Shown piece after piece: positions 1-47,802 of a stretch of DNA of 47,802 nucleotides. Made by a program: the position numbers and the translations under genes. This DNA comes from a virus. The notes under the pieces were generated by a model. It was given only the letters and a program-made list of their open reading frames with translations, made no database searches and was not told the origin of the DNA. The first letter of the stretch is position 1, and each line of letters begins with the position of its first letter. The DNA is taken from the IMG/VR virus record IMGVR_UViG_3300031834_000009, positions 1 through 47,802 of that record, one strand, 5' to 3'.

Positions 1-191
1 GTTACCGGCGGCAACTCGTCGCAGCGAAGACAGTGGTGAAGATGGTAATAGAGTTGGCGCGACTTGCCGCACCATTGCCAGGCAATATAGCTCCGTTCAC
101 GGTATGCATCCATCCAGATTTTCAGGGGGTTTTCTCTGAAATTGTAAAAGCCAGCAGGGCGGTAATAAGTGGAGAAGGAGCAAGACGATGA
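1..191 (+). CDS. 3' end of a small zinc-ribbon protein gene (truncated by window edge)
   Basis: The open frame enters from the left edge and stops at 189-191. Its product matches the last 63 residues of the protein encoded at 46797-47171 with one change (R to G in the HPDFQ-VFSEI segment). That complete copy has an N-terminal CxxC zinc ribbon, which is outside the window here. The stop overlaps the next start as ATGA. Function is unknown; it belongs to the array of small accessory genes that also fills the right end of the window. Confidence 0.7.
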   Translation, partial: YRRQLVAAKTVVKMVIELARLAAPLPGNIAPFTVCIHPDFQGVFSEIVKASRAVISGEGARR

Positions 192-424
192 CTAATCCAG
201 ATGACAAATGCCCGTTGTGCGGAGAGCAGATGCTGAGCCTGGCCTGCCCGGGCGGGTGTTTCACGGCAACGGCGCACGAGGTCGACGGGCTGGCGTGTAA
301 ACTCCACCAGTTGACCAAGGCAAAGGACGAACTCGACCGTGCTCCGCACGGCAAACGGGCTGTTGGCGGAGGTATGCGAGTAGGTATTTTGATGGTGGAC
401 GGGAAGGCGGTGGAAAATGGCTGA
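188..424 (+). CDS. Small zinc-ribbon protein, paralogue of the gene at 47168
   Basis: A 78-residue protein beginning with a CPLC...CPGGC cysteine arrangement that looks like a zinc knuckle. Its first 45 or so residues nearly match the protein at 47168-47386. After the shared KAK segment the two differ completely: this copy ends in a glycine-rich tail, the other in a helical tail. The start overlaps the preceding stop (ATGA) and its GGAG ribosome-binding site lies inside the preceding gene. Function unknown. The unlike tail may mark a recombination point or a past frameshift. Confidence 0.65.
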   Translation: MTNPDDKCPLCGEQMLSLACPGGCFTATAHEVDGLACKLHQLTKAKDELDRAPHGKRAVGGGMRVGILMVDGKAVENG

Positions 425-869
425 CATAGATTTGGACACGCCCCTTGAAAAGGCTTTCCCTGAGTGTTCGGTCCGACTTCGAGGCGTCTTTCAGCGTATG
501 GGCAAGAAGGTCCTGCGTGACGTTGTTGGGACTCCGTTAGATGAGTTCCGGATGGTAAGGAATATGGGGCAAACTACGATTAGGGAACTTTATCGGCTAC
601 TGTCGGCCCTCGGGTGGAAGCCGAGCCAAGTACTGGCTGACCCCAAGTGCGTCACGGGCGGGCTGGCGCGGAACAAGACACTTCGCGACGATTTTGCGGG
701 GCGGGTGCTGGCGGGAATGCTCGCTAGTGAGAACGGGTGTTCCCTGCCTGCATGGCCCGACGACTCAACATTAGAGAGCCGGGCCGTCCCTGGTGCTTAT
801 AAACGGCTTGCCGTCCAAGAGGCTTACGCCTGGGCCGACGCCATGATCGCAGAGCGGGCCGCTAGTTGA
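417..869 (+). CDS. Small protein with RNA polymerase alpha-CTD-like helix-hairpin-helix domain
   Basis: A 150-residue protein. Residues about 37-68 contain a VRNMGQTTIRELYRLLSALG stretch that closely resembles the bacterial RNA polymerase alpha C-terminal domain, where a VRNLG-K-S-EEI-L-LG pattern forms the helix-hairpin-helix that contacts UP-element DNA and activators. No alpha N-terminal domain is present. The start overlaps the upstream gene by 8 nt. It could bind DNA or RNA polymerase and alter host or phage transcription, but that is inference; a generic helix-hairpin-helix DNA-binding role is equally possible. Confidence 0.6.
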   Translation: MADIDLDTPLEKAFPECSVRLRGVFQRMGKKVLRDVVGTPLDEFRMVRNMGQTTIRELYRLLSALGWKPSQVLADPKCVTGGLARNKTLRDDFAGRVLAGMLASENGCSLPAWPDDSTLESRAVPGAYKRLAVQEAYAWADAMIAERAAS

Positions 870-881
870 GGGAGATAACGC

Positions 882-1646
882 ATGATTCACCATCAGGATT
901 GTATTGACGGAATGTACGCCCTTGGACCTTCTTGCGCGGACTTGATTTTCGCAGACCCGCCTTTTAATATCGGTTATGAATACGATAGTATGGATGACCG
1001 AATGACTCCTGAAGAGTATTTAGGTTGGTCCGAAGAATGGCTCTTGGCTTGTCACCAGGTACTTAAACCAACGGGCACACTCTGGGTGGCTAGCGGAGAT
1101 GAATATGCCGCGGAATTAAAGGTTATTGCCTCTCGGAGTTTTTGGCACCGTTCCTGGGTTATCTGGTATTATACCTTTGGTGTGAATTGTGCGCGGAATT
1201 TCTCGCGCAGTCACACGCATCTGTTCTACTTGACCAAGGATAGTACAGAGTTTACCTTTAATTCTGAGGACATCCGCGTGCCTAGTGCTCGACAAATAAT
1301 GGGCGATTCACGCGCTGATCCGCGGGGGCGCTTGCCCGATAATACCTGGGTCCTACGGCCGAATGATGCGGAATTGGCCTTTGCACCTTGCGATGATGTC
1401 TGGTCCTTTTCTCGTGTATGTGGAACATTCAAGGAGCGCGCTGGTTTTCATGGCTGCCAGATGCCTGAGGCATTACTGGAACGGATTATCCGCGTATGCA
1501 GTGATCCAGGGGATTTGGTGTTGGATCCCTTCGCAGGCAGCGGTAGTACGTTGATGGCGGCTAAGAAATTGGGCCGGCGCATCCTGGGCTTTGATATTTC
1601 GGCGGAATATGTGGCACGAGCAAACGAACGACTAACAGGAGTGTAG
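882..1646 (+). CDS. Beta-class DNA methyltransferase (N6-adenine or N4-cytosine)
   Basis: A 254-residue enzyme with catalytic motif [10 protein letters not shown] at about residues 25-32 and SAM-binding motif I DPFAGSG at about 215-221. Motif IV before motif I defines the beta class of amino-methyltransferases, such as CcrM and HinfI-type enzymes. The length is normal for a solitary enzyme and no restriction endonuclease gene lies nearby, so protection of phage DNA or regulation is the likely role. The target sequence cannot be read from the gene. A GGGAGATAAC ribosome-binding site precedes the ATG. Confidence 0.9.
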
Positions 1647-1647
1647 A

Positions 1648-1944
1648 ATGAGTATTGTTTGGATTCCAAAGGATGCATCCCACGACTATACCGAGGCGGC
1701 GGTATACGGCACGCTCCAATTTGTTTTTGAGGGTACCCAGGATATGTTTAATCCGAATCGCCTCCAGGAGCGCGCTCGGCAGATTCTCGTAGATTCTGCT
1801 CCGGAGGATTTCCTTTTATTAGCCGGTCCTCAAATTATGAACATTGTGGTTTACCAGGCCCTGCTGGAAAAACATGGTCAGGTTAAGTTACTCATGTTTC
1901 ATGCCCGAGATAATGGATATCAATCCCGATTGATAGGGAGATAG
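1648..1944 (+). CDS. Hypothetical protein (98 aa)
   Basis: Starts 2 nt after the methyltransferase stop, with AGGAGTG as ribosome-binding site inside the upstream 3' end. The protein mixes helical and hydrophobic segments (FLLLAGPQIMNIVVYQALL) with no recognised motif and no signal peptide. Tight spacing to both neighbours shows co-transcription with the methyltransferase and with 1946-2518. Confidence 0.65.
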   Translation: MSIVWIPKDASHDYTEAAVYGTLQFVFEGTQDMFNPNRLQERARQILVDSAPEDFLLLAGPQIMNIVVYQALLEKHGQVKLLMFHARDNGYQSRLIGR

Positions 1945-1945
1945 T

Positions 1946-2518
1946 ATGGCTACCGAGGATGAAATTGTTGAAGCCTTACAGGACCTGATGCGCGGCGTGC
2001 CCGTATCCTTTCCAAAGGATGGTTGGCACATGAAGGAGTTTACCCGTACAGCGAACAGCCTGAAGGATACGGCGGTAGCCGTGGTCGAAGCTACCACAGA
2101 AATTGAATCCAAATTCCGGCTGTGCAACCTCGGGGATAAGGCAGCCCTGCTTATTATGCTGCGCAACATTAAGGTGGGCGCAGGTGAACTCCAAAAACTT
2201 ATTAATAAATTGGAGCCACATCTTGAACAAGATATGTGCCTGGCAATTAGTGAGCAGGGCTTGAATACTTTTCAAACAGAAACGCATACATTAACCGCTA
2301 AGGCGGATGCTTTCATCTCCCACATACCTCAGGCCGGTGATGAAAATTACGAGGATTTTATTAACGACCCTGAGGTAAAGGCCCTGGAAATTACGCAGGT
2401 GCCTTTAAAAGCTATTGAACGCCTTTGTCGGGAACGCTTGGAATCTGGCGAGGATTTACCCCCGGGTTGCACGGTATTTATTAAGGCAAGTATTGGAATT
2501 CGACGACGTCCTAGATAG
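1946..2518 (+). CDS. Hypothetical mostly helical protein (190 aa)
   Basis: Starts 2 nt after the previous stop behind a GGGAGATAGT ribosome-binding site. The middle is largely helical, and the C-terminal part has a GEDLPPGCTVFIKASIGIRRR segment that looks like a beta-hairpin end. I recognise no catalytic motif. Its position between the methyltransferase and the ssDNA-binding-like gene suggests a DNA-metabolism accessory, but nothing direct supports that. Confidence 0.65.
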   Translation: MATEDEIVEALQDLMRGVPVSFPKDGWHMKEFTRTANSLKDTAVAVVEATTEIESKFRLCNLGDKAALLIMLRNIKVGAGELQKLINKLEPHLEQDMCLAISEQGLNTFQTETHTLTAKADAFISHIPQAGDENYEDFINDPEVKALEITQVPLKAIERLCRERLESGEDLPPGCTVFIKASIGIRRRPR

Positions 2519-2529
2519 GAGATAGTAAG

Positions 2530-2850
2530 ATGGTTGGTTATCTGATGAAGTACGCGTGTAAAAATTGTGGAATGCACACCACGGTATGCTTCCCGCCAGG
2601 CGAAACATGCCCATTAACGGGCCCGATATGGAGTGGACTTGAACTTGAATATGTACGCTGCTTCCATTGTGGGTGTAAAGAGTTTACCAAGTTGGAAGCA
2701 GTGCGGGAGAAGAAACTTCCGCTGAATCCTCCGGCTTGCGAGGTGACTAGTAGGATTCTGGCGCAACGGCGGGCCGTGGATAGTCGAATGCGCCTCGAGA
2801 TTTTGCAGGCACTTAAGGTGATCGTACAGGCGCTATTGCACGAGAAATGA
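2530..2850 (+). CDS. Zinc-ribbon protein (106 aa)
   Basis: Two cysteine pairs, CKNC near the N-terminus and CFHCGC about 30 residues later, give a typical four-cysteine zinc ribbon, followed by a basic helical C-terminal half. The chosen ATG has AGGAGATAGTAAG upstream; an in-frame ATG five codons later is possible. Such ribbons bind nucleic acid or protein. It is the last protein gene before the structured-RNA block. Confidence 0.65.
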   Translation: MVGYLMKYACKNCGMHTTVCFPPGETCPLTGPIWSGLELEYVRCFHCGCKEFTKLEAVREKKLPLNPPACEVTSRILAQRRAVDSRMRLEILQALKVIVQALLHEK

Positions 2851-2993
2851 GGATATAGGCCTCGATCCCGGACACCCCGCTGGCCGCCATGAGCCGTCAG
2901 CGGTAACCGGTTGTATAAGAGTTCCGTGTTCACAACCTCGAGGGTGATGCGATAACGGGATTCTGGGGTTATGCTCACCAAATCAACGAGTGG
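2851..2993 (+). ncRNA. Structured non-coding leader upstream of the tmRNA
   Basis: No convincing frame exists here, but successive hairpins do. CCGCTG 2877-2882 pairs with CAGCGG 2898-2903. GGTTGT 2909-2914 pairs with ACAACC 2932-2937. GGTGA 2943-2947 pairs with TCACC 2975-2979 around an inner ATAAC 2952-2956 / GTTAT 2968-2972 helix. It runs straight into the tRNA-like element at 2994. It matches no RNA family I know. It may be a separate small RNA or a precursor leader processed from the upstream transcript. Confidence 0.4.
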
Positions 2994-3048
2994 TACCGCG
3001 GGCGTAGGAATGTGCGGGACGCCTGGGCTTCGAGTGCCCGCCGCGGTA
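2994..3048 (+). other. Two-armed tRNA-like element (acceptor and T arm, no D arm)
   Basis: An eight-pair terminal helix, TACCGCGG 2994-3001 with CCGCGGTA 3041-3048, encloses a T-arm-like hairpin: stem TGGGC 3024-3028 / GCCCG 3036-3040 with loop TTCGAGT. The 22 nt between the 5' acceptor strand and the T arm fold only as GCGT 3002-3005 / ACGC 3019-3022 with a 13-nt loop. That is too short for D and anticodon arms. The T arm and acceptor are arranged as in a tRNA. It ends 3 nt before the tmRNA, so it could be a processing signal for tRNA-maturing nucleases or a tRNA relic. Confidence 0.4.
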
Positions 3049-3051
3049 TTT

Positions 3052-3356
3052 GGGCCTGAAATGGTTTCGACTGGATAGGGCGTATATTTTCCACGAGCCG
3101 AGGATGATGGTTGGCCTCGTTAATCTATCCATTAAACGCTTAAATGCGAACCCTGTTCGTATGGCGGCCTAGCCGCTAACCTGCTGCTTGGACTCCGATA
3201 AGGGTGGCAGGTTCTCGGATCGGATGCTTTGCCGGCTTTAAGAAACCGGATGGTGGATTCGCCCCCGAAGTACGTCACCCAGGACGCAAACTTGGGATGC
3301 TCGTTAGGGTATATACAAAGTATCACAGGACCAGGGTTCGATTCCCTGCAGGTCCA
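3052..3356 (+). ncRNA. ssrA: Transfer-messenger RNA with predicted tag ANPVRMAA
   Basis: The 5' end GGGCCTG 3052-3058 pairs with CAGGTCC 3349-3355 as a seven-pair acceptor stem, followed by discriminator A3356. The T arm is CAGGG 3332-3336 / CCCTG 3344-3348 with loop TTCGATT. The 5' segment has the GGTTTCGACTGG block typical of one-piece tmRNA. A resume codon GCG at 3146 opens an eight-codon frame, A N P V R M A A, stopping with TAG at 3170-3172; the final AA matches ordinary tmRNA degradation tags. Downstream, AACCTGC 3178-3184 / GCAGGTT 3207-3213 and TCCGAT 3194-3199 / ATCGGA 3219-3224 form an H-type pseudoknot. CCA is not encoded. It would rescue stalled ribosomes and tag proteins. Confidence 0.9.
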
Positions 3357-3365
3357 ATATTCACT

Positions 3366-3382
3366 GCCAGCGCGTAGCTGGC
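3366..3382 (+). other. Intercistronic hairpin after the tmRNA
   Basis: GCCAGC 3366-3371 and GCTGGC 3377-3382 form a six-pair stem with a GCGTA loop. Only TTAACT follows, so there is no U-tract and it is a poor intrinsic terminator. It sits 22 nt before the next ATG, just ahead of the AAGGAGAATTGAT ribosome-binding site, like the hairpins at 38.9-41.3 kb. Confidence 0.4.
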
Positions 3383-3404
3383 TTAACTCGTAAGGAGAAT
3401 TGAT

Positions 3405-4178
3405 ATGGCAAACGGAAAGAAGAAACAGACAGAGTTGGCAAAGGCACAGGATGCGCCGCTCGCGGTACCAAGTTACATCACCGAAGGTGCGCAGGGCTTC
3501 GAACACCAACAGGCTGGCGACCTGGTGTTTCCTCGGGCTATCCTAATGCAGGGCTTATCGCCTAGGGTGGCGGATAAGGCCGCCGAAGCGGGTGAGATTT
3601 ATAACTCGGTAACCGAGGAATTAATCGCCGCTATCAGTCAGAAGCGCGCTATCGTGCCCGTGATGTTTTGGCACGAGTGGATCGAATGGAGTGCCCGCAT
3701 CGAGGGTGGTGGAATGGTTGCTCGTTCCCAGGACCCCGAGGGCGCCCTGGCGAAGCGTTGCAAGGGTGGCGAGACCAGCATCAATGAGCAAGGCCGTGAG
3801 GTGCCTTCGATTACCGAGTACATGGTATTTCTTGTTCAACCCGTGGATGTGGAAAATCCGCTTGATGCCTCCCAGATGTTTTGTATCTGTTGTGCTCGGA
3901 CCAATTACAAGCATGGACGTAAACTCTTGACGCTGGCACGAATGCGCGGCAACAAGCCCTTATTCGCGGGCGTCTACAACTTCTACGCAGTCGAAGAGCG
4001 CAACAAGGTAGGGCAGCGGTATTACGTGTTTAACTTCACGAATGCCGGCTGGGCGCCCGAAGCGGTGTTTGAGAACTTGAAACTCGAACATGCTCGGTTA
4101 AAGGACACGGTGGTAAGCGCCGCGGCACCGGTCCATGAAGAAGAAGGGTCCACTGTAGAAAGTGAAACCGAAATATAG
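3405..4178 (+). CDS. Putative ssDNA-binding / recombination accessory protein
   Basis: A 257-residue protein with a strong AAGGAGAATTGAT ribosome-binding site. A basic, Lys-rich N-terminus leads into a compact core (FPRAILMQGLSPRV, EIYNSVTEE, IVPVMFWHEWIEW), and it ends in an acidic tail (EEEGSTVESETEI). An acidic C-terminal tail is typical of phage ssDNA-binding proteins such as T7 gp2.5, and similar core patterns occur in phage proteins of suspected ssDNA-binding role. It has no catalytic motif. The place just before the primase-helicase fits replication. The function is inferred, not shown. Confidence 0.5.
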   Translation: MANGKKKQTELAKAQDAPLAVPSYITEGAQGFEHQQAGDLVFPRAILMQGLSPRVADKAAEAGEIYNSVTEELIAAISQKRAIVPVMFWHEWIEWSARIEGGGMVARSQDPEGALAKRCKGGETSINEQGREVPSITEYMVFLVQPVDVENPLDASQMFCICCARTNYKHGRKLLTLARMRGNKPLFAGVYNFYAVEERNKVGQRYYVFNFTNAGWAPEAVFENLKLEHARLKDTVVSAAAPVHEEEGSTVESETEI

Positions 4179-4185
4179 CCGTGGC

Positions 4186-4227
4186 GGCTGTTGAACAGCC
4201 TGGTTCTGCTTAATCGGTGGAATCAGG
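4186..4227 (+). other. Tandem hairpins between the ssDNA-binding-like gene and the tRNA-like element
   Basis: GGCTGT 4186-4191 / ACAGCC 4195-4200 is a tight hairpin with a TGA loop. It slightly overlaps CCTGGTTC 4199-4206 / GAATCAGG 4220-4227, which is followed by CTTTATT. The second resembles a weak intrinsic terminator. The two are alternatives because they share CC at 4199-4200. Confidence 0.35.
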
Positions 4228-4234
4228 CTTTATT

Positions 4235-4320
4235 AGGCCGGTAGCGCAATAGGCCAAGAGCGGTTGGGGCGCGAGAGTATCGCTAACCAATATGTGCGGG
4301 TTCGAGTCCCGTCCGGCCAC
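4235..4320 (+). tRNA. Atypical tRNA-like gene with an oversized anticodon arm
   Basis: Acceptor GGCCGG 4236-4241 pairs with CCGGCC 4313-4318, followed by A4319. T8/A9 are 4242-4243. The D arm is GCGC 4244-4247 / GAGC 4258-4261 with one mismatch and a GG-containing loop. The T arm is GCGGG / CCCGT with loop TTCGAGT 4301-4307. The anticodon stem GTTGG 4263-4267 / CCAAT 4287-4291 closes a 19-nt segment instead of 7. Inside it GGCG 4268-4271 pairs with CGCT 4281-4284, leaving a 9-nt loop CGAGAGTAT and an AA bulge. No anticodon can be assigned. It may be an intron-bearing or re-purposed tRNA. Confidence 0.5.
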
Positions 4321-4336
4321 TTGAAAGGATTACAGT

Positions 4337-4639
4337 ATGCCTTGCCAACAGAATGGATGTTCTCTGAAAGGTCGGAAGGCTTGTGCCCAGTGTAGCGCAT
4401 GGATTCCATCCACTAAGTCACGTTACTATAAGTGTGTCCGCTTTTTGGCAAATCGAATAACTTGCCAGGAACCGTTAAGTGCCTGCGCCAAATGTGAATA
4501 CCGAATTCCTAAGCGAAAACGCGGCAGGCCTGCGGTTATAGGTGTTGAGATGCCACCAGTTAAAAACCGTAAGGAATACGCACGAGAATATATGCGCGGA
4601 TACATGCGGATGTTGCGGCGCGCGGCAGGGCTTTGTTAA
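4337..4639 (+). CDS. Cysteine-rich putative DNA-binding protein (100 aa)
   Basis: Eight cysteines occur in CxxxxxC and CxxC spacings across residues 3-57 (CQQNGC, CAQC, C, C, CAKC), followed by a basic KRKRGRP stretch like an AT-hook and a YAREYMRGYMR helix. This suggests a zinc-binding nucleic-acid-binding protein. It starts behind a TGAAAGGATTACAG ribosome-binding site directly after the tRNA-like element. Its stop codon lies inside the left arm of the large inverted repeat at 4634-4702. No specific family is recognised. Confidence 0.6.
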   Translation: MPCQQNGCSLKGRKACAQCSAWIPSTKSRYYKCVRFLANRITCQEPLSACAKCEYRIPKRKRGRPAVIGVEMPPVKNRKEYAREYMRGYMRMLRRAAGLC

Positions 4640-4702
4640 ACAATTGCACCTTGCATATTTTAATTCGGATCAAGTGGTGCAGGAAGGTGCAATTGTTTAA
4701 CA
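4634..4702. repeat. 19-bp perfect inverted repeat ahead of the primase-helicase gene
   Basis: The left arm 4634-4652 (TGTTAAACAATTGCACCTT) and right arm 4684-4702 are exact reverse complements separated by 31 AT-rich bases. Each arm contains the palindrome CAATTG. The left arm includes the stop codon of the upstream gene. No U-tract follows. The rest of the interval to 4867 has no convincing gene. It could be an operator pair, a replication-initiation site or an RNA stem controlling the primase gene. Confidence 0.6.
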
Positions 4703-4867
4703 GATTCGGGTGCAGCCCAGGGCTTGCTAAAATCGCTGTTTTGCGAGAAACCCTCCCAGGCTTGCCCGGTTGCGCCCAGGTGAAAGCAAGCTCTTTTTGC
4801 GTGGCTCTGCTCATGCGTTCTATTTTTAGTTCCTCTAGGCTCAACCTAAGAAGCGATAGGATTTAAT

Positions 4868-7705
4868 ATGGCTGAGTTTTCTAACGCCGCTGAACTATTG
4901 GAGCGTTACGGCGTAAAATTAACAGCTACCGCTAAGGATGGCGAGGTTCTTGCGCTCTGTCCCTTTCATACGGACACTAACCCATCCTGTGGCATTAACA
5001 TTGATAAACAGGTATTTAACTGTTTATCCTGCGGCGCACACGGCGATTTGGTTCAACTACTCGCAGGCCATTTGCATATTTCTCGTAATGCAATCCTGCG
5101 ATTGGTGGGTCTGCGATCGGATGAAACCGAGGAGGTGATGGACCCCACGCAAGTTGAGCAATGGCATCAGGCTCTTCTTGGCAATAAATCCATGTTGGAT
5201 GTTCTGTTACAGCGTAAGGGTATCACTAAAGCTACTTGCAAGGCTTATGGATTAGGCCTACGACAGAATCGGGTTACTATTCCAATTTATGATGGTGCGG
5301 GTGAAATTGTAAATGTTCGTTGTTGGTCCCCAACCAATTCCAAACAAAAGATGACCAATGTTAGTGGACACGGTCGTTGTCGGATTTATCCATGCTCTGC
5401 CCTTGAATCCGAAAAATTACTCTTGGTGGAGGGTGAGTTCAAGGCCTTACTTCTACATCAATTGGGTGTACACGAGGCCTTAAGTTTAACGGGAGGGTCC
5501 AAGACCTGGGATCCCGAATTAGGCCCGCTATTCGCGGGTAAGATAGTTTATATTATCTATGACATTGATAAGCCTGGCGTTACCGGGGCGCATTTAGCGG
5601 CACAAGGTTTAATTCGAGCGGGCGCCACGGCGCATATCATCGCCTTGCCCCTGGATATTAACGAATATCCTACGGGTGGAATTGATGAATATATCTTAAA
5701 AGTCGGCAAGACACCCGCCGACCTCAGCGTACTTTTACAAAATAGCGTACCCTTTCAACAGGCAGGTGCCGAAGATACGCCTGAAACTTTTCAGGATCCC
5801 CTAAAACTACATCTAGGGGAGGCTTCTCGCGCAGAACATAATGGTAGGCTGATTGAATGTAATGTCGTAGTCTCAGCCAAGGACACCGCGCCATACATCG
5901 TGCCTCGTGTGATTGAGGTCGTCTGTCCGCGGGACAAGGATATGTGTCTCTTTTGCCCTCGGGCTGGCGAAAAAGATTCTCAATTTACAATTCGTGAAAC
6001 TGATCCACGATTATTGGAATTGGTTGCTGTGCCTAGCACGCAGGTAAATATGGCGCTAAAACAAATTGGCCATATTCCAGCCAAGTGTTTTAGTTGTAAA
6101 TTAGCAGCGATAGAGTCCCAAAATGTTGAAGAATTGCGGCTCATCCCTCAATTAAAAATGACCATGAAGGCTGCGGATCACGTGGTGCGGCGCGCCTTCT
6201 TCGTAGGCTACGGTATTGAACCTAACACGGCATATACCATGACGGGGCGGGTGGTTAGTGAACCAAAATCCCAGTATGCTACACTCCTTATCATAGATGC
6301 CAAGCCGGCCGTGGATTCTCTCAGTACCTTCGTGTTAAAGGATCCGGAACGGCTAAAGATATTTCAGCCCGAAACCTGGACCACGGAAGGCTTAACCGTT
6401 AAACTTGATGACATTTATGCGGATCTGGAGAGTAATGTCACACAGATTTATCAGCGCCGTGATATGCACCTGTTTTATGATTTGGTGTATCACTCGCCCC
6501 TATACATGCCCTTTCAAGGCCGTATTGAAAAGGGTTGGGTTGAGGGCCTGGTCCTTGGGGATAGTGGGCAGGGCAAGAGCGAGGCCATCAAACGCTTGCA
6601 GGATCATTATCAGGTAGGCGAAAAGATTGATACCAAGGGTTCCAGCGTGGCGGGCCTATTGGGTGGCCTACAGGAAACGAATAAGCGCTGGTTTGTGACC
6701 TGGGGCATTATTCCGTTGAATGATCGGCGGTTGGTGGTCCTAGAAGAAGTTAAGGGGATGGATCCCTCGATCATCGCCAAACTTACCGATATGCGATCCT
6801 CCGGTATCGCAGAGATTAGCAAGATCGAAAAGACGCGGACCAATGCACGAACGCGACTTATCTGGATTAGTAACGCGCGAAGTGATCGTCAGATCATGGC
6901 GTACAACTTCGGGATTGAGGCCATCCGTGAACTGATTGGATCCTTAGAGGACATCCGGCGCTTTGATCTGGCGATTACCGTAGCCAGCGGTGAGGTACCG
7001 AAGAGTGTCCTCAATATGGCGCAGCGTGATCGTCCGCAACATAATCATATCTACAAGTCGGATGAATGCCGAGACCTAATTCTGTGGGCGTGGTCGAGGA
7101 CTGCTGAACAAATTAAGTTCTCGCAAGCCACGGTCGATGCTATTCTGGTCGGAGCGGGGACGCTGTCCGAGAAGTTTGTTTCTAGTATTCCATTAGTAGA
7201 GCCTGCGGATCAGCGGTTAAAGCTGGCACGGCTAGCTGCCGCCTTAGCGGCGCGCACCTTCTCAACCGAAGACTACGATCAGGTGCTCATATTGCCCTGC
7301 CATGTCGCGGCGGTCGTAGCATTCCTGGAGTCCCAGTATTCTAAAAAGTCTTTTGGCTATTTGGAATACTCGAAGCTACTTAAGGGCGATCAGGTACTCC
7401 AGGATGAAGAGGTGGTAATTGAGGCGCTGCGCGCCATGCCTTATGCAGCAGATGTGGCGCGGCAACTCTTAGAGGTGCAGGGTTTTACGATCTTTGACAT
7501 CATGGCGTGGACCGAGCTGGACCGGGATCAATCACAGACTGTGATTTCAGTATTGGCGCGCAAAAATGCCATCAAACGTGGACAAGGCTATTACATAAAA
7601 ACGCCCGCATTTATCGCGCTGTTGCGGCGCCTGGATATTAACAAAGAATTGTCGAACGAGTCCCTGGAAAATCTAGAAAAAGCACAGAGTGGAGTTGAAC
7701 TATGA
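4868..7705 (+). CDS. Primase-helicase: DnaG-type primase fused to an MCM-like AAA+ ATPase
   Basis: A 945-residue replication protein. A CHC2-type zinc finger uses C31, H34, C52 and C55. The Toprim primase core has VEGE at 187-190 and YDID at 231-234. A second cysteine cluster (C353, C360, C363, C407, C410) probably binds zinc. The AAA+ domain has Walker A GDSGQGKS 564-571, a Walker B-like LVVLEEV 622-628, sensor 1 ending ISN near 669 and an RRFD arginine-finger motif 697-700, an order and RFD motif reminiscent of MCM helicases. The C-terminal segment near 860-920 looks like a winged helix, also seen in MCMs. Ordinary phage primase-helicases carry a RecA-type DnaB ATPase, so this pairing is unusual. 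Confidence 0.85.
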   Translation: MAEFSNAAELLERYGVKLTATAKDGEVLALCPFHTDTNPSCGINIDKQVFNCLSCGAHGDLVQLLAGHLHISRNAILRLVGLRSDETEEVMDPTQVEQWHQALLGNKSMLDVLLQRKGITKATCKAYGLGLRQNRVTIPIYDGAGEIVNVRCWSPTNSKQKMTNVSGHGRCRIYPCSALESEKLLLVEGEFKALLLHQLGVHEALSLTGGSKTWDPELGPLFAGKIVYIIYDIDKPGVTGAHLAAQGLIRAGATAHIIALPLDINEYPTGGIDEYILKVGKTPADLSVLLQNSVPFQQAGAEDTPETFQDPLKLHLGEASRAEHNGRLIECNVVVSAKDTAPYIVPRVIEVVCPRDKDMCLFCPRAGEKDSQFTIRETDPRLLELVAVPSTQVNMALKQIGHIPAKCFSCKLAAIESQNVEELRLIPQLKMTMKAADHVVRRAFFVGYGIEPNTAYTMTGRVVSEPKSQYATLLIIDAKPAVDSLSTFVLKDPERLKIFQPETWTTEGLTVKLDDIYADLESNVTQIYQRRDMHLFYDLVYHSPLYMPFQGRIEKGWVEGLVLGDSGQGKSEAIKRLQDHYQVGEKIDTKGSSVAGLLGGLQETNKRWFVTWGIIPLNDRRLVVLEEVKGMDPSIIAKLTDMRSSGIAEISKIEKTRTNARTRLIWISNARSDRQIMAYNFGIEAIRELIGSLEDIRRFDLAITVASGEVPKSVLNMAQRDRPQHNHIYKSDECRDLILWAWSRTAEQIKFSQATVDAILVGAGTLSEKFVSSIPLVEPADQRLKLARLAAALAARTFSTEDYDQVLILPCHVAAVVAFLESQYSKKSFGYLEYSKLLKGDQVLQDEEVVIEALRAMPYAADVARQLLEVQGFTIFDIMAWTELDRDQSQTVISVLARKNAIKRGQGYYIKTPAFIALLRRLDINKELSNESLENLEKAQSGVEL

Positions 7706-7890
7706 TCCATCCAACATGTTCTAAGTGCGGCGCGGTGTTTATAGGGATAGAGGAGTCCGTTGCGGTTAAGACTCTACAGGATATAAGACAAGCCCTCGAG
7801 GCTTGGTCGCGTAAGCCCGGTGAAATTACCTTAAATAATGCGATGGATACTCTGCGCGAAATAGCGGCCGCTGTTCGAGCGGCATCTTAG
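7702..7890 (+). CDS. Small protein with CxxC knuckle (62 aa)
   Basis: Its start overlaps the primase-helicase stop as ATGA, implying translational coupling. The N-terminus has one CSKCG pair, and the remainder is helical and amphipathic (LQDIRQALEAW, AMDTLREIAAAVRAA). With one cysteine pair it could bind zinc only as a dimer or with a partner. Function unknown. Confidence 0.6.
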   Translation: MIHPTCSKCGAVFIGIEESVAVKTLQDIRQALEAWSRKPGEITLNNAMDTLREIAAAVRAAS

Positions 7891-7901
7891 GAGATCGTAA
7901 A

Positions 7902-8342
7902 GTGAAAGTCTATCTTGCTGGCCCATTCTTTACGCAAGGACAGGGTCTCGTTATCCGAAGGCTCGAGGCGATTCTTGCGGATCTTAAGATCGAATGTTTC
8001 TCGCCTAGCCGCGATCAGCCGCAATTTAGGCACGACGCCGCGCCTGAAGAAAAATGCCGACTATCGCGCGAGATTTATGCGGGTAATCTCCAAGCGATCC
8101 GAAATGGCGCTCTCATGTTGGCCTGCATCGACGATTTCGATCCGGGTACCATTTGGGAAATGGGCTATGCGCGAGGGTTATCCGCAGCCTATCGGATCAT
8201 CGCCTTTACCACCCAACATCACGGGCTCAATCTCATGCTGGCGGAATCCTGCGATGGATTTTTGAGTGGCTACGGCCAAATAGAGCAATACTTCAGGGGT
8301 AATCTAGGAATAGCACAAGCTTGGCGAGGAGCGCTGATATGA
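7902..8342 (+). CDS. Nucleoside 2-deoxyribosyltransferase-like enzyme
   Basis: A 146-residue protein starting at GTG after TAGGAGATCGTAA. It opens with the family signature YLAGPFF (residues 4-10) and carries DPGTIWEMGYARG at about 80-92, where E86 matches the nucleophilic glutamate that attacks C1' of the deoxyribose. These enzymes swap or hydrolyse the base of deoxynucleosides or deoxynucleotides. The next gene overlaps by ATGA. In this cluster it could salvage bases, remove a nucleotide from the host pool, or help install an unusual one. Confidence 0.85.
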   Translation: MKVYLAGPFFTQGQGLVIRRLEAILADLKIECFSPSRDQPQFRHDAAPEEKCRLSREIYAGNLQAIRNGALMLACIDDFDPGTIWEMGYARGLSAAYRIIAFTTQHHGLNLMLAESCDGFLSGYGQIEQYFRGNLGIAQAWRGALI

Positions 8343-8686
8343 AGGATCAATTTGAGGATATGTTCGCGCGGCAGGAAGCTTTTTGGCGCGCTGATAGTCC
8401 ACGTTATGCGGTGCAGGATCCTATCCAGGTACATAACACTCTGTGCCTCGCCATCATCCGAGAGGTAACTGAGGTACTGGATTGCAAGAGTTGGAAATTG
8501 CATCGTAATAAATTAGAAAAATCGCGCGAGGCGCTGCTGGAAGAATTGATTGATGTTTATAAGTACTGGCTTTGTCTCGTGGTCCACCACGGATTCGCTA
8601 GATGTGAAGTCATTGGCATGTTTCATCATAAATCCGACATTGTTGAAAATCGTGCTAATAAGGAGATTACCAATGCCTCGCGTTGA
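8339..8686 (+). CDS. MazG/dimeric-dUTPase-like all-alpha NTP pyrophosphatase
   Basis: A 115-residue helical protein with two metal-binding acidic pairs, E42-xx-E45 and E69-xx-D72 (REVTEVLD and LLEELIDVYKYW), the hallmark of the all-alpha NTP pyrophosphatase superfamily including dimeric dUTPases and MazG. The start overlaps the previous stop as ATGA. An upstream in-frame TTG at 8321 is less likely. It would hydrolyse a (d)NTP to the monophosphate; dUTP to dUMP would feed the ThyX encoded next. The substrate is inferred from context. Confidence 0.75.
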   Translation: MKDQFEDMFARQEAFWRADSPRYAVQDPIQVHNTLCLAIIREVTEVLDCKSWKLHRNKLEKSREALLEELIDVYKYWLCLVVHHGFARCEVIGMFHHKSDIVENRANKEITNASR

Positions 8687-9587
8687 ATCCAATCAGCTAC
8701 ATCAAGTGTTTACCAATCCTATGCAGTCTTTTCCGGGCGAGTTGCCTCGCACCACTTTTAGGAATATGGAAGATTCGATTCAGGTAAAACTGATGAGTTC
8801 TTTCTACCCAAGTCAAGCCATGAACGAGATGGTACAGGCTACGCACGCGGCTTTTGTACCGAAGCCCGGATCGCTCGATCCCCGCACGCGCGCCACTATC
8901 GAGGGTCGGGGCATGTGGATGCTTCAGGAGATTCCACAATATGTATTTAAGATTACAGGTGTATCTCGCATCTTCACGCATCAATTGGTGCGCCAACGCA
9001 TTGGGGTTACCTTCATGCAGCAGTGTACAGGTGATACGGACTTTCGACATGCAGACATCATTGTGCCCGGATGTATTGCCAATGATCTGGATCAGTATGA
9101 AGCCTTTGAGACTTGTTGCCTGGAAGCTAAGATGGCTTATGTATTGTTACTCGATACCGGTATTCCTGTACAATCCGCACGTTATCTGCTGCCCATGGGC
9201 ATCAGTACTTACATTTACATGCAGGCTTCCCTGGCTGCCGTCCTGGCGCTTTATCGAAAGCGCTGTTGTATGATGAGTCAAACCTGGGAAATGGTACTTT
9301 TTGCAAGGCGCCTGAAAGCGGAAATACTAACCTTCCACCCAACCATGGCACAGATGTTTGAGGAGCCCTGCGCCACCGGCAAGTGCTGGTTTCATGGTGC
9401 CAAGAATGAGGGCATCTGGACACCACTCTGGCAGCCGGATGCGCTCCATGATACGTACCCTTGGGTTACAACTGACCTTATTTATTCAGGCACCAATGAG
9501 GAAATCTCATCGCCCCGCCCAACAGCAATCCGATTACCTCGTACCTATGAGGGCCGCCAGTTACAGGCGCAGGATGTGCAACTATGA
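8673..9587 (+). CDS. thyX: ThyX-like flavin-dependent thymidylate synthase with divergent signature
   Basis: The ATG at 8673 follows AAGGAGATTACC and gives 304 residues. The ThyX context SRIFTHQLVR is clear at residues 98-107, and the C-terminal half shows family features (SARYLLPMG, RKRCCMMSQTWEMVLFARRL). The classical RHRxxSxNxxSxR motif reads R107-Q-R, with V112, F114, Q117 and T119 at the S, N, S and R positions. Most signature side chains are therefore replaced. ThyX normally makes dTMP from dUMP with FAD and methylenetetrahydrofolate. The changes could mean altered chemistry, such as hydroxymethylation, or another substrate. Confidence 0.75.
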   Translation: MPRVESNQLHQVFTNPMQSFPGELPRTTFRNMEDSIQVKLMSSFYPSQAMNEMVQATHAAFVPKPGSLDPRTRATIEGRGMWMLQEIPQYVFKITGVSRIFTHQLVRQRIGVTFMQQCTGDTDFRHADIIVPGCIANDLDQYEAFETCCLEAKMAYVLLLDTGIPVQSARYLLPMGISTYIYMQASLAAVLALYRKRCCMMSQTWEMVLFARRLKAEILTFHPTMAQMFEEPCATGKCWFHGAKNEGIWTPLWQPDALHDTYPWVTTDLIYSGTNEEISSPRPTAIRLPRTYEGRQLQAQDVQL

Positions 9588-10156
9588 ACAAGAAATTATT
9601 TGGCATGTACTTAACTCATCTAAGTCCTTTCTTAAACTCGGTGTTTCAGGCAGGCATCCACGGAGATGTAATTGAATTCGGAGTTTATCAAGGCGAGACC
9701 CTTTTATCAATGGCTAAGGCGTGCCTAATATGGAATACCTGTTGCCACGGGGTGGATTCTTTCCAGGGCTTGGCAGAGCCGGGACCCCAGGATTGGCCTG
9801 GCCTGGATAAGGGCCATTACGATGTGGGTGGTCCGGATATCTTGCGGACTATGATCGAAGCTCTAGGTCTAAATAATACCTACCTACACGTGGGTTTTGT
9901 ACCCGCTATTCTCCATGAATTAACCGGGTATCAATTCTGTTTTGCACACGTCGATTTGGATCATTACCAACCAACCTTGGATACTTTATTTTTCCTTCTA
10001 CCGCGCATATCCTCTGGCGGTATAATTATGGTCCATGATTATATCCCGAACCGAGAAGGTGGCGCGGCGGAGGCTTGTCGAGAGTTTTGCCAAGCGGAAC
10101 AAATAAACATTGAGTACTATGAGCCTACCAATCATGCAATCCTGAGGATTTTTTAA
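9584..10156 (+). CDS. TylF-like SAM-dependent methyltransferase
   Basis: A 190-residue Rossmann methyltransferase. VIEFGVYQGET near residues 29-39 is the SAM-binding loop, followed by GVDSFQGLAEP and the metal-binding-type HVDLDHYQPT...GGIIMVHDY segment that typifies TylF/macrocin O-methyltransferase relatives. These act on sugars or small molecules in secondary metabolism and surface polysaccharides. It overlaps the ThyX-like gene by ATGA and the kinase fusion gene by TAATG, so its substrate may be a nucleotide or modified base rather than a macrolide; that is inference. Confidence 0.8.
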   Translation: MNKKLFGMYLTHLSPFLNSVFQAGIHGDVIEFGVYQGETLLSMAKACLIWNTCCHGVDSFQGLAEPGPQDWPGLDKGHYDVGGPDILRTMIEALGLNNTYLHVGFVPAILHELTGYQFCFAHVDLDHYQPTLDTLFFLLPRISSGGIIMVHDYIPNREGGAAEACREFCQAEQINIEYYEPTNHAILRIF

Positions 10157-11043
10157 TGGCTATTTATATTGAGGGCGGCGATTTAGCGGGTAAGACGACT
10201 CTGGGCAAGAAATTAGCCAAACGATTGGGCATACCCTTTTTGCGCCCGCGGAATCGTGGACCTAATATGTCGAGGCTATTATTAGCCCTTGCACGACATC
10301 GATGTGCGGTCGTGGATCGTTGGTGGCCCAGTGAATGGGTTTATCGGACAGCCGAGGGACAAGTTCCTAATCTCAATCTTCCAGAATTATGGTCCATGAA
10401 TCTTCTAGCTGAACGAACAGGGGCGGTCTATGTTCAACTAGAACCGGATGAAGCAAAAATCATGTTGCGATATGCCGAGCGGCCTGAGGATCTTCCGCTG
10501 GCCGAGATATTGGTTATTCATGGTCATTATCAATTACAAAATCCCTCCTGGTGGGATTATTTACCGGCCACGCGCCTGGTGAATCCAAAAATTCCAACCA
10601 TTATTCAAACCTATGAGGCGCGCCTCGCACGGGCGCAGGCCTATCCGGGTTTTGGTATCGGTAGTCTAACCCCGGATGTCCTATTTGTAGGAGAACAACT
10701 TAACCCCTGGGCGCGCTTATCGGATGCCTTGCCCTTCTTTTCTACCCAGAATAAAGGTGCCTGTAAGAGTTTATACGCTATCTTGCACGGCGCTGGACTA
10801 CGACCGTCCCAGGTGCATTTACATAATGCTTACACCCAACGGGGCGGACCTTTATTGACCGCGGCGATGGTGGCCCATCTTAAACCGCGCCGAATTATCG
10901 CCATGGGCAATGCGGCAGAGGCGCATCTACGGGTATTGGATGTGCCATATCAAGGACATATTCCGCATCCCGCGTGGATTACACGTTTTGATATAGGGAA
11001 TCTGGATCGTTGGATAACTATAGTGAAGGAGTTAATTGCATGA
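10156..11043 (+). CDS. Fusion of a thymidylate-kinase-like domain and a uracil-DNA-glycosylase-like domain
   Basis: A 295-residue protein. Residues 1-165 look like a small dNMP kinase: P-loop GGDLAGKTT 7-15, the VVDRWWPSE segment and a YAERPEDLP region in the LID position. Residues about 173-290 follow the uracil-DNA glycosylase superfamily order: VGEQLNP 178-184, N214 in HLHNAY, IIAMGNAAEAHL 247-258, and H268 then HPAW 271-274. The catalytic water-activating Asp/Glu of classical UDGs is not obvious. Joining a nucleotide kinase to a base-recognising glycosylase fold suggests handling of a non-standard pyrimidine, or removal of uracil. Confidence 0.7.
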   Translation: MAIYIEGGDLAGKTTLGKKLAKRLGIPFLRPRNRGPNMSRLLLALARHRCAVVDRWWPSEWVYRTAEGQVPNLNLPELWSMNLLAERTGAVYVQLEPDEAKIMLRYAERPEDLPLAEILVIHGHYQLQNPSWWDYLPATRLVNPKIPTIIQTYEARLARAQAYPGFGIGSLTPDVLFVGEQLNPWARLSDALPFFSTQNKGACKSLYAILHGAGLRPSQVHLHNAYTQRGGPLLTAAMVAHLKPRRIIAMGNAAEAHLRVLDVPYQGHIPHPAWITRFDIGNLDRWITIVKELIA

Positions 11044-11225
11044 AAACTGAATTAGGTGAATTACAAGACAGACTTGGTGGTCGCATAATTTTGGTTAAGG
11101 GCGAAAAGGGCCCTTGTGCTAAGTGTCCTGTGAAACAGCGTGGTGGGGTGGGCTTCATTTGTAAGGCACGCTTTCCCGCATTTGATTACCCCTGCCGCGG
11201 TAGGTTCGGTAAATATACCCTATGA
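11040..11225 (+). CDS. Small cysteine-containing protein (61 aa)
   Basis: The ATG overlaps the preceding TGA (ATGA) and the stop overlaps the polymerase start (ATGA), so it is locked into the operon. The product has CAKC followed by two more cysteines (FICKARF, YPCRGRF), a four-cysteine set that could bind one zinc. It is basic. Function unknown; an accessory of the neighbouring polymerase is a possibility. Confidence 0.65.
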   Translation: MKTELGELQDRLGGRIILVKGEKGPCAKCPVKQRGGVGFICKARFPAFDYPCRGRFGKYTL

Positions 11226-13234
11226 TTGTTCAGGACCTCAATGATCTGCCTCGCTTCGACGACCACGCTGTGGTCATTTGTGATGTTGAAACTACATCCT
11301 GGGATGATGCTGTACCTGCATTGAATCCGTTTCAAGGGCACCGAATTGCAGGTTTCGGATTAAGTACCGAGGATGGTTCCAGGACTTGGTATTTACCTGT
11401 ACGACATCACGGCGAGGAAAATCCGTTATTTGCGGATCAAAACTTGCCCTTACAGGCTGTTCAACACTACCTTCGGGACGTATTTGCTTGTCCTACACGA
11501 ACTTACGCGAATCATAATGCCAAGTTTGATGCGCGCTTCATGCATTTCGACGGGATTAAATTCCTAGGTGGTTTTCAAGATGTAATTGTGTTGGCGCGCC
11601 TTGTTTATGGGAGTCGGGATCGTCGTTTTGGAGGTACTGGGTATAGTTTGGAGGCCCTAGCCGCCGATTATTTAAATGTGCATAAGGATGCTCGTGTAAA
11701 AACCTACATTAAAGCCTTGAATACTAAGGATTGGGGCCGCGTACCAATTCGCCTCATGGGTGATTATGCGGAACAGGATGCGCGATTAACGGCTCGATTG
11801 CGTCTGCATCTACTTAAACACCTACCGGCGCCTAGTATAACAATCTGGGCCATCGAGCAACGAGTCTCCAAATTATTATTAGACAGTGAGATTTTCGGAA
11901 TTCCCCTTAATGTTGCGCGCTTAAAAAAGGATTATGTAATCCTTTTGGAACGTTTAATATATCTACTAAATGAGATAAAAGCGATTGCGGGTTATGAGGT
12001 AAATGTTGCCTCCTCCGACGAATTGGATGCCTTCCTGCAGGGTACCCTAGGTATTACGCCTACCGCATGGACCGACGATGGAAAACCTTCTTGGGCTATG
12101 ATGAGTTTAGAATCCCTCATCGTGCCGCCGGGCCTCCCGCCTAATTTAGGCCGCATGCTTAGTGAGGCCTCTCGGATTTCGCATATCACCAGTACATATT
12201 GTCAAGGGTGGCTCAACGCCCTAGGTACTGATGGCAGACTACATCCTGATTTTAGGCAATGGGGAACGGGCACGGGCCGACTCTCCTCAAGCGGGCCTAA
12301 TGCACAAAACTTCGATGACCTAGCCGAAGCCTGGATTGAGGAGGCCGATGGTCGTTGCTTGGTTTACTACGACTTATCGCAGGCCGAATACCGTGTATTT
12401 GGTCATTATACGAGCGCGCCTGTAATAATGGCGGCGTATAAGAAGAACATTGATACCGATTTCCATCAGTGGCTAGCAAACAAGTTAGGTGTGTCGAGAC
12501 AATTCGCAAAGACCATGAACTTCGCTCTTATTTATGGCATGGGCAAGAAAAAATTGATTGCCGCGCTGTCCGCCCTCCTAGCCATGTCCCTTCGGCAGGG
12601 CGATGATCGACTAGCGGTTAAATTGCACTCGATGCTTGAGGGTGGTATTGCGATGCAACGAGGCGCCGCAATGTTCGCCTCAAACGAAATGGCAGCCGCG
12701 GCAGAACTGATCTATAATATGTACCATCGCACAGTGCCTGAGATCCGGCAATTCCAACGACGCGTGGGTAACCTATGCCGAGCCCGCGGTTGGCTTAAAA
12801 ATTATTACGGGCGGGTGTATCGAATTGACGCTGCCCGATCCTATGTCGGGGTAAACTACGTGGTACAGGGCACCGTGGGTGATTATATGAAGGACCGTAG
12901 TACCGTGGTCCGAGAGTCCTGTCCCGACCTGGATTGTCACATGATCAATGAGGTACATGATGCCTCGATCTGGTCGGTGGCGCGTCCGCAGGTGGGCGAG
13001 TTCTGTCGGCGCAGTCATGTTATATTTGAAACCTCGCCATTTCGTATCCCTATGCGTGCGGACTGTAAGGTTTCTGCCGCCACCTGGAGCCAGATGGAGT
13101 CCTTGAATCGTGGCGCCACCGATGCTGAAGTTGAGACAGCTCTGGTTAAAAGTTTAAGCAATCCGGTTATGACGTGGAGTGATCGCGAATCCCGTAAACA
13201 GAAAGGTACTTCGAAGAAAGGACATGGTGTATGA
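11222..13234 (+). CDS. polA: Family A DNA polymerase with 3'-5' exonuclease
   Basis: A 670-residue replicative polymerase. The exonuclease domain has motif I D21-x-E23 (CDVETT), motif II in NHNAKFDARF and motif III GDYAEQDA. Polymerase motif A is YYDLSQAEYR with D384, and motif B is K430-TMNFALIY-G with F434 and Y438. Motif C reads H579-D580-A581, where most family members have HDE. F434 corresponds to E. coli Phe762, a residue linked to virulent phage lifestyles. There is no N-terminal 5' nuclease. It overlaps both neighbours by ATGA. Confidence 0.95.
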   Translation: MIVQDLNDLPRFDDHAVVICDVETTSWDDAVPALNPFQGHRIAGFGLSTEDGSRTWYLPVRHHGEENPLFADQNLPLQAVQHYLRDVFACPTRTYANHNAKFDARFMHFDGIKFLGGFQDVIVLARLVYGSRDRRFGGTGYSLEALAADYLNVHKDARVKTYIKALNTKDWGRVPIRLMGDYAEQDARLTARLRLHLLKHLPAPSITIWAIEQRVSKLLLDSEIFGIPLNVARLKKDYVILLERLIYLLNEIKAIAGYEVNVASSDELDAFLQGTLGITPTAWTDDGKPSWAMMSLESLIVPPGLPPNLGRMLSEASRISHITSTYCQGWLNALGTDGRLHPDFRQWGTGTGRLSSSGPNAQNFDDLAEAWIEEADGRCLVYYDLSQAEYRVFGHYTSAPVIMAAYKKNIDTDFHQWLANKLGVSRQFAKTMNFALIYGMGKKKLIAALSALLAMSLRQGDDRLAVKLHSMLEGGIAMQRGAAMFASNEMAAAAELIYNMYHRTVPEIRQFQRRVGNLCRARGWLKNYYGRVYRIDAARSYVGVNYVVQGTVGDYMKDRSTVVRESCPDLDCHMINEVHDASIWSVARPQVGEFCRRSHVIFETSPFRIPMRADCKVSAATWSQMESLNRGATDAEVETALVKSLSNPVMTWSDRESRKQKGTSKKGHGV

Positions 13235-13608
13235 GTTATATTCTTTTAGCGGCCCTCCTAGCGCCACCCTCCTACACGGTCGTAGCCTCGCGAGAAGGTT
13301 TAATCGGTCATCGCACCGCCTCGGGCCTAATAATTAAACCCGACTCTGTTTTTGTAGCCTTGCCTTCGCGCAGCGCCCTTCGCCGAATTGTCGTGGTGGA
13401 GTATCAAGGACGGCGTGTAGAAGCTCCTGTATTGGATGTAGGCCCTCATTATACGCGGGATCCCTATTGGCGCCTGGATAGGCGGCCTCGGGCTGAACGT
13501 AATCCTCACTGTAATCATGCAGCCATTGATCTATCGGATGCACTCTGGGACCAATTAGGTATTCCTCGGGTTCTCGGTTTGGTTCGGGTCACATGGAGGT
13601 TTAAATAA
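13231..13608 (+). CDS. RlpA-like double-psi beta-barrel protein
   Basis: A 125-residue protein. A short hydrophobic N-terminus (YILLAALLAPP) could be a weak signal sequence. The rest follows the RlpA-like double-psi beta-barrel pattern: GHRTASG near 26-32, VALPSR, a conserved V-D-V-GP segment, a YWRLDRRP loop and AAIDLSDALWDQLG. In bacteria such domains bind or cleave peptidoglycan. The site between polymerase and HD-hydrolase genes is odd for a lysis enzyme. It could be an endolysin component or a re-used barrel acting on another substrate. Confidence 0.65.
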   Translation: MSYILLAALLAPPSYTVVASREGLIGHRTASGLIIKPDSVFVALPSRSALRRIVVVEYQGRRVEAPVLDVGPHYTRDPYWRLDRRPRAERNPHCNHAAIDLSDALWDQLGIPRVLGLVRVTWRFK

Positions 13609-14294
13609 TGCACATGCCTAGCGGCCGATGGATCGACCTCAATAATATAAAACCAACCGATATTTGTCTCGAGGATATTGCGCACTGTCTTGCAGGCATC
13701 ATTCGTTGGGGCGGTTGTACTACTCGGTGGGAGACCGATGAGGATCATTGTTTGTTTTGTGAAGCCCTGTTAGATCATGCTGTTAAGGTATTAAATGATA
13801 CACTCCCACGAAAGGCGGATCCCATCGGAGACCTCTGTGATAACAGCGCAGAATCCCTAAACGCCTGCGTGAGTTTGCTAAATCTAACGCACCTATCGCC
13901 CCGACTACGACTCTTAGTAATCCTCCATGATGCACACGAAGCCTACGTGGGTGATATACGCCGACCTACAACGGTGGCCTTAGGGATTGAAAAAGTAGTA
14001 GTTGCCGCTAAATTGCGGGTGGATAATGCAATTTATGCGCATCTAAATCTTGCGCCTCCGGATAAGGCAGAGCGCGAGATCATTCATTATATTGATGACT
14101 GGGCCTTAAAACTAGAGGCTCTCTGGTACATGCACCCTAATGTATTCAAAACAGGACACAAGGTGCCTGAGGTAGTTGCTTCGGAAATGCCACCATGGCA
14201 TGGGGTTACGACGCATATTTTCGCTAAGGTGCCCGGCAGCGCTTGGCTCAACCGTGTAAGGAGTCTTCTCGATGCCTGCAATCTATCGACCTGA
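13608..14294 (+). CDS. HD-domain phosphohydrolase, YfbR-like
   Basis: A 228-residue HD protein. The first metal histidine is H47 in TDEDHCLF, the HD pair is H107-D108 in LHDAHEAYVGD with E111, and a later conserved acidic segment IDDWALKLEA sits near 163. The HDxxE-YxGD order matches YfbR-type 5'-deoxynucleotidases, which dephosphorylate dNMPs. The start overlaps the previous stop as TAATG, and the 3' end overlaps the ligase by 23 nt. It likely tunes dNMP levels for the ThyX-like and kinase enzymes. Confidence 0.8.
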   Translation: MHMPSGRWIDLNNIKPTDICLEDIAHCLAGIIRWGGCTTRWETDEDHCLFCEALLDHAVKVLNDTLPRKADPIGDLCDNSAESLNACVSLLNLTHLSPRLRLLVILHDAHEAYVGDIRRPTTVALGIEKVVVAAKLRVDNAIYAHLNLAPPDKAEREIIHYIDDWALKLEALWYMHPNVFKTGHKVPEVVASEMPPWHGVTTHIFAKVPGSAWLNRVRSLLDACNLST

Positions 14295-15105
14295 AGGCAT
14301 ATATAATCCATCCAGGGTGGATGCGGAAGTTTTATATCTTGAGCCTAAACTCGATGGCCAATTTTTCAGGCTCATCGTGAATAGCCCACAAGATGTGTGC
14401 GCCCACGGTCATACTGTTTCTACTACTACCGGAGAATATACATATCTATCCGAGGCCCTGGCACAACGCTTGAATGGAGACCTAGGGCTTTTACCTAAGG
14501 GCACCATCGTGGAGGGTGAACTCGTTTGGCCTGAACATGAGGCTGCGGAGGTTATTACGGCGATCAAGCAATTTCCGCATAAATTGCGGTTTATGCCCTT
14601 TACCTGCCCTATGTGGGCGGGCGAGGACCTATCTGCAAAATTATATTTACAAGGGCGCGCACGAGTAGGTAGCAATTTTCCTCTACCTGACTGTTATGTT
14701 GCACAGCCAAAACCTTCGCTCGAACAATTAGCCGCCATTCATCACCGTTATTGGCCTGCTGCTGAAGGCATCGTCTTTAAACAGTATTGGTACGCCAACT
14801 GGTGGAAGTGGAAGCCTGTTCAAACTGTGGACCTCGTGGTGATGGGTTTCACCGTGGGCACCGCAGGCAAGTGGGATCGTCGACCCAATGCAATGGTTCT
14901 AGCTACGGGGGCAGGTACGCCTGCGGGGCGCTGCGGTAACATGAATGATGTAGCGCGCTGTGAAATTCCGCAACACGTGGGCGAGGTGGTGGAGGTGGCT
15001 TTCGACAAGATCACCGTGGATAATAAACTGCGATTTCCGCGCTTTGTACGTTGGCGTCCCGATAAGGAGGCGAACGAGTGCAAGGAATTATGCGAACAAA
15101 TATGA
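14272..15105 (+). CDS. ATP-dependent DNA ligase
   Basis: A compact 277-residue ligase with motif I EPKLDG (catalytic lysine K26), motif IV-like EGELVWP at 81-87, EGIVFKQ at 165-171 and motif V WWKWKP near 177-182, then a small OB-fold-like region with VVEVAFDKITVDNKLRFP. It has the nucleotidyltransferase and OB domains only, the minimal form used by phages to seal nicks. It begins inside the HD gene's 3' end. Confidence 0.9.
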   Translation: MPAIYRPEGIYNPSRVDAEVLYLEPKLDGQFFRLIVNSPQDVCAHGHTVSTTTGEYTYLSEALAQRLNGDLGLLPKGTIVEGELVWPEHEAAEVITAIKQFPHKLRFMPFTCPMWAGEDLSAKLYLQGRARVGSNFPLPDCYVAQPKPSLEQLAAIHHRYWPAAEGIVFKQYWYANWWKWKPVQTVDLVVMGFTVGTAGKWDRRPNAMVLATGAGTPAGRCGNMNDVARCEIPQHVGEVVEVAFDKITVDNKLRFPRFVRWRPDKEANECKELCEQI

Positions 15106-15350
15106 AAAAGTTAACCTTTATACTGCCCCATCTAAGTAGGTATCTAGGCCTCTACCTACCGTTACTTAATACTACTTGCGGGCCTTGGTTACTAATAGGC
15201 GGTAGTATTTATCTATTGACTGGGTCGGAGGGACCAATATACAGCCTTGAATTAGTATTCTTACACAGAGGCGGGCACCAATATAAGCAGGCTAATTGGC
15301 GCGCCCTTGTAGAATATATTTGGGATAATCACCTATGCGACCAATCGTAA
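15102..15350 (+). CDS. Hypothetical hydrophobic protein (82 aa)
   Basis: The ATG overlaps the ligase TGA (ATGA). The N-terminal 45 residues are hydrophobic (LTFILPHLSRYLGLYLPLL, WLLIGGSIYLL) and could form one or two membrane segments, though repeated prolines and a basic C-terminus also fit a small soluble fold. No family is recognised. Confidence 0.55.
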   Translation: MKKLTFILPHLSRYLGLYLPLLNTTCGPWLLIGGSIYLLTGSEGPIYSLELVFLHRGGHQYKQANWRALVEYIWDNHLCDQS

Positions 15351-15544
15351 GACTTCGCGTGAGTGGCAGCCTTCATCCCGCAGGCGGCGGATTCTTGACC
15401 CTTGCGGGTACCGTTCAGGGCGTCGCGCCAGATCTGGAACCGCGCATCCGTAAAGCCGTGGCCTGGTTCGAACTTAAACTTCAGGAGAAAATAAATGCCG
15501 CAACCCGAGAGCAAGCTAATTCTAGCCTTTCGAAAGATAGTTGA
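15335..15544 (+). CDS. Hypothetical small protein (69 aa)
   Basis: Overlaps the previous gene by 16 nt and the nuclease gene by 50 nt. The sequence is basic at the N-terminus with a helical C-terminus (AVAWFELKLQEKINAATREQ). No ribosome-binding site stands out and no motif is visible, so the call rests on reading-frame continuity in a tightly packed operon. Confidence 0.4.
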   Translation: MRPIVRLRVSGSLHPAGGGFLTLAGTVQGVAPDLEPRIRKAVAWFELKLQEKINAATREQANSSLSKDS

Positions 15545-15875
15545 ACCACTGCCTTATCATTGGGATGGTGAGAAACTACATGGCGGACTCTATCAGAGTG
15601 GCTTACCCGATACTGTATGGACGCGGCCCGACGGTAAGCAAATTTGGATAGAGTTTAAGGTGGCCCCGAAATGGCGGGTTGAATTACTACAGGGCAGACA
15701 ACGCTTAATCTGCTTGCGCTGGGCAACACGCGGGGTACCGGTCTATGTATTGGGTCAGGATATCACGGGAGGCTGGCTCATGGACCTACGAATTTTTGTG
15801 GCCAATCCGAATATTCTATCGCTAATAACCACGGGGTATTCCTGGCTACTCGATTTGGTTCATTACATAGAATGA
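15495..15875 (+). CDS. PD-(D/E)xK nuclease, VRR-NUC-like
   Basis: A 126-residue protein behind CAGGAGAAAATAA. The core GLPDTVW...WIEFKV gives D39, E53 and K55, the PD-(D/E)xK catalytic triad, followed by Q67 in LLQGRQRL and a VPVYVLG strand, as in VRR-NUC and Holliday-junction-resolvase-like phage nucleases. It probably cleaves branched DNA in replication or packaging. It is the last rightward gene before the strand switch, ending 10 nt from the convergent leftward gene. Confidence 0.8.
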   Translation: MPQPESKLILAFRKIVEPLPYHWDGEKLHGGLYQSGLPDTVWTRPDGKQIWIEFKVAPKWRVELLQGRQRLICLRWATRGVPVYVLGQDITGGWLMDLRIFVANPNILSLITTGYSWLLDLVHYIE

Positions 15876-15885
15876 GCGGCGGTGG

Positions 15886-16212
15886 TCAGGCGCCGCTCGA
15901 AATATCCAGGGAGGAGAACTTGAGGGCCCTGGATTTCATCCGCCAATGGCCCTCCGGACAGGGCCACTGGATATTTAACATAAGTTTTCCACCGCAATGG
16001 GCACAGGATACATTCGGACAGCCCCGTTTCATGCACCTATTGCATAATACTAACGCCTCAGGCGGTATAATCCACGTTATAGGTCCGTCGTGCGGGCACT
16101 TATCTGGCATTATGTAGGCCTTCGCCATATGCGCCCGCCATGTCACATTATTTCGGCAGGCGTTGCAGTGTGCCCGGCTATGGCAATGTGGCGAGAAGGC
16201 CCATTCGCGCAT
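15886..16212 (-). CDS. Cysteine-rich virion-region protein (108 aa), last gene of the structural operon
   Basis: The leftward frame encodes ten cysteines in regular pairs (CHSRAHCNAC, CPHDG, LCNRCMKRGCPNVSCAHC, CPEG), a pattern very unlikely for a chance frame. It fits zinc- or disulfide-rich proteins at the ends of phage tail operons. Its start is 4 nt after the upstream stop at 16217. The overlapping rightward frame 15872-16117 is treated as a shadow. Function unknown; tail tip or virion accessory is inferred from place. Confidence 0.65.
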   Translation of the reverse strand: MREWAFSPHCHSRAHCNACRNNVTWRAHMAKAYIMPDKCPHDGPITWIIPPEALVLCNRCMKRGCPNVSCAHCGGKLMLNIQWPCPEGHWRMKSRALKFSSLDISSGA

Positions 16213-16216
16213 GTTA

Positions 16217-16864
16217 TCACACTGGAGTTACCGTTGCTGTTCCATTAGCGCCTATAGGGAATGTGTGCTCATTATCTTCATAGCACGGTCCATAGTCATT
16301 TGTAAAGACTAAAACACTGGAGCAATCATTCTCGGGCTCGCCCGTGAGAAGATCATAAAAGAAATGGGAGCCGCTTAACTCGCGTATCACCAACTCCCAA
16401 AAAGTGTCCCTTTTGAGGATGATCTCGCAGGCCCTTTCGGATGAGGATATGTAAGAGCCCGCGCATTCGTTCGGTGGATCATAACTCGCGATAGTTAAGG
16501 TATGGGTTAAATTAAAGGTAGCTCGCCACCAACAGGTTTTGCCCGGTCCTTCATTTGTAATACGGGTTAGTGTAATGGGCGCACTAAGAAATCCATCCGG
16601 GTCTGAATGTAAACCCGCCGTTCCATAAACTATGTAGTGGCAGCAAAACTCGAACCCACTCAATACCAATTCCATTGTCTCAGGGGTGGTACCTGGATCG
16701 CACAGCCAACAATCACAGCAATTAACACAATTTCCATCCGTATCAAAAACGCGACCCTTACCTTCAGCGTCTACCCCGCGCTTGCCGTCCCCCTGAACCA
16801 CCGCCTTGCCAAAGCGCCAATGACTCATATCATTCAGTTCCGTAACAGGCCACTTGATCCACAA
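16217..16864 (-). CDS. Putative minor tail protein, cysteine-rich (215 aa)
   Basis: A 215-residue beta-rich protein with many cysteines (CVNCCDCWLC near the N-terminus and further single cysteines), suggesting metal binding or disulfides. It overlaps the preceding gene by 35 nt and lies downstream of the tape measure, where tail-tip and baseplate-hub proteins are normally encoded. No specific family is recognised. Confidence 0.6.
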   Translation of the reverse strand: MWIKWPVTELNDMSHWRFGKAVVQGDGKRGVDAEGKGRVFDTDGNCVNCCDCWLCDPGTTPETMELVLSGFEFCCHYIVYGTAGLHSDPDGFLSAPITLTRITNEGPGKTCWWRATFNLTHTLTIASYDPPNECAGSYISSSERACEIILKRDTFWELVIRELSGSHFFYDLLTGEPENDCSSVLVFTNDYGPCYEDNEHTFPIGANGTATVTPV

Positions 16865-17306
16865 CTTCGTTTATCCAGCCCAGCACTAAAGCACCATCCC
16901 GATCATAGTGCGCGTAGCCGAATGTAGCCTTAATCATTACACCGACGGTTGGCCGCCGCCACATGTGTGGCGAAGCCGTAGGATTGACCGCCGTAAGTAG
17001 AGCAGCCTGCGTACCAGGTGCCATGCCATGCTTAACATCGTAGGTCCAAGAGGCTGCTGCAATATCGGTTCCTTGAGAACCGCCCACCTGTGTAAGCAGG
17101 ACAGGGAATACAAGATGTATTGAACGCGGAATGCGGCGCTGTATCGCAGGCACATTTAATTGAATACTGGTACCGCCGGCACCTTTGTTAAGACCAATGC
17201 CGGCCTCATCCCCTTGCAGTGTTGCAAGTTCGCCGTCATGGCGCACTAATGTATTAAGTTTTGCGCGCGCCCGTCGTGAACCGCCCTTAAATTGCTCAAT
17301 AGCCAT
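16830..17306 (-). CDS. Putative tail-tip structural protein (158 aa)
   Basis: A basic N-terminus (GGSRRARAKLNTLV) is followed by a beta-rich body with no catalytic motif. Start and stop overlap or abut both neighbours. Position after the tape measure and the 303-residue tail protein supports a distal tail or tip role; no sequence family can be named. Confidence 0.55.
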   Translation of the reverse strand: MAIEQFKGGSRRARAKLNTLVRHDGELATLQGDEAGIGLNKGAGGTSIQLNVPAIQRRIPRSIHLVFPVLLTQVGGSQGTDIAAASWTYDVKHGMAPGTQAALLTAVNPTASPHMWRRPTVGVMIKATFGYAHYDRDGALVLGWINEVVDQVACYGTE

Positions 17307-18217
17307 TAGTTTATACCTTGTGCGGCGGGCGTATCCCCTACGACAACCCGTAATTGTGGAAAAGCCACAGCCTGAGGTATTTTAACCTGAACAATGCCCG
17401 TGCCCTTTACTAAATCCGACGGCGGCTGGCCCGTATCAGGGTTAATAAATACAGCATAAGGATCCCAAGTAGCCTCACGGTATTGGAGGGTCAATGCGGC
17501 ATTAAATGTTAAATCTCCGTCACTGCTGGTGGCTAGAAACTTTGTTACCATCCAGGTTCGGGCCGCCCCATTGATGCGCATAAACTCATACGTCGCATCA
17601 TTTACCTTCCCTACCAGCGCCGCTAGACAGGCCACGTAATGGTGAATATCGTTCGTATAGTTTAAGCCCGGTCCGGTGGTAATGTTAGATACAACAGGTA
17701 TTGTAATAGGTCCAAATACCCGTAACGTAGCTGTAATAGGAAACTTAACCGTAAAGGCGGGTTCCCAGGTAGGCCGATGCATTAAACCGCCCTGGCGGTG
17801 CGTCTTGCCAGCCTTTGCCGGATCTAAAAGGTAACCCGCAGGATAGGCATATTCCGTATAAACGGATGTCCCCGTATAATCCAGATTGGTGTCCACTTGA
17901 CTCAAGGCGCTATCTACATCGACGGAGATTGCGGGCAATCCCTTATATACGACGCGCACCCGCACCGTAGTTTGGTTAACCAATTCCGGGATAAACTGCT
18001 CCAAATAGGTGGGCACCGTTACGTAGGAGCAGGGCGAACCGCGCTGGCCAATGAACGTCGACACAGCCGCAACAGCATCATTAAGTATATTCACGTCGGG
18101 CCGCCCCTGGGCAGACGTTAACCCAGTGACTAGAGCTACTCGCGTAATAGCATAGCCACTCTGGATGTGCCGGACCGCCTCGGCACCATTAAATAAATTC
18201 CAAGTTACTGTGCTCAT
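17306..18217 (-). CDS. Putative tail protein downstream of the tape measure (303 aa)
   Basis: A beta-rich 303-residue protein. Its start overlaps the tape-measure stop by 4 nt. In siphoviruses the gene right after the tape measure usually encodes the distal tail protein, which sets the tail end and anchors fibres. The sequence shows long Thr/Val-rich strands and no enzyme motif. The role is inferred from gene order. Confidence 0.6.
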   Translation of the reverse strand: MSTVTWNLFNGAEAVRHIQSGYAITRVALVTGLTSAQGRPDVNILNDAVAAVSTFIGQRGSPCSYVTVPTYLEQFIPELVNQTTVRVRVVYKGLPAISVDVDSALSQVDTNLDYTGTSVYTEYAYPAGYLLDPAKAGKTHRQGGLMHRPTWEPAFTVKFPITATLRVFGPITIPVVSNITTGPGLNYTNDIHHYVACLAALVGKVNDATYEFMRINGAARTWMVTKFLATSSDGDLTFNAALTLQYREATWDPYAVFINPDTGQPPSDLVKGTGIVQVKIPQAVAFPQLRVVVGDTPAAQGIN

Positions 18218-19716
18218 TCTAGGGCCCCTTCATCCATACCTAAACGGTTAATCCCATCCCTAATCTCGAAGAGCGTATCTAATTTCTTTCCGTTCTCCCG
18301 TGTAGCATCCAAGAGATTTTTCGCGGGATCATCGGGCGAGAGCCAACTGAAATCTATCTGACCTCCCTCAAAAACCTTAAATTGCTCCGCGTGTTTTCCC
18401 ACACCTTTAGTAGTCTTACCGATATAAGGCGGCGCTTCAAATGGGCTTAAAGCCAAATTCTTTAAGGCTGTGAAGGTATCCATGAGACTCTTATAACGAG
18501 ACTCAATTTTAGCCTCCATGGGCCGTTCAAGTTTATCAATGGCTTGTTGCAAGGCATTAAGTTCACCCATATACTCATACCAGATCTTCGAACCTGGTAT
18601 TGTAAAGGCCGCTGGAATAGCAGTGACTAGGTAGGTAATCTTATGGTGAAGGGCCTCCTGTAAATCACTAAGGTGCTCCAGAGCTACGCTCACTATGGCA
18701 CAGGCACGCGCCACCGCAGAACCAAAACTATCCCACGGACTAGTCGCTGTAACGGACTTAATGGCTTCCGTGGTTTTATCTATGATAGTCTTAACCGGCG
18801 TAAAGGCGCCTAATAAACCAGCCAAGCCATAGGCAATCGCCGCGAGGGCGGCTAAGGTCAACGCCGTGGAACTATTAAGAAACATAAATGCCGCAGCTAC
18901 AGCCTTAACCGCCACGGCAATACCGGGTAGTACGGGCAGTAATAATAGCAAGCCCGTTGTTACACCCAATAATTTTACCGCCAGCGTTTTATGTTCCTTT
19001 GCCCAGGCTTCAAGAATACCCAAACCTGTTGTGATAAATTGAATGAAGCGCGAGAGATAGGGTAACAGCGGGCTTAACCCATCCCGCAATAGGTTCATAA
19101 AAGACTGTCGCAGTATGCCTAGGTTTCTGGTTAACGTATCCGCCTGTGCCATTGCCCAGCCCGCTGCGGCCGCTTTCATTGCAAGGTTAAACTTTTCATG
19201 GGCATCCGTAGTGCGCCTTAAATCCGGCAGTCGTCGCTGGAGCATAAGAAAATATCCGACCTGTGCCTGTGTAACTGCAATTACGCCTTGTCTTAGGCTT
19301 GTATCTAAAACAACAGCTAAACCGCGCGCTGTTTTCATCATAGCCTCCATGGATTCCATGGGTGCCCCGTAACTAAGCGCCTGGCGCATGGCGTGCAGAT
19401 ATTCAGCCATATCTATACCTGTGAGTTCAGATAGGCGGCGCGCCATATTAGTTAGTTTAGCTGTATTATTAGTGACCTCCTGCCCTGTTAACTGCAAACC
19501 AATTCTAACCTGCTGGATACCTTTCTCCACCTCCATTAAACTGCGCAATAGATAGCCGGCACTTAAGGCCCCAGCTAGGCGCAGTAATGTACCACGAAGT
19601 TGGTCAAACACCGTGGAGAGGGTTCGAGCGGTAGATTGCGCCGTGGCCATGGCGGATTTATACTGCGTATCGCGTGCAGTAATATCCGCATAGACTTCAG
19701 TTATCTTAAAACCCAT
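18214..19716 (-). CDS. Tape measure protein (500 aa)
   Basis: The longest tail gene, starting 2 nt after the tail-chaperone gene. It has a helical N-terminus (SAMATAQSTARTLSTVFDQL), long helices through the middle and two strongly hydrophobic segments (LLGVTTGLLLLLPVLPGIAVAVKAV and LTLAALAAIAYGLAGLLGAF, near residues 250-310), as usual for tape measures that insert into the host membrane. The length is short for the family. At roughly 0.15 nm per residue the tail would be near 75 nm, a known rule of thumb rather than a measurement. Confidence 0.85.
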   Translation of the reverse strand: MGFKITEVYADITARDTQYKSAMATAQSTARTLSTVFDQLRGTLLRLAGALSAGYLLRSLMEVEKGIQQVRIGLQLTGQEVTNNTAKLTNMARRLSELTGIDMAEYLHAMRQALSYGAPMESMEAMMKTARGLAVVLDTSLRQGVIAVTQAQVGYFLMLQRRLPDLRRTTDAHEKFNLAMKAAAAGWAMAQADTLTRNLGILRQSFMNLLRDGLSPLLPYLSRFIQFITTGLGILEAWAKEHKTLAVKLLGVTTGLLLLLPVLPGIAVAVKAVAAAFMFLNSSTALTLAALAAIAYGLAGLLGAFTPVKTIIDKTTEAIKSVTATSPWDSFGSAVARACAIVSVALEHLSDLQEALHHKITYLVTAIPAAFTIPGSKIWYEYMGELNALQQAIDKLERPMEAKIESRYKSLMDTFTALKNLALSPFEAPPYIGKTTKGVGKHAEQFKVFEGGQIDFSWLSPDDPAKNLLDATRENGKKLDTLFEIRDGINRLGMDEGALE

Positions 19717-19718
19717 GT

Positions 19719-19952
19719 TTAAGTTTCCAAACCATGTTCTCGACGAATCTTATGAAATAAATTAGCCTGGCCCTCAGAACCCATAGGAACACCACCCGAA
19801 AACTCACTCTCAGGCCTAAGGTAATACCATAATTGTGGCAGGGTCAGGTCACTGATTTGCGCCGGCGTCCAGCCATAATTCTCTGAAAGGGCTCTAAAAA
19901 GTTTTATCCACGCAGTATCCTCATCCTCCTCAGGGGATTCCGCGTGGTTCAT
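19719..19952 (-). CDS. Tail assembly chaperone, downstream frame (GT-type extension)
   Basis: Encodes 77 residues from an ATG overlapping the preceding stop (ATGA). It sits directly between the first chaperone gene and the tape measure, the classic place of lambda gpT-like extensions. It lies in the -1 frame relative to the upstream gene just after a slippery heptamer, so its main product is probably the 217-residue fusion and not a separate protein. Contains WTPAQISDLTLPQLWYYL, typical of T-type domains. Confidence 0.8.
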   Translation of the reverse strand: MNHAESPEEDEDTAWIKLFRALSENYGWTPAQISDLTLPQLWYYLRPESEFSGGVPMGSEGQANLFHKIRREHGLET

Positions 19953-20371
19953 CCGTTTTTTAAGGCACCTTCAACCTCGTTTAGGGTCTTCGCAGCCTGA
20001 AAAATCACGGCTTGCACGGTGGGATCCTCTAACATTTCCGTGATTAACTCCTGCGTGATATTGGGATGTTTCCGGCAGAGGGAGAGCCGGGCTAACTCCA
20101 CCGCGGGTTCAGGATCCTGCATAAAATCCGTTTCTAGCGGGTGTTTACAGGCCTTGGTTGCCTCATCCCAAAGAATCCTTATATGTTCCGCCGGAGCATC
20201 AACCTTAAGCATCAGCGCTGCATCCTTCTGGGCTTGCTCCAGGATGTAACGCTTAACAAAAGCCCTGGCCTGAGCAAGTTCGCGCAAACCAAGCGGGGCT
20301 AGTTCATAAGTTACGCCCTTAAAGACTAGGATTTTGGGCGCAGCAGTTAACTTTTCTAGAATTGGATCCAT
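19949..20371 (-). CDS. Tail assembly chaperone (G-type)
   Basis: A 140-residue helical protein starting MDPILEKLTAAPKILVFKGVTYELAPLGLRELAQ, the pattern of phage tail assembly chaperones that bind tape measure and tube protein. It starts behind AAGGAGAACATC. Gene order tube protein, G, GT, tape measure is canonical. Its 3' end carries the -1 frameshift signal that yields the longer GT form. Confidence 0.8.
   Translation of the reverse strand: MDPILEKLTAAPKILVFKGVTYELAPLGLRELAQARAFVKRYILEQAQKDAALMLKVDAPAEHIRILWDEATKACKHPLETDFMQDPEPAVELARLSLCRKHPNITQELITEMLEDPTVQAVIFQAAKTLNEVEGALKNG
19955..19961 (-). promoter_or_regulatory. Programmed -1 ribosomal frameshift site A AAA AAC
   Basis: On the minus strand the upstream chaperone ends GCC TTA AAA AAC GGA TGA. 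The heptamer A AAA AAC (19961 to 19955) is a textbook X XXY YYZ slippery sequence in the correct phase. A -1 slip gives CGG ATG AAC CAC, entering the frame of 19719-19952 two codons before the zero-frame stop. The fusion would be 139 + 1 + 77 = 217 residues. Confidence 0.85.
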
Positions 20372-20391
20372 GATGTTCTCCTTAAGCTGAA

Positions 20392-20799
20392 TTAAACAGG
20401 CATCGTAAAGATGCCATTGACCAAGAAATCACACTGGTAACTAATCTTACCCTTTACCTCGCTAACGATTGGGACACTCGTGATGCTGGCCTTCGGAATA
20501 TCCACATATTTGGAAGCATCCAGATACAGTTTCAGGGCCACCGAAGCACCAATATTGATGGAAGGCGATACTAGGGCAAAGGGACTTAGGACGTCAAAGT
20601 CCGCCTTAAAATTGCCCTTGCCACCAATAGTGGTGAGTACATGGGATTCATACACCTGACCTCGGACCACGACATAATCGCCGGTATTCGTCGTATCTTC
20701 GGTCTTAGCGTCCGCGGTGAATTCCCAACTCTTCACATGAAGAGTCGCGGAACCTGCCTTAACGACGCCTAATTGTCCACTCAGAAATTGTTGTGCCAT
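20392..20799 (-). CDS. Major tail tube protein
   Basis: A 135-residue beta-rich protein beginning MAQQFLSGQLGVV, with SWEFTADAKTEDTTNTGD and a GNFKADFDV strand. This is the usual look of small siphovirus tube proteins with a short beta-sandwich and a tube-forming hairpin. It lies just upstream of the chaperone pair, which is the expected place. Confidence 0.75.
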   Translation of the reverse strand: MAQQFLSGQLGVVKAGSATLHVKSWEFTADAKTEDTTNTGDYVVVRGQVYESHVLTTIGGKGNFKADFDVLSPFALVSPSINIGASVALKLYLDASKYVDIPKASITSVPIVSEVKGKISYQCDFLVNGIFTMPV

Positions 20800-20840
20800 A
20801 AATTAAGCCTCTCAAAAGGGTTAGAGTTTCAATCCTACGT

Positions 20841-21368
20841 TCAGGCGGATTCGCCAATAAATACCACATCATACTGCAAACCCAAACTACCGCTCAGATT
20901 TGTGATCTTGATACCATCCTTGCTCCCGCCTGCAAGCGTGCCCAAAAAGCCATCCGCAGAGTCACATGCAATCACCGCGATGCCACCCGCCGGAAGTAGT
21001 GGAATTGTCGGGCAATTATCAGGAGGCGTAGCCCCAGGTTCGATCTTCATAGTCGCGATAGTTGGCGATGCCAGCAGATCGGAGGTATTACGAATGATGA
21101 TGGCTTTAACCTTCGCGAGAGAAATGGTCCCGCCAAAACCATTAGTAAGAGCGCCCACCAGGTCCAATGTCTCATTCGCACTCGCATTTAGCGTGCGCCG
21201 ATCCGAGAACTGTTGATTCGCCGCGAGGGCACCAGTGCCAAAAACAAGAGCGAAAGCCTTGGAAAAGGACAAACTCTCCTGTGGCGTAGAAAGGTCAAGA
21301 GCTTTTTGCGACACCACCGCCAAGGACACATCCAAGCCTACCACCAAATTCGTGAGGTCTGTAGCCAT
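20841..21368 (-). CDS. Putative tail or virion structural protein (175 aa)
   Basis: The ATG at 21368 has CAGGAGATTGATC just upstream; a TTG two codons earlier is less likely. The Ala/Ser/Leu-rich beta-type protein lies between the tail terminator-like gene and the tube protein. It may be a second tube-like or tail-terminator protein. No family signature is recognised. Confidence 0.6.
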   Translation of the reverse strand: MATDLTNLVVGLDVSLAVVSQKALDLSTPQESLSFSKAFALVFGTGALAANQQFSDRRTLNASANETLDLVGALTNGFGGTISLAKVKAIIIRNTSDLLASPTIATMKIEPGATPPDNCPTIPLLPAGGIAVIACDSADGFLGTLAGGSKDGIKITNLSGSLGLQYDVVFIGESA

Positions 21369-21370
21369 GA

Positions 21371-21787
21371 TCAATCTCCTGGGTTATGCTGCACTAGAAA
21401 GTTAAAATCTATGATCGCTTGCCAGATTTCCTGGCCGGCGTCATCACGTTCGGGATCCTGCATTAAACTATCCGAGCCCTTATGACAATGTAACATCCGA
21501 CCCACTACCAGAGGTAAAGTCCTAGCGTGGAATAAGGTTTCCAGTCTTGCGCAAATTTTCGCAGCCTCGGCGGCACTGTAAGCATACGTAGCACAGCGCA
21601 AGGGCTGATACTCGGTAAAGGTATCGCCCGTATTTTCTTCTTGACCAAAAGAAGGCAATGTCGTTAAAATAATAAAAGGCATCTCCCTCAAGGCGGTTGC
21701 TGTTCCCCAATGGACTCCGCCTGCTAGGGCACCAGTTACAGTATCCTGCGTAATTCGATCCTTAAATGCCTTCAGTAAAGCGTTCAT
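21371..21787 (-). CDS. Putative tail terminator / neck protein (138 aa)
   Basis: The size, the N-terminal helix (MNALLKAFKDRI), a PFIILTTLPSF strand and a central YSAAEAAKICARLETLF helix fit the short tail-completion proteins that cap the tail in HK97-like phages. It follows the HK97 gp10-like gene with an ATGA overlap, the standard order. Confidence 0.6.
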   Translation of the reverse strand: MNALLKAFKDRITQDTVTGALAGGVHWGTATALREMPFIILTTLPSFGQEENTGDTFTEYQPLRCATYAYSAAEAAKICARLETLFHARTLPLVVGRMLHCHKGSDSLMQDPERDDAGQEIWQAIIDFNFLVQHNPGD

Positions 21788-22317
21788 TCTTTAATAGGCA
21801 CTCCCATATCCTTAAGGGCCTCTCGCGTCTTAAAAACCTTGCCTTGTAAACTTAATACCTGTCCGGCGGGCGTTCCTCCAAATGAATCATCCGGACTTAC
21901 CTCCACGGCACTCGGCCCACCCTTGCCTTGAAGGATGGTACGAATACCTGCCGTAAAATCTCGTAGCCCTAAGGACATCCACGGCCTAGCAGCCATGCGC
22001 GAGGTGCCTGTTTCTAGCCACTTACCATAAGGAACATTAGTACCTACGCGCGAGGTTAAGTTTGCCCGTGAATACTCACTCTGAATGTTCTTGCGCAACC
22101 AACCTGTAACCTTTCGAGGATACTCACCCGGGGCGCTAGGTTGACTACCACGAGTACCCTTAATAGGTTTACCCGCCGCATTTAGCGATATATTTGGAAT
22201 CGACACGCTTCCGCGCAATTGATCCCTAAACCACCGACCAGCAGCATTGACCCGGTTTCCAACATCGGCGAATACGATGGTGGATGCTTCCTGTCCTTTC
22301 CATGGTGTCATAGCCAT
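21784..22317 (-). CDS. HK97 gp10-like neck/tail completion protein (177 aa)
   Basis: The chosen ATG gives MAMTPWKG; upstream in-frame codons overlap the previous gene. The family signature VGTNVPYGKWLETGTSRMAARPWMSLGL is present at residues about 95-122, including the Y-x-x-x-LE-G-T-S and RPW-P/S blocks. These proteins sit at the head-tail interface. The two adjacent start options make the N-terminus uncertain by six codons. Confidence 0.8.
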   Translation of the reverse strand: MAMTPWKGQEASTIVFADVGNRVNAAGRWFRDQLRGSVSIPNISLNAAGKPIKGTRGSQPSAPGEYPRKVTGWLRKNIQSEYSRANLTSRVGTNVPYGKWLETGTSRMAARPWMSLGLRDFTAGIRTILQGKGGPSAVEVSPDDSFGGTPAGQVLSLQGKVFKTREALKDMGVPIKE

Positions 22318-22318
22318 A

Positions 22319-22648
22319 TTAAATACCCACAGCATCTATTCGATACAATTCGCCTAACCCGGCCATATTTACAACGCCTAGGATTCTGAATACCCGAGTG
22401 CCAAATCGCAGGCGCCAACCCTCCTGAATACCCGGATTTAATTGTGTATAGATACAGTGCGTCACCTTCATCTCGCGCCGCGCATAGGCCTCAACCACCT
22501 CAGCCCTAGCATCCTGAACCCAGGCTGCAAGATTTTCTACGATAGGCAACCACATATTTACACGAGCCCCAATGGCATCCGGCCGATTTTGAGGTGCCTC
22601 TAAGGTTATCTGATGCCCGCTGATCGCAATTGTGCCCGCGATATTCAT
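22319..22648 (-). CDS. Head closure / head-tail joining protein (109 aa)
   Basis: The ATG overlaps the previous TAA (TAATG) after a GAGGGGG ribosome-binding site. The C-terminal block GWRLRFGTRVFRILGVVN matches the W-R-h-G-hRh-h-h-h-h-N motif of phage head-tail stoppers (SPP1 gp16 type). Between the adaptor and the gp10-like gene it is exactly in place. Confidence 0.75.
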   Translation of the reverse strand: MNIAGTIAISGHQITLEAPQNRPDAIGARVNMWLPIVENLAAWVQDARAEVVEAYARREMKVTHCIYTQLNPGIQEGWRLRFGTRVFRILGVVNMAGLGELYRIDAVGI

Positions 22649-23274
22649 TAAAACCCCCTCAAACGATACAGCTCTAATAATTGACACACGACGGACGGCA
22701 CTTGAACCATTTGCATTGCAGTTTTATAGCGCTCCTCATAATCACCCAAACGCCTAGCTTGAAGCATTTGGTTCAAATCCAAATTGTCCCGTAACCACAC
22801 CATCAGATGTAATACACCTGCCTGCACCTCAGCGGGAATTGGATCAAAACCAGCCGTATAGATTACAGTGACATTCTGAAAACCATTCAAGAATACCGAC
22901 CAATCGCCCGCTCCTAACGCATAAGGTATTAGTTGCAGTTCGCCAGTTCGATCATTACAAATCAGTTTTGTTGGATCATACACCACGGAATTACCCGCCG
23001 CATCCCGAATAGTCGCAGAGGTAATCTGTAAAATGGGAAAAGCGCGCAAAAATAGGTTAACTGTACCATCGCCATCCAAAATATCTGTGCGTTCCACCGC
23101 CGCAAAAGGTCGTCGACAATACTTCTCTACGTGGGCACTAGCCATATGAATTAAATCAAGAACTTGTGGCATGGTTAATGTATTAAACTTACCACTAGCC
23201 AGCGCAAAAGCGTAGGTAATAAGTTCCGTACCACTTGGCGTTACTAATCCATCCGCTTTTACAGTTATGCCCAC
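22648..23274 (-). CDS. Head-tail connector / adaptor protein (208 aa)
   Basis: Contains the adaptor pattern: a helix with IHMASAHVEKYCRRPF, strands around an LFLRAFPILQITS segment, ITYTAGF-like VIYTAGFDPIPAEVQAGVLHLMVWLRDN, and a C-terminal helical tail. This matches gp6-like connector proteins that bind the portal ring. It overlaps the tail-fibre-like gene at 23265 by 10 nt. Confidence 0.8.
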   Translation of the reverse strand: MGITVKADGLVTPSGTELITYAFALASGKFNTLTMPQVLDLIHMASAHVEKYCRRPFAAVERTDILDGDGTVNLFLRAFPILQITSATIRDAAGNSVVYDPTKLICNDRTGELQLIPYALGAGDWSVFLNGFQNVTVIYTAGFDPIPAEVQAGVLHLMVWLRDNLDLNQMLQARRLGDYEERYKTAMQMVQVPSVVCQLLELYRLRGF

Positions 23275-24749
23275 GAGAAAATCCCTCCGGCTACGGTTAA
23301 CTTTTTAGGGTAAGTCGCGGTAAAATCAAGTCCGGACTTTTGCACGTGCACCCAGTAATTCCCATTATCCAAGGAAAAAGTTGCCCGCCCGTTATCATCA
23401 GTATAGGCACTACCAGCGATTTTTACCCCACCATCCGTTCCATCAACGTCATTTGTAATCCAAACATCCGCACTATCGACGGGAAAATCAGAAGGATCTG
23501 TTACAAGTATAGTATCTGTAATAGCTCCGCCACCCCCAGAAATTATATCCAGTTCCGCGTCGATGCTACCCGCTATCGGCGCGCCGTTGGACGGCGCGAG
23601 CTTCATGGCATCGCGGGTCTGCTGTGCGGTCAGGCCCGATGTCTTGTCCGCGATGGCCTCGTTGCTGTCGGTTGTCGGGTCGAACGTGCCTGTGATGTTT
23701 TGGATTTCCGTCAGTGCCTCAGAGTTCATGGCCCGCTTGTTGTACAGCCCACGCAGCCAGTGCGCCAGGGAGGTTATGCCGCTCAGGATGGTTGCGATTG
23801 CCCCAACGCTGGCTTCCTTGGCGCGGCTTTCGACGTCTGTGGAATACCTAATTGCAGAACCGACGGCGGACACGTGGCATCCTGGCCCTATCACGACATT
23901 CGGTGTGCTGTTCGTGACGGCTGCTAAAACACAATTGGTGAACAAGACCCAGGCACTCCCCGTAAATGTCCCATACACTTCGCAATCCTGAACAAAAGTG
24001 TTGCCGTTTCCCAGCGCAATAATCGCGCCCGAAATCCCACCAATGTACAGGCCTGAAACGTGGGATTCGTTTGGCAGCGTGATAGTCTGCGCCCCAGCGC
24101 AAAACAGGTCCCCTCTGTATCCGATGATGCGAATTCCGGTAAGACCCCCGAAGTTCAAATCGACCCCCTCATTGATCTGCCCGCGAATGTGCAAAGAGTC
24201 ATAGTTGCTCATCGCTGCAATTGTTGCGGCGATAGTCTGTTTGGCTTTCGCCCAGGAATGACCATCATTGATGTCGCTGCCCAACGTCGGATCGACATGC
24301 CAATCAAGGACGCTATAGCCTTCGCCCGGTAAATACCCATCTGTGCAATCCGCCGCCGCCAGGGTCGCCGGCACTTTCGCCGCCGCCAAGTCCGTGCCAT
24401 ATATCTGCCGCACATCCGCCGCCCCGCCGGCCGGCACGAGCGTTGTCGCGTTCCAGTACATCAGGCATGAGCTTACGCGGAAGTCGGTCTGCGCGGGATT
24501 CGCCCCGGCCTGGACGTACACATCGAGCCAGTAAAAGCCCGCCGCGACGGCCGGGAAGGTGGCTTGCACGGCGACGTTGCCGCTGGCGGCGGCGTGGACC
24601 TCGGCCAGGGCGATGTCGTAGTCGCCCCAGTTGGCATCGTCGAACGCCTCGGGGTTCGTGCCGTGATACCAGTTGCCCGCCGTGTCGCGAACGATGGCAT
24701 AGACCGTCTCGGCCCCATCGTCGTGAATCAGTTGGATTTCGTTAGCCAT
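23265..24749 (-). CDS. Putative tail fibre/spike protein with beta-helix and Ig-like C-terminus (494 aa)
   Basis: N-terminal beta-sandwich region, then a right-handed beta-helix-like stretch (repeating I-R-I-I-G, LYIGGISGAII, VFVQDCEVYG patterns, residues about 170-290), a helical linker and a C-terminal segment (GSAYTDDNGRATFSLDNGNYWVHVQKSG) like a carboxypeptidase-regulatory or Ig-like fold. Codons before about residue 395 are GC-rich while the last quarter is AT-rich like neighbouring genes. This suggests the bulk was exchanged by recombination. Probably binds host surface glycans. Confidence 0.6.
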   Translation of the reverse strand: MANEIQLIHDDGAETVYAIVRDTAGNWYHGTNPEAFDDANWGDYDIALAEVHAAASGNVAVQATFPAVAAGFYWLDVYVQAGANPAQTDFRVSSCLMYWNATTLVPAGGAADVRQIYGTDLAAAKVPATLAAADCTDGYLPGEGYSVLDWHVDPTLGSDINDGHSWAKAKQTIAATIAAMSNYDSLHIRGQINEGVDLNFGGLTGIRIIGYRGDLFCAGAQTITLPNESHVSGLYIGGISGAIIALGNGNTFVQDCEVYGTFTGSAWVLFTNCVLAAVTNSTPNVVIGPGCHVSAVGSAIRYSTDVESRAKEASVGAIATILSGITSLAHWLRGLYNKRAMNSEALTEIQNITGTFDPTTDSNEAIADKTSGLTAQQTRDAMKLAPSNGAPIAGSIDAELDIISGGGGAITDTILVTDPSDFPVDSADVWITNDVDGTDGGVKIAGSAYTDDNGRATFSLDNGNYWVHVQKSGLDFTATYPKKLTVAGGIFSWA

Positions 24750-24976
24750 TCAGATTTATCCTCGTCAGCGATAACGATAGTAGCTATAATCTTTTCCTCC
24801 TGAATGTCGAAGTCCACAATCTGCCTCATCAAGTCATCCGTCATCCGCACCATCTCCGCCCGCTGTAGTTGACGTTGCGCTCGCGTCTCAATGACCTTCA
24901 CACCACTGGGATGAGTAATCTCCCTAGCACCATCAGGCATTGCGCGGAATGTTATTTTCGCTTGTATGTTAGCCAT
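24728..24976 (-). CDS. Hypothetical protein (82 aa)
   Basis: Charged helical protein (VIETRAQRQLQRAEMVRMTDDLMRQIVDFDIQEEK) beginning MANIQAKITFRAMPDGAREI. It overlaps its upstream neighbour by 8 nt and its downstream neighbour by 22 nt, consistent with co-expression with the fibre genes on both sides. A small fibre chaperone is possible, but there is no direct evidence. Confidence 0.6.
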   Translation of the reverse strand: MANIQAKITFRAMPDGAREITHPSGVKVIETRAQRQLQRAEMVRMTDDLMRQIVDFDIQEEKIIATIVIADEDKSEWLTKSN

Positions 24977-25931
24977 TCAGGTTCAACCTCCCACCCCGGA
25001 CAATGTAGGCGTAGTCCGTCGCGGTCGTCTTTGCCCTGCCGGCACACTGGGCCACCCAGCCGCCTAGTAGGCAATAAAGCGCATTTGCTGTAGTTATCCC
25101 ATCAGTTGTCGATGACCAATAATAACCGCCTATGACAACGCCCACGAAAAGGGAATTAAGCAGTGGGCGGGCGGCCTTGGAGCAATCGTACAGCGAGAAC
25201 AACTCGAAGGCGTTTGGCAGCCGCCAGTCGGTGAACCCCGCGTACGTCATAGCCAGTGAGTTTGCGACGGCATTCGCCCACGTCAACTGTACCGGATTCG
25301 CACCGAGGACGGCTCCGGCAGATGCAACGGGCGTGCCTTCAGACGCGGTATTCACGGCAACGGTGATCGTGTTGGTTGCTATGGCGGTAATGACTCGGTT
25401 GCCATTGACCGCTGAGGCCACGCTGGTGTTATAGAGCACGCCCGAAATCGTTACCAGTTGCCCGACGCGGAAGGCATGGGCCGTCATCGTCAGCGTGGTG
25501 GTTGCGCCCTTCGCCCACGATTCCACCGCATCGGTGGTGATGTTCGCCCAAACAGTCTCCCTCCAGTGCGTCGAGTCGGTATCCGGGTCAGTCGAGGCGT
25601 CGCCCGGACCGGTATGCGCCAGAACACAAACCCACCACTTGCTGTTATGGGCCACCAGATCGGCCGCCAAGTAAGCAACGGAATCCGCCCAGGCGCCCTT
25701 AACGGCCTGTATCTGGTTTGCCGTCTGCACGCCCGTCGCGCCGGGGATGATAAGCTCCGGCTGCTTGACCCACATCAGGCCCGTCGCCCGGTCGCTGATA
25801 GTGCCGTTGAGGTTGTCGATGAACCGCGTGGTGCGCGGGTTGCCGGCCTGGAAGTATCCATCATCGCCGTCGGCGTAGCTCGTCACCTGCCCGGTTCGCG
25901 GCAGCCAGAGTTTGTTCGGGCGCTGAATCAT
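24969..25931 (-). CDS. Putative receptor-binding protein with C-type-lectin-like (DUF1566-type) fold
   Basis: A 320-residue protein. The core motifs TGLMWVKQ, DWRLPNAFELFSLYD, YYWSSTT and a final AYIVRGG are those of DUF1566/Lcl-type domains, which share the C-type lectin fold used for ligand binding. Between the first motif and WRLP lies an insert (AYLAADLVAHNSKWWVCVLAHTG...HWRE) that resembles a small carbohydrate-binding module, then a Thr/Ala-rich beta domain. GC-rich compared with the head genes. No reverse transcriptase or template repeat is nearby, so there is no sign of a diversity-generating retroelement. Confidence 0.65.
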   Translation of the reverse strand: MIQRPNKLWLPRTGQVTSYADGDDGYFQAGNPRTTRFIDNLNGTISDRATGLMWVKQPELIIPGATGVQTANQIQAVKGAWADSVAYLAADLVAHNSKWWVCVLAHTGPGDASTDPDTDSTHWRETVWANITTDAVESWAKGATTTLTMTAHAFRVGQLVTISGVLYNTSVASAVNGNRVITAIATNTITVAVNTASEGTPVASAGAVLGANPVQLTWANAVANSLAMTYAGFTDWRLPNAFELFSLYDCSKAARPLLNSLFVGVVIGGYYWSSTTDGITTANALYCLLGGWVAQCAGRAKTTATDYAYIVRGGRLNLNG

Positions 25932-25935
25932 TGGT

Positions 25936-26130
25936 CTACTTCCCTATCGTCGCCGCCAGCACGTCCAGCACGTCCAGCGCGCTCTCGCCATCGACCTGCG
26001 GCTCTTGGTTCAGTATCTCCTGCACCGTATGACGCAGGGCCTCGATCTGGTCACGTGCCAAACCCTGAAGCTGCGGCAGCGTCAGCGGCCCGGTGTCAAT
26101 CTCGGCCTGGTTGTCCGGCTCGTTGGCCAT
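25936..26130 (-). CDS. Hypothetical acidic small protein (64 aa)
   Basis: Asp/Glu-rich helical protein (LTLPQLQGLARDQIEALRHTVQEIL) between the lectin-like gene (4-nt gap) and the holin candidate (3-nt gap). It has no motif or membrane segment. It is kept as a gene because of its packing and GC-rich codon use matching neighbours. Confidence 0.55.
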   Translation of the reverse strand: MANEPDNQAEIDTGPLTLPQLQGLARDQIEALRHTVQEILNQEPQVDGESALDVLDVLAATIGK

Positions 26131-26133
26131 GCT

Positions 26134-26349
26134 TCACTTCTTCGGCGGTTCGGTCGCCAGCAGCGTCTTGCGGCCCTTGACGCTGGTGTAAACGCTGATG
26201 CCGACCAGCACGAGCGCCACCACGGCCCCGGCAGCGGTCTGCACGTTGGCTTCCTGCGTTGCCGCATCCCATCCGAGCTTACCCGCCACGGCCCCGGCCA
26301 GCAGGCGGAGTGCGGCGGTAACGATCCAGAGTATTGTCTGCTTGTCCAT
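26134..26349 (-). CDS. Putative holin (71 aa)
   Basis: The ATG at 26349 follows TGAGGATGATTCGC. The product has two hydrophobic segments (ILWIVTAALRLLAGAVAG and TAAGAVVALVLVGISVYTSV) and a short charged tail KGRKTLLATEPPKK, the size and topology of class II holins. Holins make the membrane hole that starts lysis. Adjacent genes encode another membrane-associated protein and a lipoprotein, which supports a lysis module. Confidence 0.6.
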   Translation of the reverse strand: MDKQTILWIVTAALRLLAGAVAGKLGWDAATQEANVQTAAGAVVALVLVGISVYTSVKGRKTLLATEPPKK

Positions 26350-26389
26350 GCGAATCATCCTCAGTAAGAGTTTCCAAGCCAACCATGCG

Positions 26390-26713
26390 TTAAAAGCCCA
26401 TCGCGGACATGAGGAGGACCAGTAGAATCTTCCCCAGGGCCACGCCTGCTGCTTTCGCCATTTGGATGCTCTCCGCGTTCGCCTTGTTGGCCAGGACGCC
26501 TGCGATCAAGGTCCGCCGACGTGTTGCCGCCAGGTCCGCGTTGCTCATCCCGGCGATCAGATCAGCAAAGACGCCGGAAGTGTCGCCCATAATGAGCCGC
26601 TCGATGTAATCCTTGATCGTGGCGGCGGCGAGCTTCACGATGTCCGGGCCGTACTCAGCAACCCACGGCTCCATTTCCGGGGGCAGGGCATCTTTCAATT
26701 CTTGTAGTGTCAT
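26390..26713 (-). CDS. Putative membrane-associated protein of the lysis module (107 aa)
   Basis: The ATG at 26713 lies 9 nt after CAGGGAG; a GTG two codons upstream is possible. A helical, charged body ends in the hydrophobic tail GVALGKILLVLLMSAMGF, a possible C-terminal membrane anchor. Located between holin and lipoprotein genes. Function unknown. Confidence 0.55.
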   Translation of the reverse strand: MTLQELKDALPPEMEPWVAEYGPDIVKLAAATIKDYIERLIMGDTSGVFADLIAGMSNADLAATRRRTLIAGVLANKANAESIQMAKAAGVALGKILLVLLMSAMGF

Positions 26714-26748
26714 TTGCACTTACTCCCTGTAAGAAGGCCAAGGATAGC

Positions 26749-27033
26749 TCACCGTGGAGCCTTGGCGTCATTGATGGCCTTCGCCACGTCGCTCGGTAGA
26801 GCGCTCTCCTTACCGTCCCGCGCGTCCTGAAACTGCTTGAACGCGGCGTACTGGTCCACGAGGGCCGAGGTCATATCGTTGGCGTCGAACGTCTTATTCA
26901 GCGCCCGCGTCGCGTCGGCCTCACTGATTGCAACCCACTTATCCAGGAGGTTGCTGTACGTCGTGGACATAATCACGCCGGAGCATCCGGCAAGCATCAG
27001 CCCCACGAGGGCGGGAATCATTAATTTCTTCAT
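26749..27033 (-). CDS. Lipoprotein, possible outer-membrane spanin (94 aa)
   Basis: The ATG at 27033 follows ACAGGGAGATAGGAAC. The N-terminus MKKLMIPALVGLMLAGCSG is a classic lipoprotein signal with lipobox L-A-G-C and lipidated C17. The mature part is helical and charged. Next to a small membrane protein with a coiled coil (27160-27408) it could be the outer-membrane half of a spanin pair, implying a Gram-negative host, though it lacks the proline richness common in such proteins. Confidence 0.6.
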   Translation of the reverse strand: MKKLMIPALVGLMLAGCSGVIMSTTYSNLLDKWVAISEADATRALNKTFDANDMTSALVDQYAAFKQFQDARDGKESALPSDVAKAINDAKAPR

Positions 27034-27037
27034 GTTC

Positions 27038-27148
27038 CTATCTCCCTGTTCCTGTTCCTGTGCCGCCCGGCCCGATGCCACCGGGAATACTGACCGATCC
27101 CGGTATCACTATCACGATTGAGCGGTCATCGTTCGTCGCCAGATTCAT
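27038..27148 (-). CDS. Very small Gly/Thr-rich protein (36 aa)
   Basis: ATG at 27148 preceded by CGTAAGGAGACTGAAC, a strong ribosome-binding site at good spacing; the TAG at 27040-27038 lies 4 nt before the lipoprotein start. The product begins with a hydrophobic IVIVIPGSV stretch and ends in a Gly-Pro-Gly-Thr repeat tail. Supported by the start signal and tight packing only. Function unknown. Confidence 0.5.
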   Translation of the reverse strand: MNLATNDDRSIVIVIPGSVSIPGGIGPGGTGTGTGR

Positions 27149-27159
27149 GTTCAGTCTCC

Positions 27160-27408
27160 TTACGGTTTCGCAGCCGTTTTGGGCGGCTTGACCGCCTCTT
27201 TGATTTCGCGTATATCTTCAGCTATCCGTTCGAGCTTGACCTCAGTGCTGGCCCGGAATTGCTCATTCGCCCGGACCCGCGCCTCAAGTAGGCTCGCGCT
27301 TGCCTGCTGATTCCACCAGAACGTGCCGAGCAGGGCAGCAATCAGCCCAAGGATCGACAGCGCCAGCGCCAAGTGTTTTCTGCCGCAATCACTCACCTTT
27401 AGCACCAT
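27160..27408 (-). CDS. Signal-anchored coiled-coil protein, possible inner-membrane spanin (82 aa)
   Basis: One N-terminal membrane segment (LALALSILGLIAALLGTFWW) followed by a charged coiled coil (LLEARVRANEQF...VKLERIAEDIREIKEAV) and a Lys/Pro tail. This is the topology of Rz-like inner-membrane spanins. It lies two genes from a lipoprotein, the expected partner. A plain membrane accessory is the alternative. Confidence 0.55.
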   Translation of the reverse strand: MVLKVSDCGRKHLALALSILGLIAALLGTFWWNQQASASLLEARVRANEQFRASTEVKLERIAEDIREIKEAVKPPKTAAKP

Positions 27409-27470
27409 CGTTCACTTCTCATCCCTGGGCCCCTGGCCCGGTTCATACTTATAAACCTCATGGATCATAC

Positions 27471-27523
27471 GGTCCCGCATAATTGAATTACCAGTTATGC
27501 GGGACCGGGCGAGTTACCGCCCG
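27471..27523 (-). terminator. Two strong hairpins after the beta-helix gene
   Basis: GGTCCCGCATAA 27471-27482 and TTATGCGGGACC 27495-27506 form a perfect 12-pair stem with a 12-nt loop. CGGGCG 27506-27511 and CGCCCG 27518-27523 form a second stem. They occupy the gap downstream of the leftward gene ending at 27552. There is no clear T-tract, so they may slow decay or attenuate transcription instead of fully terminating it. Confidence 0.45.
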
Positions 27524-27551
27524 ATCACTACAAGGCGCAGCGGAAGAAGGT

Positions 27552-28475
27552 CTAGGCTGGGAAGTTGTCAACTGCAGGGCAGATGACTCCACTCGCGCCG
27601 AGGGCGTTCGAGCAGTAATTCAAGCCATAGGCCATGCCGGCACCCACGAGGCCGTAGACCGTATTCTTGAGATTCACGACGCGGTTACCATCTGCGAAAC
27701 CCGTGGTATCGCTCTTCACGGAGATGCCGAGACCAGCACTCGTATCCAAGTTTATGACCAGATTCCGCAAAATCTGGACCTCGAGGGACTTCGCCGTCAA
27801 TGCGTCAATCACAGAGGCTGACGCATCGCAACTCAGATAGTTGTCAGCGATCACCAATCCATCTGCGGCGCCCGCTGCTAAGATAAAGGACACAAGTCTC
27901 CCACCGGCGATTCCGTTGTAGGTATTGTGCGTGATCCGCACCTGGGAGCAACCCGCCGCGATCTTGATACCAGCTAGCATTTCCTGCGTTGAGAGGGTCT
28001 CCTCGAAGGAGCAGGAATCGACCTCACAGCCCGATGCCGCGATGTTTATGGGAGCGGTAATGCCATTGGTGAAGTACGAGGTCAACCGCACGTTCTGCAA
28101 CTTGCAGTTGGTGGCGTTCATGTTCACGCTGCCCGCAGCCGCTGTAAACACGAACGAGGGCCGGTTCGTTCCACGCCCGAGGCCGATAACCTCGACGCCG
28201 GACACCCCGAATGTAAACGATGCTGCGAGAGTGAGCGCCGCTTCCGTGTGGTCGGGCAGGACATAGACACGGTCGTGCGTAACAGCAGCGGCAAGCGCTG
28301 CCGCAATCGTGGAGAACGGCTTATCCGGGCTACGGCCGTATCCCGCGGTGGCGCCAGCTTTCGCATTATTACCATCAACCCACCAACGGCCCCCCGCACT
28401 AAGCCCCATGTCCGCCATAACCAAGGAGCCTTGAAGCCACTTCGCAAACAATTCAGTCCTTGCACTTCTACTCAT
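27552..28475 (-). CDS. Beta-helix structural protein, possible spike or capsid fibre (307 aa)
   Basis: Residues about 35-75 hold a GRSPDKPFSTIAAALAAA segment typical of the start of pectate-lyase-type beta-helix domains, followed by repeating strands (VEVIGLG, CKLQNVRLTS, CEVDSCSFEE, QVRITHNTYN, LVIADNYLS, VQILRNLVI). The fold suggests a virion fibre or depolymerase, though no catalytic residues can be assigned. It sits just after the head genes and before the lysis candidates in GC-rich DNA, so a capsid-attached or tail spike is plausible. Confidence 0.65.
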   Translation of the reverse strand: MSRSARTELFAKWLQGSLVMADMGLSAGGRWWVDGNNAKAGATAGYGRSPDKPFSTIAAALAAAVTHDRVYVLPDHTEAALTLAASFTFGVSGVEVIGLGRGTNRPSFVFTAAAGSVNMNATNCKLQNVRLTSYFTNGITAPINIAASGCEVDSCSFEETLSTQEMLAGIKIAAGCSQVRITHNTYNGIAGGRLVSFILAAGAADGLVIADNYLSCDASASVIDALTAKSLEVQILRNLVINLDTSAGLGISVKSDTTGFADGNRVVNLKNTVYGLVGAGMAYGLNYCSNALGASGVICPAVDNFPA

Positions 28476-28502
28476 GATACGCTTTTCCTTATTAAAAGGG
28501 TA

Positions 28503-28540
28503 GGTTAGGCGCCTTAACTACACCGCTAAGGCGCCTAACC
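28503..28540 (-). terminator. Perfect 14-bp inverted repeat, hairpin between head and spike genes
   Basis: GGTTAGGCGCCTTA 28503-28516 and TAAGGCGCCTAACC 28527-28540 pair fully around a 10-nt loop. It lies in the gap after the 28555-29013 gene on the leftward transcript. No T-run follows, so partial termination or mRNA stabilisation of the capsid segment is likely. The GCGCCTTA core recurs in the palindrome at 30437-30450. Confidence 0.55.
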
Positions 28541-28554
28541 CAGAAGAACAGTTA

Positions 28555-29013
28555 CTAGGATAAATCATCCTCAATCTCGCCTACCGCCGCAAGATTACTC
28601 GCGGCGCCAAGCCCCGCCTTAGGCTTACCCAGCACGATGACCGCCGAATAGCCCGTCTGGCTAGTCGCCGTAACCCGGAATCGCACATAGCGCATCGCGT
28701 ATGTCCCCGATTTGGCCAGGAGATCCTCATTCCGGAGACTAATGCCAACGATTGTGCTATCGTTGGCTGAGGCAGAGTTGGTCAACTGCGTGATCTCCTT
28801 GACCACCGCTTCATTCGTCCCCGCCTCGCCCGGTGAGGCATACGCCGCAAAGTCGATGGTATGCGCCGACATGTCCCCATTGATTAGGAGGGCGAGAAGT
28901 TCATCAAACTTCGACATGTCGATATAGCCCGAGTTCGCCGCGGTTAATGCCGCGGTCGGATAAATGGCGCCTACGATCCCGTACTTTTCATTCAAAAGCA
29001 TGTTCATATCCAT
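28555..29013 (-). CDS. Putative head decoration protein (152 aa)
   Basis: A beta-rich protein directly after the major capsid gene, behind AGAGGTAACGTTTC. It begins with a helical MDMNMLLNEKYG and continues with Ala/Ser/Thr-rich strands. Capsid-stabilising decoration proteins often occupy this position, but no family motif is visible. Confidence 0.55.
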   Translation of the reverse strand: MDMNMLLNEKYGIVGAIYPTAALTAANSGYIDMSKFDELLALLINGDMSAHTIDFAAYASPGEAGTNEAVVKEITQLTNSASANDSTIVGISLRNEDLLAKSGTYAMRYVRFRVTATSQTGYSAVIVLGKPKAGLGAASNLAAVGEIEDDLS

Positions 29014-29054
29014 GAAACGTTACCTCTTTATGGGTTAGTGGTTATGCCCGCAGC

Positions 29055-30389
29055 TTAGGCGCGGACAGCGATCTGAACGAACGGCGCCTGGGTCACAGTG
29101 GACTTGTACGGCGTAAGAGCGGCCGGCCAGACCGGCCGACCATCCATGCGGTAGGTGAAGCGGAAGGCGGTCTCGTCGTAGTCGAACCGCAGGTGGATCG
29201 ACACAGCAGACTTCACGCCACCCTTACTGATGCCCATATACTGGGACCAATCCGCCAGGAGAATGTCGCCCGCACTGCCTAGGGTGGGATTCCATTCCGT
29301 CGGAATAACTGACTTGCCTAGGATAGTGTTAGCGGGGGCTTGGTTGAATCCACCCGCAGGCCACATAAGTGGCACGCCACCTGCGCCTGCCGCAAGGGTG
29401 AGGCTCATCAACATCGGCAGGGTATCCTGATTGATGAAGAAGGCAGCGTTTGCCAAGCTCGGGGCATGGAGTCGCGAAAACATGTTGATAATGTTCTCGG
29501 CGTAGATCGAGGTCGCGTCCTGATCCGTTTCCTTAGTCACGGAAATAAGACAGGCGCTGTTCAATACGCCCAGGGGTTTTCCAATGCCATCCCCATTCAT
29601 GAGAGCGTCACCTGTCATAAAAGCAATCTCGCGCCCGGCCTTATCCGTGATAAAGGCCTCGAGGCTCTGCGGGCTGTCCTCAAGTTGCTCGTCGGTCACG
29701 TAGACCAACACGCCAAGTTTCTTGAGTCGCAAGGCCTGGCGCCTAAACTTTGGCTGGGACTTAGTGATTTGTCCAGCCTCTTCAACCCAGTAACCCCGAA
29801 CACCCGCATTTCTGGTGCCGGCTGCCATTGTATCCCCAGCTTCCTGCACAACGGTGTAGGAATTGCCCGTAATAGGGATCAACTGAATGCGCCCGAGTAG
29901 ATCATTGGCAGCCACTGCGCGCTGCCAGATGCCCGCACTAATCTGATCGGGAATCAGGATTCCACCCTCTTCCCCAACGGCTTCGTTCATGCCCGAAGGG
30001 GCCTTCTGAACGTAAGCCTCGAGTTCCTTGGACATCCCGTGCCCGGTGTTGAAACTTTGAACAGCCTTGGCAAAGGTGCCTAAACTATTCTGCAGGGCCA
30101 TCGGATCGTCGTCGGCCAAATTCTTACCGACCTCCACCGAAATCTGCTTGCCATCCACCTTCATGCCCTTAATGGCCAGGGCAATCTGCTCGCCCACCAC
30201 CGTTTGAATTCCCTTTTGGAACTCCGCCACGGCGGCGCCAATAGCCTTCTTCGTGGAATCTTCAGTCTCCGGCTCAGCCAGTTTAAGGTATCCAGCATCC
30301 ACAAGACTTTTGGCATCAGTTTCAACCAATTCGATCTTTTCGCCTACGGCGTACTTGCCCCAGGCCTTCAATAACACGTACCACTTCAT
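29055..30389 (-). CDS. Major capsid protein, HK97 fold
   Basis: A 444-residue protein. The first 130 residues are charged and helical like the HK97 delta scaffolding domain, probably removed by the prohead protease. The remainder shows HK97-family landmarks: EEGGILIPDQISAGI, LKKLGVLVYVTDEQLEDSP, DALMNGDGIGKPLGVL and a C-terminal GDILLADWSQYMG...RFTYRMDGRPVWPAA segment. The gene follows the protease gene, the standard order. The GCGCCTTAAGGCGC palindrome at 30437-30450 lies in its leader. Confidence 0.9.
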   Translation of the reverse strand: MKWYVLLKAWGKYAVGEKIELVETDAKSLVDAGYLKLAEPETEDSTKKAIGAAVAEFQKGIQTVVGEQIALAIKGMKVDGKQISVEVGKNLADDDPMALQNSLGTFAKAVQSFNTGHGMSKELEAYVQKAPSGMNEAVGEEGGILIPDQISAGIWQRAVAANDLLGRIQLIPITGNSYTVVQEAGDTMAAGTRNAGVRGYWVEEAGQITKSQPKFRRQALRLKKLGVLVYVTDEQLEDSPQSLEAFITDKAGREIAFMTGDALMNGDGIGKPLGVLNSACLISVTKETDQDATSIYAENIINMFSRLHAPSLANAAFFINQDTLPMLMSLTLAAGAGGVPLMWPAGGFNQAPANTILGKSVIPTEWNPTLGSAGDILLADWSQYMGISKGGVKSAVSIHLRFDYDETAFRFTYRMDGRPVWPAALTPYKSTVTQAPFVQIAVRA

Positions 30390-30436
30390 GGTTTAACTCC
30401 CTAAAGGTTAAAACATCGCTAGGCTCACTTGGCTTA

Positions 30437-30450
30437 GCGCCTTAAGGCGC
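30437..30450. repeat. 14-nt palindrome in the capsid gene leader
   Basis: GCGCCTTAAGGCGC is perfectly self-complementary and lies between the protease stop and the capsid start. It shares its core with the hairpin at 28503-28540, so the capsid-decoration pair is bracketed by related elements. These may define a stable capsid mRNA segment. Confidence 0.45.
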
Positions 30451-30480
30451 CTTCCACCGTGTTGCCCTGATAAAGGACCG

Positions 30481-31452
30481 TTACACACGGCCCCGATATT
30501 TGTTCAATTCATCCCGCACCAGCGCCGCCACATCAATCTGACCGATCGCCTGGGCAATTTGTACCCCGATCTCCTGCGGCGAGACGGTTTTACCATGCTT
30601 ATCCTCCCACATGGAGGAACATATTGCCACGGCCTGTGCCGGAGTTCGGGCTGTATTTTCAGCCAGAACCACAGGTACACACCGGTGAATATAGTCAGCC
30701 CGAGTTTCACCCGTGTGGGGCGAAGGTTTGGTCTCCGCCCGAATATCATCAGGCACGATCATGCCCAATTCCTCCAGTAACAAATCCGGAATCTTAATGC
30801 CATTTTGACGGGCCTTTGCCGTAGCTTGAACAAGCGCATCAGGATTGCAGGGCAATGCGCACACCGCGTATTCAAGAGCCATACTCTTGGATATGAGGCG
30901 CCGAGCGCTGGCCAACTCGGGCCGAGCTTCAAGTTCCTTTTCGGTCGGGGGCCGCATCTCCAAGGCAATAAACCCAATGGATTTTCCGGGCAAATTACCT
31001 GTTCTTACATAATGCCAAACCGCATCCGGAAACCAGGGCGTATCGGAGGACCAATTTTCAGGTCGTTCGATATATTGCGTCTTTGCCAACCAACCCGATA
31101 CCGCATTTTTCACCTCACGTTTCAGCCACATGGATCGCCCCACAGGGAGCACATCATATTTATGTGCAAAAGTTACTGTAGGGTTTTTACGATAGTGCGT
31201 AAAATCAATACCTTTTGCCAGCACCACCTCATTATCACGATCCAAACCTTCGGTCGTGATAAAACTTACATCAGCACGCTCCCCGTCGGAAAAATCCATA
31301 TGCGCAGCACTCTTCACCATGTGCAATAGGCCTGCTGCCTTACAATCCTCAGGCACTGAAGCCAGGACCGCTTCAACGGCCCGGGCTGATTCGGATCGCA
31401 TAGGAAATCCCAGCGGGCCTTCACAATCACCGTACTGCTTAAGTGCCTTCAT
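30481..31452 (-). CDS. HK97-type prohead protease (S78 family)
   Basis: A 323-residue protein. The catalytic pair is visible as H97 in FAHKYDVLPVG and S158 in LPGKSIGF, with the TTEGLDRDNEVV start of the protease core at about residues 66-77 typical of the family. The extra C-terminal 100 residues may be a scaffold part. It cleaves the capsid N-terminus during maturation. Its start overlaps the portal gene by 14 nt. Confidence 0.9.
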   Translation of the reverse strand: MKALKQYGDCEGPLGFPMRSESARAVEAVLASVPEDCKAAGLLHMVKSAAHMDFSDGERADVSFITTEGLDRDNEVVLAKGIDFTHYRKNPTVTFAHKYDVLPVGRSMWLKREVKNAVSGWLAKTQYIERPENWSSDTPWFPDAVWHYVRTGNLPGKSIGFIALEMRPPTEKELEARPELASARRLISKSMALEYAVCALPCNPDALVQATAKARQNGIKIPDLLLEELGMIVPDDIRAETKPSPHTGETRADYIHRCVPVVLAENTARTPAQAVAICSSMWEDKHGKTVSPQEIGVQIAQAIGQIDVAALVRDELNKYRGRV

Positions 31453-33730
31453 TCGTTTCTCCCAAAATCTCAGTCATCGTGCACATACACCAGCAATGCG
31501 CGGGCGGGCATTGAACTTTATCATAAGGCCCGCTACCTTTATCCTCAAATACCCCATCCATCGCAATGCCATCAGGATGCTCGGCCATAATTGCCAAACA
31601 CTCCTCACAGGCATCGGCAGAGGCCAACCATTTATAACCCTTTACAACGCCCGAGCCCTCCGCCGCCAAACGCTGCCCGTAATGCAGGGCGCGGCTGGCT
31701 TCGGTTGAGGCAATTCGAGCAGCCCGGAATTCCTCCGCCTGATCAAAGATGGCCGATACTCGCCGCACCATCTCCGGCATGGTATTTTCAGTACTTAGCA
31801 AGCCCTCCGCAATTTCATCGCGCAATTTTGCGAGAGCCTCGCCCAGTGCCATGCTCGTAGTGGCATTAGTCGTCTCACAAAATTGTATGGTTAAGGACTC
31901 AATTGCATCCTTAACTCTTGGATTGGCTACATTCCAAATAGTAGCGGCTTCACTGGCTCCAAGACGAGCCAAACCATCCGCCAATCCATCCGCTAACTCA
32001 ACCTGCACAAAGGGCCTAGCGCCCTGCGCCATATATTTATTCCACTTCTCCAGACTTACCTCGCCCGACCAAAAATCCTTGCACTGTTTACCCCGAATCT
32101 CCCCAAGAACTTCACGACGCTGTTTGTTAAAAGTTTCAATCAAAAAGGACTCAAGTGCAGGACTCTTGGGCAATTCTCGTTGGTGACCCTCGCCTAATTT
32201 TACGGGATCCACGTGCCAAGTATTAGAGGCCTTATCCGTGGCACGTTCATGGTGACAATATCGTGGTGCCGGTAATTTTGTCCGCACCGTCAACTGGCGC
32301 GCCCGTTCTGGATAATATCCCAAATCCACCAATCGAATTGTCGCCTCACTCACGGTTAAATCCCGACAAGACAGGGCTGCTAACACATCAAACACCTTTT
32401 CCGCCGCTGGCTTATCAGTCCCCTGTCCCGGCACAGGACTTGGCGCGGGTTTACCCGGCCCAGGCCTAGTATTCTTAACAGGAATCCAAGGCTCCTTACC
32501 CCAAGGTACAGGCTCTAGCCTATCCCTAGCACGTTCCTCATTGATGGTTGTCACACCCATCTTTAAATCATTCATTCGCCTTACAGTCTGCGCCTTAACA
32601 TCCTCAGGCACCGGGTTATCATAAGCCAAAAATAGGCGCTCATCGTAAAGGGGTACTAAACGTTGATTTAATGTCGCCTCATGCCGCGAACAGCGAGGCA
32701 GCACAGCTAATAAGGCATGCTGTTGGCGCGCCGCAACAATATTCGCCAGGTTGGTATCTTTAGTCACGAGGGCCATAGGGACGCCAAACACATTAGCAAT
32801 GGTTTCCTTGGCTACCCCATAAACCGCAATCACATCAATCATGGATTGCAATTGTTTTAAATCAAATGCGGACTCACTCACCATCGGCCCGCCCTGCTTG
32901 CCCAGGTGTATCATTTTCTTAAGTTTTGCCCGCATCCGATCCGCTTCATCCGCACCGATGGCCTCTTTTGGCGTGACCAATGTATTCAGCCAACCTCGCT
33001 CCTCAATCCCTGCCCGCGTATACGCCGCATTATCAATGGCGAGATTATAGGATTCCCAAACCGCATAAAGGGGTGAATACCCATCCCCATAAGGATCCCG
33101 CAAATTAGGCATTCGGAAAGCGATGATTTCTTCCAACTTATACTGTGTCTTAGTTACCCCTATACCATAGGTGTATGCTTTAGGTAATCCATCCAATCCC
33201 CGAACCGTCGTTACCGCGAATGAAGGTAGTATCCAAAAATCCTTAGGTACCCTCAACGGGCCCGGCTCAATATACCAATAAGCACTACCCTCAATCTCTT
33301 GATATAGTTGGGTCAACTCACTCTGCATGCGCCCATGTAAAAAGGGATTACCTCGGTCCAATGTATCCAGGAGTGGATGTTTCTCAATCTCATGGACCTC
33401 CAAAGCCTTAATCAACTTTGCCGTGAATGAACCATGCCGCATTAAGGCTGCATACTCCGCATCCGTGATAGGACGACAGCGGCCCTTTGGTCGTGGCTCC
33501 CCGCCCGAGGTCGTAGCATACAACCGTAACGGCACACTACTCACCGCCTGCGCGTTAATTCCGGCACAGGCATACACCAATTCACGGTATTGCTGAATAA
33601 GTTGAAGTTTTGTGGGATTAGGGTAGGTTGAGCCCAATAATCCACCATAGGACATGGCGCCGCCCACGCTAGGCGCAATCTTACCCCGCCAGCCATTCCA
33701 GGCACCTTTTATCCGAGTTCTTAGGCTCAT
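31439..33730 (-). CDS. Portal protein fused to a MuF-like minor head domain (763 aa)
   Basis: The ATG at 33730 overlaps the preceding TAA (TAATG) and gives MSLRTRIKGAW; a TTG seven codons upstream also fits. Residues 1 to about 400 follow HK97-type portals (VYACAGINAQAVSSVPLRLY, RMPNLRDPYGDGYSPL, VFGVPMALV, PEDVKAQTVRRMNDLKMGVTTINEERAR). A proline-rich linker joins a C-terminal minor head protein domain of the SPP1 gp7/Mu gpF type (RIASTEASRALHYGQ, CEECLAI, CPPAHCWCMCTMTEIL). The two are usually separate genes, so the fusion delivers the minor head protein in portal stoichiometry. Confidence 0.85.
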   Translation of the reverse strand: MSLRTRIKGAWNGWRGKIAPSVGGAMSYGGLLGSTYPNPTKLQLIQQYRELVYACAGINAQAVSSVPLRLYATTSGGEPRPKGRCRPITDAEYAALMRHGSFTAKLIKALEVHEIEKHPLLDTLDRGNPFLHGRMQSELTQLYQEIEGSAYWYIEPGPLRVPKDFWILPSFAVTTVRGLDGLPKAYTYGIGVTKTQYKLEEIIAFRMPNLRDPYGDGYSPLYAVWESYNLAIDNAAYTRAGIEERGWLNTLVTPKEAIGADEADRMRAKLKKMIHLGKQGGPMVSESAFDLKQLQSMIDVIAVYGVAKETIANVFGVPMALVTKDTNLANIVAARQQHALLAVLPRCSRHEATLNQRLVPLYDERLFLAYDNPVPEDVKAQTVRRMNDLKMGVTTINEERARDRLEPVPWGKEPWIPVKNTRPGPGKPAPSPVPGQGTDKPAAEKVFDVLAALSCRDLTVSEATIRLVDLGYYPERARQLTVRTKLPAPRYCHHERATDKASNTWHVDPVKLGEGHQRELPKSPALESFLIETFNKQRREVLGEIRGKQCKDFWSGEVSLEKWNKYMAQGARPFVQVELADGLADGLARLGASEAATIWNVANPRVKDAIESLTIQFCETTNATTSMALGEALAKLRDEIAEGLLSTENTMPEMVRRVSAIFDQAEEFRAARIASTEASRALHYGQRLAAEGSGVVKGYKWLASADACEECLAIMAEHPDGIAMDGVFEDKGSGPYDKVQCPPAHCWCMCTMTEILGETNEGT

Positions 33731-33939
33731 TATTCGATTTCGCCATCCCAAATCTCAGGGTTTTCCACATGCAGGTGCGGCAAAGAACCGCGTTGTTCTT
33801 TTTCCAGTTCCCGTTGTAGGAGTCTTACCTGCTGACTCTTGCGCAGGGGAGGCTCCTCAATCATCTTATGCGCACGTGGGTGGACCAGCGCTTTACCCGC
33901 CGCCTTATCGTCTAAACTATCATGTTCCAGCGTTGGCAT
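33730..33939 (-). CDS. Small charged protein between terminase and portal (69 aa)
   Basis: Starts inside the terminase 3' end (20-nt overlap) and ends with TAATG coupling to the portal start. Highly charged and helical (KSQQVRLLQRELEKEQRG), no motif. Small genes in this position sometimes encode head accessory proteins; the role here is unknown. Confidence 0.55.
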   Translation of the reverse strand: MPTLEHDSLDDKAAGKALVHPRAHKMIEEPPLRKSQQVRLLQRELEKEQRGSLPHLHVENPEIWDGEIE

Positions 33940-35173
33940 CGGCAGTTTCCCTATCCCAACGGGTCTGTGTCCTGAACTGATCTATTGCCATGATTCCGTA
34001 GCGCAGCGCATCCATCGCGTGATCATTCCCGGGTGCGGGTTTCTCGCCCGCGGCCAGATGTTTCTCCGGGTAGGCGTAACCCTGGGATTCCGCGATCAAT
34101 GCGGTGCAGTCCGCGCCAATCTTTAATCGACCCGATGTAATTCGAGCACTTACCGCATCCACGCCCGACAGGATGTTGTTGTTTGCCGCCTTCACCCAAA
34201 TATCTGCGATCCGCAGATCCCGGATACTATCTGGACGGGATGGATCACAATACCAGGTCGTTCGATCAAACCGTTGGAGGGCCTTTATATGTTCGGTAAG
34301 CGGACATTTACTAATGTATCGCTCGTAGTAAATATGAATTATATCCGTATCCGAATCATATACCATCCCTAATGCCACAAATGGATCATTCCAACCGAAG
34401 TCCACTCCGCCAATAAACCGTCCATCCGGAATTTCAGTGTAAGGCTCAACTACACAATCCATCAATTCTGGATATACCAGACCCTCAGGCGCCGCCCACT
34501 TGCCCTCAAACAGGCGCGCCCGTCGGTGCCCGGTCAATCGACTGAGGGATGCCAGATACTCTGGGGTGATGGTCGGATTATCCTCAAACTTTGAGAATAA
34601 TTCCACCATTCGGCCCGTGTCCGCCCGCCGTCGGAGCCAATGCATCGGACTCCCGGGGTTACAGTCCGCGATCAACTGGTGATAGCCCATCCGCCCGTTG
34701 CGGCATCGCGTATCTAATTTTTCCCAATCATCCTCGAGGACCTCGGTAGCCTCAAAAACCCCGACCGCATCATATTCAGCCGACATTATTCGGTTGACAT
34801 TATCCAAACCCAGGACAACGATCTCCGATCCATTATCTAATTTGTATGTCGTGCGCGTCTGGCGGTGCGCCCCACTCAGGAGGCCTGAACCCGCGGGCAA
34901 GACCTTATTCTCCAGGGTCACCAACACCGATTCGTTCAGGGATGCCCGGGTAGCCCGCACCAGCAGGATACGACATTGCGCGTGGCGCATCGCCATCAGG
35001 TATAGTTTTTCCAGGACCGCCCGTGTTTTACCGGTGCCCGCGGGCCCGACGATCAATATCTCGCGCGCCTGCGTGCGGAATAACTGATCCGCCGCGCCAT
35101 AAGGTTTAAATGGCCGATGCGGATCATTGTTCCATGCAATGTCAGGCGCAGCCGCCGTCATTACCGCCGTCAT
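33920..35173 (-). CDS. terL: Terminase large subunit (ATPase and nuclease)
   Basis: A 417-residue packaging motor. Walker A GPAGTGKT is at residues 43-50 and a Walker B-like YDAVGVFEATE near 134-144. The RNase H-like nuclease has GGVDFGWNDP near 249 and the late acidic NDHAMDALRYG near 390. The length and motifs are normal. It starts through ATGA coupling with a small gene at 35170-35343. It cuts concatemers and powers DNA translocation into the prohead. Confidence 0.92.
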   Translation of the reverse strand: MTAVMTAAAPDIAWNNDPHRPFKPYGAADQLFRTQAREILIVGPAGTGKTRAVLEKLYLMAMRHAQCRILLVRATRASLNESVLVTLENKVLPAGSGLLSGAHRQTRTTYKLDNGSEIVVLGLDNVNRIMSAEYDAVGVFEATEVLEDDWEKLDTRCRNGRMGYHQLIADCNPGSPMHWLRRRADTGRMVELFSKFEDNPTITPEYLASLSRLTGHRRARLFEGKWAAPEGLVYPELMDCVVEPYTEIPDGRFIGGVDFGWNDPFVALGMVYDSDTDIIHIYYERYISKCPLTEHIKALQRFDRTTWYCDPSRPDSIRDLRIADIWVKAANNNILSGVDAVSARITSGRLKIGADCTALIAESQGYAYPEKHLAAGEKPAPGNDHAMDALRYGIMAIDQFRTQTRWDRETADANAGT

Positions 35174-35343
35174 ACCGTCTCAACCGGCGTGCCCGGCCCG
35201 TAAAGTTTTGTCGTGAACGGGAATCCCTCAGGCGACTGACCTTCTTCCAGGACTTCATACTCCGGCCGTAGCCTCTCGCCGATCGCCTGAAAGCGCATCG
35301 CTAATTGGTGAATCAGCAATTGTTTCGGATTCGGATTCGCCAT
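35170..35343 (-). CDS. Small protein coupled to the terminase (57 aa)
   Basis: The ATG at 35343 lies inside the upstream gene and the TGA overlaps the terminase ATG (ATGA). The product begins MANPNPKQLLIHQLAMRF and ends KLYGPGTPVETV. It is charged and partly helical. There is no strong ribosome-binding site, so the support is frame integrity plus the stop-start overlap. Without it, an 80-nt gap would separate the terminase genes. Confidence 0.45.
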   Translation of the reverse strand: MANPNPKQLLIHQLAMRFQAIGERLRPEYEVLEEGQSPEGFPFTTKLYGPGTPVETV

Positions 35344-35995
35344 GGATTAGTACCGGGCGTCGTGCGTTAGGCAATTCACTGGCCGAGAGTTCCATCATCT
35401 GGAGGCCCTCGCCTATCTTCCGCAACACCGTCGGTTCGTGCACATACTGGCGCACGATCTCAAATATCTGTTGCACCAGTCCATACACATCCGTGATGGA
35501 TAATGTGACGGATATTTTCTGGTCCACCCGAGCCATGGTCTCGACCAGCGCCCGCACCTCCTGGACCATCAGCATCACCGCGCCGCACATGGTAGGCGTT
35601 AACTGCGTGATGTCGAGGCCGTCCAACTGCATCATAAACGCCTCGGTGAACGCCCGCATCATTGCCAACTCATCCCGCAGGGATTTATAGTCTTCCGACT
35701 GGCGGTGTTTCTGATACGCCGCCGCCAAGGTACCCTTTCCCAGGACCTCACCGTACCGGCCTGCGTATGGGATAATCATTGTCCGCCGCTGACCGCCGTG
35801 CTTCTTACACTTGTCTGATCCGAGTAATGCCCAGGATCGACAGCGTATGCTGCCCTCATTCCGTAACCGCGCATTGCATCGAACGCGTCCATCCTCCTGG
35901 GATGGGAACTCGGACTCATCGCCTGGGGCACATGTATGCGGGCCGGTGGGTGGCGAGATATAGGGCGTTGAATGGCGCTTACGGGATTGTTGCAT
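35255..35995 (-). CDS. Putative terminase small subunit (246 aa)
   Basis: First gene of the leftward structural operon. Residues about 37-70 hold RCNARLRNEGSIRC...SDKCKKHGGQ, a cysteine/histidine block common in phage terminase-associated proteins, followed by a long helical region and an acidic Ser-rich tail. Placement just upstream of the large subunit makes small terminase the best guess. A DNA-binding transcription factor is the alternative. Confidence 0.55.
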   Translation of the reverse strand: MQQSRKRHSTPYISPPTGPHTCAPGDESEFPSQEDGRVRCNARLRNEGSIRCRSWALLGSDKCKKHGGQRRTMIIPYAGRYGEVLGKGTLAAAYQKHRQSEDYKSLRDELAMMRAFTEAFMMQLDGLDITQLTPTMCGAVMLMVQEVRALVETMARVDQKISVTLSITDVYGLVQQIFEIVRQYVHEPTVLRKIGEGLQMMELSASELPNARRPVLIHGESESETIADSPISDALSGDRREATAGV

Positions 35996-36071
35996 GATCC
36001 TATACTTTTTGAACTCGCCAATTTTACGTGGGAAAACGGGATCGCGCTATCTGCATTGCGCGATAATAACC

Positions 36072-36420
36072 TTTCTCTGCTCTATATTAAATAGATTCGC
36101 GCAGATCATATTGATATATGCGCATATATCAATGCGCGAATATGAGCGCGCGAATCATATTGATGCATGCGCATATATCAATGCGCGAATATGAGCGCGC
36201 GCTGCGCGCTGCGCGCGAATCATATATCAATGCGCGAATATGATTGCGCGCAATCATATATCAATGCGCGAATATGATCGCGCTGCGCGCTGCGCGCAAT
36301 CATATATCAATGCGCGAATATGATCGCGCTGCGCGCTGCGCAATCATATATCAATGCGCGAATATGATCGCGCTGCGCGCAATCATATTGATATATGCAT
36401 ATATTGATGAGCATATATAA
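36072..36420. repeat. Palindromic tandem repeats in the structural operon leader
   Basis: About six imperfect copies of a 38-60-nt unit built from AATCATATATCAATGCGCG, AATATGATCGCGC and runs of GCGCGCTGCGC. Each unit contains inverted segments (ATCATAT with ATATGAT). A perfect 24-nt palindrome centred on TATATGCGCATATA lies at 36110-36133. They are downstream of the leftward promoter, so they form a highly structured untranslated leader as RNA or cruciform-prone DNA. Packaging, replication or regulatory roles are all possible. Confidence 0.7.
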
Positions 36421-36443
36421 GCGCGAAATACACAATCATCTAT

Positions 36444-36472
36444 ATTATAATGCTTCGCGCGCGCTTTGTCAA
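36444..36472 (-). promoter_or_regulatory. Consensus sigma70 promoter for the structural operon
   Basis: On the minus strand, TTGACA (36472-36467) and TATAAT (36449-36444) are both perfect and separated by exactly 17 nt. Transcription would begin near 36437 and run left through the palindromic repeats to the first gene at 35995, giving a leader of about 440 nt. The GT in its -35 element is one of the few breaks of the dinucleotide rule in this block, suggesting selection to keep the promoter. Confidence 0.85.
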
Positions 36473-37417
36473 GAGAAAAATCATGATTTTTGAAAAAATT
36501 TTTTTGATGCAATTCTCATGCCACAGAGAAGATTTTAGAAGAAAAATATATCATATTTATCTATGCACATATCTATATATCTATTTACTATTATTCTTTC
36601 ATTCTTCTTCTTCTTCTTCTCGCTTGCTTTTTTTGCTTGCTTGCTATCTAGCAAGCTCTGCGATGCTATAAATAGCAATAGATAATTAGATATTCGCATA
36701 TATCAATATAAGCATATAAGATAAGCAATGCTCAATTGTCTAACATATTCGCATATTCGCATATAATGATATATGCGCAGCGCGCAGCGCGCTGCTTGCT
36801 TAAATCATTATATATGCATATGTGAATATGATATAAATGCTTTATTTATAAGCGCTTATATGCTTAAAATATATTTTATTTTTCTATTGATTTTTCTGCG
36901 CGATTGCTCGATAATGCTTATAGAAGATAAGAATAAAAGCGCTTGATAGAAGCAAGCGCAGCGCGATCGCGAATAAGCTAAAGCGCAAAGAGAAGCTCTT
37001 TAAAATCTGATAGCGATATGATCAAAGCAAAGCGAGCTATTCGAATCAAGCGCAGATTCTCGCATAGATTCAAGCAGCATAGCGCAGCGCAAAGCTTATC
37101 AGAGCAGAGCATCGCGAAATAAGCAAAGCAATGCGCTCGAGCTCGAATCGCAAAGCAGAAAGCAGAAAGCAAGCAGCGCTCTAGAAGCAAGCAATCTTCT
37201 TTCTCAATAGATTTATATGCGATTGCGAAAGATTCTTGCAATAGCAGCTTGAGCGAAGCGCGCATTAAAGCGCGATGATCGCAGAGCGAAGCAAGCAAGA
37301 GCAGCGCTAGATTTATTCGCTATCAATGAGCAGCAAGCAAGCGCAGAGCAGAAGCGCGCTTGCTTCTATTCTCTGCGATCATTAGAGCGCTCAATAGAGC
37401 GCAGAAAGAAGAGAGCA

Positions 37418-37897
37418 ATGAAAGAAAAAAGCAAATTGCGAGAGCTTTGCGCGCGCAATAGATGCGCGAGCAAAGCAAATTGCATATGCAGCGCTTCGCG
37501 CGCTTGCGAGAAAATGAGCAATCTCAAGCAATGCGCGAGAGCGCTTTACGCGCAGGCGCATGAAGAGAGAAGCGCTGAAATGCGAGCGCTTCATGAAATC
37601 TGCGCAGCGCAGCATAAGCGCATGAAGAGAGAAGCGCTGAAATGCGAGCGCTATCAGCGCATTTATCTCGATGCGCAATTTGAAGAGAGAAGCGCTGAAA
37701 TGCGAGCGCTTTATAGAATCTACGCAGCGCAGCATAGGCGCATGAAGAGAGAAGCGCTGAAATGCGAGCGCTATCATCGCATTTATCTCGATGCGCAATT
37801 TGAAGAGCGATCTCTGATATGCAAGAGCATATCGCAGCATGATTTTAGCAGCTATAGCGCAGAGCAGCGCGCAATATCAAAGCGCAGCAAGCGCTGA
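37418..37897 (+). CDS. Doubtful open frame inside the low-complexity block (159 aa)
   Basis: The frame encodes a highly helical, Arg/Glu/Ala/Cys-rich protein with two 40-residue repeats (EERSAEMRAL...REALKCERY). It contains no Gly, Pro, Thr, Val or Trp, which follows directly from the DNA composition. The codon differences I see between the two repeat copies all change the amino acid, arguing against purifying selection. Only a weak AAGAGAG precedes the ATG. It is probably a by-product of composition; a real repeat protein cannot be fully excluded. Confidence 0.2.
   Translation: MKEKSKLRELCARNRCASKANCICSASRACEKMSNLKQCARALYAQAHEERSAEMRALHEICAAQHKRMKREALKCERYQRIYLDAQFEERSAEMRALYRIYAAQHRRMKREALKCERYHRIYLDAQFEERSLICKSISQHDFSSYSAEQRAISKRSKR
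37561..37800. repeat. Two tandem 120-bp repeats with four copies of a 30-bp core
   Basis: The copies 37561-37680 and 37681-37800 differ at only a few bases. A 30-nt core starting TGAAGAGAGAAGCGCTGAAA occurs at 37561, 37623, 37681 and 37743, so each 120-bp unit is itself an ancient duplication with 62/58-nt spacing. A partial further copy begins at 37801. Confidence 0.85.
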
Positions 37898-37997
37898 AAG
37901 CAGAGCGCAGAGAATAGAAGCAAGCGCGCTTTAAGATGCTATCGCATCTAAGCGCGAATTATCAGAGCGCGCAATAGCGCGCAGAAAGAAGCATAGC

Positions 37998-38189
37998 ATG
38001 AGCATGAGCATCGAATTATTGAAAGCAAGATTGCTGATCGCAAGCGAGAAAGAATTAAATGCAATCAAGCATCTAGCAACCGCGAGAGCGCAGAGCGCGA
38101 AAGCGCAGCAAGCGCTCGATATTTTCATCGCAGCGCAGCAGAAGCAGCAAGCAGCAAGCGCAGCGCAGAAGAAGCAGCAAGCAGCTTGA
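37998..38189 (+). CDS. Doubtful open frame, coiled-coil-like (63 aa)
   Basis: Encodes an Ala/Gln/Lys-rich helical peptide (AKAQQALDIFIAAQQKQQAASAAQ). The ATG lacks a Shine-Dalgarno site because GG is absent here. One ACC gives a single Thr. Like the frame at 37418 it may merely reflect the base composition. Confidence 0.2.
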   Translation: MSMSIELLKARLLIASEKELNAIKHLATARAQSAKAQQALDIFIAAQQKQQAASAAQKKQQAA

Positions 38190-38241
38190 GCAAGCAGAGC
38201 AGAGCAAGCGCAGCGCGCAGAGCAAGCGCGCTGCGCTTGCT

Positions 38242-38382
38242 GAGCGCGCAGAGCGCGCAGAGCGCGCAGAGCGCGCAGAGCGCGCAGAGCGCGCAGAGCG
38301 CGCAGAGCGCGCAGAGCGCGCAGAGCGCGCAGAGCGCGCAGAGCGCGCAGAGCGCGCAGAGCGCGCAGAGCGCGCAGAGCGC
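38242..38382. repeat. Fifteen perfect 9-bp repeats GAGCGCGCA
   Basis: Fifteen exact tandem units 38242-38376 plus a partial GAGCGC, then TTTTATTTATTTTTTGCG. A multiple of three, the array is open in several frames (Ser-Ala-Gln or Glu-Arg-Ala repeats). It marks the right edge of the composition-biased block. Such exact short arrays grow by polymerase slippage and may vary between isolates. Confidence 0.95.
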
Positions 38383-38415
38383 TTTTATTTATTTTTTGCG
38401 CGCCCGCGCCGCGCT

Positions 38416-38475
38416 ACCCGCACCTGCGGGTGGCACGGCACTGGCACGCGGAAATGGCACGTGGCACCACGGCAC
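38416..38475. promoter_or_regulatory. Hairpin and six GGCAC repeats upstream of the early genes
   Basis: ACCCGC 38416-38421 / GCGGGT 38426-38431 makes a hairpin. Six GGCAC motifs follow at 38432, 38437, 38443, 38456, 38463 and 38471. Short direct repeats just upstream of the first early gene look like binding sites for a regulator or initiator. No consensus -35/-10 pair is visible in the interval. Confidence 0.45.
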
Positions 38476-38508
38476 GCGTAACAGGTACCAACTACAGGAG
38501 ACAGTAAC

Positions 38509-38811
38509 ATGTGTGAGAATTGTGTGACGGTAGACAGATGCCTGCATAGCGTAGACAGATGCTGGGCCTCAATCGACAGCGCCAAACTCAAGGCGCAACG
38601 TGAGCGTGAGAGGATCGCCGACCATGAACTGGCCATCGCGGCGGAGAACTTTGCGAACGCGATCAGTCGTGCAAACGCCATCCTCGGCAACAAGGACCTG
38701 GAAATCGCCATCGAATACTTCTGCGACTTCCTTGGCGGCGCATCCGATGATATGGAGACCATTTGCCGTATCGCGGATCGGTGCTCCCATTCGGAGCCCG
38801 GGGAGCGGTAA
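38509..38811 (+). CDS. Hypothetical early protein (100 aa)
   Basis: Starts behind ACAGGAGACAGTAAC, the ribosome-binding block shared by most genes here. The N-terminus is Cys-rich (MCENC, RCLHSVDRCW) and the body is helical and charged (LKAQRERERIADHEL). First gene after the composition-biased block. No family is recognised. Confidence 0.6.
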   Translation: MCENCVTVDRCLHSVDRCWASIDSAKLKAQRERERIADHELAIAAENFANAISRANAILGNKDLEIAIEYFCDFLGGASDDMETICRIADRCSHSEPGER

Positions 38812-38818
38812 TCCCACG

Positions 38819-38863
38819 AGCGACGATCGGTGCTAACGGTGGGTTCGAGTCCCACCCGTCGCT
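38819..38863 (+). other. tRNA-like minihelix (acceptor plus T arm only)
   Basis: AGCGACG 38819-38825 pairs with CGTCGCT 38857-38863 as a seven-pair acceptor. GGTGGG 38838-38843 / CCCACC 38851-38856 with loop TTCGAGT is a perfect T arm. Only 12 nt (38826-38837) replace the D and anticodon arms. The 45-nt element lies 7 nt after the upstream stop. Possible roles are an RNase P/RNase Z processing site, an EF-Tu or CCA-enzyme bait, or the remnant of a deleted tRNA. Confidence 0.45.
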
Positions 38864-38881
38864 GTTATAACCATCCCTCGT

Positions 38882-38931
38882 GGCGCCGCTCTTGTGAGCG
38901 GTGTCCCGGTGGATAATCGGGCATTACGCCC
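38882..38931 (+). other. Intercistronic hairpins before the gene at 38951
   Basis: GGCGCCGCTC 38882-38891 pairs with GAGCGGTGTC 38896-38905 (two G-U pairs, TTGT loop). GGGC 38919-38922 pairs with GCCC 38928-38931. Neither is followed by a T-tract; the ribosome-binding site GACAGGAGAATG comes next. Part of the repeated hairpin-plus-ribosome-binding-site arrangement. Confidence 0.55.
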
Positions 38932-38950
38932 ACTGACAGGAGAATGTACC

Positions 38951-39283
38951 ATGGCACAGAAGCAAGTTCCGCCGCGAATAGGCGCCGCCCAGCCGCCGAA
39001 GGGCAAGCGCCTCGCCAAGCCGGCCGACCTCCGGCCCGTCCCGGTCTGGAAGGCCCCGGACGGCACGATCACGGATAGCAAACTGAAGTCGCGGATGTTC
39101 CCGAGCACGCGCGATGGCCGCGTGGCATACTGCCACTACCGCGCCGCGCTGTGGGAGATCAAGGCCACCCGTGAGATGGCTAAGGGTGATCCCACCCTCC
39201 GCAAGGTCGCCAAGATCGAGAAGTTGCAGAAAATGTTGGCGCTCCTCCAGCAGGAGGTGGCTGCCGCGAAGGCAAAGGTGTAA
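38951..39283 (+). CDS. Hypothetical basic protein with C-terminal helix (110 aa)
   Basis: The ATG at 38951 follows CAGGAGAATGTACC. The product has a Pro/Lys-rich N-terminus (PPRIGAAQPPKGKRLAKPADL) and a C-terminal helix (KVAKIEKLQKMLALLQQEVAAAKAKV). A nucleic-acid-binding or host-takeover role is possible, but no motif is recognised. Confidence 0.65.
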   Translation: MAQKQVPPRIGAAQPPKGKRLAKPADLRPVPVWKAPDGTITDSKLKSRMFPSTRDGRVAYCHYRAALWEIKATREMAKGDPTLRKVAKIEKLQKMLALLQQEVAAAKAKV

Positions 39284-39296
39284 GGACCCTCGGTAC

Positions 39297-39314
39297 AGCG
39301 CCCCGCGGGGCGCT
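39297..39314 (+). other. Intercistronic hairpin
   Basis: AGCGCCC 39297-39303 pairs with GGGCGCT 39308-39314 around a CGCG loop; the whole 18 nt is a palindrome. No T-tract. The ribosome-binding site ACAGGAGACAGCC follows before the ATG at 39348. Confidence 0.55.
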
Positions 39315-39347
39315 GACCCGTAGGCCCTAACCCCACAGGAGACAGCC

Positions 39348-39734
39348 ATGCAGGATAGTACCCGTCAAAAGCGTGAAGAGGCGCGAGCTCGTGAACGTGC
39401 GGCGCACCAGGCGCGGATTGAAAAAGCACGGTATATCCCCACCCTCAAGGATCGTGCCCACAATTTTGAGTTTCGCCTCCATGAGGAACGGCTCATGTTG
39501 CGCCTTTCACGCCAGCAACTTGTCATCGCCGAGGCACAATTCGCCCGCCTTCAGACTCTGATCCCTCGCCTTCGAACCGTGATCCCGGAGCGGGAAAAGT
39601 ATATTGCTTCCCTCACGGCTTCCTGCCTTACCCTACAGCCACAACTGGAGCGGGAGGTGCATATCAGAAAACTGCAGGCCAATATCCGACGCCTTCAGCG
39701 GCAAATCGCCAATGAGGAACGGAAGAACGCATAA
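39348..39734 (+). CDS. Coiled-coil protein (128 aa)
   Basis: Almost entirely charged helix from REEARARERAAHQARIEKAR to the C-terminal KLQANIRRLQRQIANEERKNA, with heptad-like leucines. No catalytic motif or membrane segment. Ribosome-binding site ACAGGAGACAGCC. Likely an early protein that works by binding another protein; the partner is unknown. Confidence 0.65.
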   Translation: MQDSTRQKREEARARERAAHQARIEKARYIPTLKDRAHNFEFRLHEERLMLRLSRQQLVIAEAQFARLQTLIPRLRTVIPEREKYIASLTASCLTLQPQLEREVHIRKLQANIRRLQRQIANEERKNA

Positions 39735-39740
39735 GCCGAA

Positions 39741-39758
39741 ACCCGCCTTGCGGCGGGT
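39741..39758 (+). other. Intercistronic hairpin, related to 40066-40083
   Basis: ACCCGCC 39741-39747 / GGCGGGT 39752-39758 with a TTGC loop. The preceding TAAGCCGAA is identical to that before the hairpin at 40066, so the two are copies. A second stem of GGTCGGTT and AACTGACC follows at about 39757-39774. Confidence 0.6.
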
Positions 39759-39825
39759 CGGTTGGAACTGACCACCCAGCCCTGATGATGGCAGGTCAAG
39801 GCAACGAGAGACAGGAGACAGAACG

Positions 39826-40059
39826 ATGGCATGCAAAAAATCTAAAGGTGTGTTCTACGCAACGACGATATCGCAATTCGAATCCGTGTGGAACTACATT
39901 CGTATGCTGAGCGAAAAAGGCTTCTGGCTCACAGTTGAGTCAGCGGTGCACGCCGACCGTGGAAACGCCGTGACGATTACAATTGTTCTTCGTTATGTAG
40001 ACAATGGCCCGCAGCCGCTGCTTCACCTAAACGTCTTATGGGTGACCACAGAAGAATAA
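39826..40059 (+). CDS. Hypothetical early protein (77 aa)
   Basis: Starts behind ACAGGAGACAGAACG. Mixed alpha/beta composition (QFESVWNYIRMLSEKGFWLTVES, VTITIVLRYV) suggests a compact fold. No recognised motif. It is flanked by the two nearly identical hairpins, so it may be a discrete insertable unit. Confidence 0.6.
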   Translation: MACKKSKGVFYATTISQFESVWNYIRMLSEKGFWLTVESAVHADRGNAVTITIVLRYVDNGPQPLLHLNVLWVTTEE

Positions 40060-40065
40060 GCCGAA

Positions 40066-40083
40066 ACCCGCCGCAAGGCGGGT
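40066..40083 (+). other. Intercistronic hairpin
   Basis: ACCCGCC 40066-40072 / GGCGGGT 40077-40083 with a GCAA tetraloop, a loop of the very stable GNRA class. A second CCGCGG/CCGCGG pairing follows. The next ribosome-binding site is ATAGGAGACAGTAAT. Confidence 0.6.
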
Positions 40084-40146
40084 CCCGCGGAACTAACCCA
40101 CCGCGGCTGACGAGGCAGGTCCCTCACCCTTATAGGAGACAGTAAT

Positions 40147-40338
40147 ATGTCGGTTAGACAGGTGATTGAACGGTTTCAGGCGCAAGGCATCGCGCTGACA
40201 GACGAGGATGTGATGGTGCTAGCGCTTGCGTTAGCACTGGATCCCCTCATCCTGGAGGACCTTAAGGCCACGAAGGTCGATGCAACGCACCTACGGCAGG
40301 GGGCGTTCGCGCGGTATACGGTGGCGGGACAGGCATGA
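40147..40338 (+). CDS. Hypothetical helical protein (63 aa)
   Basis: Ribosome-binding site ATAGGAGACAGTAAT. The N-terminal part (VRQVIERFQAQGIALTDEDVMVLALALALDP) resembles the 85-residue protein at 40387 in pattern (acidic helices around a G-V/I-x-LT hinge), suggesting distant paralogy. Function unknown. Confidence 0.55.
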   Translation: MSVRQVIERFQAQGIALTDEDVMVLALALALDPLILEDLKATKVDATHLRQGAFARYTVAGQA

Positions 40339-40361
40339 GTAAGCCTGGTGTACAGGCTTAC
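40339..40361 (+). other. Intercistronic hairpin, 9 perfect pairs
   Basis: GTAAGCCTG 40339-40347 and CAGGCTTAC 40353-40361 with a GTGTA loop start right after the stop codon. GTTACTAACAGTAGGAGACAG follows. There is no T-tract. Confidence 0.6.
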
Positions 40362-40386
40362 GTTACTAACAGTAGGAGACAGTAAT

Positions 40387-40644
40387 ATGACGCCGGACTA
40401 TGACATGCTCTTGACGGAGTTTCACGCGGACCTCACCGCTGCGGGTGTTGTCCTCACGCCCCTCCAGGCACAGAGTTTTATCGAGGCATTGGCCCGGGAG
40501 GAAGACCTGATGGAAGGTTTGACCGAATTGGTGGAATTAACCGCGGCCGACGCGGAGGAAGAGGAACTGACTAAACTTACGCCCGCCGAACTTCAGCAGC
40601 GGATCAACGAACTCACCGACGAAATTGCATCGGATGGAGACTGA
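40387..40644 (+). CDS. Hypothetical acidic helical protein (85 aa)
   Basis: The ATG at 40387 follows AGTAGGAGACAGTAAT; upstream in-frame codons overlap the hairpin and are rejected. The product is acidic and helical (LTELVELTAADAEEEELTKLTPAELQQRINELTDEI). Acidic small early proteins sometimes mimic DNA to inhibit host enzymes, which is only a possibility here. Confidence 0.6.
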   Translation: MTPDYDMLLTEFHADLTAAGVVLTPLQAQSFIEALAREEDLMEGLTELVELTAADAEEEELTKLTPAELQQRINELTDEIASDGD

Positions 40645-40675
40645 CCCGCGGTCAGTGCGCCTCATGCGAGGCGCA
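40640..40675 (+). other. Two adjoining intercistronic hairpins
   Basis: ACTGACC 40640-40646 / GGTCAGT 40650-40656 is followed immediately by TGCGCCTC 40656-40663 / GAGGCGCA 40668-40675 with an ATGC loop. The first overlaps the stop codon of the upstream gene. Ribosome-binding site AATAGGAGATATTT comes next. Confidence 0.6.
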
Positions 40676-40710
40676 TTATCCATGGGCCATCTATTAAATA
40701 GGAGATATTT

Positions 40711-40935
40711 ATGTTTACACGGGAATACTTGTGTTTGTTGTCGTTAGAGGACCTCATGGCGCTTTGGGGCGAACTTAATGGTGCAATAACCGGGACCAAT
40801 GCTGTATCCACGCTTCGTGCCCTAGCACTTATCGCCAACATAGCCGCCGACAAATTGGATACACGATTAACTGCCGCGAATGCGGCACCCCTGCACCAAG
40901 GTGGTGTGGGGCACTCTTACAGCAGGAGAATATAG
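40711..40935 (+). CDS. Hypothetical early protein (74 aa)
   Basis: Starts behind AATAGGAGATATTT. A helical protein (LLSLEDLMALWGELNGAI, LRALALIANIAADKL). Its last 20 codons contain a TGCCGC 40872-40877 / GCGGCA 40882-40887 hairpin, in the place where the neighbours have non-coding hairpins. The original gene may have ended earlier and now reads through the hairpin. Confidence 0.6.
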   Translation: MFTREYLCLLSLEDLMALWGELNGAITGTNAVSTLRALALIANIAADKLDTRLTAANAAPLHQGGVGHSYSRRI

Positions 40936-40936
40936 T

Positions 40937-41227
40937 ATGGCAACGAAGAGAAAGAAGGCATTGGATGTGATACAAGCTGGTTTGTCGGATCGCCTGTCCT
41001 CGGCATTGGACGAGATTCGAGATGCCTACCCCTGGGCGGAGGCCCAGTTAGGCAAGGCTCGGTCGTATTTAATACGAATCATCACCCGAGCCCAGCGGCA
41101 CCTTGAGAAGGAGGCTGAAAAGGTTGTCCGCCTCGAGCGCCTCACCGAACGCAAAGCGGTCAAGGTCGCGAAGTTGAAGGCCAGAATTGAGGCCGCTCGG
41201 GCCTCCCTGGCGCAATTGGAGGCTTGA
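40937..41227 (+). CDS. Coiled-coil protein (96 aa)
   Basis: The ATG at 40937 follows AGCAGGAGAATATAGT. Basic helical protein; the second half is a coiled coil (RHLEKEAEKVVRLERLTERKAVKVAKLKARIEAAR). No motif. One of several helical early proteins in this array. Confidence 0.6.
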   Translation: MATKRKKALDVIQAGLSDRLSSALDEIRDAYPWAEAQLGKARSYLIRIITRAQRHLEKEAEKVVRLERLTERKAVKVAKLKARIEAARASLAQLEA

Positions 41228-41237
41228 ATCCCTCGTA

Positions 41238-41268
41238 CCGCGCCTTTAGTCCTTAGGTGAGGGCGCGG
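41238..41268 (+). other. Intercistronic hairpin
   Basis: CCGCGCC 41238-41244 pairs with GGCGCGG 41262-41268 around a 17-nt loop. The ribosome-binding site ATAAGGAGATAGCT follows. Last of the hairpin series. Confidence 0.5.
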
Positions 41269-41298
41269 ACCGAGTGATTTAATCATAAGGAGATAGCT

Positions 41299-41529
41299 AT
41301 GTTAAACTGGACGATCCTGGATTCCAAGGCGCAGATTGTGAAGATCGAGAACATTACTTATCGACTGGATGCCGAGTTGGTGGATCTTAAGTTCCCGTGT
41401 TATCACATCAAACGGCAGGTAGACAACGAGCCTTGGGAAAAACTCGGCACTCGGCGCTCCTTTAGGGAGTGTGAGACCCGTATCCTAGCGTGCCACGCTC
41501 GTGCGACGATCCTTAACATTAAGTGTTAG
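41299..41529 (+). CDS. Hypothetical early protein (76 aa)
   Basis: Ribosome-binding site ATAAGGAGATAGCT. A beta-rich start (WTILDSKAQIVKIENITYRLD) and a basic, Cys-containing end (RECETRILACHARATILNIKC). It is the last gene before the helicase promoter. No family is recognised. Confidence 0.6.
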   Translation: MLNWTILDSKAQIVKIENITYRLDAELVDLKFPCYHIKRQVDNEPWEKLGTRRSFRECETRILACHARATILNIKC

Positions 41530-41564
41530 GCCTACGCTTAGAAAAAATAATTTACATTTTCTTC

Positions 41565-41621
41565 TTGACATCGGCAGAGTTTTATGGTATAATAGGCATA
41601 TGTGAGAAACTCAGATTTCTC
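41565..41621 (+). promoter_or_regulatory. Consensus sigma70 promoter of the helicase operon with leader hairpin
   Basis: TTGACA 41565-41570 and TATAAT 41588-41593 are perfect and 17 nt apart, within an AT-rich upstream stretch that may act as an UP element. Transcription should start near 41600. The transcript would begin with a GAGAAA 41604-41609 / TTTCTC 41616-41621 hairpin, then the ACAGGAGACAGCAGC ribosome-binding site and a GTG start at 41649. Confidence 0.9.
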
Positions 41622-41648
41622 CCATGATAATAAACAGGAGACAGCAGC

Positions 41649-43529
41649 GTGATACACATTTCAGTTTATGATGACAAGCGGCTACGAGCGGACGTAGACG
41701 CTGATGACACCCAAGCCTATTGGCATGGGTCCCGCCTCCGCAATCTTCCCGAATCTAAATGGCATGCGCAAGGATTCTGGACGTTTCCTCTCACCGAGCC
41801 CAACGTCGATGCCCTCCGGCAGATTCCATCGGATTCTATTGAGTACGATGAATCCGCGCGGACCTACCTTGAGTACGCTACACTCACCGTCCAGTTAGCC
41901 AAGAGTCGTGAAAAACGGCGCTGGAAATACCTCTTCGATGATCCCTCCTTGCATTGCGCTGTCCAAACCGTTCCTGGTGATGGTGTCTGTCATACCATCG
42001 TTGAGGATGGTGGCGAGACCCGAACCTACAATGTCGCCAAGGAATCGTTCCGTCATCAAGCGGTAGGCCTTGATGCTATCCATGGGCAGGAGTTCTTTGC
42101 CCTGTACATGGAGATGGGAACGGGCAAGACAAAGGTTATCATCGACGAGATGGCGCTGATGGCCCGGGAGAAACCTGTCACGGTTCTCGTGGTGTGCCCT
42201 AAGACAATCCTGGGCACCTGGGAACGTGAATTGGTAAAGTGGCTTCCGGAATCCATCGATGTACATACGGATCGACTACGAACAGGCGATGACGGCATGG
42301 AGCGGCTGATCCGCTGGGTGCGGACTAAGGCGCAACTTAAAGTTCTCTTTGCCAACTATGATCGAATCGTGGCGATGAAGGACGCCTTGATCGCGCTGAA
42401 GTTTAACGCAATCATCTGTGATGAATCATCGCGCCTAAAGAATCCGGCAGCCAAGCGTACAAAGGCGGCCATTGAGATTGGGCCGAGTGCCGATCGACGG
42501 TTTATTCTAAGTGGCTCTCCCGTGGTCGGCTCGGTCCTGGATTTTTGGGGCCAATTCGAGTTCCTCTCGCCAGGATCCCTGGGCTATTCCACCAATCATA
42601 GTTTTAAGAATCACTATTCCAATCTTAATGCGGTACGAGCTTGGGAGGGTGAGGTGAAGAATGGACAATTTCGCGGCGCAGTATTGCAAAACATAGATGA
42701 ATTAAAGCGGCGCGTTGCGCGTCATGCTTTTATCGTAAAAAAGGAACAATGCCTCGACCTGCCTGATAAGTTATTCCAAACCATTACCGTGCCTATGGGT
42801 CACCAACAGCGTGAAGTCTACGATCAGATGGTCACCCTGTTCATGGCTGAATTGGAGATGGAATCGGGCGCAAACGGTGTGGTCGAGGCGCGATCCACGT
42901 TAGCTAAACTTATGCGGTTGGCTCAAATCACGCAGGGTTTCATCCGAAACACCGGGCCCGATAGTGATGGGGCCTATATGGATATTCCGGATGGCGACAA
43001 TAAACTGAAGGAAATCCTGCGGTTCCTCAAGGAGGATTTTGACCTAACCCAGAAGATAATTGTCTGGGCGAGGTTCAAGCGCGACATCGAACACCTTTCG
43101 GATGCTATGCAGGCGGCGGGCATTACATTTATGACGCTGACTGGAGCAACCCCGCAATGTGAGCGAGATACATTGGAGCATGACTTTAATGAAGGTCCTG
43201 TAACAGTATTATTGGCCGAGCCTGGTACCGGGGGAATGGGCCTCACGCTCATCGGGAACAAGGAACACCCGATGCGGACAATGATTTATTATTCCAATGA
43301 CTATTCATTGGAAAAGCGCATCCAGAGTGAGGATCGTGGCCACCGAATTGGCCAGATGCACAACCTGCTCATTATCGACATTGCCTGTGAGGGTTCCATT
43401 GATGAACATATCACGGAGAAGTTACAGAATAAGCGGGATTTATCCGAGAGTCTTAAGGATATGTCCTCCATCCGTGAGTTGTTAATGGGCAATCGTTCCG
43501 ACCTAAGCATGAATGGCGGTGAAGAGTGA
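41649..43529 (+). CDS. SNF2-family (SF2) DNA helicase/ATPase
   Basis: A 626-residue protein starting at GTG behind ACAGGAGACAGCAGC. Motif I is MGTGKT 156-161, motif II DESS at 258-261, motif III LSGSP 287-291, and motif VI SEDRGHRIGQ in the last 80 residues; this order is the SNF2/Swi2 subfamily. The first 140 residues (QAYWHGSRLRNLPESKWHAQGFWTFPLTEPNVDAL) resemble the HARP-like domains found before some SNF2 cores. It could remodel replication forks or strip proteins from DNA. It heads a new operon with its own promoter. Confidence 0.9.
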   Translation: MIHISVYDDKRLRADVDADDTQAYWHGSRLRNLPESKWHAQGFWTFPLTEPNVDALRQIPSDSIEYDESARTYLEYATLTVQLAKSREKRRWKYLFDDPSLHCAVQTVPGDGVCHTIVEDGGETRTYNVAKESFRHQAVGLDAIHGQEFFALYMEMGTGKTKVIIDEMALMAREKPVTVLVVCPKTILGTWERELVKWLPESIDVHTDRLRTGDDGMERLIRWVRTKAQLKVLFANYDRIVAMKDALIALKFNAIICDESSRLKNPAAKRTKAAIEIGPSADRRFILSGSPVVGSVLDFWGQFEFLSPGSLGYSTNHSFKNHYSNLNAVRAWEGEVKNGQFRGAVLQNIDELKRRVARHAFIVKKEQCLDLPDKLFQTITVPMGHQQREVYDQMVTLFMAELEMESGANGVVEARSTLAKLMRLAQITQGFIRNTGPDSDGAYMDIPDGDNKLKEILRFLKEDFDLTQKIIVWARFKRDIEHLSDAMQAAGITFMTLTGATPQCERDTLEHDFNEGPVTVLLAEPGTGGMGLTLIGNKEHPMRTMIYYSNDYSLEKRIQSEDRGHRIGQMHNLLIIDIACEGSIDEHITEKLQNKRDLSESLKDMSSIRELLMGNRSDLSMNGGEE

Positions 43530-43774
43530 AAGAGTCCGAATTAAGGGTTCTGTTTGTCTTACAATTAGGCGGGGAGCCTTATATACAGGCACACGCGCCA
43601 CGGTTGGGGCAACGAGTTCGATGTTATTCATTGCGCACAACGGTCGGGGTGTGCCGCAGACTCGTAGCATTAGGGTATGCTACTGAGATGGTGCAAGGGC
43701 CCTTTTTAATTTGGCGGATTAAATCCCCGGGCAACAGGATAGAATTGCGCGTTAAAGAGGTGCGGTATGACTAA
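43526..43774 (+). CDS. Hypothetical basic protein (82 aa)
   Basis: ATGA overlap with the helicase. Beta-strand and basic-residue rich (YIQAHAPRLGQRVRCYSLRTTVGVCRRLVALGYA), perhaps a small winged-helix-like DNA-binding fold, though I cannot confirm it. Overlaps the next gene by 8 nt. Confidence 0.6.
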   Translation: MKESELRVLFVLQLGGEPYIQAHAPRLGQRVRCYSLRTTVGVCRRLVALGYATEMVQGPFLIWRIKSPGNRIELRVKEVRYD

Positions 43775-44039
43775 GGTTATCATCCGGCGACATGTCTGCA
43801 TAATCAAGCGCGCTCGTCAACGGGATCTGCTGTTAATGGACGCGGATAGTGATTGTGAGTCGCCTGGAACTCCTAACCGAACCATCCAGATTTTACGCGG
43901 GCTGCGAGGCAAGCGCCTTTTAAGGGCACTCTTGCATGAAGGCATCCATGCCGTGGATTGGAATATATCCGAGCGTAAGGTGGATTTATTGGCACAAAAT
44001 TTGGCCCGTTTACTCTTAGCCACGGGGTGGCACCAATAA
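43767..44039 (+). CDS. Small HExxH metalloprotease-like protein (90 aa)
   Basis: LLHEGIHAVDWNISERKVDLLA gives H57-E58-x-x-H61 with E69 eight residues on, a zinc-metallopeptidase arrangement. At 90 residues it is far shorter than ordinary proteases but matches tiny HEXXH phage proteins related in pattern to SprT or ImmA cores. It could cleave a host regulator or may be a zinc-binding non-enzyme. The TAATG overlap couples it to the next gene. Confidence 0.65.
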   Translation: MTKVIIRRHVCIIKRARQRDLLLMDADSDCESPGTPNRTIQILRGLRGKRLLRALLHEGIHAVDWNISERKVDLLAQNLARLLLATGWHQ

Positions 44040-44275
44040 TGTTTCCAAATAAGGCCTGGGCTGAGCATCTAGGTTGGGATGAAGATATAGATGATCTAAC
44101 GCCTAGTCGATGGTTAGCATGGCACTTTATAAATCAAATTAACTTACCGCACCTGCGTGCCGATCACTGGGAACGCTTAGCAGCGTTTGCACTAACTGGT
44201 AGTTACACGATAAAACATGAGTTAGAAGGCTTACGAGGCCTGAATGAACTCGAAGCGGAACGGTGGTTTGAATGA
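44039..44275 (+). CDS. Hypothetical protein (78 aa)
   Basis: The ATG at 44039 is within TAATG, overlapping the previous stop. Trp-rich helical protein (WAEHLGWDEDIDDLTPSRWLAWHFINQ). Ends with ATGA coupling to 44272. No motif. Confidence 0.55.
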   Translation: MFPNKAWAEHLGWDEDIDDLTPSRWLAWHFINQINLPHLRADHWERLAAFALTGSYTIKHELEGLRGLNELEAERWFE

Positions 44276-44640
44276 GTACTAAAACTGAGCAAGAGCAGAA
44301 GGACAGAATCGGGCAGTGGCTTGTGGCCGCGACGGATTCGACCAGATGGTACGGGCCAATCACTTATGCTGCTGGAGACACATGGATGATGGACGAGGTC
44401 TACCACGGCATTTCTGAATCGTGCATTGTCGCTGGCCTCTATCTCCGCATCCCGCCGCGCCCGGACCTGCCGACGGGGCTGCGTACGCGCGAGTGCCGGT
44501 TGCCGAAGAAGGGTGAGAGGTTTGAGTGGAGCGGGATAATATGTGATGCGTCTCAAGATTGGCAAGACGCGGGCGGTGACGACTACGGCTGGCGGCGGTG
44601 GATCGTCGAGGACGAGCCGGAGGAGGAGCAAGGACGATGA
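44272..44640 (+). CDS. Early protein, paralogue of the N-terminus of 45097-45960 (122 aa)
   Basis: Shares the sequence RIGQW...RWYGP, YLRIPPRPDLPTGLRTRECRLPKKGE and YGWRRWIVEDEP with residues 1-130 of the protein at 45097, so one arose from the other by duplication. The repeated Trp/Pro-rich block suggests a small beta domain of unknown function. GC content is clearly higher than in the genes at 43.5-44.2 kb. Confidence 0.65.
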   Translation: MSTKTEQEQKDRIGQWLVAATDSTRWYGPITYAAGDTWMMDEVYHGISESCIVAGLYLRIPPRPDLPTGLRTRECRLPKKGERFEWSGIICDASQDWQDAGGDDYGWRRWIVEDEPEEEQGR

Positions 44641-44888
44641 CCGTAAACGATTTCTCAACGATGTTCAAACCTGGCATCCCGGCGTGCGGAATCAAATGCC
44701 CGGCGTGTGGTGTGATGCTCATACGCCCTGACCAGGCCGGCAGCGATGACCCGGTGCCAGCGGCGTGTCCGGGTTGTGGGCAAGCCCTGGAATACTACAA
44801 ACAGCCAGACGATTTCGGGATGTTTGAATGGGTGAATGCGCGGGCAAAGAATGAAGAGAGTGGTGGAAAAGAAGGAGCAAGACGATGA
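44637..44888 (+). CDS. Zinc-ribbon protein (83 aa)
   Basis: The ATG at 44637 overlaps the previous TGA and follows GGAGGAGCAAGG. KCPACGVML and CPGCGQALEYY, about 25 residues apart, form a four-cysteine zinc ribbon. The protein ends KEGARR, encoded by the same GGAGCAAGACGATGA junction seen elsewhere in the array. Confidence 0.65.
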   Translation: MTVNDFSTMFKPGIPACGIKCPACGVMLIRPDQAGSDDPVPAACPGCGQALEYYKQPDDFGMFEWVNARAKNEESGGKEGARR

Positions 44889-45100
44889 GTATAAAACTTA
44901 CATATAGAGATGACTGTAGGGCCGAGGTTTGGATACAGATTGAGCGACATGGAGTAGTGTATCGTAATGAATGTAACCTGGTGTCGGCTACACGGAACAC
45001 GAAACTCGCCGCGTTACGCGATTTAATCCGCTTTTGTGAAAGCGCTCTTGGACGGGCGCAAAAAGAAGTGACGAAATTGAAGAAGGGGCATACGCGATGA
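44885..45100 (+). CDS. Hypothetical protein (71 aa)
   Basis: ATGA overlap through the GGAGCAAGACGATGA junction. Beta strands (AEVWIQIERHGVVYRNECNLVS) followed by a helix (LAALRDLIRFCESALGRAQKEVTKLKK). No family. Codon use is less GC-rich than its neighbours, suggesting a separate origin. Confidence 0.55.
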   Translation: MSIKLTYRDDCRAEVWIQIERHGVVYRNECNLVSATRNTKLAALRDLIRFCESALGRAQKEVTKLKKGHTR

Positions 45101-45960
45101 GTGAGAACAGAACCGGGCAGTGGTTTGTACGGGCGAGATTCCCGGAGCGGTGGTACGGGCCGGTCAATGACGATCATATCGGCGATGACGGGCAACATCG
45201 TTTTAAGCGCAGTTATATTGGACAGTCAGGATGGCTTCGTGAGAAGTGGATTACTGATGGGGATTACCTTCGCATCCCGCCGAAGCCCGACCTGCCGCCG
45301 GGGCTGACGACACGCGCGTGCCGGCTGCCGGAAAAGGGCGAGATGTACATGGACCTCTATGGTCGTATCCGGCAGGCAATCGGAGACTACAAGGATACGG
45401 GCTTAGATAACTTATACGGCTGGCGTTGCTGGATCGTCGAGGCCGAGCCGGCGGCGGTGGAGCCTGTGCAGGAGCCACCCATTGAACAGGTCGAGGCGGA
45501 ACTGGCTGCCAATGGCATAACCGGCATATCGTTCTCCGCGGCCGGTAAGTTGTTCAAGTGTATCGCCGACATGGGGGAAGTCGTCCACTGGGCGCAGGCA
45601 GTGTTGACCGCATGGAACTCCAGACCGCTAGCGCAAGAGTGCTTGCTCCACAAGAAGCTGCGCGAAGTGATGATAGCGTATCGCCGCGCAAGGGCCAAAT
45701 CTGCGGCGGAGCCTGCGCCCGCGAACCCTTGCGTCCGCAAGATCGTCGAGGACTGGCTGAAGGAGCATAACTACGACGGTCTATGCAACCGAGATCGTGA
45801 GTGCGGGTGTACTACTGATGACCTGATGTCCTGCAACGCTCCGCACGAAACAGACTGTCAGGCAGGCTACGCGGGCAAGCCGAATCTAGGCGGCGACAGG
45901 ATGTTGTATTTGACCCGCGAGGCTGCCGAAGCGGCGGAGAAGGAGCAAGACGATGAGTGA
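45097..45960 (+). CDS. Two-part early protein (287 aa), paralogue of 44272 plus extension
   Basis: Residues 1-130 are homologous to the 122-residue protein at 44272 (GQWFVRARFPERWYGP, YLRIPPKPDLPPGLTTRACRLP). The remainder adds a helical region (AELAANGITGISFSAAGKLFKCIADMG) and a Cys-rich end (CNRDRECGCTTDDLMSCNAPHETDC) that may bind zinc. It ends in the KEQDDE codons that form the junction motif. Function unknown. Confidence 0.65.
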   Translation: MSENRTGQWFVRARFPERWYGPVNDDHIGDDGQHRFKRSYIGQSGWLREKWITDGDYLRIPPKPDLPPGLTTRACRLPEKGEMYMDLYGRIRQAIGDYKDTGLDNLYGWRCWIVEAEPAAVEPVQEPPIEQVEAELAANGITGISFSAAGKLFKCIADMGEVVHWAQAVLTAWNSRPLAQECLLHKKLREVMIAYRRARAKSAAEPAPANPCVRKIVEDWLKEHNYDGLCNRDRECGCTTDDLMSCNAPHETDCQAGYAGKPNLGGDRMLYLTREAAEAAEKEQDDE

Positions 45961-46351
45961 GCAAGACGAGAACCAGAACTTTGCGGCGAAGTACAGGGAG
46001 ACACAGGTGGAGATCGACAAGCTGACCCGCGAGCGGGACGAGGCGCGAGCGGCGTGCGCAGTGATGCGGCAGTTCATCGAGTACTACGCCGACGACCGAA
46101 TTCCGCCAGATCAATTAACTCGATGCCCGGAAACGGTGCTGGGCGGGTTGCGATTCAACGCCGGCGTTATTCTCGCCAACCCCTCCCCCGGCCAACCCCT
46201 GCTCGCCGACTACGACCGGCTCCGGCGGCTGGAGGCGGCGGTGGTAAATAGAGAGTTTGTGTGGCAATGTCCGTGTACTGACTGTGAGGACACCACTGAT
46301 TGCCAGGATGCCATATGCGCCGTCCTGCTCACGACCATGAAGGGAGAATGA
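45953..46351 (+). CDS. Coiled-coil early protein, paralogue of 46353-46793 (132 aa)
   Basis: An N-terminal coiled coil (YRETQVEIDKLTRERDEARAACAVM), a NPSPGQPLLADYDRLRRLEAAV block, and a Cys-rich tail (CPCTDCEDTTDCQDAIC). It shares a 58-nt exact repeat (46187-46244) with the next gene and both end MKGE. Start is through the GGAGCAAGACGATGA junction. Confidence 0.65.
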   Translation: MSEQDENQNFAAKYRETQVEIDKLTRERDEARAACAVMRQFIEYYADDRIPPDQLTRCPETVLGGLRFNAGVILANPSPGQPLLADYDRLRRLEAAVVNREFVWQCPCTDCEDTTDCQDAICAVLLTTMKGE

Positions 46352-46680
46352 GATGGCGATACCACCAGAAAGGCTGGTACAATTGCGTAAGGAATTGTGG
46401 GGTCCAAGGCACCAAGAGCTTATCGACGAGATCGACCAGCTGACCCGCAAGCTTGCCGAGGCGCGGGCAACGTGTGCGGCATGGATGGAAGTCACCGCGC
46501 CGCTAGCGTTGATATTTGCCAACCCGCCGGTGAATGCGACAGATTCCGGGGAGTTTGAGAAGGGCGGGCCAGTTCGTCGTAAGGATGTCTACGCTATCCA
46601 GTGTGTGCGCAATAGCCGCAATCCCGGCCAACCCCTGCTCGCCGACTACGACCGGCTCCGGCGGCTGGAGGCGGCGGTGG
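46187..46680 (+). repeat. 58-bp exact direct repeat shared by two adjacent genes
   Basis: 46187-46244 and 46623-46680 are identical over 58 nt and differ at both flanking bases. The repeat codes for the same peptide in the same frame of both genes. Sharper identity than the surrounding paralogous sequence suggests recent gene conversion. Confidence 0.9.
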
Positions 46681-46793
46681 AGGAGGACGAGTTGGCGTGT
46701 TACATAGCAACAGAACATGTATGCCGCCCCACATCTTGCAGTGCGATTGAAACATATCGTGCTGCCCTGCGCAAGCGGATGAAGGGAGAATGA
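46353..46793 (+). CDS. Coiled-coil early protein, paralogue of 45953-46351 (146 aa)
   Basis: Starts 1 nt after the previous stop behind AAGGGAGAATGAG. It repeats the parent plan: coiled coil (ELIDEIDQLTRKLAEARATCA), the NPGQPLLADYDRLRRLEAAV block from the 58-nt repeat (46623-46680), and a Cys-containing C-terminus ending MKGE. The middle differs, so only parts were exchanged. Function unknown. Confidence 0.65.
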   Translation: MAIPPERLVQLRKELWGPRHQELIDEIDQLTRKLAEARATCAAWMEVTAPLALIFANPPVNATDSGEFEKGGPVRRKDVYAIQCVRNSRNPGQPLLADYDRLRRLEAAVEEDELACYIATEHVCRPTSCSAIETYRAALRKRMKGE

Positions 46794-46796
46794 GCA

Positions 46797-47171
46797 ATGG
46801 CTGATTCAGAGGACAAATGCCCAGGCTGCGGAGCACCGCTGAAGGAGTTGGAACATGTTCGAGGCACCACGTGCGTTACGCATTATTACGAGTGTGGGAC
46901 AGTAGACTGCCGCAACGAGTGGCCATTTTGTGGCATACCATGCACCAACAAGAGCGCGTATGTCGGGTTCAGTAAAGAGTGTTACCGGCGGCAACTCGTC
47001 GCAGCGAAGACAGTGGTGAAGATGGTAATAGAGTTGGCGCGACTTGCCGCACCATTGCCAGGCAATATAGCTCCGTTCACGGTATGCATCCATCCAGATT
47101 TTCAGAGGGTTTTCTCTGAAATTGTAAAAGCCAGCAGGGCGGTAATAAGTGGAGAAGGAGCAAGACGATGA
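46797..47171 (+). CDS. Zinc-ribbon early protein (124 aa), full copy of the truncated gene at 1-191
   Basis: The N-terminus CPGCGAPLKEL...CVTHYYECGTVDCRNEWPFCGIPC gives a zinc ribbon similar in pattern to Lar-type restriction-alleviation proteins. A helical segment (VVKMVIELARLAAPLP) and SGEGARR end follow. Its last 63 codons correspond to 3-191 of the window. Anti-restriction activity is only suggested by the ribbon pattern. Confidence 0.65.
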   Translation: MADSEDKCPGCGAPLKELEHVRGTTCVTHYYECGTVDCRNEWPFCGIPCTNKSAYVGFSKECYRRQLVAAKTVVKMVIELARLAAPLPGNIAPFTVCIHPDFQRVFSEIVKASRAVISGEGARR

Positions 47172-47309
47172 CTAATCCAGAGGACAAATGCCCGCTGTGT
47201 GGGGAGCAGATGCTGAGTCTGGCCTGCCCCGGCGGGTGTTTCACTGCGACGGCGCACGAGGTTGACGGGGTAACGTGCAAGCTCCGCCAGTTGGCCAAGG
47301 CAAAGACAG
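46981..47309 (+). repeat. Second copy of the window's first 330 bases
   Basis: 46981-47105 is identical to 1-125; the first mismatch is at 126. From about 200 onwards identity falls to roughly 80 percent by eye and ends near 329. The repeat covers the 3' half of one gene and the 5' part of the next. Either a tandem gene-pair duplication or the point where an assembly was cut in a repeat. Confidence 0.85.
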
Positions 47310-47386
47310 AGATCGACCGGCTGAACAAGCTCGTCGCCAGCCTTTGCAAGAAGATTGGTGATATCCCGAAGGGAGAAGGAGAATAA
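47168..47386 (+). CDS. Small zinc-ribbon protein, paralogue of 188-424 (72 aa)
   Basis: ATGA junction start. Same CPLCGEQMLSLACPGGC N-terminus as the protein at 188, then a helical tail KTEIDRLNKLVASLCKKIGDIPKGEGE that looks native (coiled coil), unlike the tail of the other copy. Zinc-binding adaptor of unknown role. Confidence 0.65.
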   Translation: MTNPEDKCPLCGEQMLSLACPGGCFTATAHEVDGVTCKLRQLAKAKTEIDRLNKLVASLCKKIGDIPKGEGE

Positions 47387-47388
47387 CG

Positions 47389-47589
47389 ATGAAAACATGT
47401 GTACACGGAACTCCGCATACATGGTTTGCTTCTGTAGAGGTCGGAGAGAGTAGGTATCTCAATGACTGGGTTGTCATTGAGATTGCCTGCGGGGGCAAAA
47501 GCATGCGCGCACCATTAACGCCGGATGAGGCCCGCAAATTAGCGAAGGCAATGCTGCGATATGCGGATGTCGCCGCCAAGAATCTATAA
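47389..47589 (+). CDS. Hypothetical protein (66 aa)
   Basis: Starts behind GGGAGAAGGAGAATAACG. Beta-rich start (TWFASVEVGESRYLNDWVVIEIAC) and a helical end (LTPDEARKLAKAMLRYADVAA), a compact alpha/beta layout. No family is recognised. Confidence 0.55.
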   Translation: MKTCVHGTPHTWFASVEVGESRYLNDWVVIEIACGGKSMRAPLTPDEARKLAKAMLRYADVAAKNL

Positions 47590-47600
47590 AAGGATTGACT

Positions 47601-47783
47601 ATGCTTACTAACAATGATGCCAACACCCAGCTTGCCAAGGAACACGCGGCCTTACTCGCGGCCCTGTACGACGTTGCCCTAGCCCTGCGCGTGGGCGCGG
47701 AGGCAACTGACCTGGGACTGGATTGCGACACGGCTATTCGTTGGTATCGGCAGGCCGTGTTGAAGGCCGGAAAGAAGGACTGA
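47601..47783 (+). CDS. Hypothetical helical protein (60 aa)
   Basis: The ATG at 47601 follows AAAAGGATTGACT; a TTG two codons earlier is less likely. All-helical product (LAKEHAALLAALYDVALALRVGAEATDLGLD, AIRWYRQAVLKAGKKD). No motif. Confidence 0.55.
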   Translation: MLTNNDANTQLAKEHAALLAALYDVALALRVGAEATDLGLDCDTAIRWYRQAVLKAGKKD

Positions 47784-47785
47784 CC

Positions 47786-47802
47786 ATGCCGAAACCGATT
47801 GA
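47786..47802 (+). CDS. Start of a gene cut by the window edge
   Basis: ATG at 47786, 2 nt after the previous stop, opens MPKPI before the sequence ends. The upstream AAGAAGGACTGACC could serve as ribosome-binding site. Too short to identify. Confidence 0.35.

Follow-up and report, generated by a model that had tools for sequence, protein, structure and literature searches.

Tailed phages are known to carry genes for tmRNA (ssrA), which were present in 402 of 18,146 phage genomes in one survey (PMC9004378), and the reason for their carriage is unclear. The locus described here raises that question in a form open to comparison, since the tag that it encodes can be set beside the tags of a bacterial lineage: to which degradation signal does the phage tag correspond, and what would become of the proteins that receive it? 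The locus lies in a 47.8-kb linear virus record of a tailed phage, all 47,802 nucleotides of which were analyzed and are called the window. Its genes encode an HK97-type capsid protein, portal, terminase, tape measure, family A DNA polymerase, primase-helicase, ThyX-like thymidylate synthase and DNA methyltransferase. We favor, at a probability of about three in four, the reading that the RNA acts in ordinary trans-translation and that its tag corresponds to the degron of a planctomycete host.

The preliminary description had read a one-piece tmRNA at this site and had named a covariance-model search as the means of checking it. That search matches the Rfam model RF00023 to positions 3052-3359 (plus strand) at 93 bits, against a gathering cutoff of 47, with E 5e-35 for the window and model positions 1-374 covered; a chance match is thereby excluded. 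When the stems were paired base by base, the gene boundaries, acceptor stem, T arm, GCG resume codon, ANPVRMAA tag and downstream pseudoknot all proved to be as first described (Table 1). ARAGORN does not report the gene at 3052-3356 in the window. The program also misses five of eight other phage tmRNAs, which were picked up by their PK1 motif in viral contigs and confirmed with Rfam, and its silence therefore carries little weight. A two-piece, permuted tmRNA was considered and rejected: RF04321 reaches only 21.1 bits, against 47, at 2989-3172, and the upstream CCGCGGT has no complementarity to the acceptor strand GGGCCTG.

Table 1. Features of the tmRNA gene and its flanks, in window coordinates
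Feature	Position	Strand	Evidence or remark
ORF, 106 aa, no Pfam match, upstream of the tmRNA	2530..2850	+	Missing, along with the tmRNA, from relative IMGVR_UViG_3300028840_005170
One-piece tmRNA (ssrA) gene, mature RNA without CCA	3052..3356	+	RF00023, full model 1-374; stems verified
Acceptor stem, 5' strand GGGCCTG	3052..3058	+	7/7 pairs with 3349-3355 (CAGGTCC); G3-U70 alanine identity pair
Helix 2, 5' strand segments	3071..3098	+	H2a-d, 18/18 pairs in four segments; partner 3299-3328
Pseudoknot PK1, upstream of the tag	3099..3134	+	3099-3103/3115-3119, 5/5; 3105-3110/3129-3134, 6/6
Resume codon and tag frame ANPVRMAA, stop TAG	3146..3172	+	Sequence; frame placed as in RF00023 alignment
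Helix 5, hairpin GCGGC/GCCGC enclosing the last tag codons and the stop	3164..3176	+	5/5 pairs
Pseudoknot PK2	3180..3224	+	3180-3187/3204-3211, 8/8; 3194-3199/3219-3224, 6/6; stem 1 pairs 7/8 in the near-twin contig
T arm, 3' acceptor strand and discriminator A	3332..3356	+	T-stem 5/5, acceptor 7/7
Downstream gene, Pam3 gp34-like (PF23977)	3405..4178	+	Marks the syntenic site without tmRNA in IMGVR_UViG_3300028840_005170

The RNA has the features common to bacterial ssrA of family RF00023: a tRNA-like domain with G3-U70 (here with the T loop TTCGATT), helix 2, PK1, the resume codon GCG, a tag ending in Ala-Ala, a stop codon inside helix 5, and PK2. The tag frame, GCG AAC CCT GTT CGT ATG GCG GCC TAG, combines an alanine resume codon with a hydrophobic end (GCG GCC TAG) and specifies eight residues. 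The RNA differs from the bacterial family in its length of 308 nt, its shorter 3' pseudoknot region, the lack of an encoded CCA (discriminator A3356 is followed by ATATT) and its failure to be called by ARAGORN. By either boundary the gene measures about 305-308 nt, and planctomycete tmRNAs are longer, at roughly 350 nt. The region after PK2 is reduced; the short stretch at about 3225-3300 folds no better than shuffled sequence (z 0.05), and PK1 and PK2 are clear where a typical tmRNA has four pseudoknots. Judged by its intact parts, this is a functional-looking phage ssrA gene.

It is another case of a kind of phage gene already known. Complete ssrA genes in tailed phages occur likewise in mycobacteriophage Bxz1 and its relatives, Bacillus phage G and methylophage Melnitz. 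The tags of Bxz1-like phage tmRNAs are long. The Melnitz tmRNA is two-piece (PMC9004378), whereas that of the window is one-piece and bears an eight-residue tag of planctomycete type.

To see where this tag ending occurs, we searched 84,980 bacterial and archaeal species for RMAA directly before a stop codon and behind the PK1 motif at the spacing of a tag. The motif is also that of E. coli, so that a match was open to tmRNAs of many other phyla, provided that they ended in RMAA; RMAA-tagged tmRNAs that lack such an E. coli-like motif would be missed. Twenty-five of the 26 matches are genuine tmRNAs, and 24 of these lie in records titled Planctomycetota, Phycisphaerae, Isosphaeraceae, Singulisphaera, Verrucomicrobia, Kiritimatiellae or Lentisphaerae. 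The remaining one (L030) comes from the record of an uncultured rumen bacterium, and its RNA is nearly that of Kiritimatiellae. The twenty-sixth match, in an Idiomarina record, is not a tmRNA and has none around it. Among the scanned genomes, and for tmRNAs with this PK1 motif, RMAA is thus found only in the Planctomycetota-Verrucomicrobiota group, L030 apart. The argument of the preliminary description, in which the basic middle of the tag sets it apart, gives way before this distribution: the ending is native to the group. Nor is a length of eight residues unusual, since tmRNA tags run from two residues to dozens, with a mode of 10 (PMC11915505); in E. coli the five residues YALAA suffice for ClpXP (PMC7652416). 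No paper with a title or abstract on such tags came up in a direct literature search for RMAA together with tmRNA.

Within the planctomycetes the correspondence extends further into the tag. The final six residues, PVRMAA, are identical in planctomycetes G064, G039, G101 and G005. In the order to which G064 belongs, the tags of all six genomes (ADAPVRMAA twice, AEAPVRMAA, GNNMPVRMAA, ANEPVRLAA and AENNAPLRMAA) end P[VL]R[ML]AA, and half of them end exactly in APVRMAA. Most tags from an even draw of 59 planctomycete genomes end in LAA, a smaller but appreciable share have Met in third-last position, and a few have RMAA; the tag caller left a few genomes uncalled, and some tags were read by hand. 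Two tags in this draw, ADAPVRMAA and AEAPVRMAA, have PVRMAA as their ending, and both come from that order. In a draw of 29 Verrucomicrobiota, RMAA was seen in the seed genome only. It was also observed that planctomycete tags vary around the third-last residue (LAA, AMAA, QMAA, SMAA, RMAA and also MVA; planctomycete draw, L084, L104, L105, L108), and that the Verrucomicrobiota tags, mostly LAA, are less varied.

The capsid gene gives a separate indication of the host. At E 1e-20 or better, the capsid protein has matches in 18 of 392 Planctomycetota genomes (best 385 bits, full length) and in 7 of 398 Pseudomonadota genomes (best 214 bits), in a comparison that covered these two phyla only. 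In a tree of the best matches the window protein falls in a supported clade (99/96) with planctomycete proteins, and homologs of other phage structural genes adjoin two of the planctomycete capsid genes. By these comparisons the window capsid groups with apparent planctomycete prophages. Two host-related results weigh against the favored reading. No CRISPR-spacer-like match to window positions 1-40000 was found in the 392 Planctomycetota genomes, and the tmRNA neighborhoods of the tag-sharing order range from 31 to 55% G+C, mostly below the 52% of the phage. A host from the tag-sharing planctomycete order is plausible, and the phage tag is probably of the usual kind in its likely host, not an exotic one.

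Because RMAA was found, among the scanned tmRNAs with this PK1 motif, only in the Planctomycetota-Verrucomicrobiota group (L030 apart) and the last six residues recur exactly in one order, the comparison suggests that the tag is read by the normal machinery of the host, and that the tag endings of phage tmRNAs could be used as host markers. For this virus the tag supplies a host prediction in a phylum with few known phages. The interest of the locus lies in this match to a host lineage and in the testable idea that the tags of phage tmRNAs follow the degrons of their hosts.

In the reading that we favor, the gene would be expressed during infection and the RNA, bearing the G3-U70 pair, would be loaded with alanine by the alanyl-tRNA synthetase of the host together with SmpB. 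The latter would be supplied by the host and would guide the RNA into stalled ribosomes; a Pfam scan of 30 phage proteins found no SmpB. The RNA would then free ribosomes that had stopped on cleaved mRNAs or on mRNAs lacking a stop codon, and rescue during infection is a fair reading of what the gene may do. Translation would resume at GCG and terminate at TAG, so that the broken protein would gain the sequence (A)-ANPVRMAA. Since the tag ends in PVRMAA, the C-terminal degron of a planctomycete order, the tagged proteins would be handed to the protease that normally reads host tags (ClpXP by analogy) and would not escape it.

RMAA tags occur in five other IMG/VR phage tmRNAs: L020 (AEKPQIRMAA) was recovered by the PK1-motif scan of viral contigs, and the RMAA pattern found L049 (AAPARMAA), L050 (GESQFRMAA), L051 (GEARFRMAA) and L052 (AKAPLRMAA). 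Like that of the window these are one-piece tmRNAs, but their RNAs are longer. No homologs of the window's genes were detected in the examined parts of these five phages. Locus L049 lies on a 235-kb phage contig, IMGVR_UViG_3300031997_000001, which carries several weak tRNA-like matches near the tmRNA and shares its IMG sample number with the window's near-twin described below. Long tags were seen as well among the phage tmRNAs. Three of them (L015, L016 and L017; L016 at 8237-8696) have a tag frame of about 46 codons ending in AVA, as read by eye from the Rfam alignment, and were missed by ARAGORN; another, L013, has a 35-residue tag ending in AVAA.

The strongest competing explanation is that the RNA serves mainly to rescue ribosomes and that its tag is selectively neutral, the planctomycete match showing only where the gene came from. 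Rescue by itself needs no particular degron, and the tag could have been inherited with a copy of a host ssrA; the absence of an encoded CCA is shared with many planctomycete tmRNAs. The backbone of the RNA, unlike that of a recent copy, is closer to other phage tmRNAs than to those of the tag-sharing order. The chromosomal tmRNAs of that order (G064, G039 and G005) have in common with the phage RNA the ending PVRMAA, but they differ in their acceptor stem, GGGGGCG, and in their PK1, and their backbone does not group with it, a result that also weighs against the favored reading. In a tmRNA tree from which the tag columns were left out (173-180 usable columns, few supported branches), the window RNA is nearest, at low supports, to L017 and L016, which have long tags, and to L020. 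Holding the window together with the tag-sharing order is not rejected at the 5% level (p-AU 0.068), nor is holding it together with four long-tag phage tmRNAs (p-AU 0.35). The RMAA-tagged phage tmRNAs are, moreover, divergent from each other, which also argues against a neutral, inherited tag. We place this explanation somewhat short of even odds.

Because the backbone lies nearer to the long-tag phage tmRNAs while the tag end is that of a planctomycete order, phage tmRNAs might constitute separate lineages in which the tag end is adapted, host by host, to the local degron. The proposal is tentative, and we hold it to be rather doubtful. Were it true, the tag would be under selection, and it would matter to the phage that tagged proteins are destroyed along the host's own pathway.

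It is also conceivable that the phage RNA competes with or inhibits the host tmRNA and so spares phage proteins from tagging, as has been proposed for a tag-less tmRNA form of phage DS6A (PMC11915505, PMC4131195); a role in countering host tmRNA has been suggested for phage Lacusarx (PMC5648845). A pure inhibitor would need neither the full tag frame, resume context, helix 5 and stop codon that are kept here nor a tag that resembles that of the presumed host, and we regard such a role as improbable.

The near relatives of the phage bear on whether the gene is a decayed or passenger copy without function, for example one left by imprecise excision of a prophage. The clade recovered from IMG/VR consists of one near-twin and one relative without the gene; among 50,697 phage records no nucleotide relative of the window was found. 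In the near-twin contig, IMGVR_UViG_3300031997_000029, the tmRNA differs from that of the window by six substitutions, which are confined to 3178-3205, within stem 1 of PK2 or next to it; four of them fall inside that stem, and the tag is unchanged. The relative, IMGVR_UViG_3300028840_005170, has a polymerase 54% identical to that of the window phage and no tmRNA anywhere in its record, the flanking genes lying there about 70 bp apart. Since the near-twin keeps the gene and this relative is without it at the syntenic site, ssrA is a variable element within this phage group. Such absence would suit a decayed copy, as would the negative ARAGORN result and the shortened 3' pseudoknot region, but the defining helices and the tag frame are all intact, and in the near-twin the changes touch a single short stretch, most of whose pairs survive, with the tag and the rest of the RNA identical. 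Decay is, in our estimation, quite unlikely.

The proposal in the preliminary description that tagged proteins may go to other proteases or adaptors because the tag is short and basic draws on the lack of an E. coli SspB-type middle and on the replacement of Ala-Leu by Arg-Met before the last two alanines, but it finds no support and is very improbable, since PVRMAA is a chromosomal tag ending in a planctomycete order, RMAA would be the normal signal in planctomycetes and their relatives, and a length of eight is within the known range (PMC11915505).

Three further RNA-like elements were observed in the window. A tRNA-like mini-element at 2994-3048, ending 3 nt before the tmRNA, combines an acceptor-like stem of 8 bp (TACCGCGG/CCGCGGTA) with a T arm, TGGGC-TTCGAGT-GCCCG, and only 22 nt lie between them. 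Energy minimization predicts a different fold for it, and the element may be the remains of a tRNA or may serve as a processing signal. A tRNA-like gene at 4235-4320 scores 33.7 bits against the Rfam tRNA model and is rejected by ARAGORN; its anticodon loop, GGCGCGAGAGTATCGCTAA, is of about 19 nt and contains a small inner hairpin. Finally, a Type II hammerhead ribozyme lies at 39734-39800, above the Rfam cutoff and with a strong fold (z -2.97), and another, also above the cutoff, is present in the tmRNA-less relative (L004, 8165-8245).

Follow-up and report, generated by a model that had tools for sequence, protein, structure and literature searches.

A 2.3-kb zone in the genome of an uncultured tailed phage with HK97-type head genes almost completely excludes the dinucleotides GG, CC, AC and GT. 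Within the window, by which we mean the whole 47,802-nt stretch of DNA that was analysed, these four occur only 16 times between positions 36072 and 38402 (AC nine times, GT three times, GG and CC twice each), as against approximately 537 times expected from the base composition of the zone (observed/expected 0.03), while in 200-bp bins across the remaining window this ratio stays between 0.65 and 1.31. Dinucleotide odds in the zone are 0.01 for GG, 0.02 for both GT and CC and 0.06 for AC, with GC at 3.1, CG at 1.7, AT at 1.6 and AG at 1.35; outside it, the same genome has ratios of 1.03 for GG, 1.07 for CC, 0.83 for AC and 0.86 for GT, which is no depletion. The largest distances from one violation to the next (726, 360, 342 and 323 bp) all lie within the zone, and the maximum outside is 34 bp. 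When 550 kb of other viral DNA was read in 300-bp windows, the minimum ratio was 0.50 for these four dinucleotides and 0.21 for any pair of dinucleotide classes.

The rule is that G is followed only by A or C and that C is preceded only by G or T. It is symmetric under reverse complementation, and the zone can equally be written by stringing together the tokens GC, GA, TC, A and T without restriction. Each of the 36 trinucleotides and 108 tetranucleotides that the rule allows is present, so the rule is strictly nearest-neighbour and nothing beyond two bases is needed to describe it. It is obeyed alike in open reading frames, in unique, AT-rich and hairpin-forming DNA and in a GC-rich array. 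An earlier note on this DNA had counted about 16 occurrences where random DNA would give several hundred, a violation-free stretch at roughly 36829–37547, a strand-symmetric grammar that belongs to the zone as a whole and not to one repeat, and flanks free of the rule. The exact counts agree with this picture: the gap runs from 36822 to 37548, the grammar matches exactly, and the 200-bp dinucleotide count that the note proposed rules out an ordinary frequency of the four in the zone. Its description thus stands as far as it went, having missed the promoters, the small open reading frames, the mostly conserved exceptions and the keeping of the rule despite sequence turnover.

A terminase search returned four contigs that belong to this virus or to a sister virus, and the relatives compared here are L009/L041 (IMGVR_UViG_3300031997_000029), L010 (3300032053_014803) and L012 (3300032053_014037). 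L009, L010 and L012 extend into the zone and follow the rule, which is the depletion in related contigs that the earlier note had suggested looking for. L012 probably represents a different species, as its flank identity is only 86%; its 174 bp of zone hold one violation. L009 continues across both ends of the window, which makes the map effectively circular and means that the zone does not lie at a window end. The window ends themselves (1–343 and 46981–47322) are near-duplicates, 93.6% identical over 344 bp, a variant overlap of the circular map. The right edge of the zone is abrupt, at 38402/38403, and the left edge is ragged, with positions 36040–36069 free of violations in this contig and not in L009 or L010. 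L010 also contains a block of 35–40 bp (L010:505–550) with about six rule breaks and no match in the window, possibly a recent insertion that the rule has not reached.

Table 1 Features of the zone and its flanks (positions in the window).
Feature	Position	Strand	Remark
Zone excluding GG, CC, AC, GT	36072..38402		16 exceptions
Tandem hairpin units, ~46 bp, about six copies	36110..36390	-	RNA fold z -3.6
Predicted leftward promoter, TTGACA-17-TATAAT	36444..36472	-	12/12 sigma-70 consensus matches
Candidate rightward promoter, CTAACA-16-TATAAT	36740..36767	+	10/12 matches
36-bp inverted repeat, 81%	36741..36833		
Segment C, nearly unique, unstructured, violation-free	36831..37377		
Segment between 29-bp inverted repeats (97%)	37352..37931		carries ORF D
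ORF D, 159 aa	37418..37897	+	leader AGAAAGAAG; two 120-bp repeats; coding plausible
Two 120-bp repeats in ORF D, 95% identical	37561..37800	+	
ORF E, 63 aa	37998..38189	+	same frame in L009
9-bp array AGAGCGCGC	38240..38382	+	
Terminator-like hairpin with T-rich tail, right zone edge	38367..38400	+	count of such sites in the region not above chance
Presumed small terminase, flanking gene	35255..35995	-	by position only; no family match
Terminase large subunit, flanking gene	33920..35173	-	

The zone sits at the divergence point between the leftward late genes of the terminase side and a rightward arm (Table 1), and both the sign of the GC skew and the coding strand flip there. The recognised genes to its left, read leftward, are the presumed small terminase, the large terminase, portal and major capsid protein; the rightward genes to its right, continuing round the map, encode an SNF2-type helicase, a methylase, a primase-helicase, thymidylate synthase, DNA polymerase and ligase. 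With predicted sigma-70 promoters placed between opposed gene arms (12 of 12 consensus positions leftward, 10 of 12 rightward), the zone is by its layout a phage divergent control region, and a role as an origin or packaging site would be compatible with a location flanked by the terminase and replication arms and with the GC-skew minimum. A distant relative, Siphoviridae sp. ctIqW946 (MW202657), likewise has opposed arms that meet beside the terminase genes and carries the same kinds of replication genes, but its arms abut or overlap without such a zone, which makes the zone look like a lineage-specific addition at the switch point. Other features of the window include a type II hammerhead ribozyme (39734–39800, plus strand; Rfam RF02276, 42 bits), which follows a small ORF approximately 1.3 kb to the right of the zone, and a phage tmRNA (3052–3359, plus strand; RF00023, 93 bits) that is not reported by ARAGORN and is followed by a weak tRNA at 4235–4320. 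A family A DNA polymerase (11222–13234, plus strand) gives a sub-threshold match to DpoZ (161 bits against a cut-off of 500), and no PurZ was noticed among the ORFs of the window.

Within the zone, the hairpin units form the leader DNA that separates the leftward promoter from the genes of the terminase side. The predicted leftward promoter is conserved in L009 and, except for the last base of the -35 box, in L010. The candidate rightward promoter falls within approximately 180 bp that are identical in three contigs and overlaps a conserved exception. Segment C (547 bp) shares only about 1% of its 12-mers within itself and is no more structured than shuffles, which rejects a hairpin requirement as the cause of the rule; segments B and C together provide approximately 950 bp of essentially unique sequence. 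In L009 the interior of the segment between the 29-bp repeats (37378–37913) is absent and the arms form a hairpin. At 37914–37960 the window has a hairpin, GATGC-TATC-GCATC, and at the same place the relative (L041:9305–9350) has another, GCTTTGAT-ATG-ATCAAAGC, both of which obey the rule.

The aligned parts of the zone diverge between strains by 4–10%, against 0.17% in the adjacent 3 kb; divergence also rises to 4% in gene patches elsewhere in the genome that have probably recombined. Under neutrality, 60–67% of substitutions would be expected to touch a violation, and in five comparisons those that do so number 3 of 39, 10 of 53, 9 of 63, 0 of 29 and 0 of 17 (11–38 expected against 0–10 observed). 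The P values, 9e-9 to 8e-15, overstate independence, as the counts are partly dependent, with changes that are clustered and one violating block of L010 that contributes several. All five comparisons point the same way, and they argue that the rule is actively maintained. The exceptions are themselves mostly conserved (11 of 16): nine are common to all three contigs that cover them and two more are common to L009. Ten of the 16 lie in the AT-rich promoter core (36426–36830), and several conserved ones sit in promoter elements, including the AC in the -35 box of the predicted leftward promoter. The two shared with L009 sit in the Thr codon of ORF E; of the remainder, one is unique to the window and four are in ORF D, for which the relatives offer no comparison. 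Violations appear to have been lost through different base changes, for example GGG to GAG and CACAG to CGCAG (with polarity drawn from few sites), which speaks against any one mutational chemistry.

The rule also extends over open reading frames. Coding by ORF E is well supported, since L009 keeps its frame through an in-frame indel and the synonymous replacement of GCGAGA by GCTCGC; for ORF D, coding is plausible. The two share a leader, GCGCAGAAAGAAG, and a 54-aa ORF found only in L009 carries one like it. None of the 159 residues of ORF D is G, P, T, V or W, for which the chance is approximately 5e-22 at the phage's own amino-acid frequencies, and the ORF has no significant match among phages or in Pfam, PHROGs or PADLOC. 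When both frames were recoded synonymously 5000 times with phage codon usage, ORF D gave at least 51 violations against four in the real sequence and ORF E at least 15 against two, which rejects amino-acid choice alone as the cause. The four dinucleotides correspond to the Gly, Val, Pro and Thr codon boxes, an explanation dismissed because their absence extends to every frame and to non-coding DNA. As recoding adds violations, the non-coding parts obey too and both strands are affected, we infer that the rule acts at the DNA level, above the protein.

We propose that the zone is a module specific to this lineage that combines divergent control with small genes: a predicted leftward promoter with its hairpin leader, a candidate promoter for the rightward arm, hairpins and small ORFs. 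Purifying selection at the DNA level would have purged from it, and would still be purging, 5'-GK-3'/5'-MC-3' (GG, GT/CC, AC) on both strands. The likeliest reason would be a DNA-acting factor that recognises GK/MC in the module: a nuclease, adaptation or modification system of the host, for example, or an enzyme of either phage or host that does harm at the control point. Each GK/MC step lost would bring a small benefit, and the survivors would be those that a promoter or a protein needs. That both members of each complementary pair are missing fits a reader of both strands, and because the rest of the genome is not depleted, such a reader would have to act only in the zone. The methylase of the phage resembles adenine methylases with longer sites (MboIIA, RsrI and CcrM), and we know of no established enzyme with GK/MC specificity. 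We infer selection rather than directed mutation; selection against GK/MC through a reader acting on this control module is the explanation toward which we lean, tentatively and with a confidence that falls somewhat short of even.

One alternative is that the zone is the first-entering or earliest-exposed DNA and a hotspot of CRISPR spacer capture, which would have lost all its PAMs (GG/GT or CC/AC) while its sequence turned over to escape spacers. PAMs may be as short as two bases and act on either strand, the zone diverges much faster than the neighbouring 3 kb, and the terminase genes of a named relative, Dagobah, lie next to its terminal repeat, which may place the zone close to one end of its genome. 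Phages depleted in PAMs have been described (Kupczok and Bollback 2014, PMC4246573; Pseudomonas type I-F, PMC12174588), and this is the nearest phenomenon that our searches of the open-licence literature returned; neither these nor our database searches found a described element with the grammar of the zone. In those genomes, too, a very short motif is scarce on both strands, which is ascribed to selection by a host system, but the depletion is modest and spread over the genome, whereas here it is near-total, occupies 2.3 kb with a sharp edge and involves two step types. The genome-wide depletion expected of PAM-avoiding DNA is not found (ratios of 0.83–1.07 outside the zone), the right edge is sharp rather than a gradient, and the DNA round the conserved exceptions, where PAMs would persist, varies least. 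To our knowledge no common PAM equals GK exactly, and we consider this explanation unlikely.

It is likewise improbable that a local deaminase, error-prone repair or templated patch synthesis keeps rewriting GK/MC in the zone. Strains do differ by clustered changes of 2–4 adjacent bases, and local divergence is high, but most changes fall at non-GK/MC sites and include transversions, removals occur through differing base changes, exceptions persist at promoters and the edge is sharp. A mutational process with several outcomes may lie behind the rule.

DNA shape is most naturally described in dinucleotide steps, and a step-level cause would explain both the symmetry of the rule and its independence of sequence class. 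The zone might exclude steps that favour the A-form and stay B-form, as a control or packaging complex, for instance, might require. In the solution studies summarised in PMC2687451, GG and AC are the A-philic steps once AG is moved to the B-philic class, and these are the two excluded step types; in the crystals of the same source, however, only GG is clearly A-philic and AC is neutral. The A-philic set is wider in another classification, a T4 study in which 53% of the dimers of ordinary plasmid DNA are A-philic. The match is also post hoc, one of 45 pairs of step types, and a bulk trait would not require near-zero counts. A-philic sequence makes no difference to the T4 packaging motor (PMC7672480), which weakens a link to 'scrunchworm' packaging, and a physical property of this kind strikes us as quite unlikely.

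Equally doubtful is that the phage or its host modifies DNA at GK/MC and that the control module evolved without modifiable sites. The phage does encode a methylase of the adenine or N4-cytosine type (882–1646), a nucleoside deoxyribosyltransferase and a second methyltransferase, but the nearest solved relatives of the methylase read sites of 5–6 bases, and the search for 7-deazaguanine genes, negative among the families covered in the phage, counts against such a scheme. We know of no case of two-base specificity on AC and CC.

A constraint on RNA, by which transcripts of the zone avoid GG, GU, AC and CC, could be imagined, given that the zone holds ORFs and hairpins as well as a leader and has a terminator-like site close to its end. 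A one-strand RNA rule need not be reverse-complement symmetric, though, and it is rejected because each complementary pair is missing as a whole, whichever way the DNA is transcribed. Leftward- and rightward-transcribed parts share the same rule, the untranscribed promoter core is mostly compliant, and the leader of the leftward transcript runs on into non-compliant genes, all of which leaves this idea very unlikely.

Among the causes put forward in the earlier note, avoidance of short motifs and a DNA property at a control site remain viable, and growth by slippage and untemplated synthesis fare poorly. Slippage or duplication from a rule-obeying seed, passively inherited, would account for the hairpin repeats, the 120-bp repeats and the 9-bp array, and part of the zone does resemble low-complexity or satellite-like repeat DNA in its tandem and hairpin repeats. 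Unlike such DNA, however, segments B and C are essentially unique; the internal copies expected of slippage are missing from segment C, which has not a single violation, and strains differ by substitutions that keep the rule. Slippage is refuted for segments B, C and E, and its chance as the general cause is slight. Untemplated synthesis is unlikely, since such a polymerase would have no reason for reverse-complement symmetry, and the rule extends over open reading frames. Phages lose restriction sites, including in early-entering DNA, and the zone resembles this in the loss of recognition sites from a particular part of the genome; restriction sites, however, are palindromes of 4–6 bases, whereas the unit here is two bases, and restriction-site avoidance is rejected because CGCG is found 67 times and none of the permitted 4-mers is missing, with GCGC, CGCG and GATC present or abundant. 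Primase-site avoidance was also considered; known primase sites are three bases long. An assembly or sequencing artefact, which the tendency of L009, L010 and L012 to break within the zone might suggest, is ruled out by independent contigs and deserves almost no credence, as separate contigs from several metagenomes and two distinct species agree, the flanks are continuous and the ORF E frame is conserved between L009 and the window.

Searches for further examples returned only the known relatives when viral contigs were scanned for the word pattern of the zone. No match was obtained for zone DNA among INPHARED phages, for segments C–E among plasmids, for the hairpin core or the terminase in GTDB genomes, or for the right-flank protein in viral contigs, where the helicase has relatives of only 28–30%. 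We know of no genetic element that keeps to a strict nearest-neighbour exclusion through kilobases of DNA, apparently coding sequence included, and of no class of phage divergent control regions with this grammar.

It is possible, although we would not call it probable, that a system reading DNA by a two-base code, G and then a keto base, acts locally on this phage control module, and that 2.3 kb of DNA, genes included, is kept in a reduced grammar as a result. If selection is the cause, DNA is being read in two-base units within a defined stretch of a phage genome, and this would represent a defence, a modification or a DNA-physical constraint of a new kind. The depletion of four dinucleotides also offers a simple compositional scan by which further cases may be sought.
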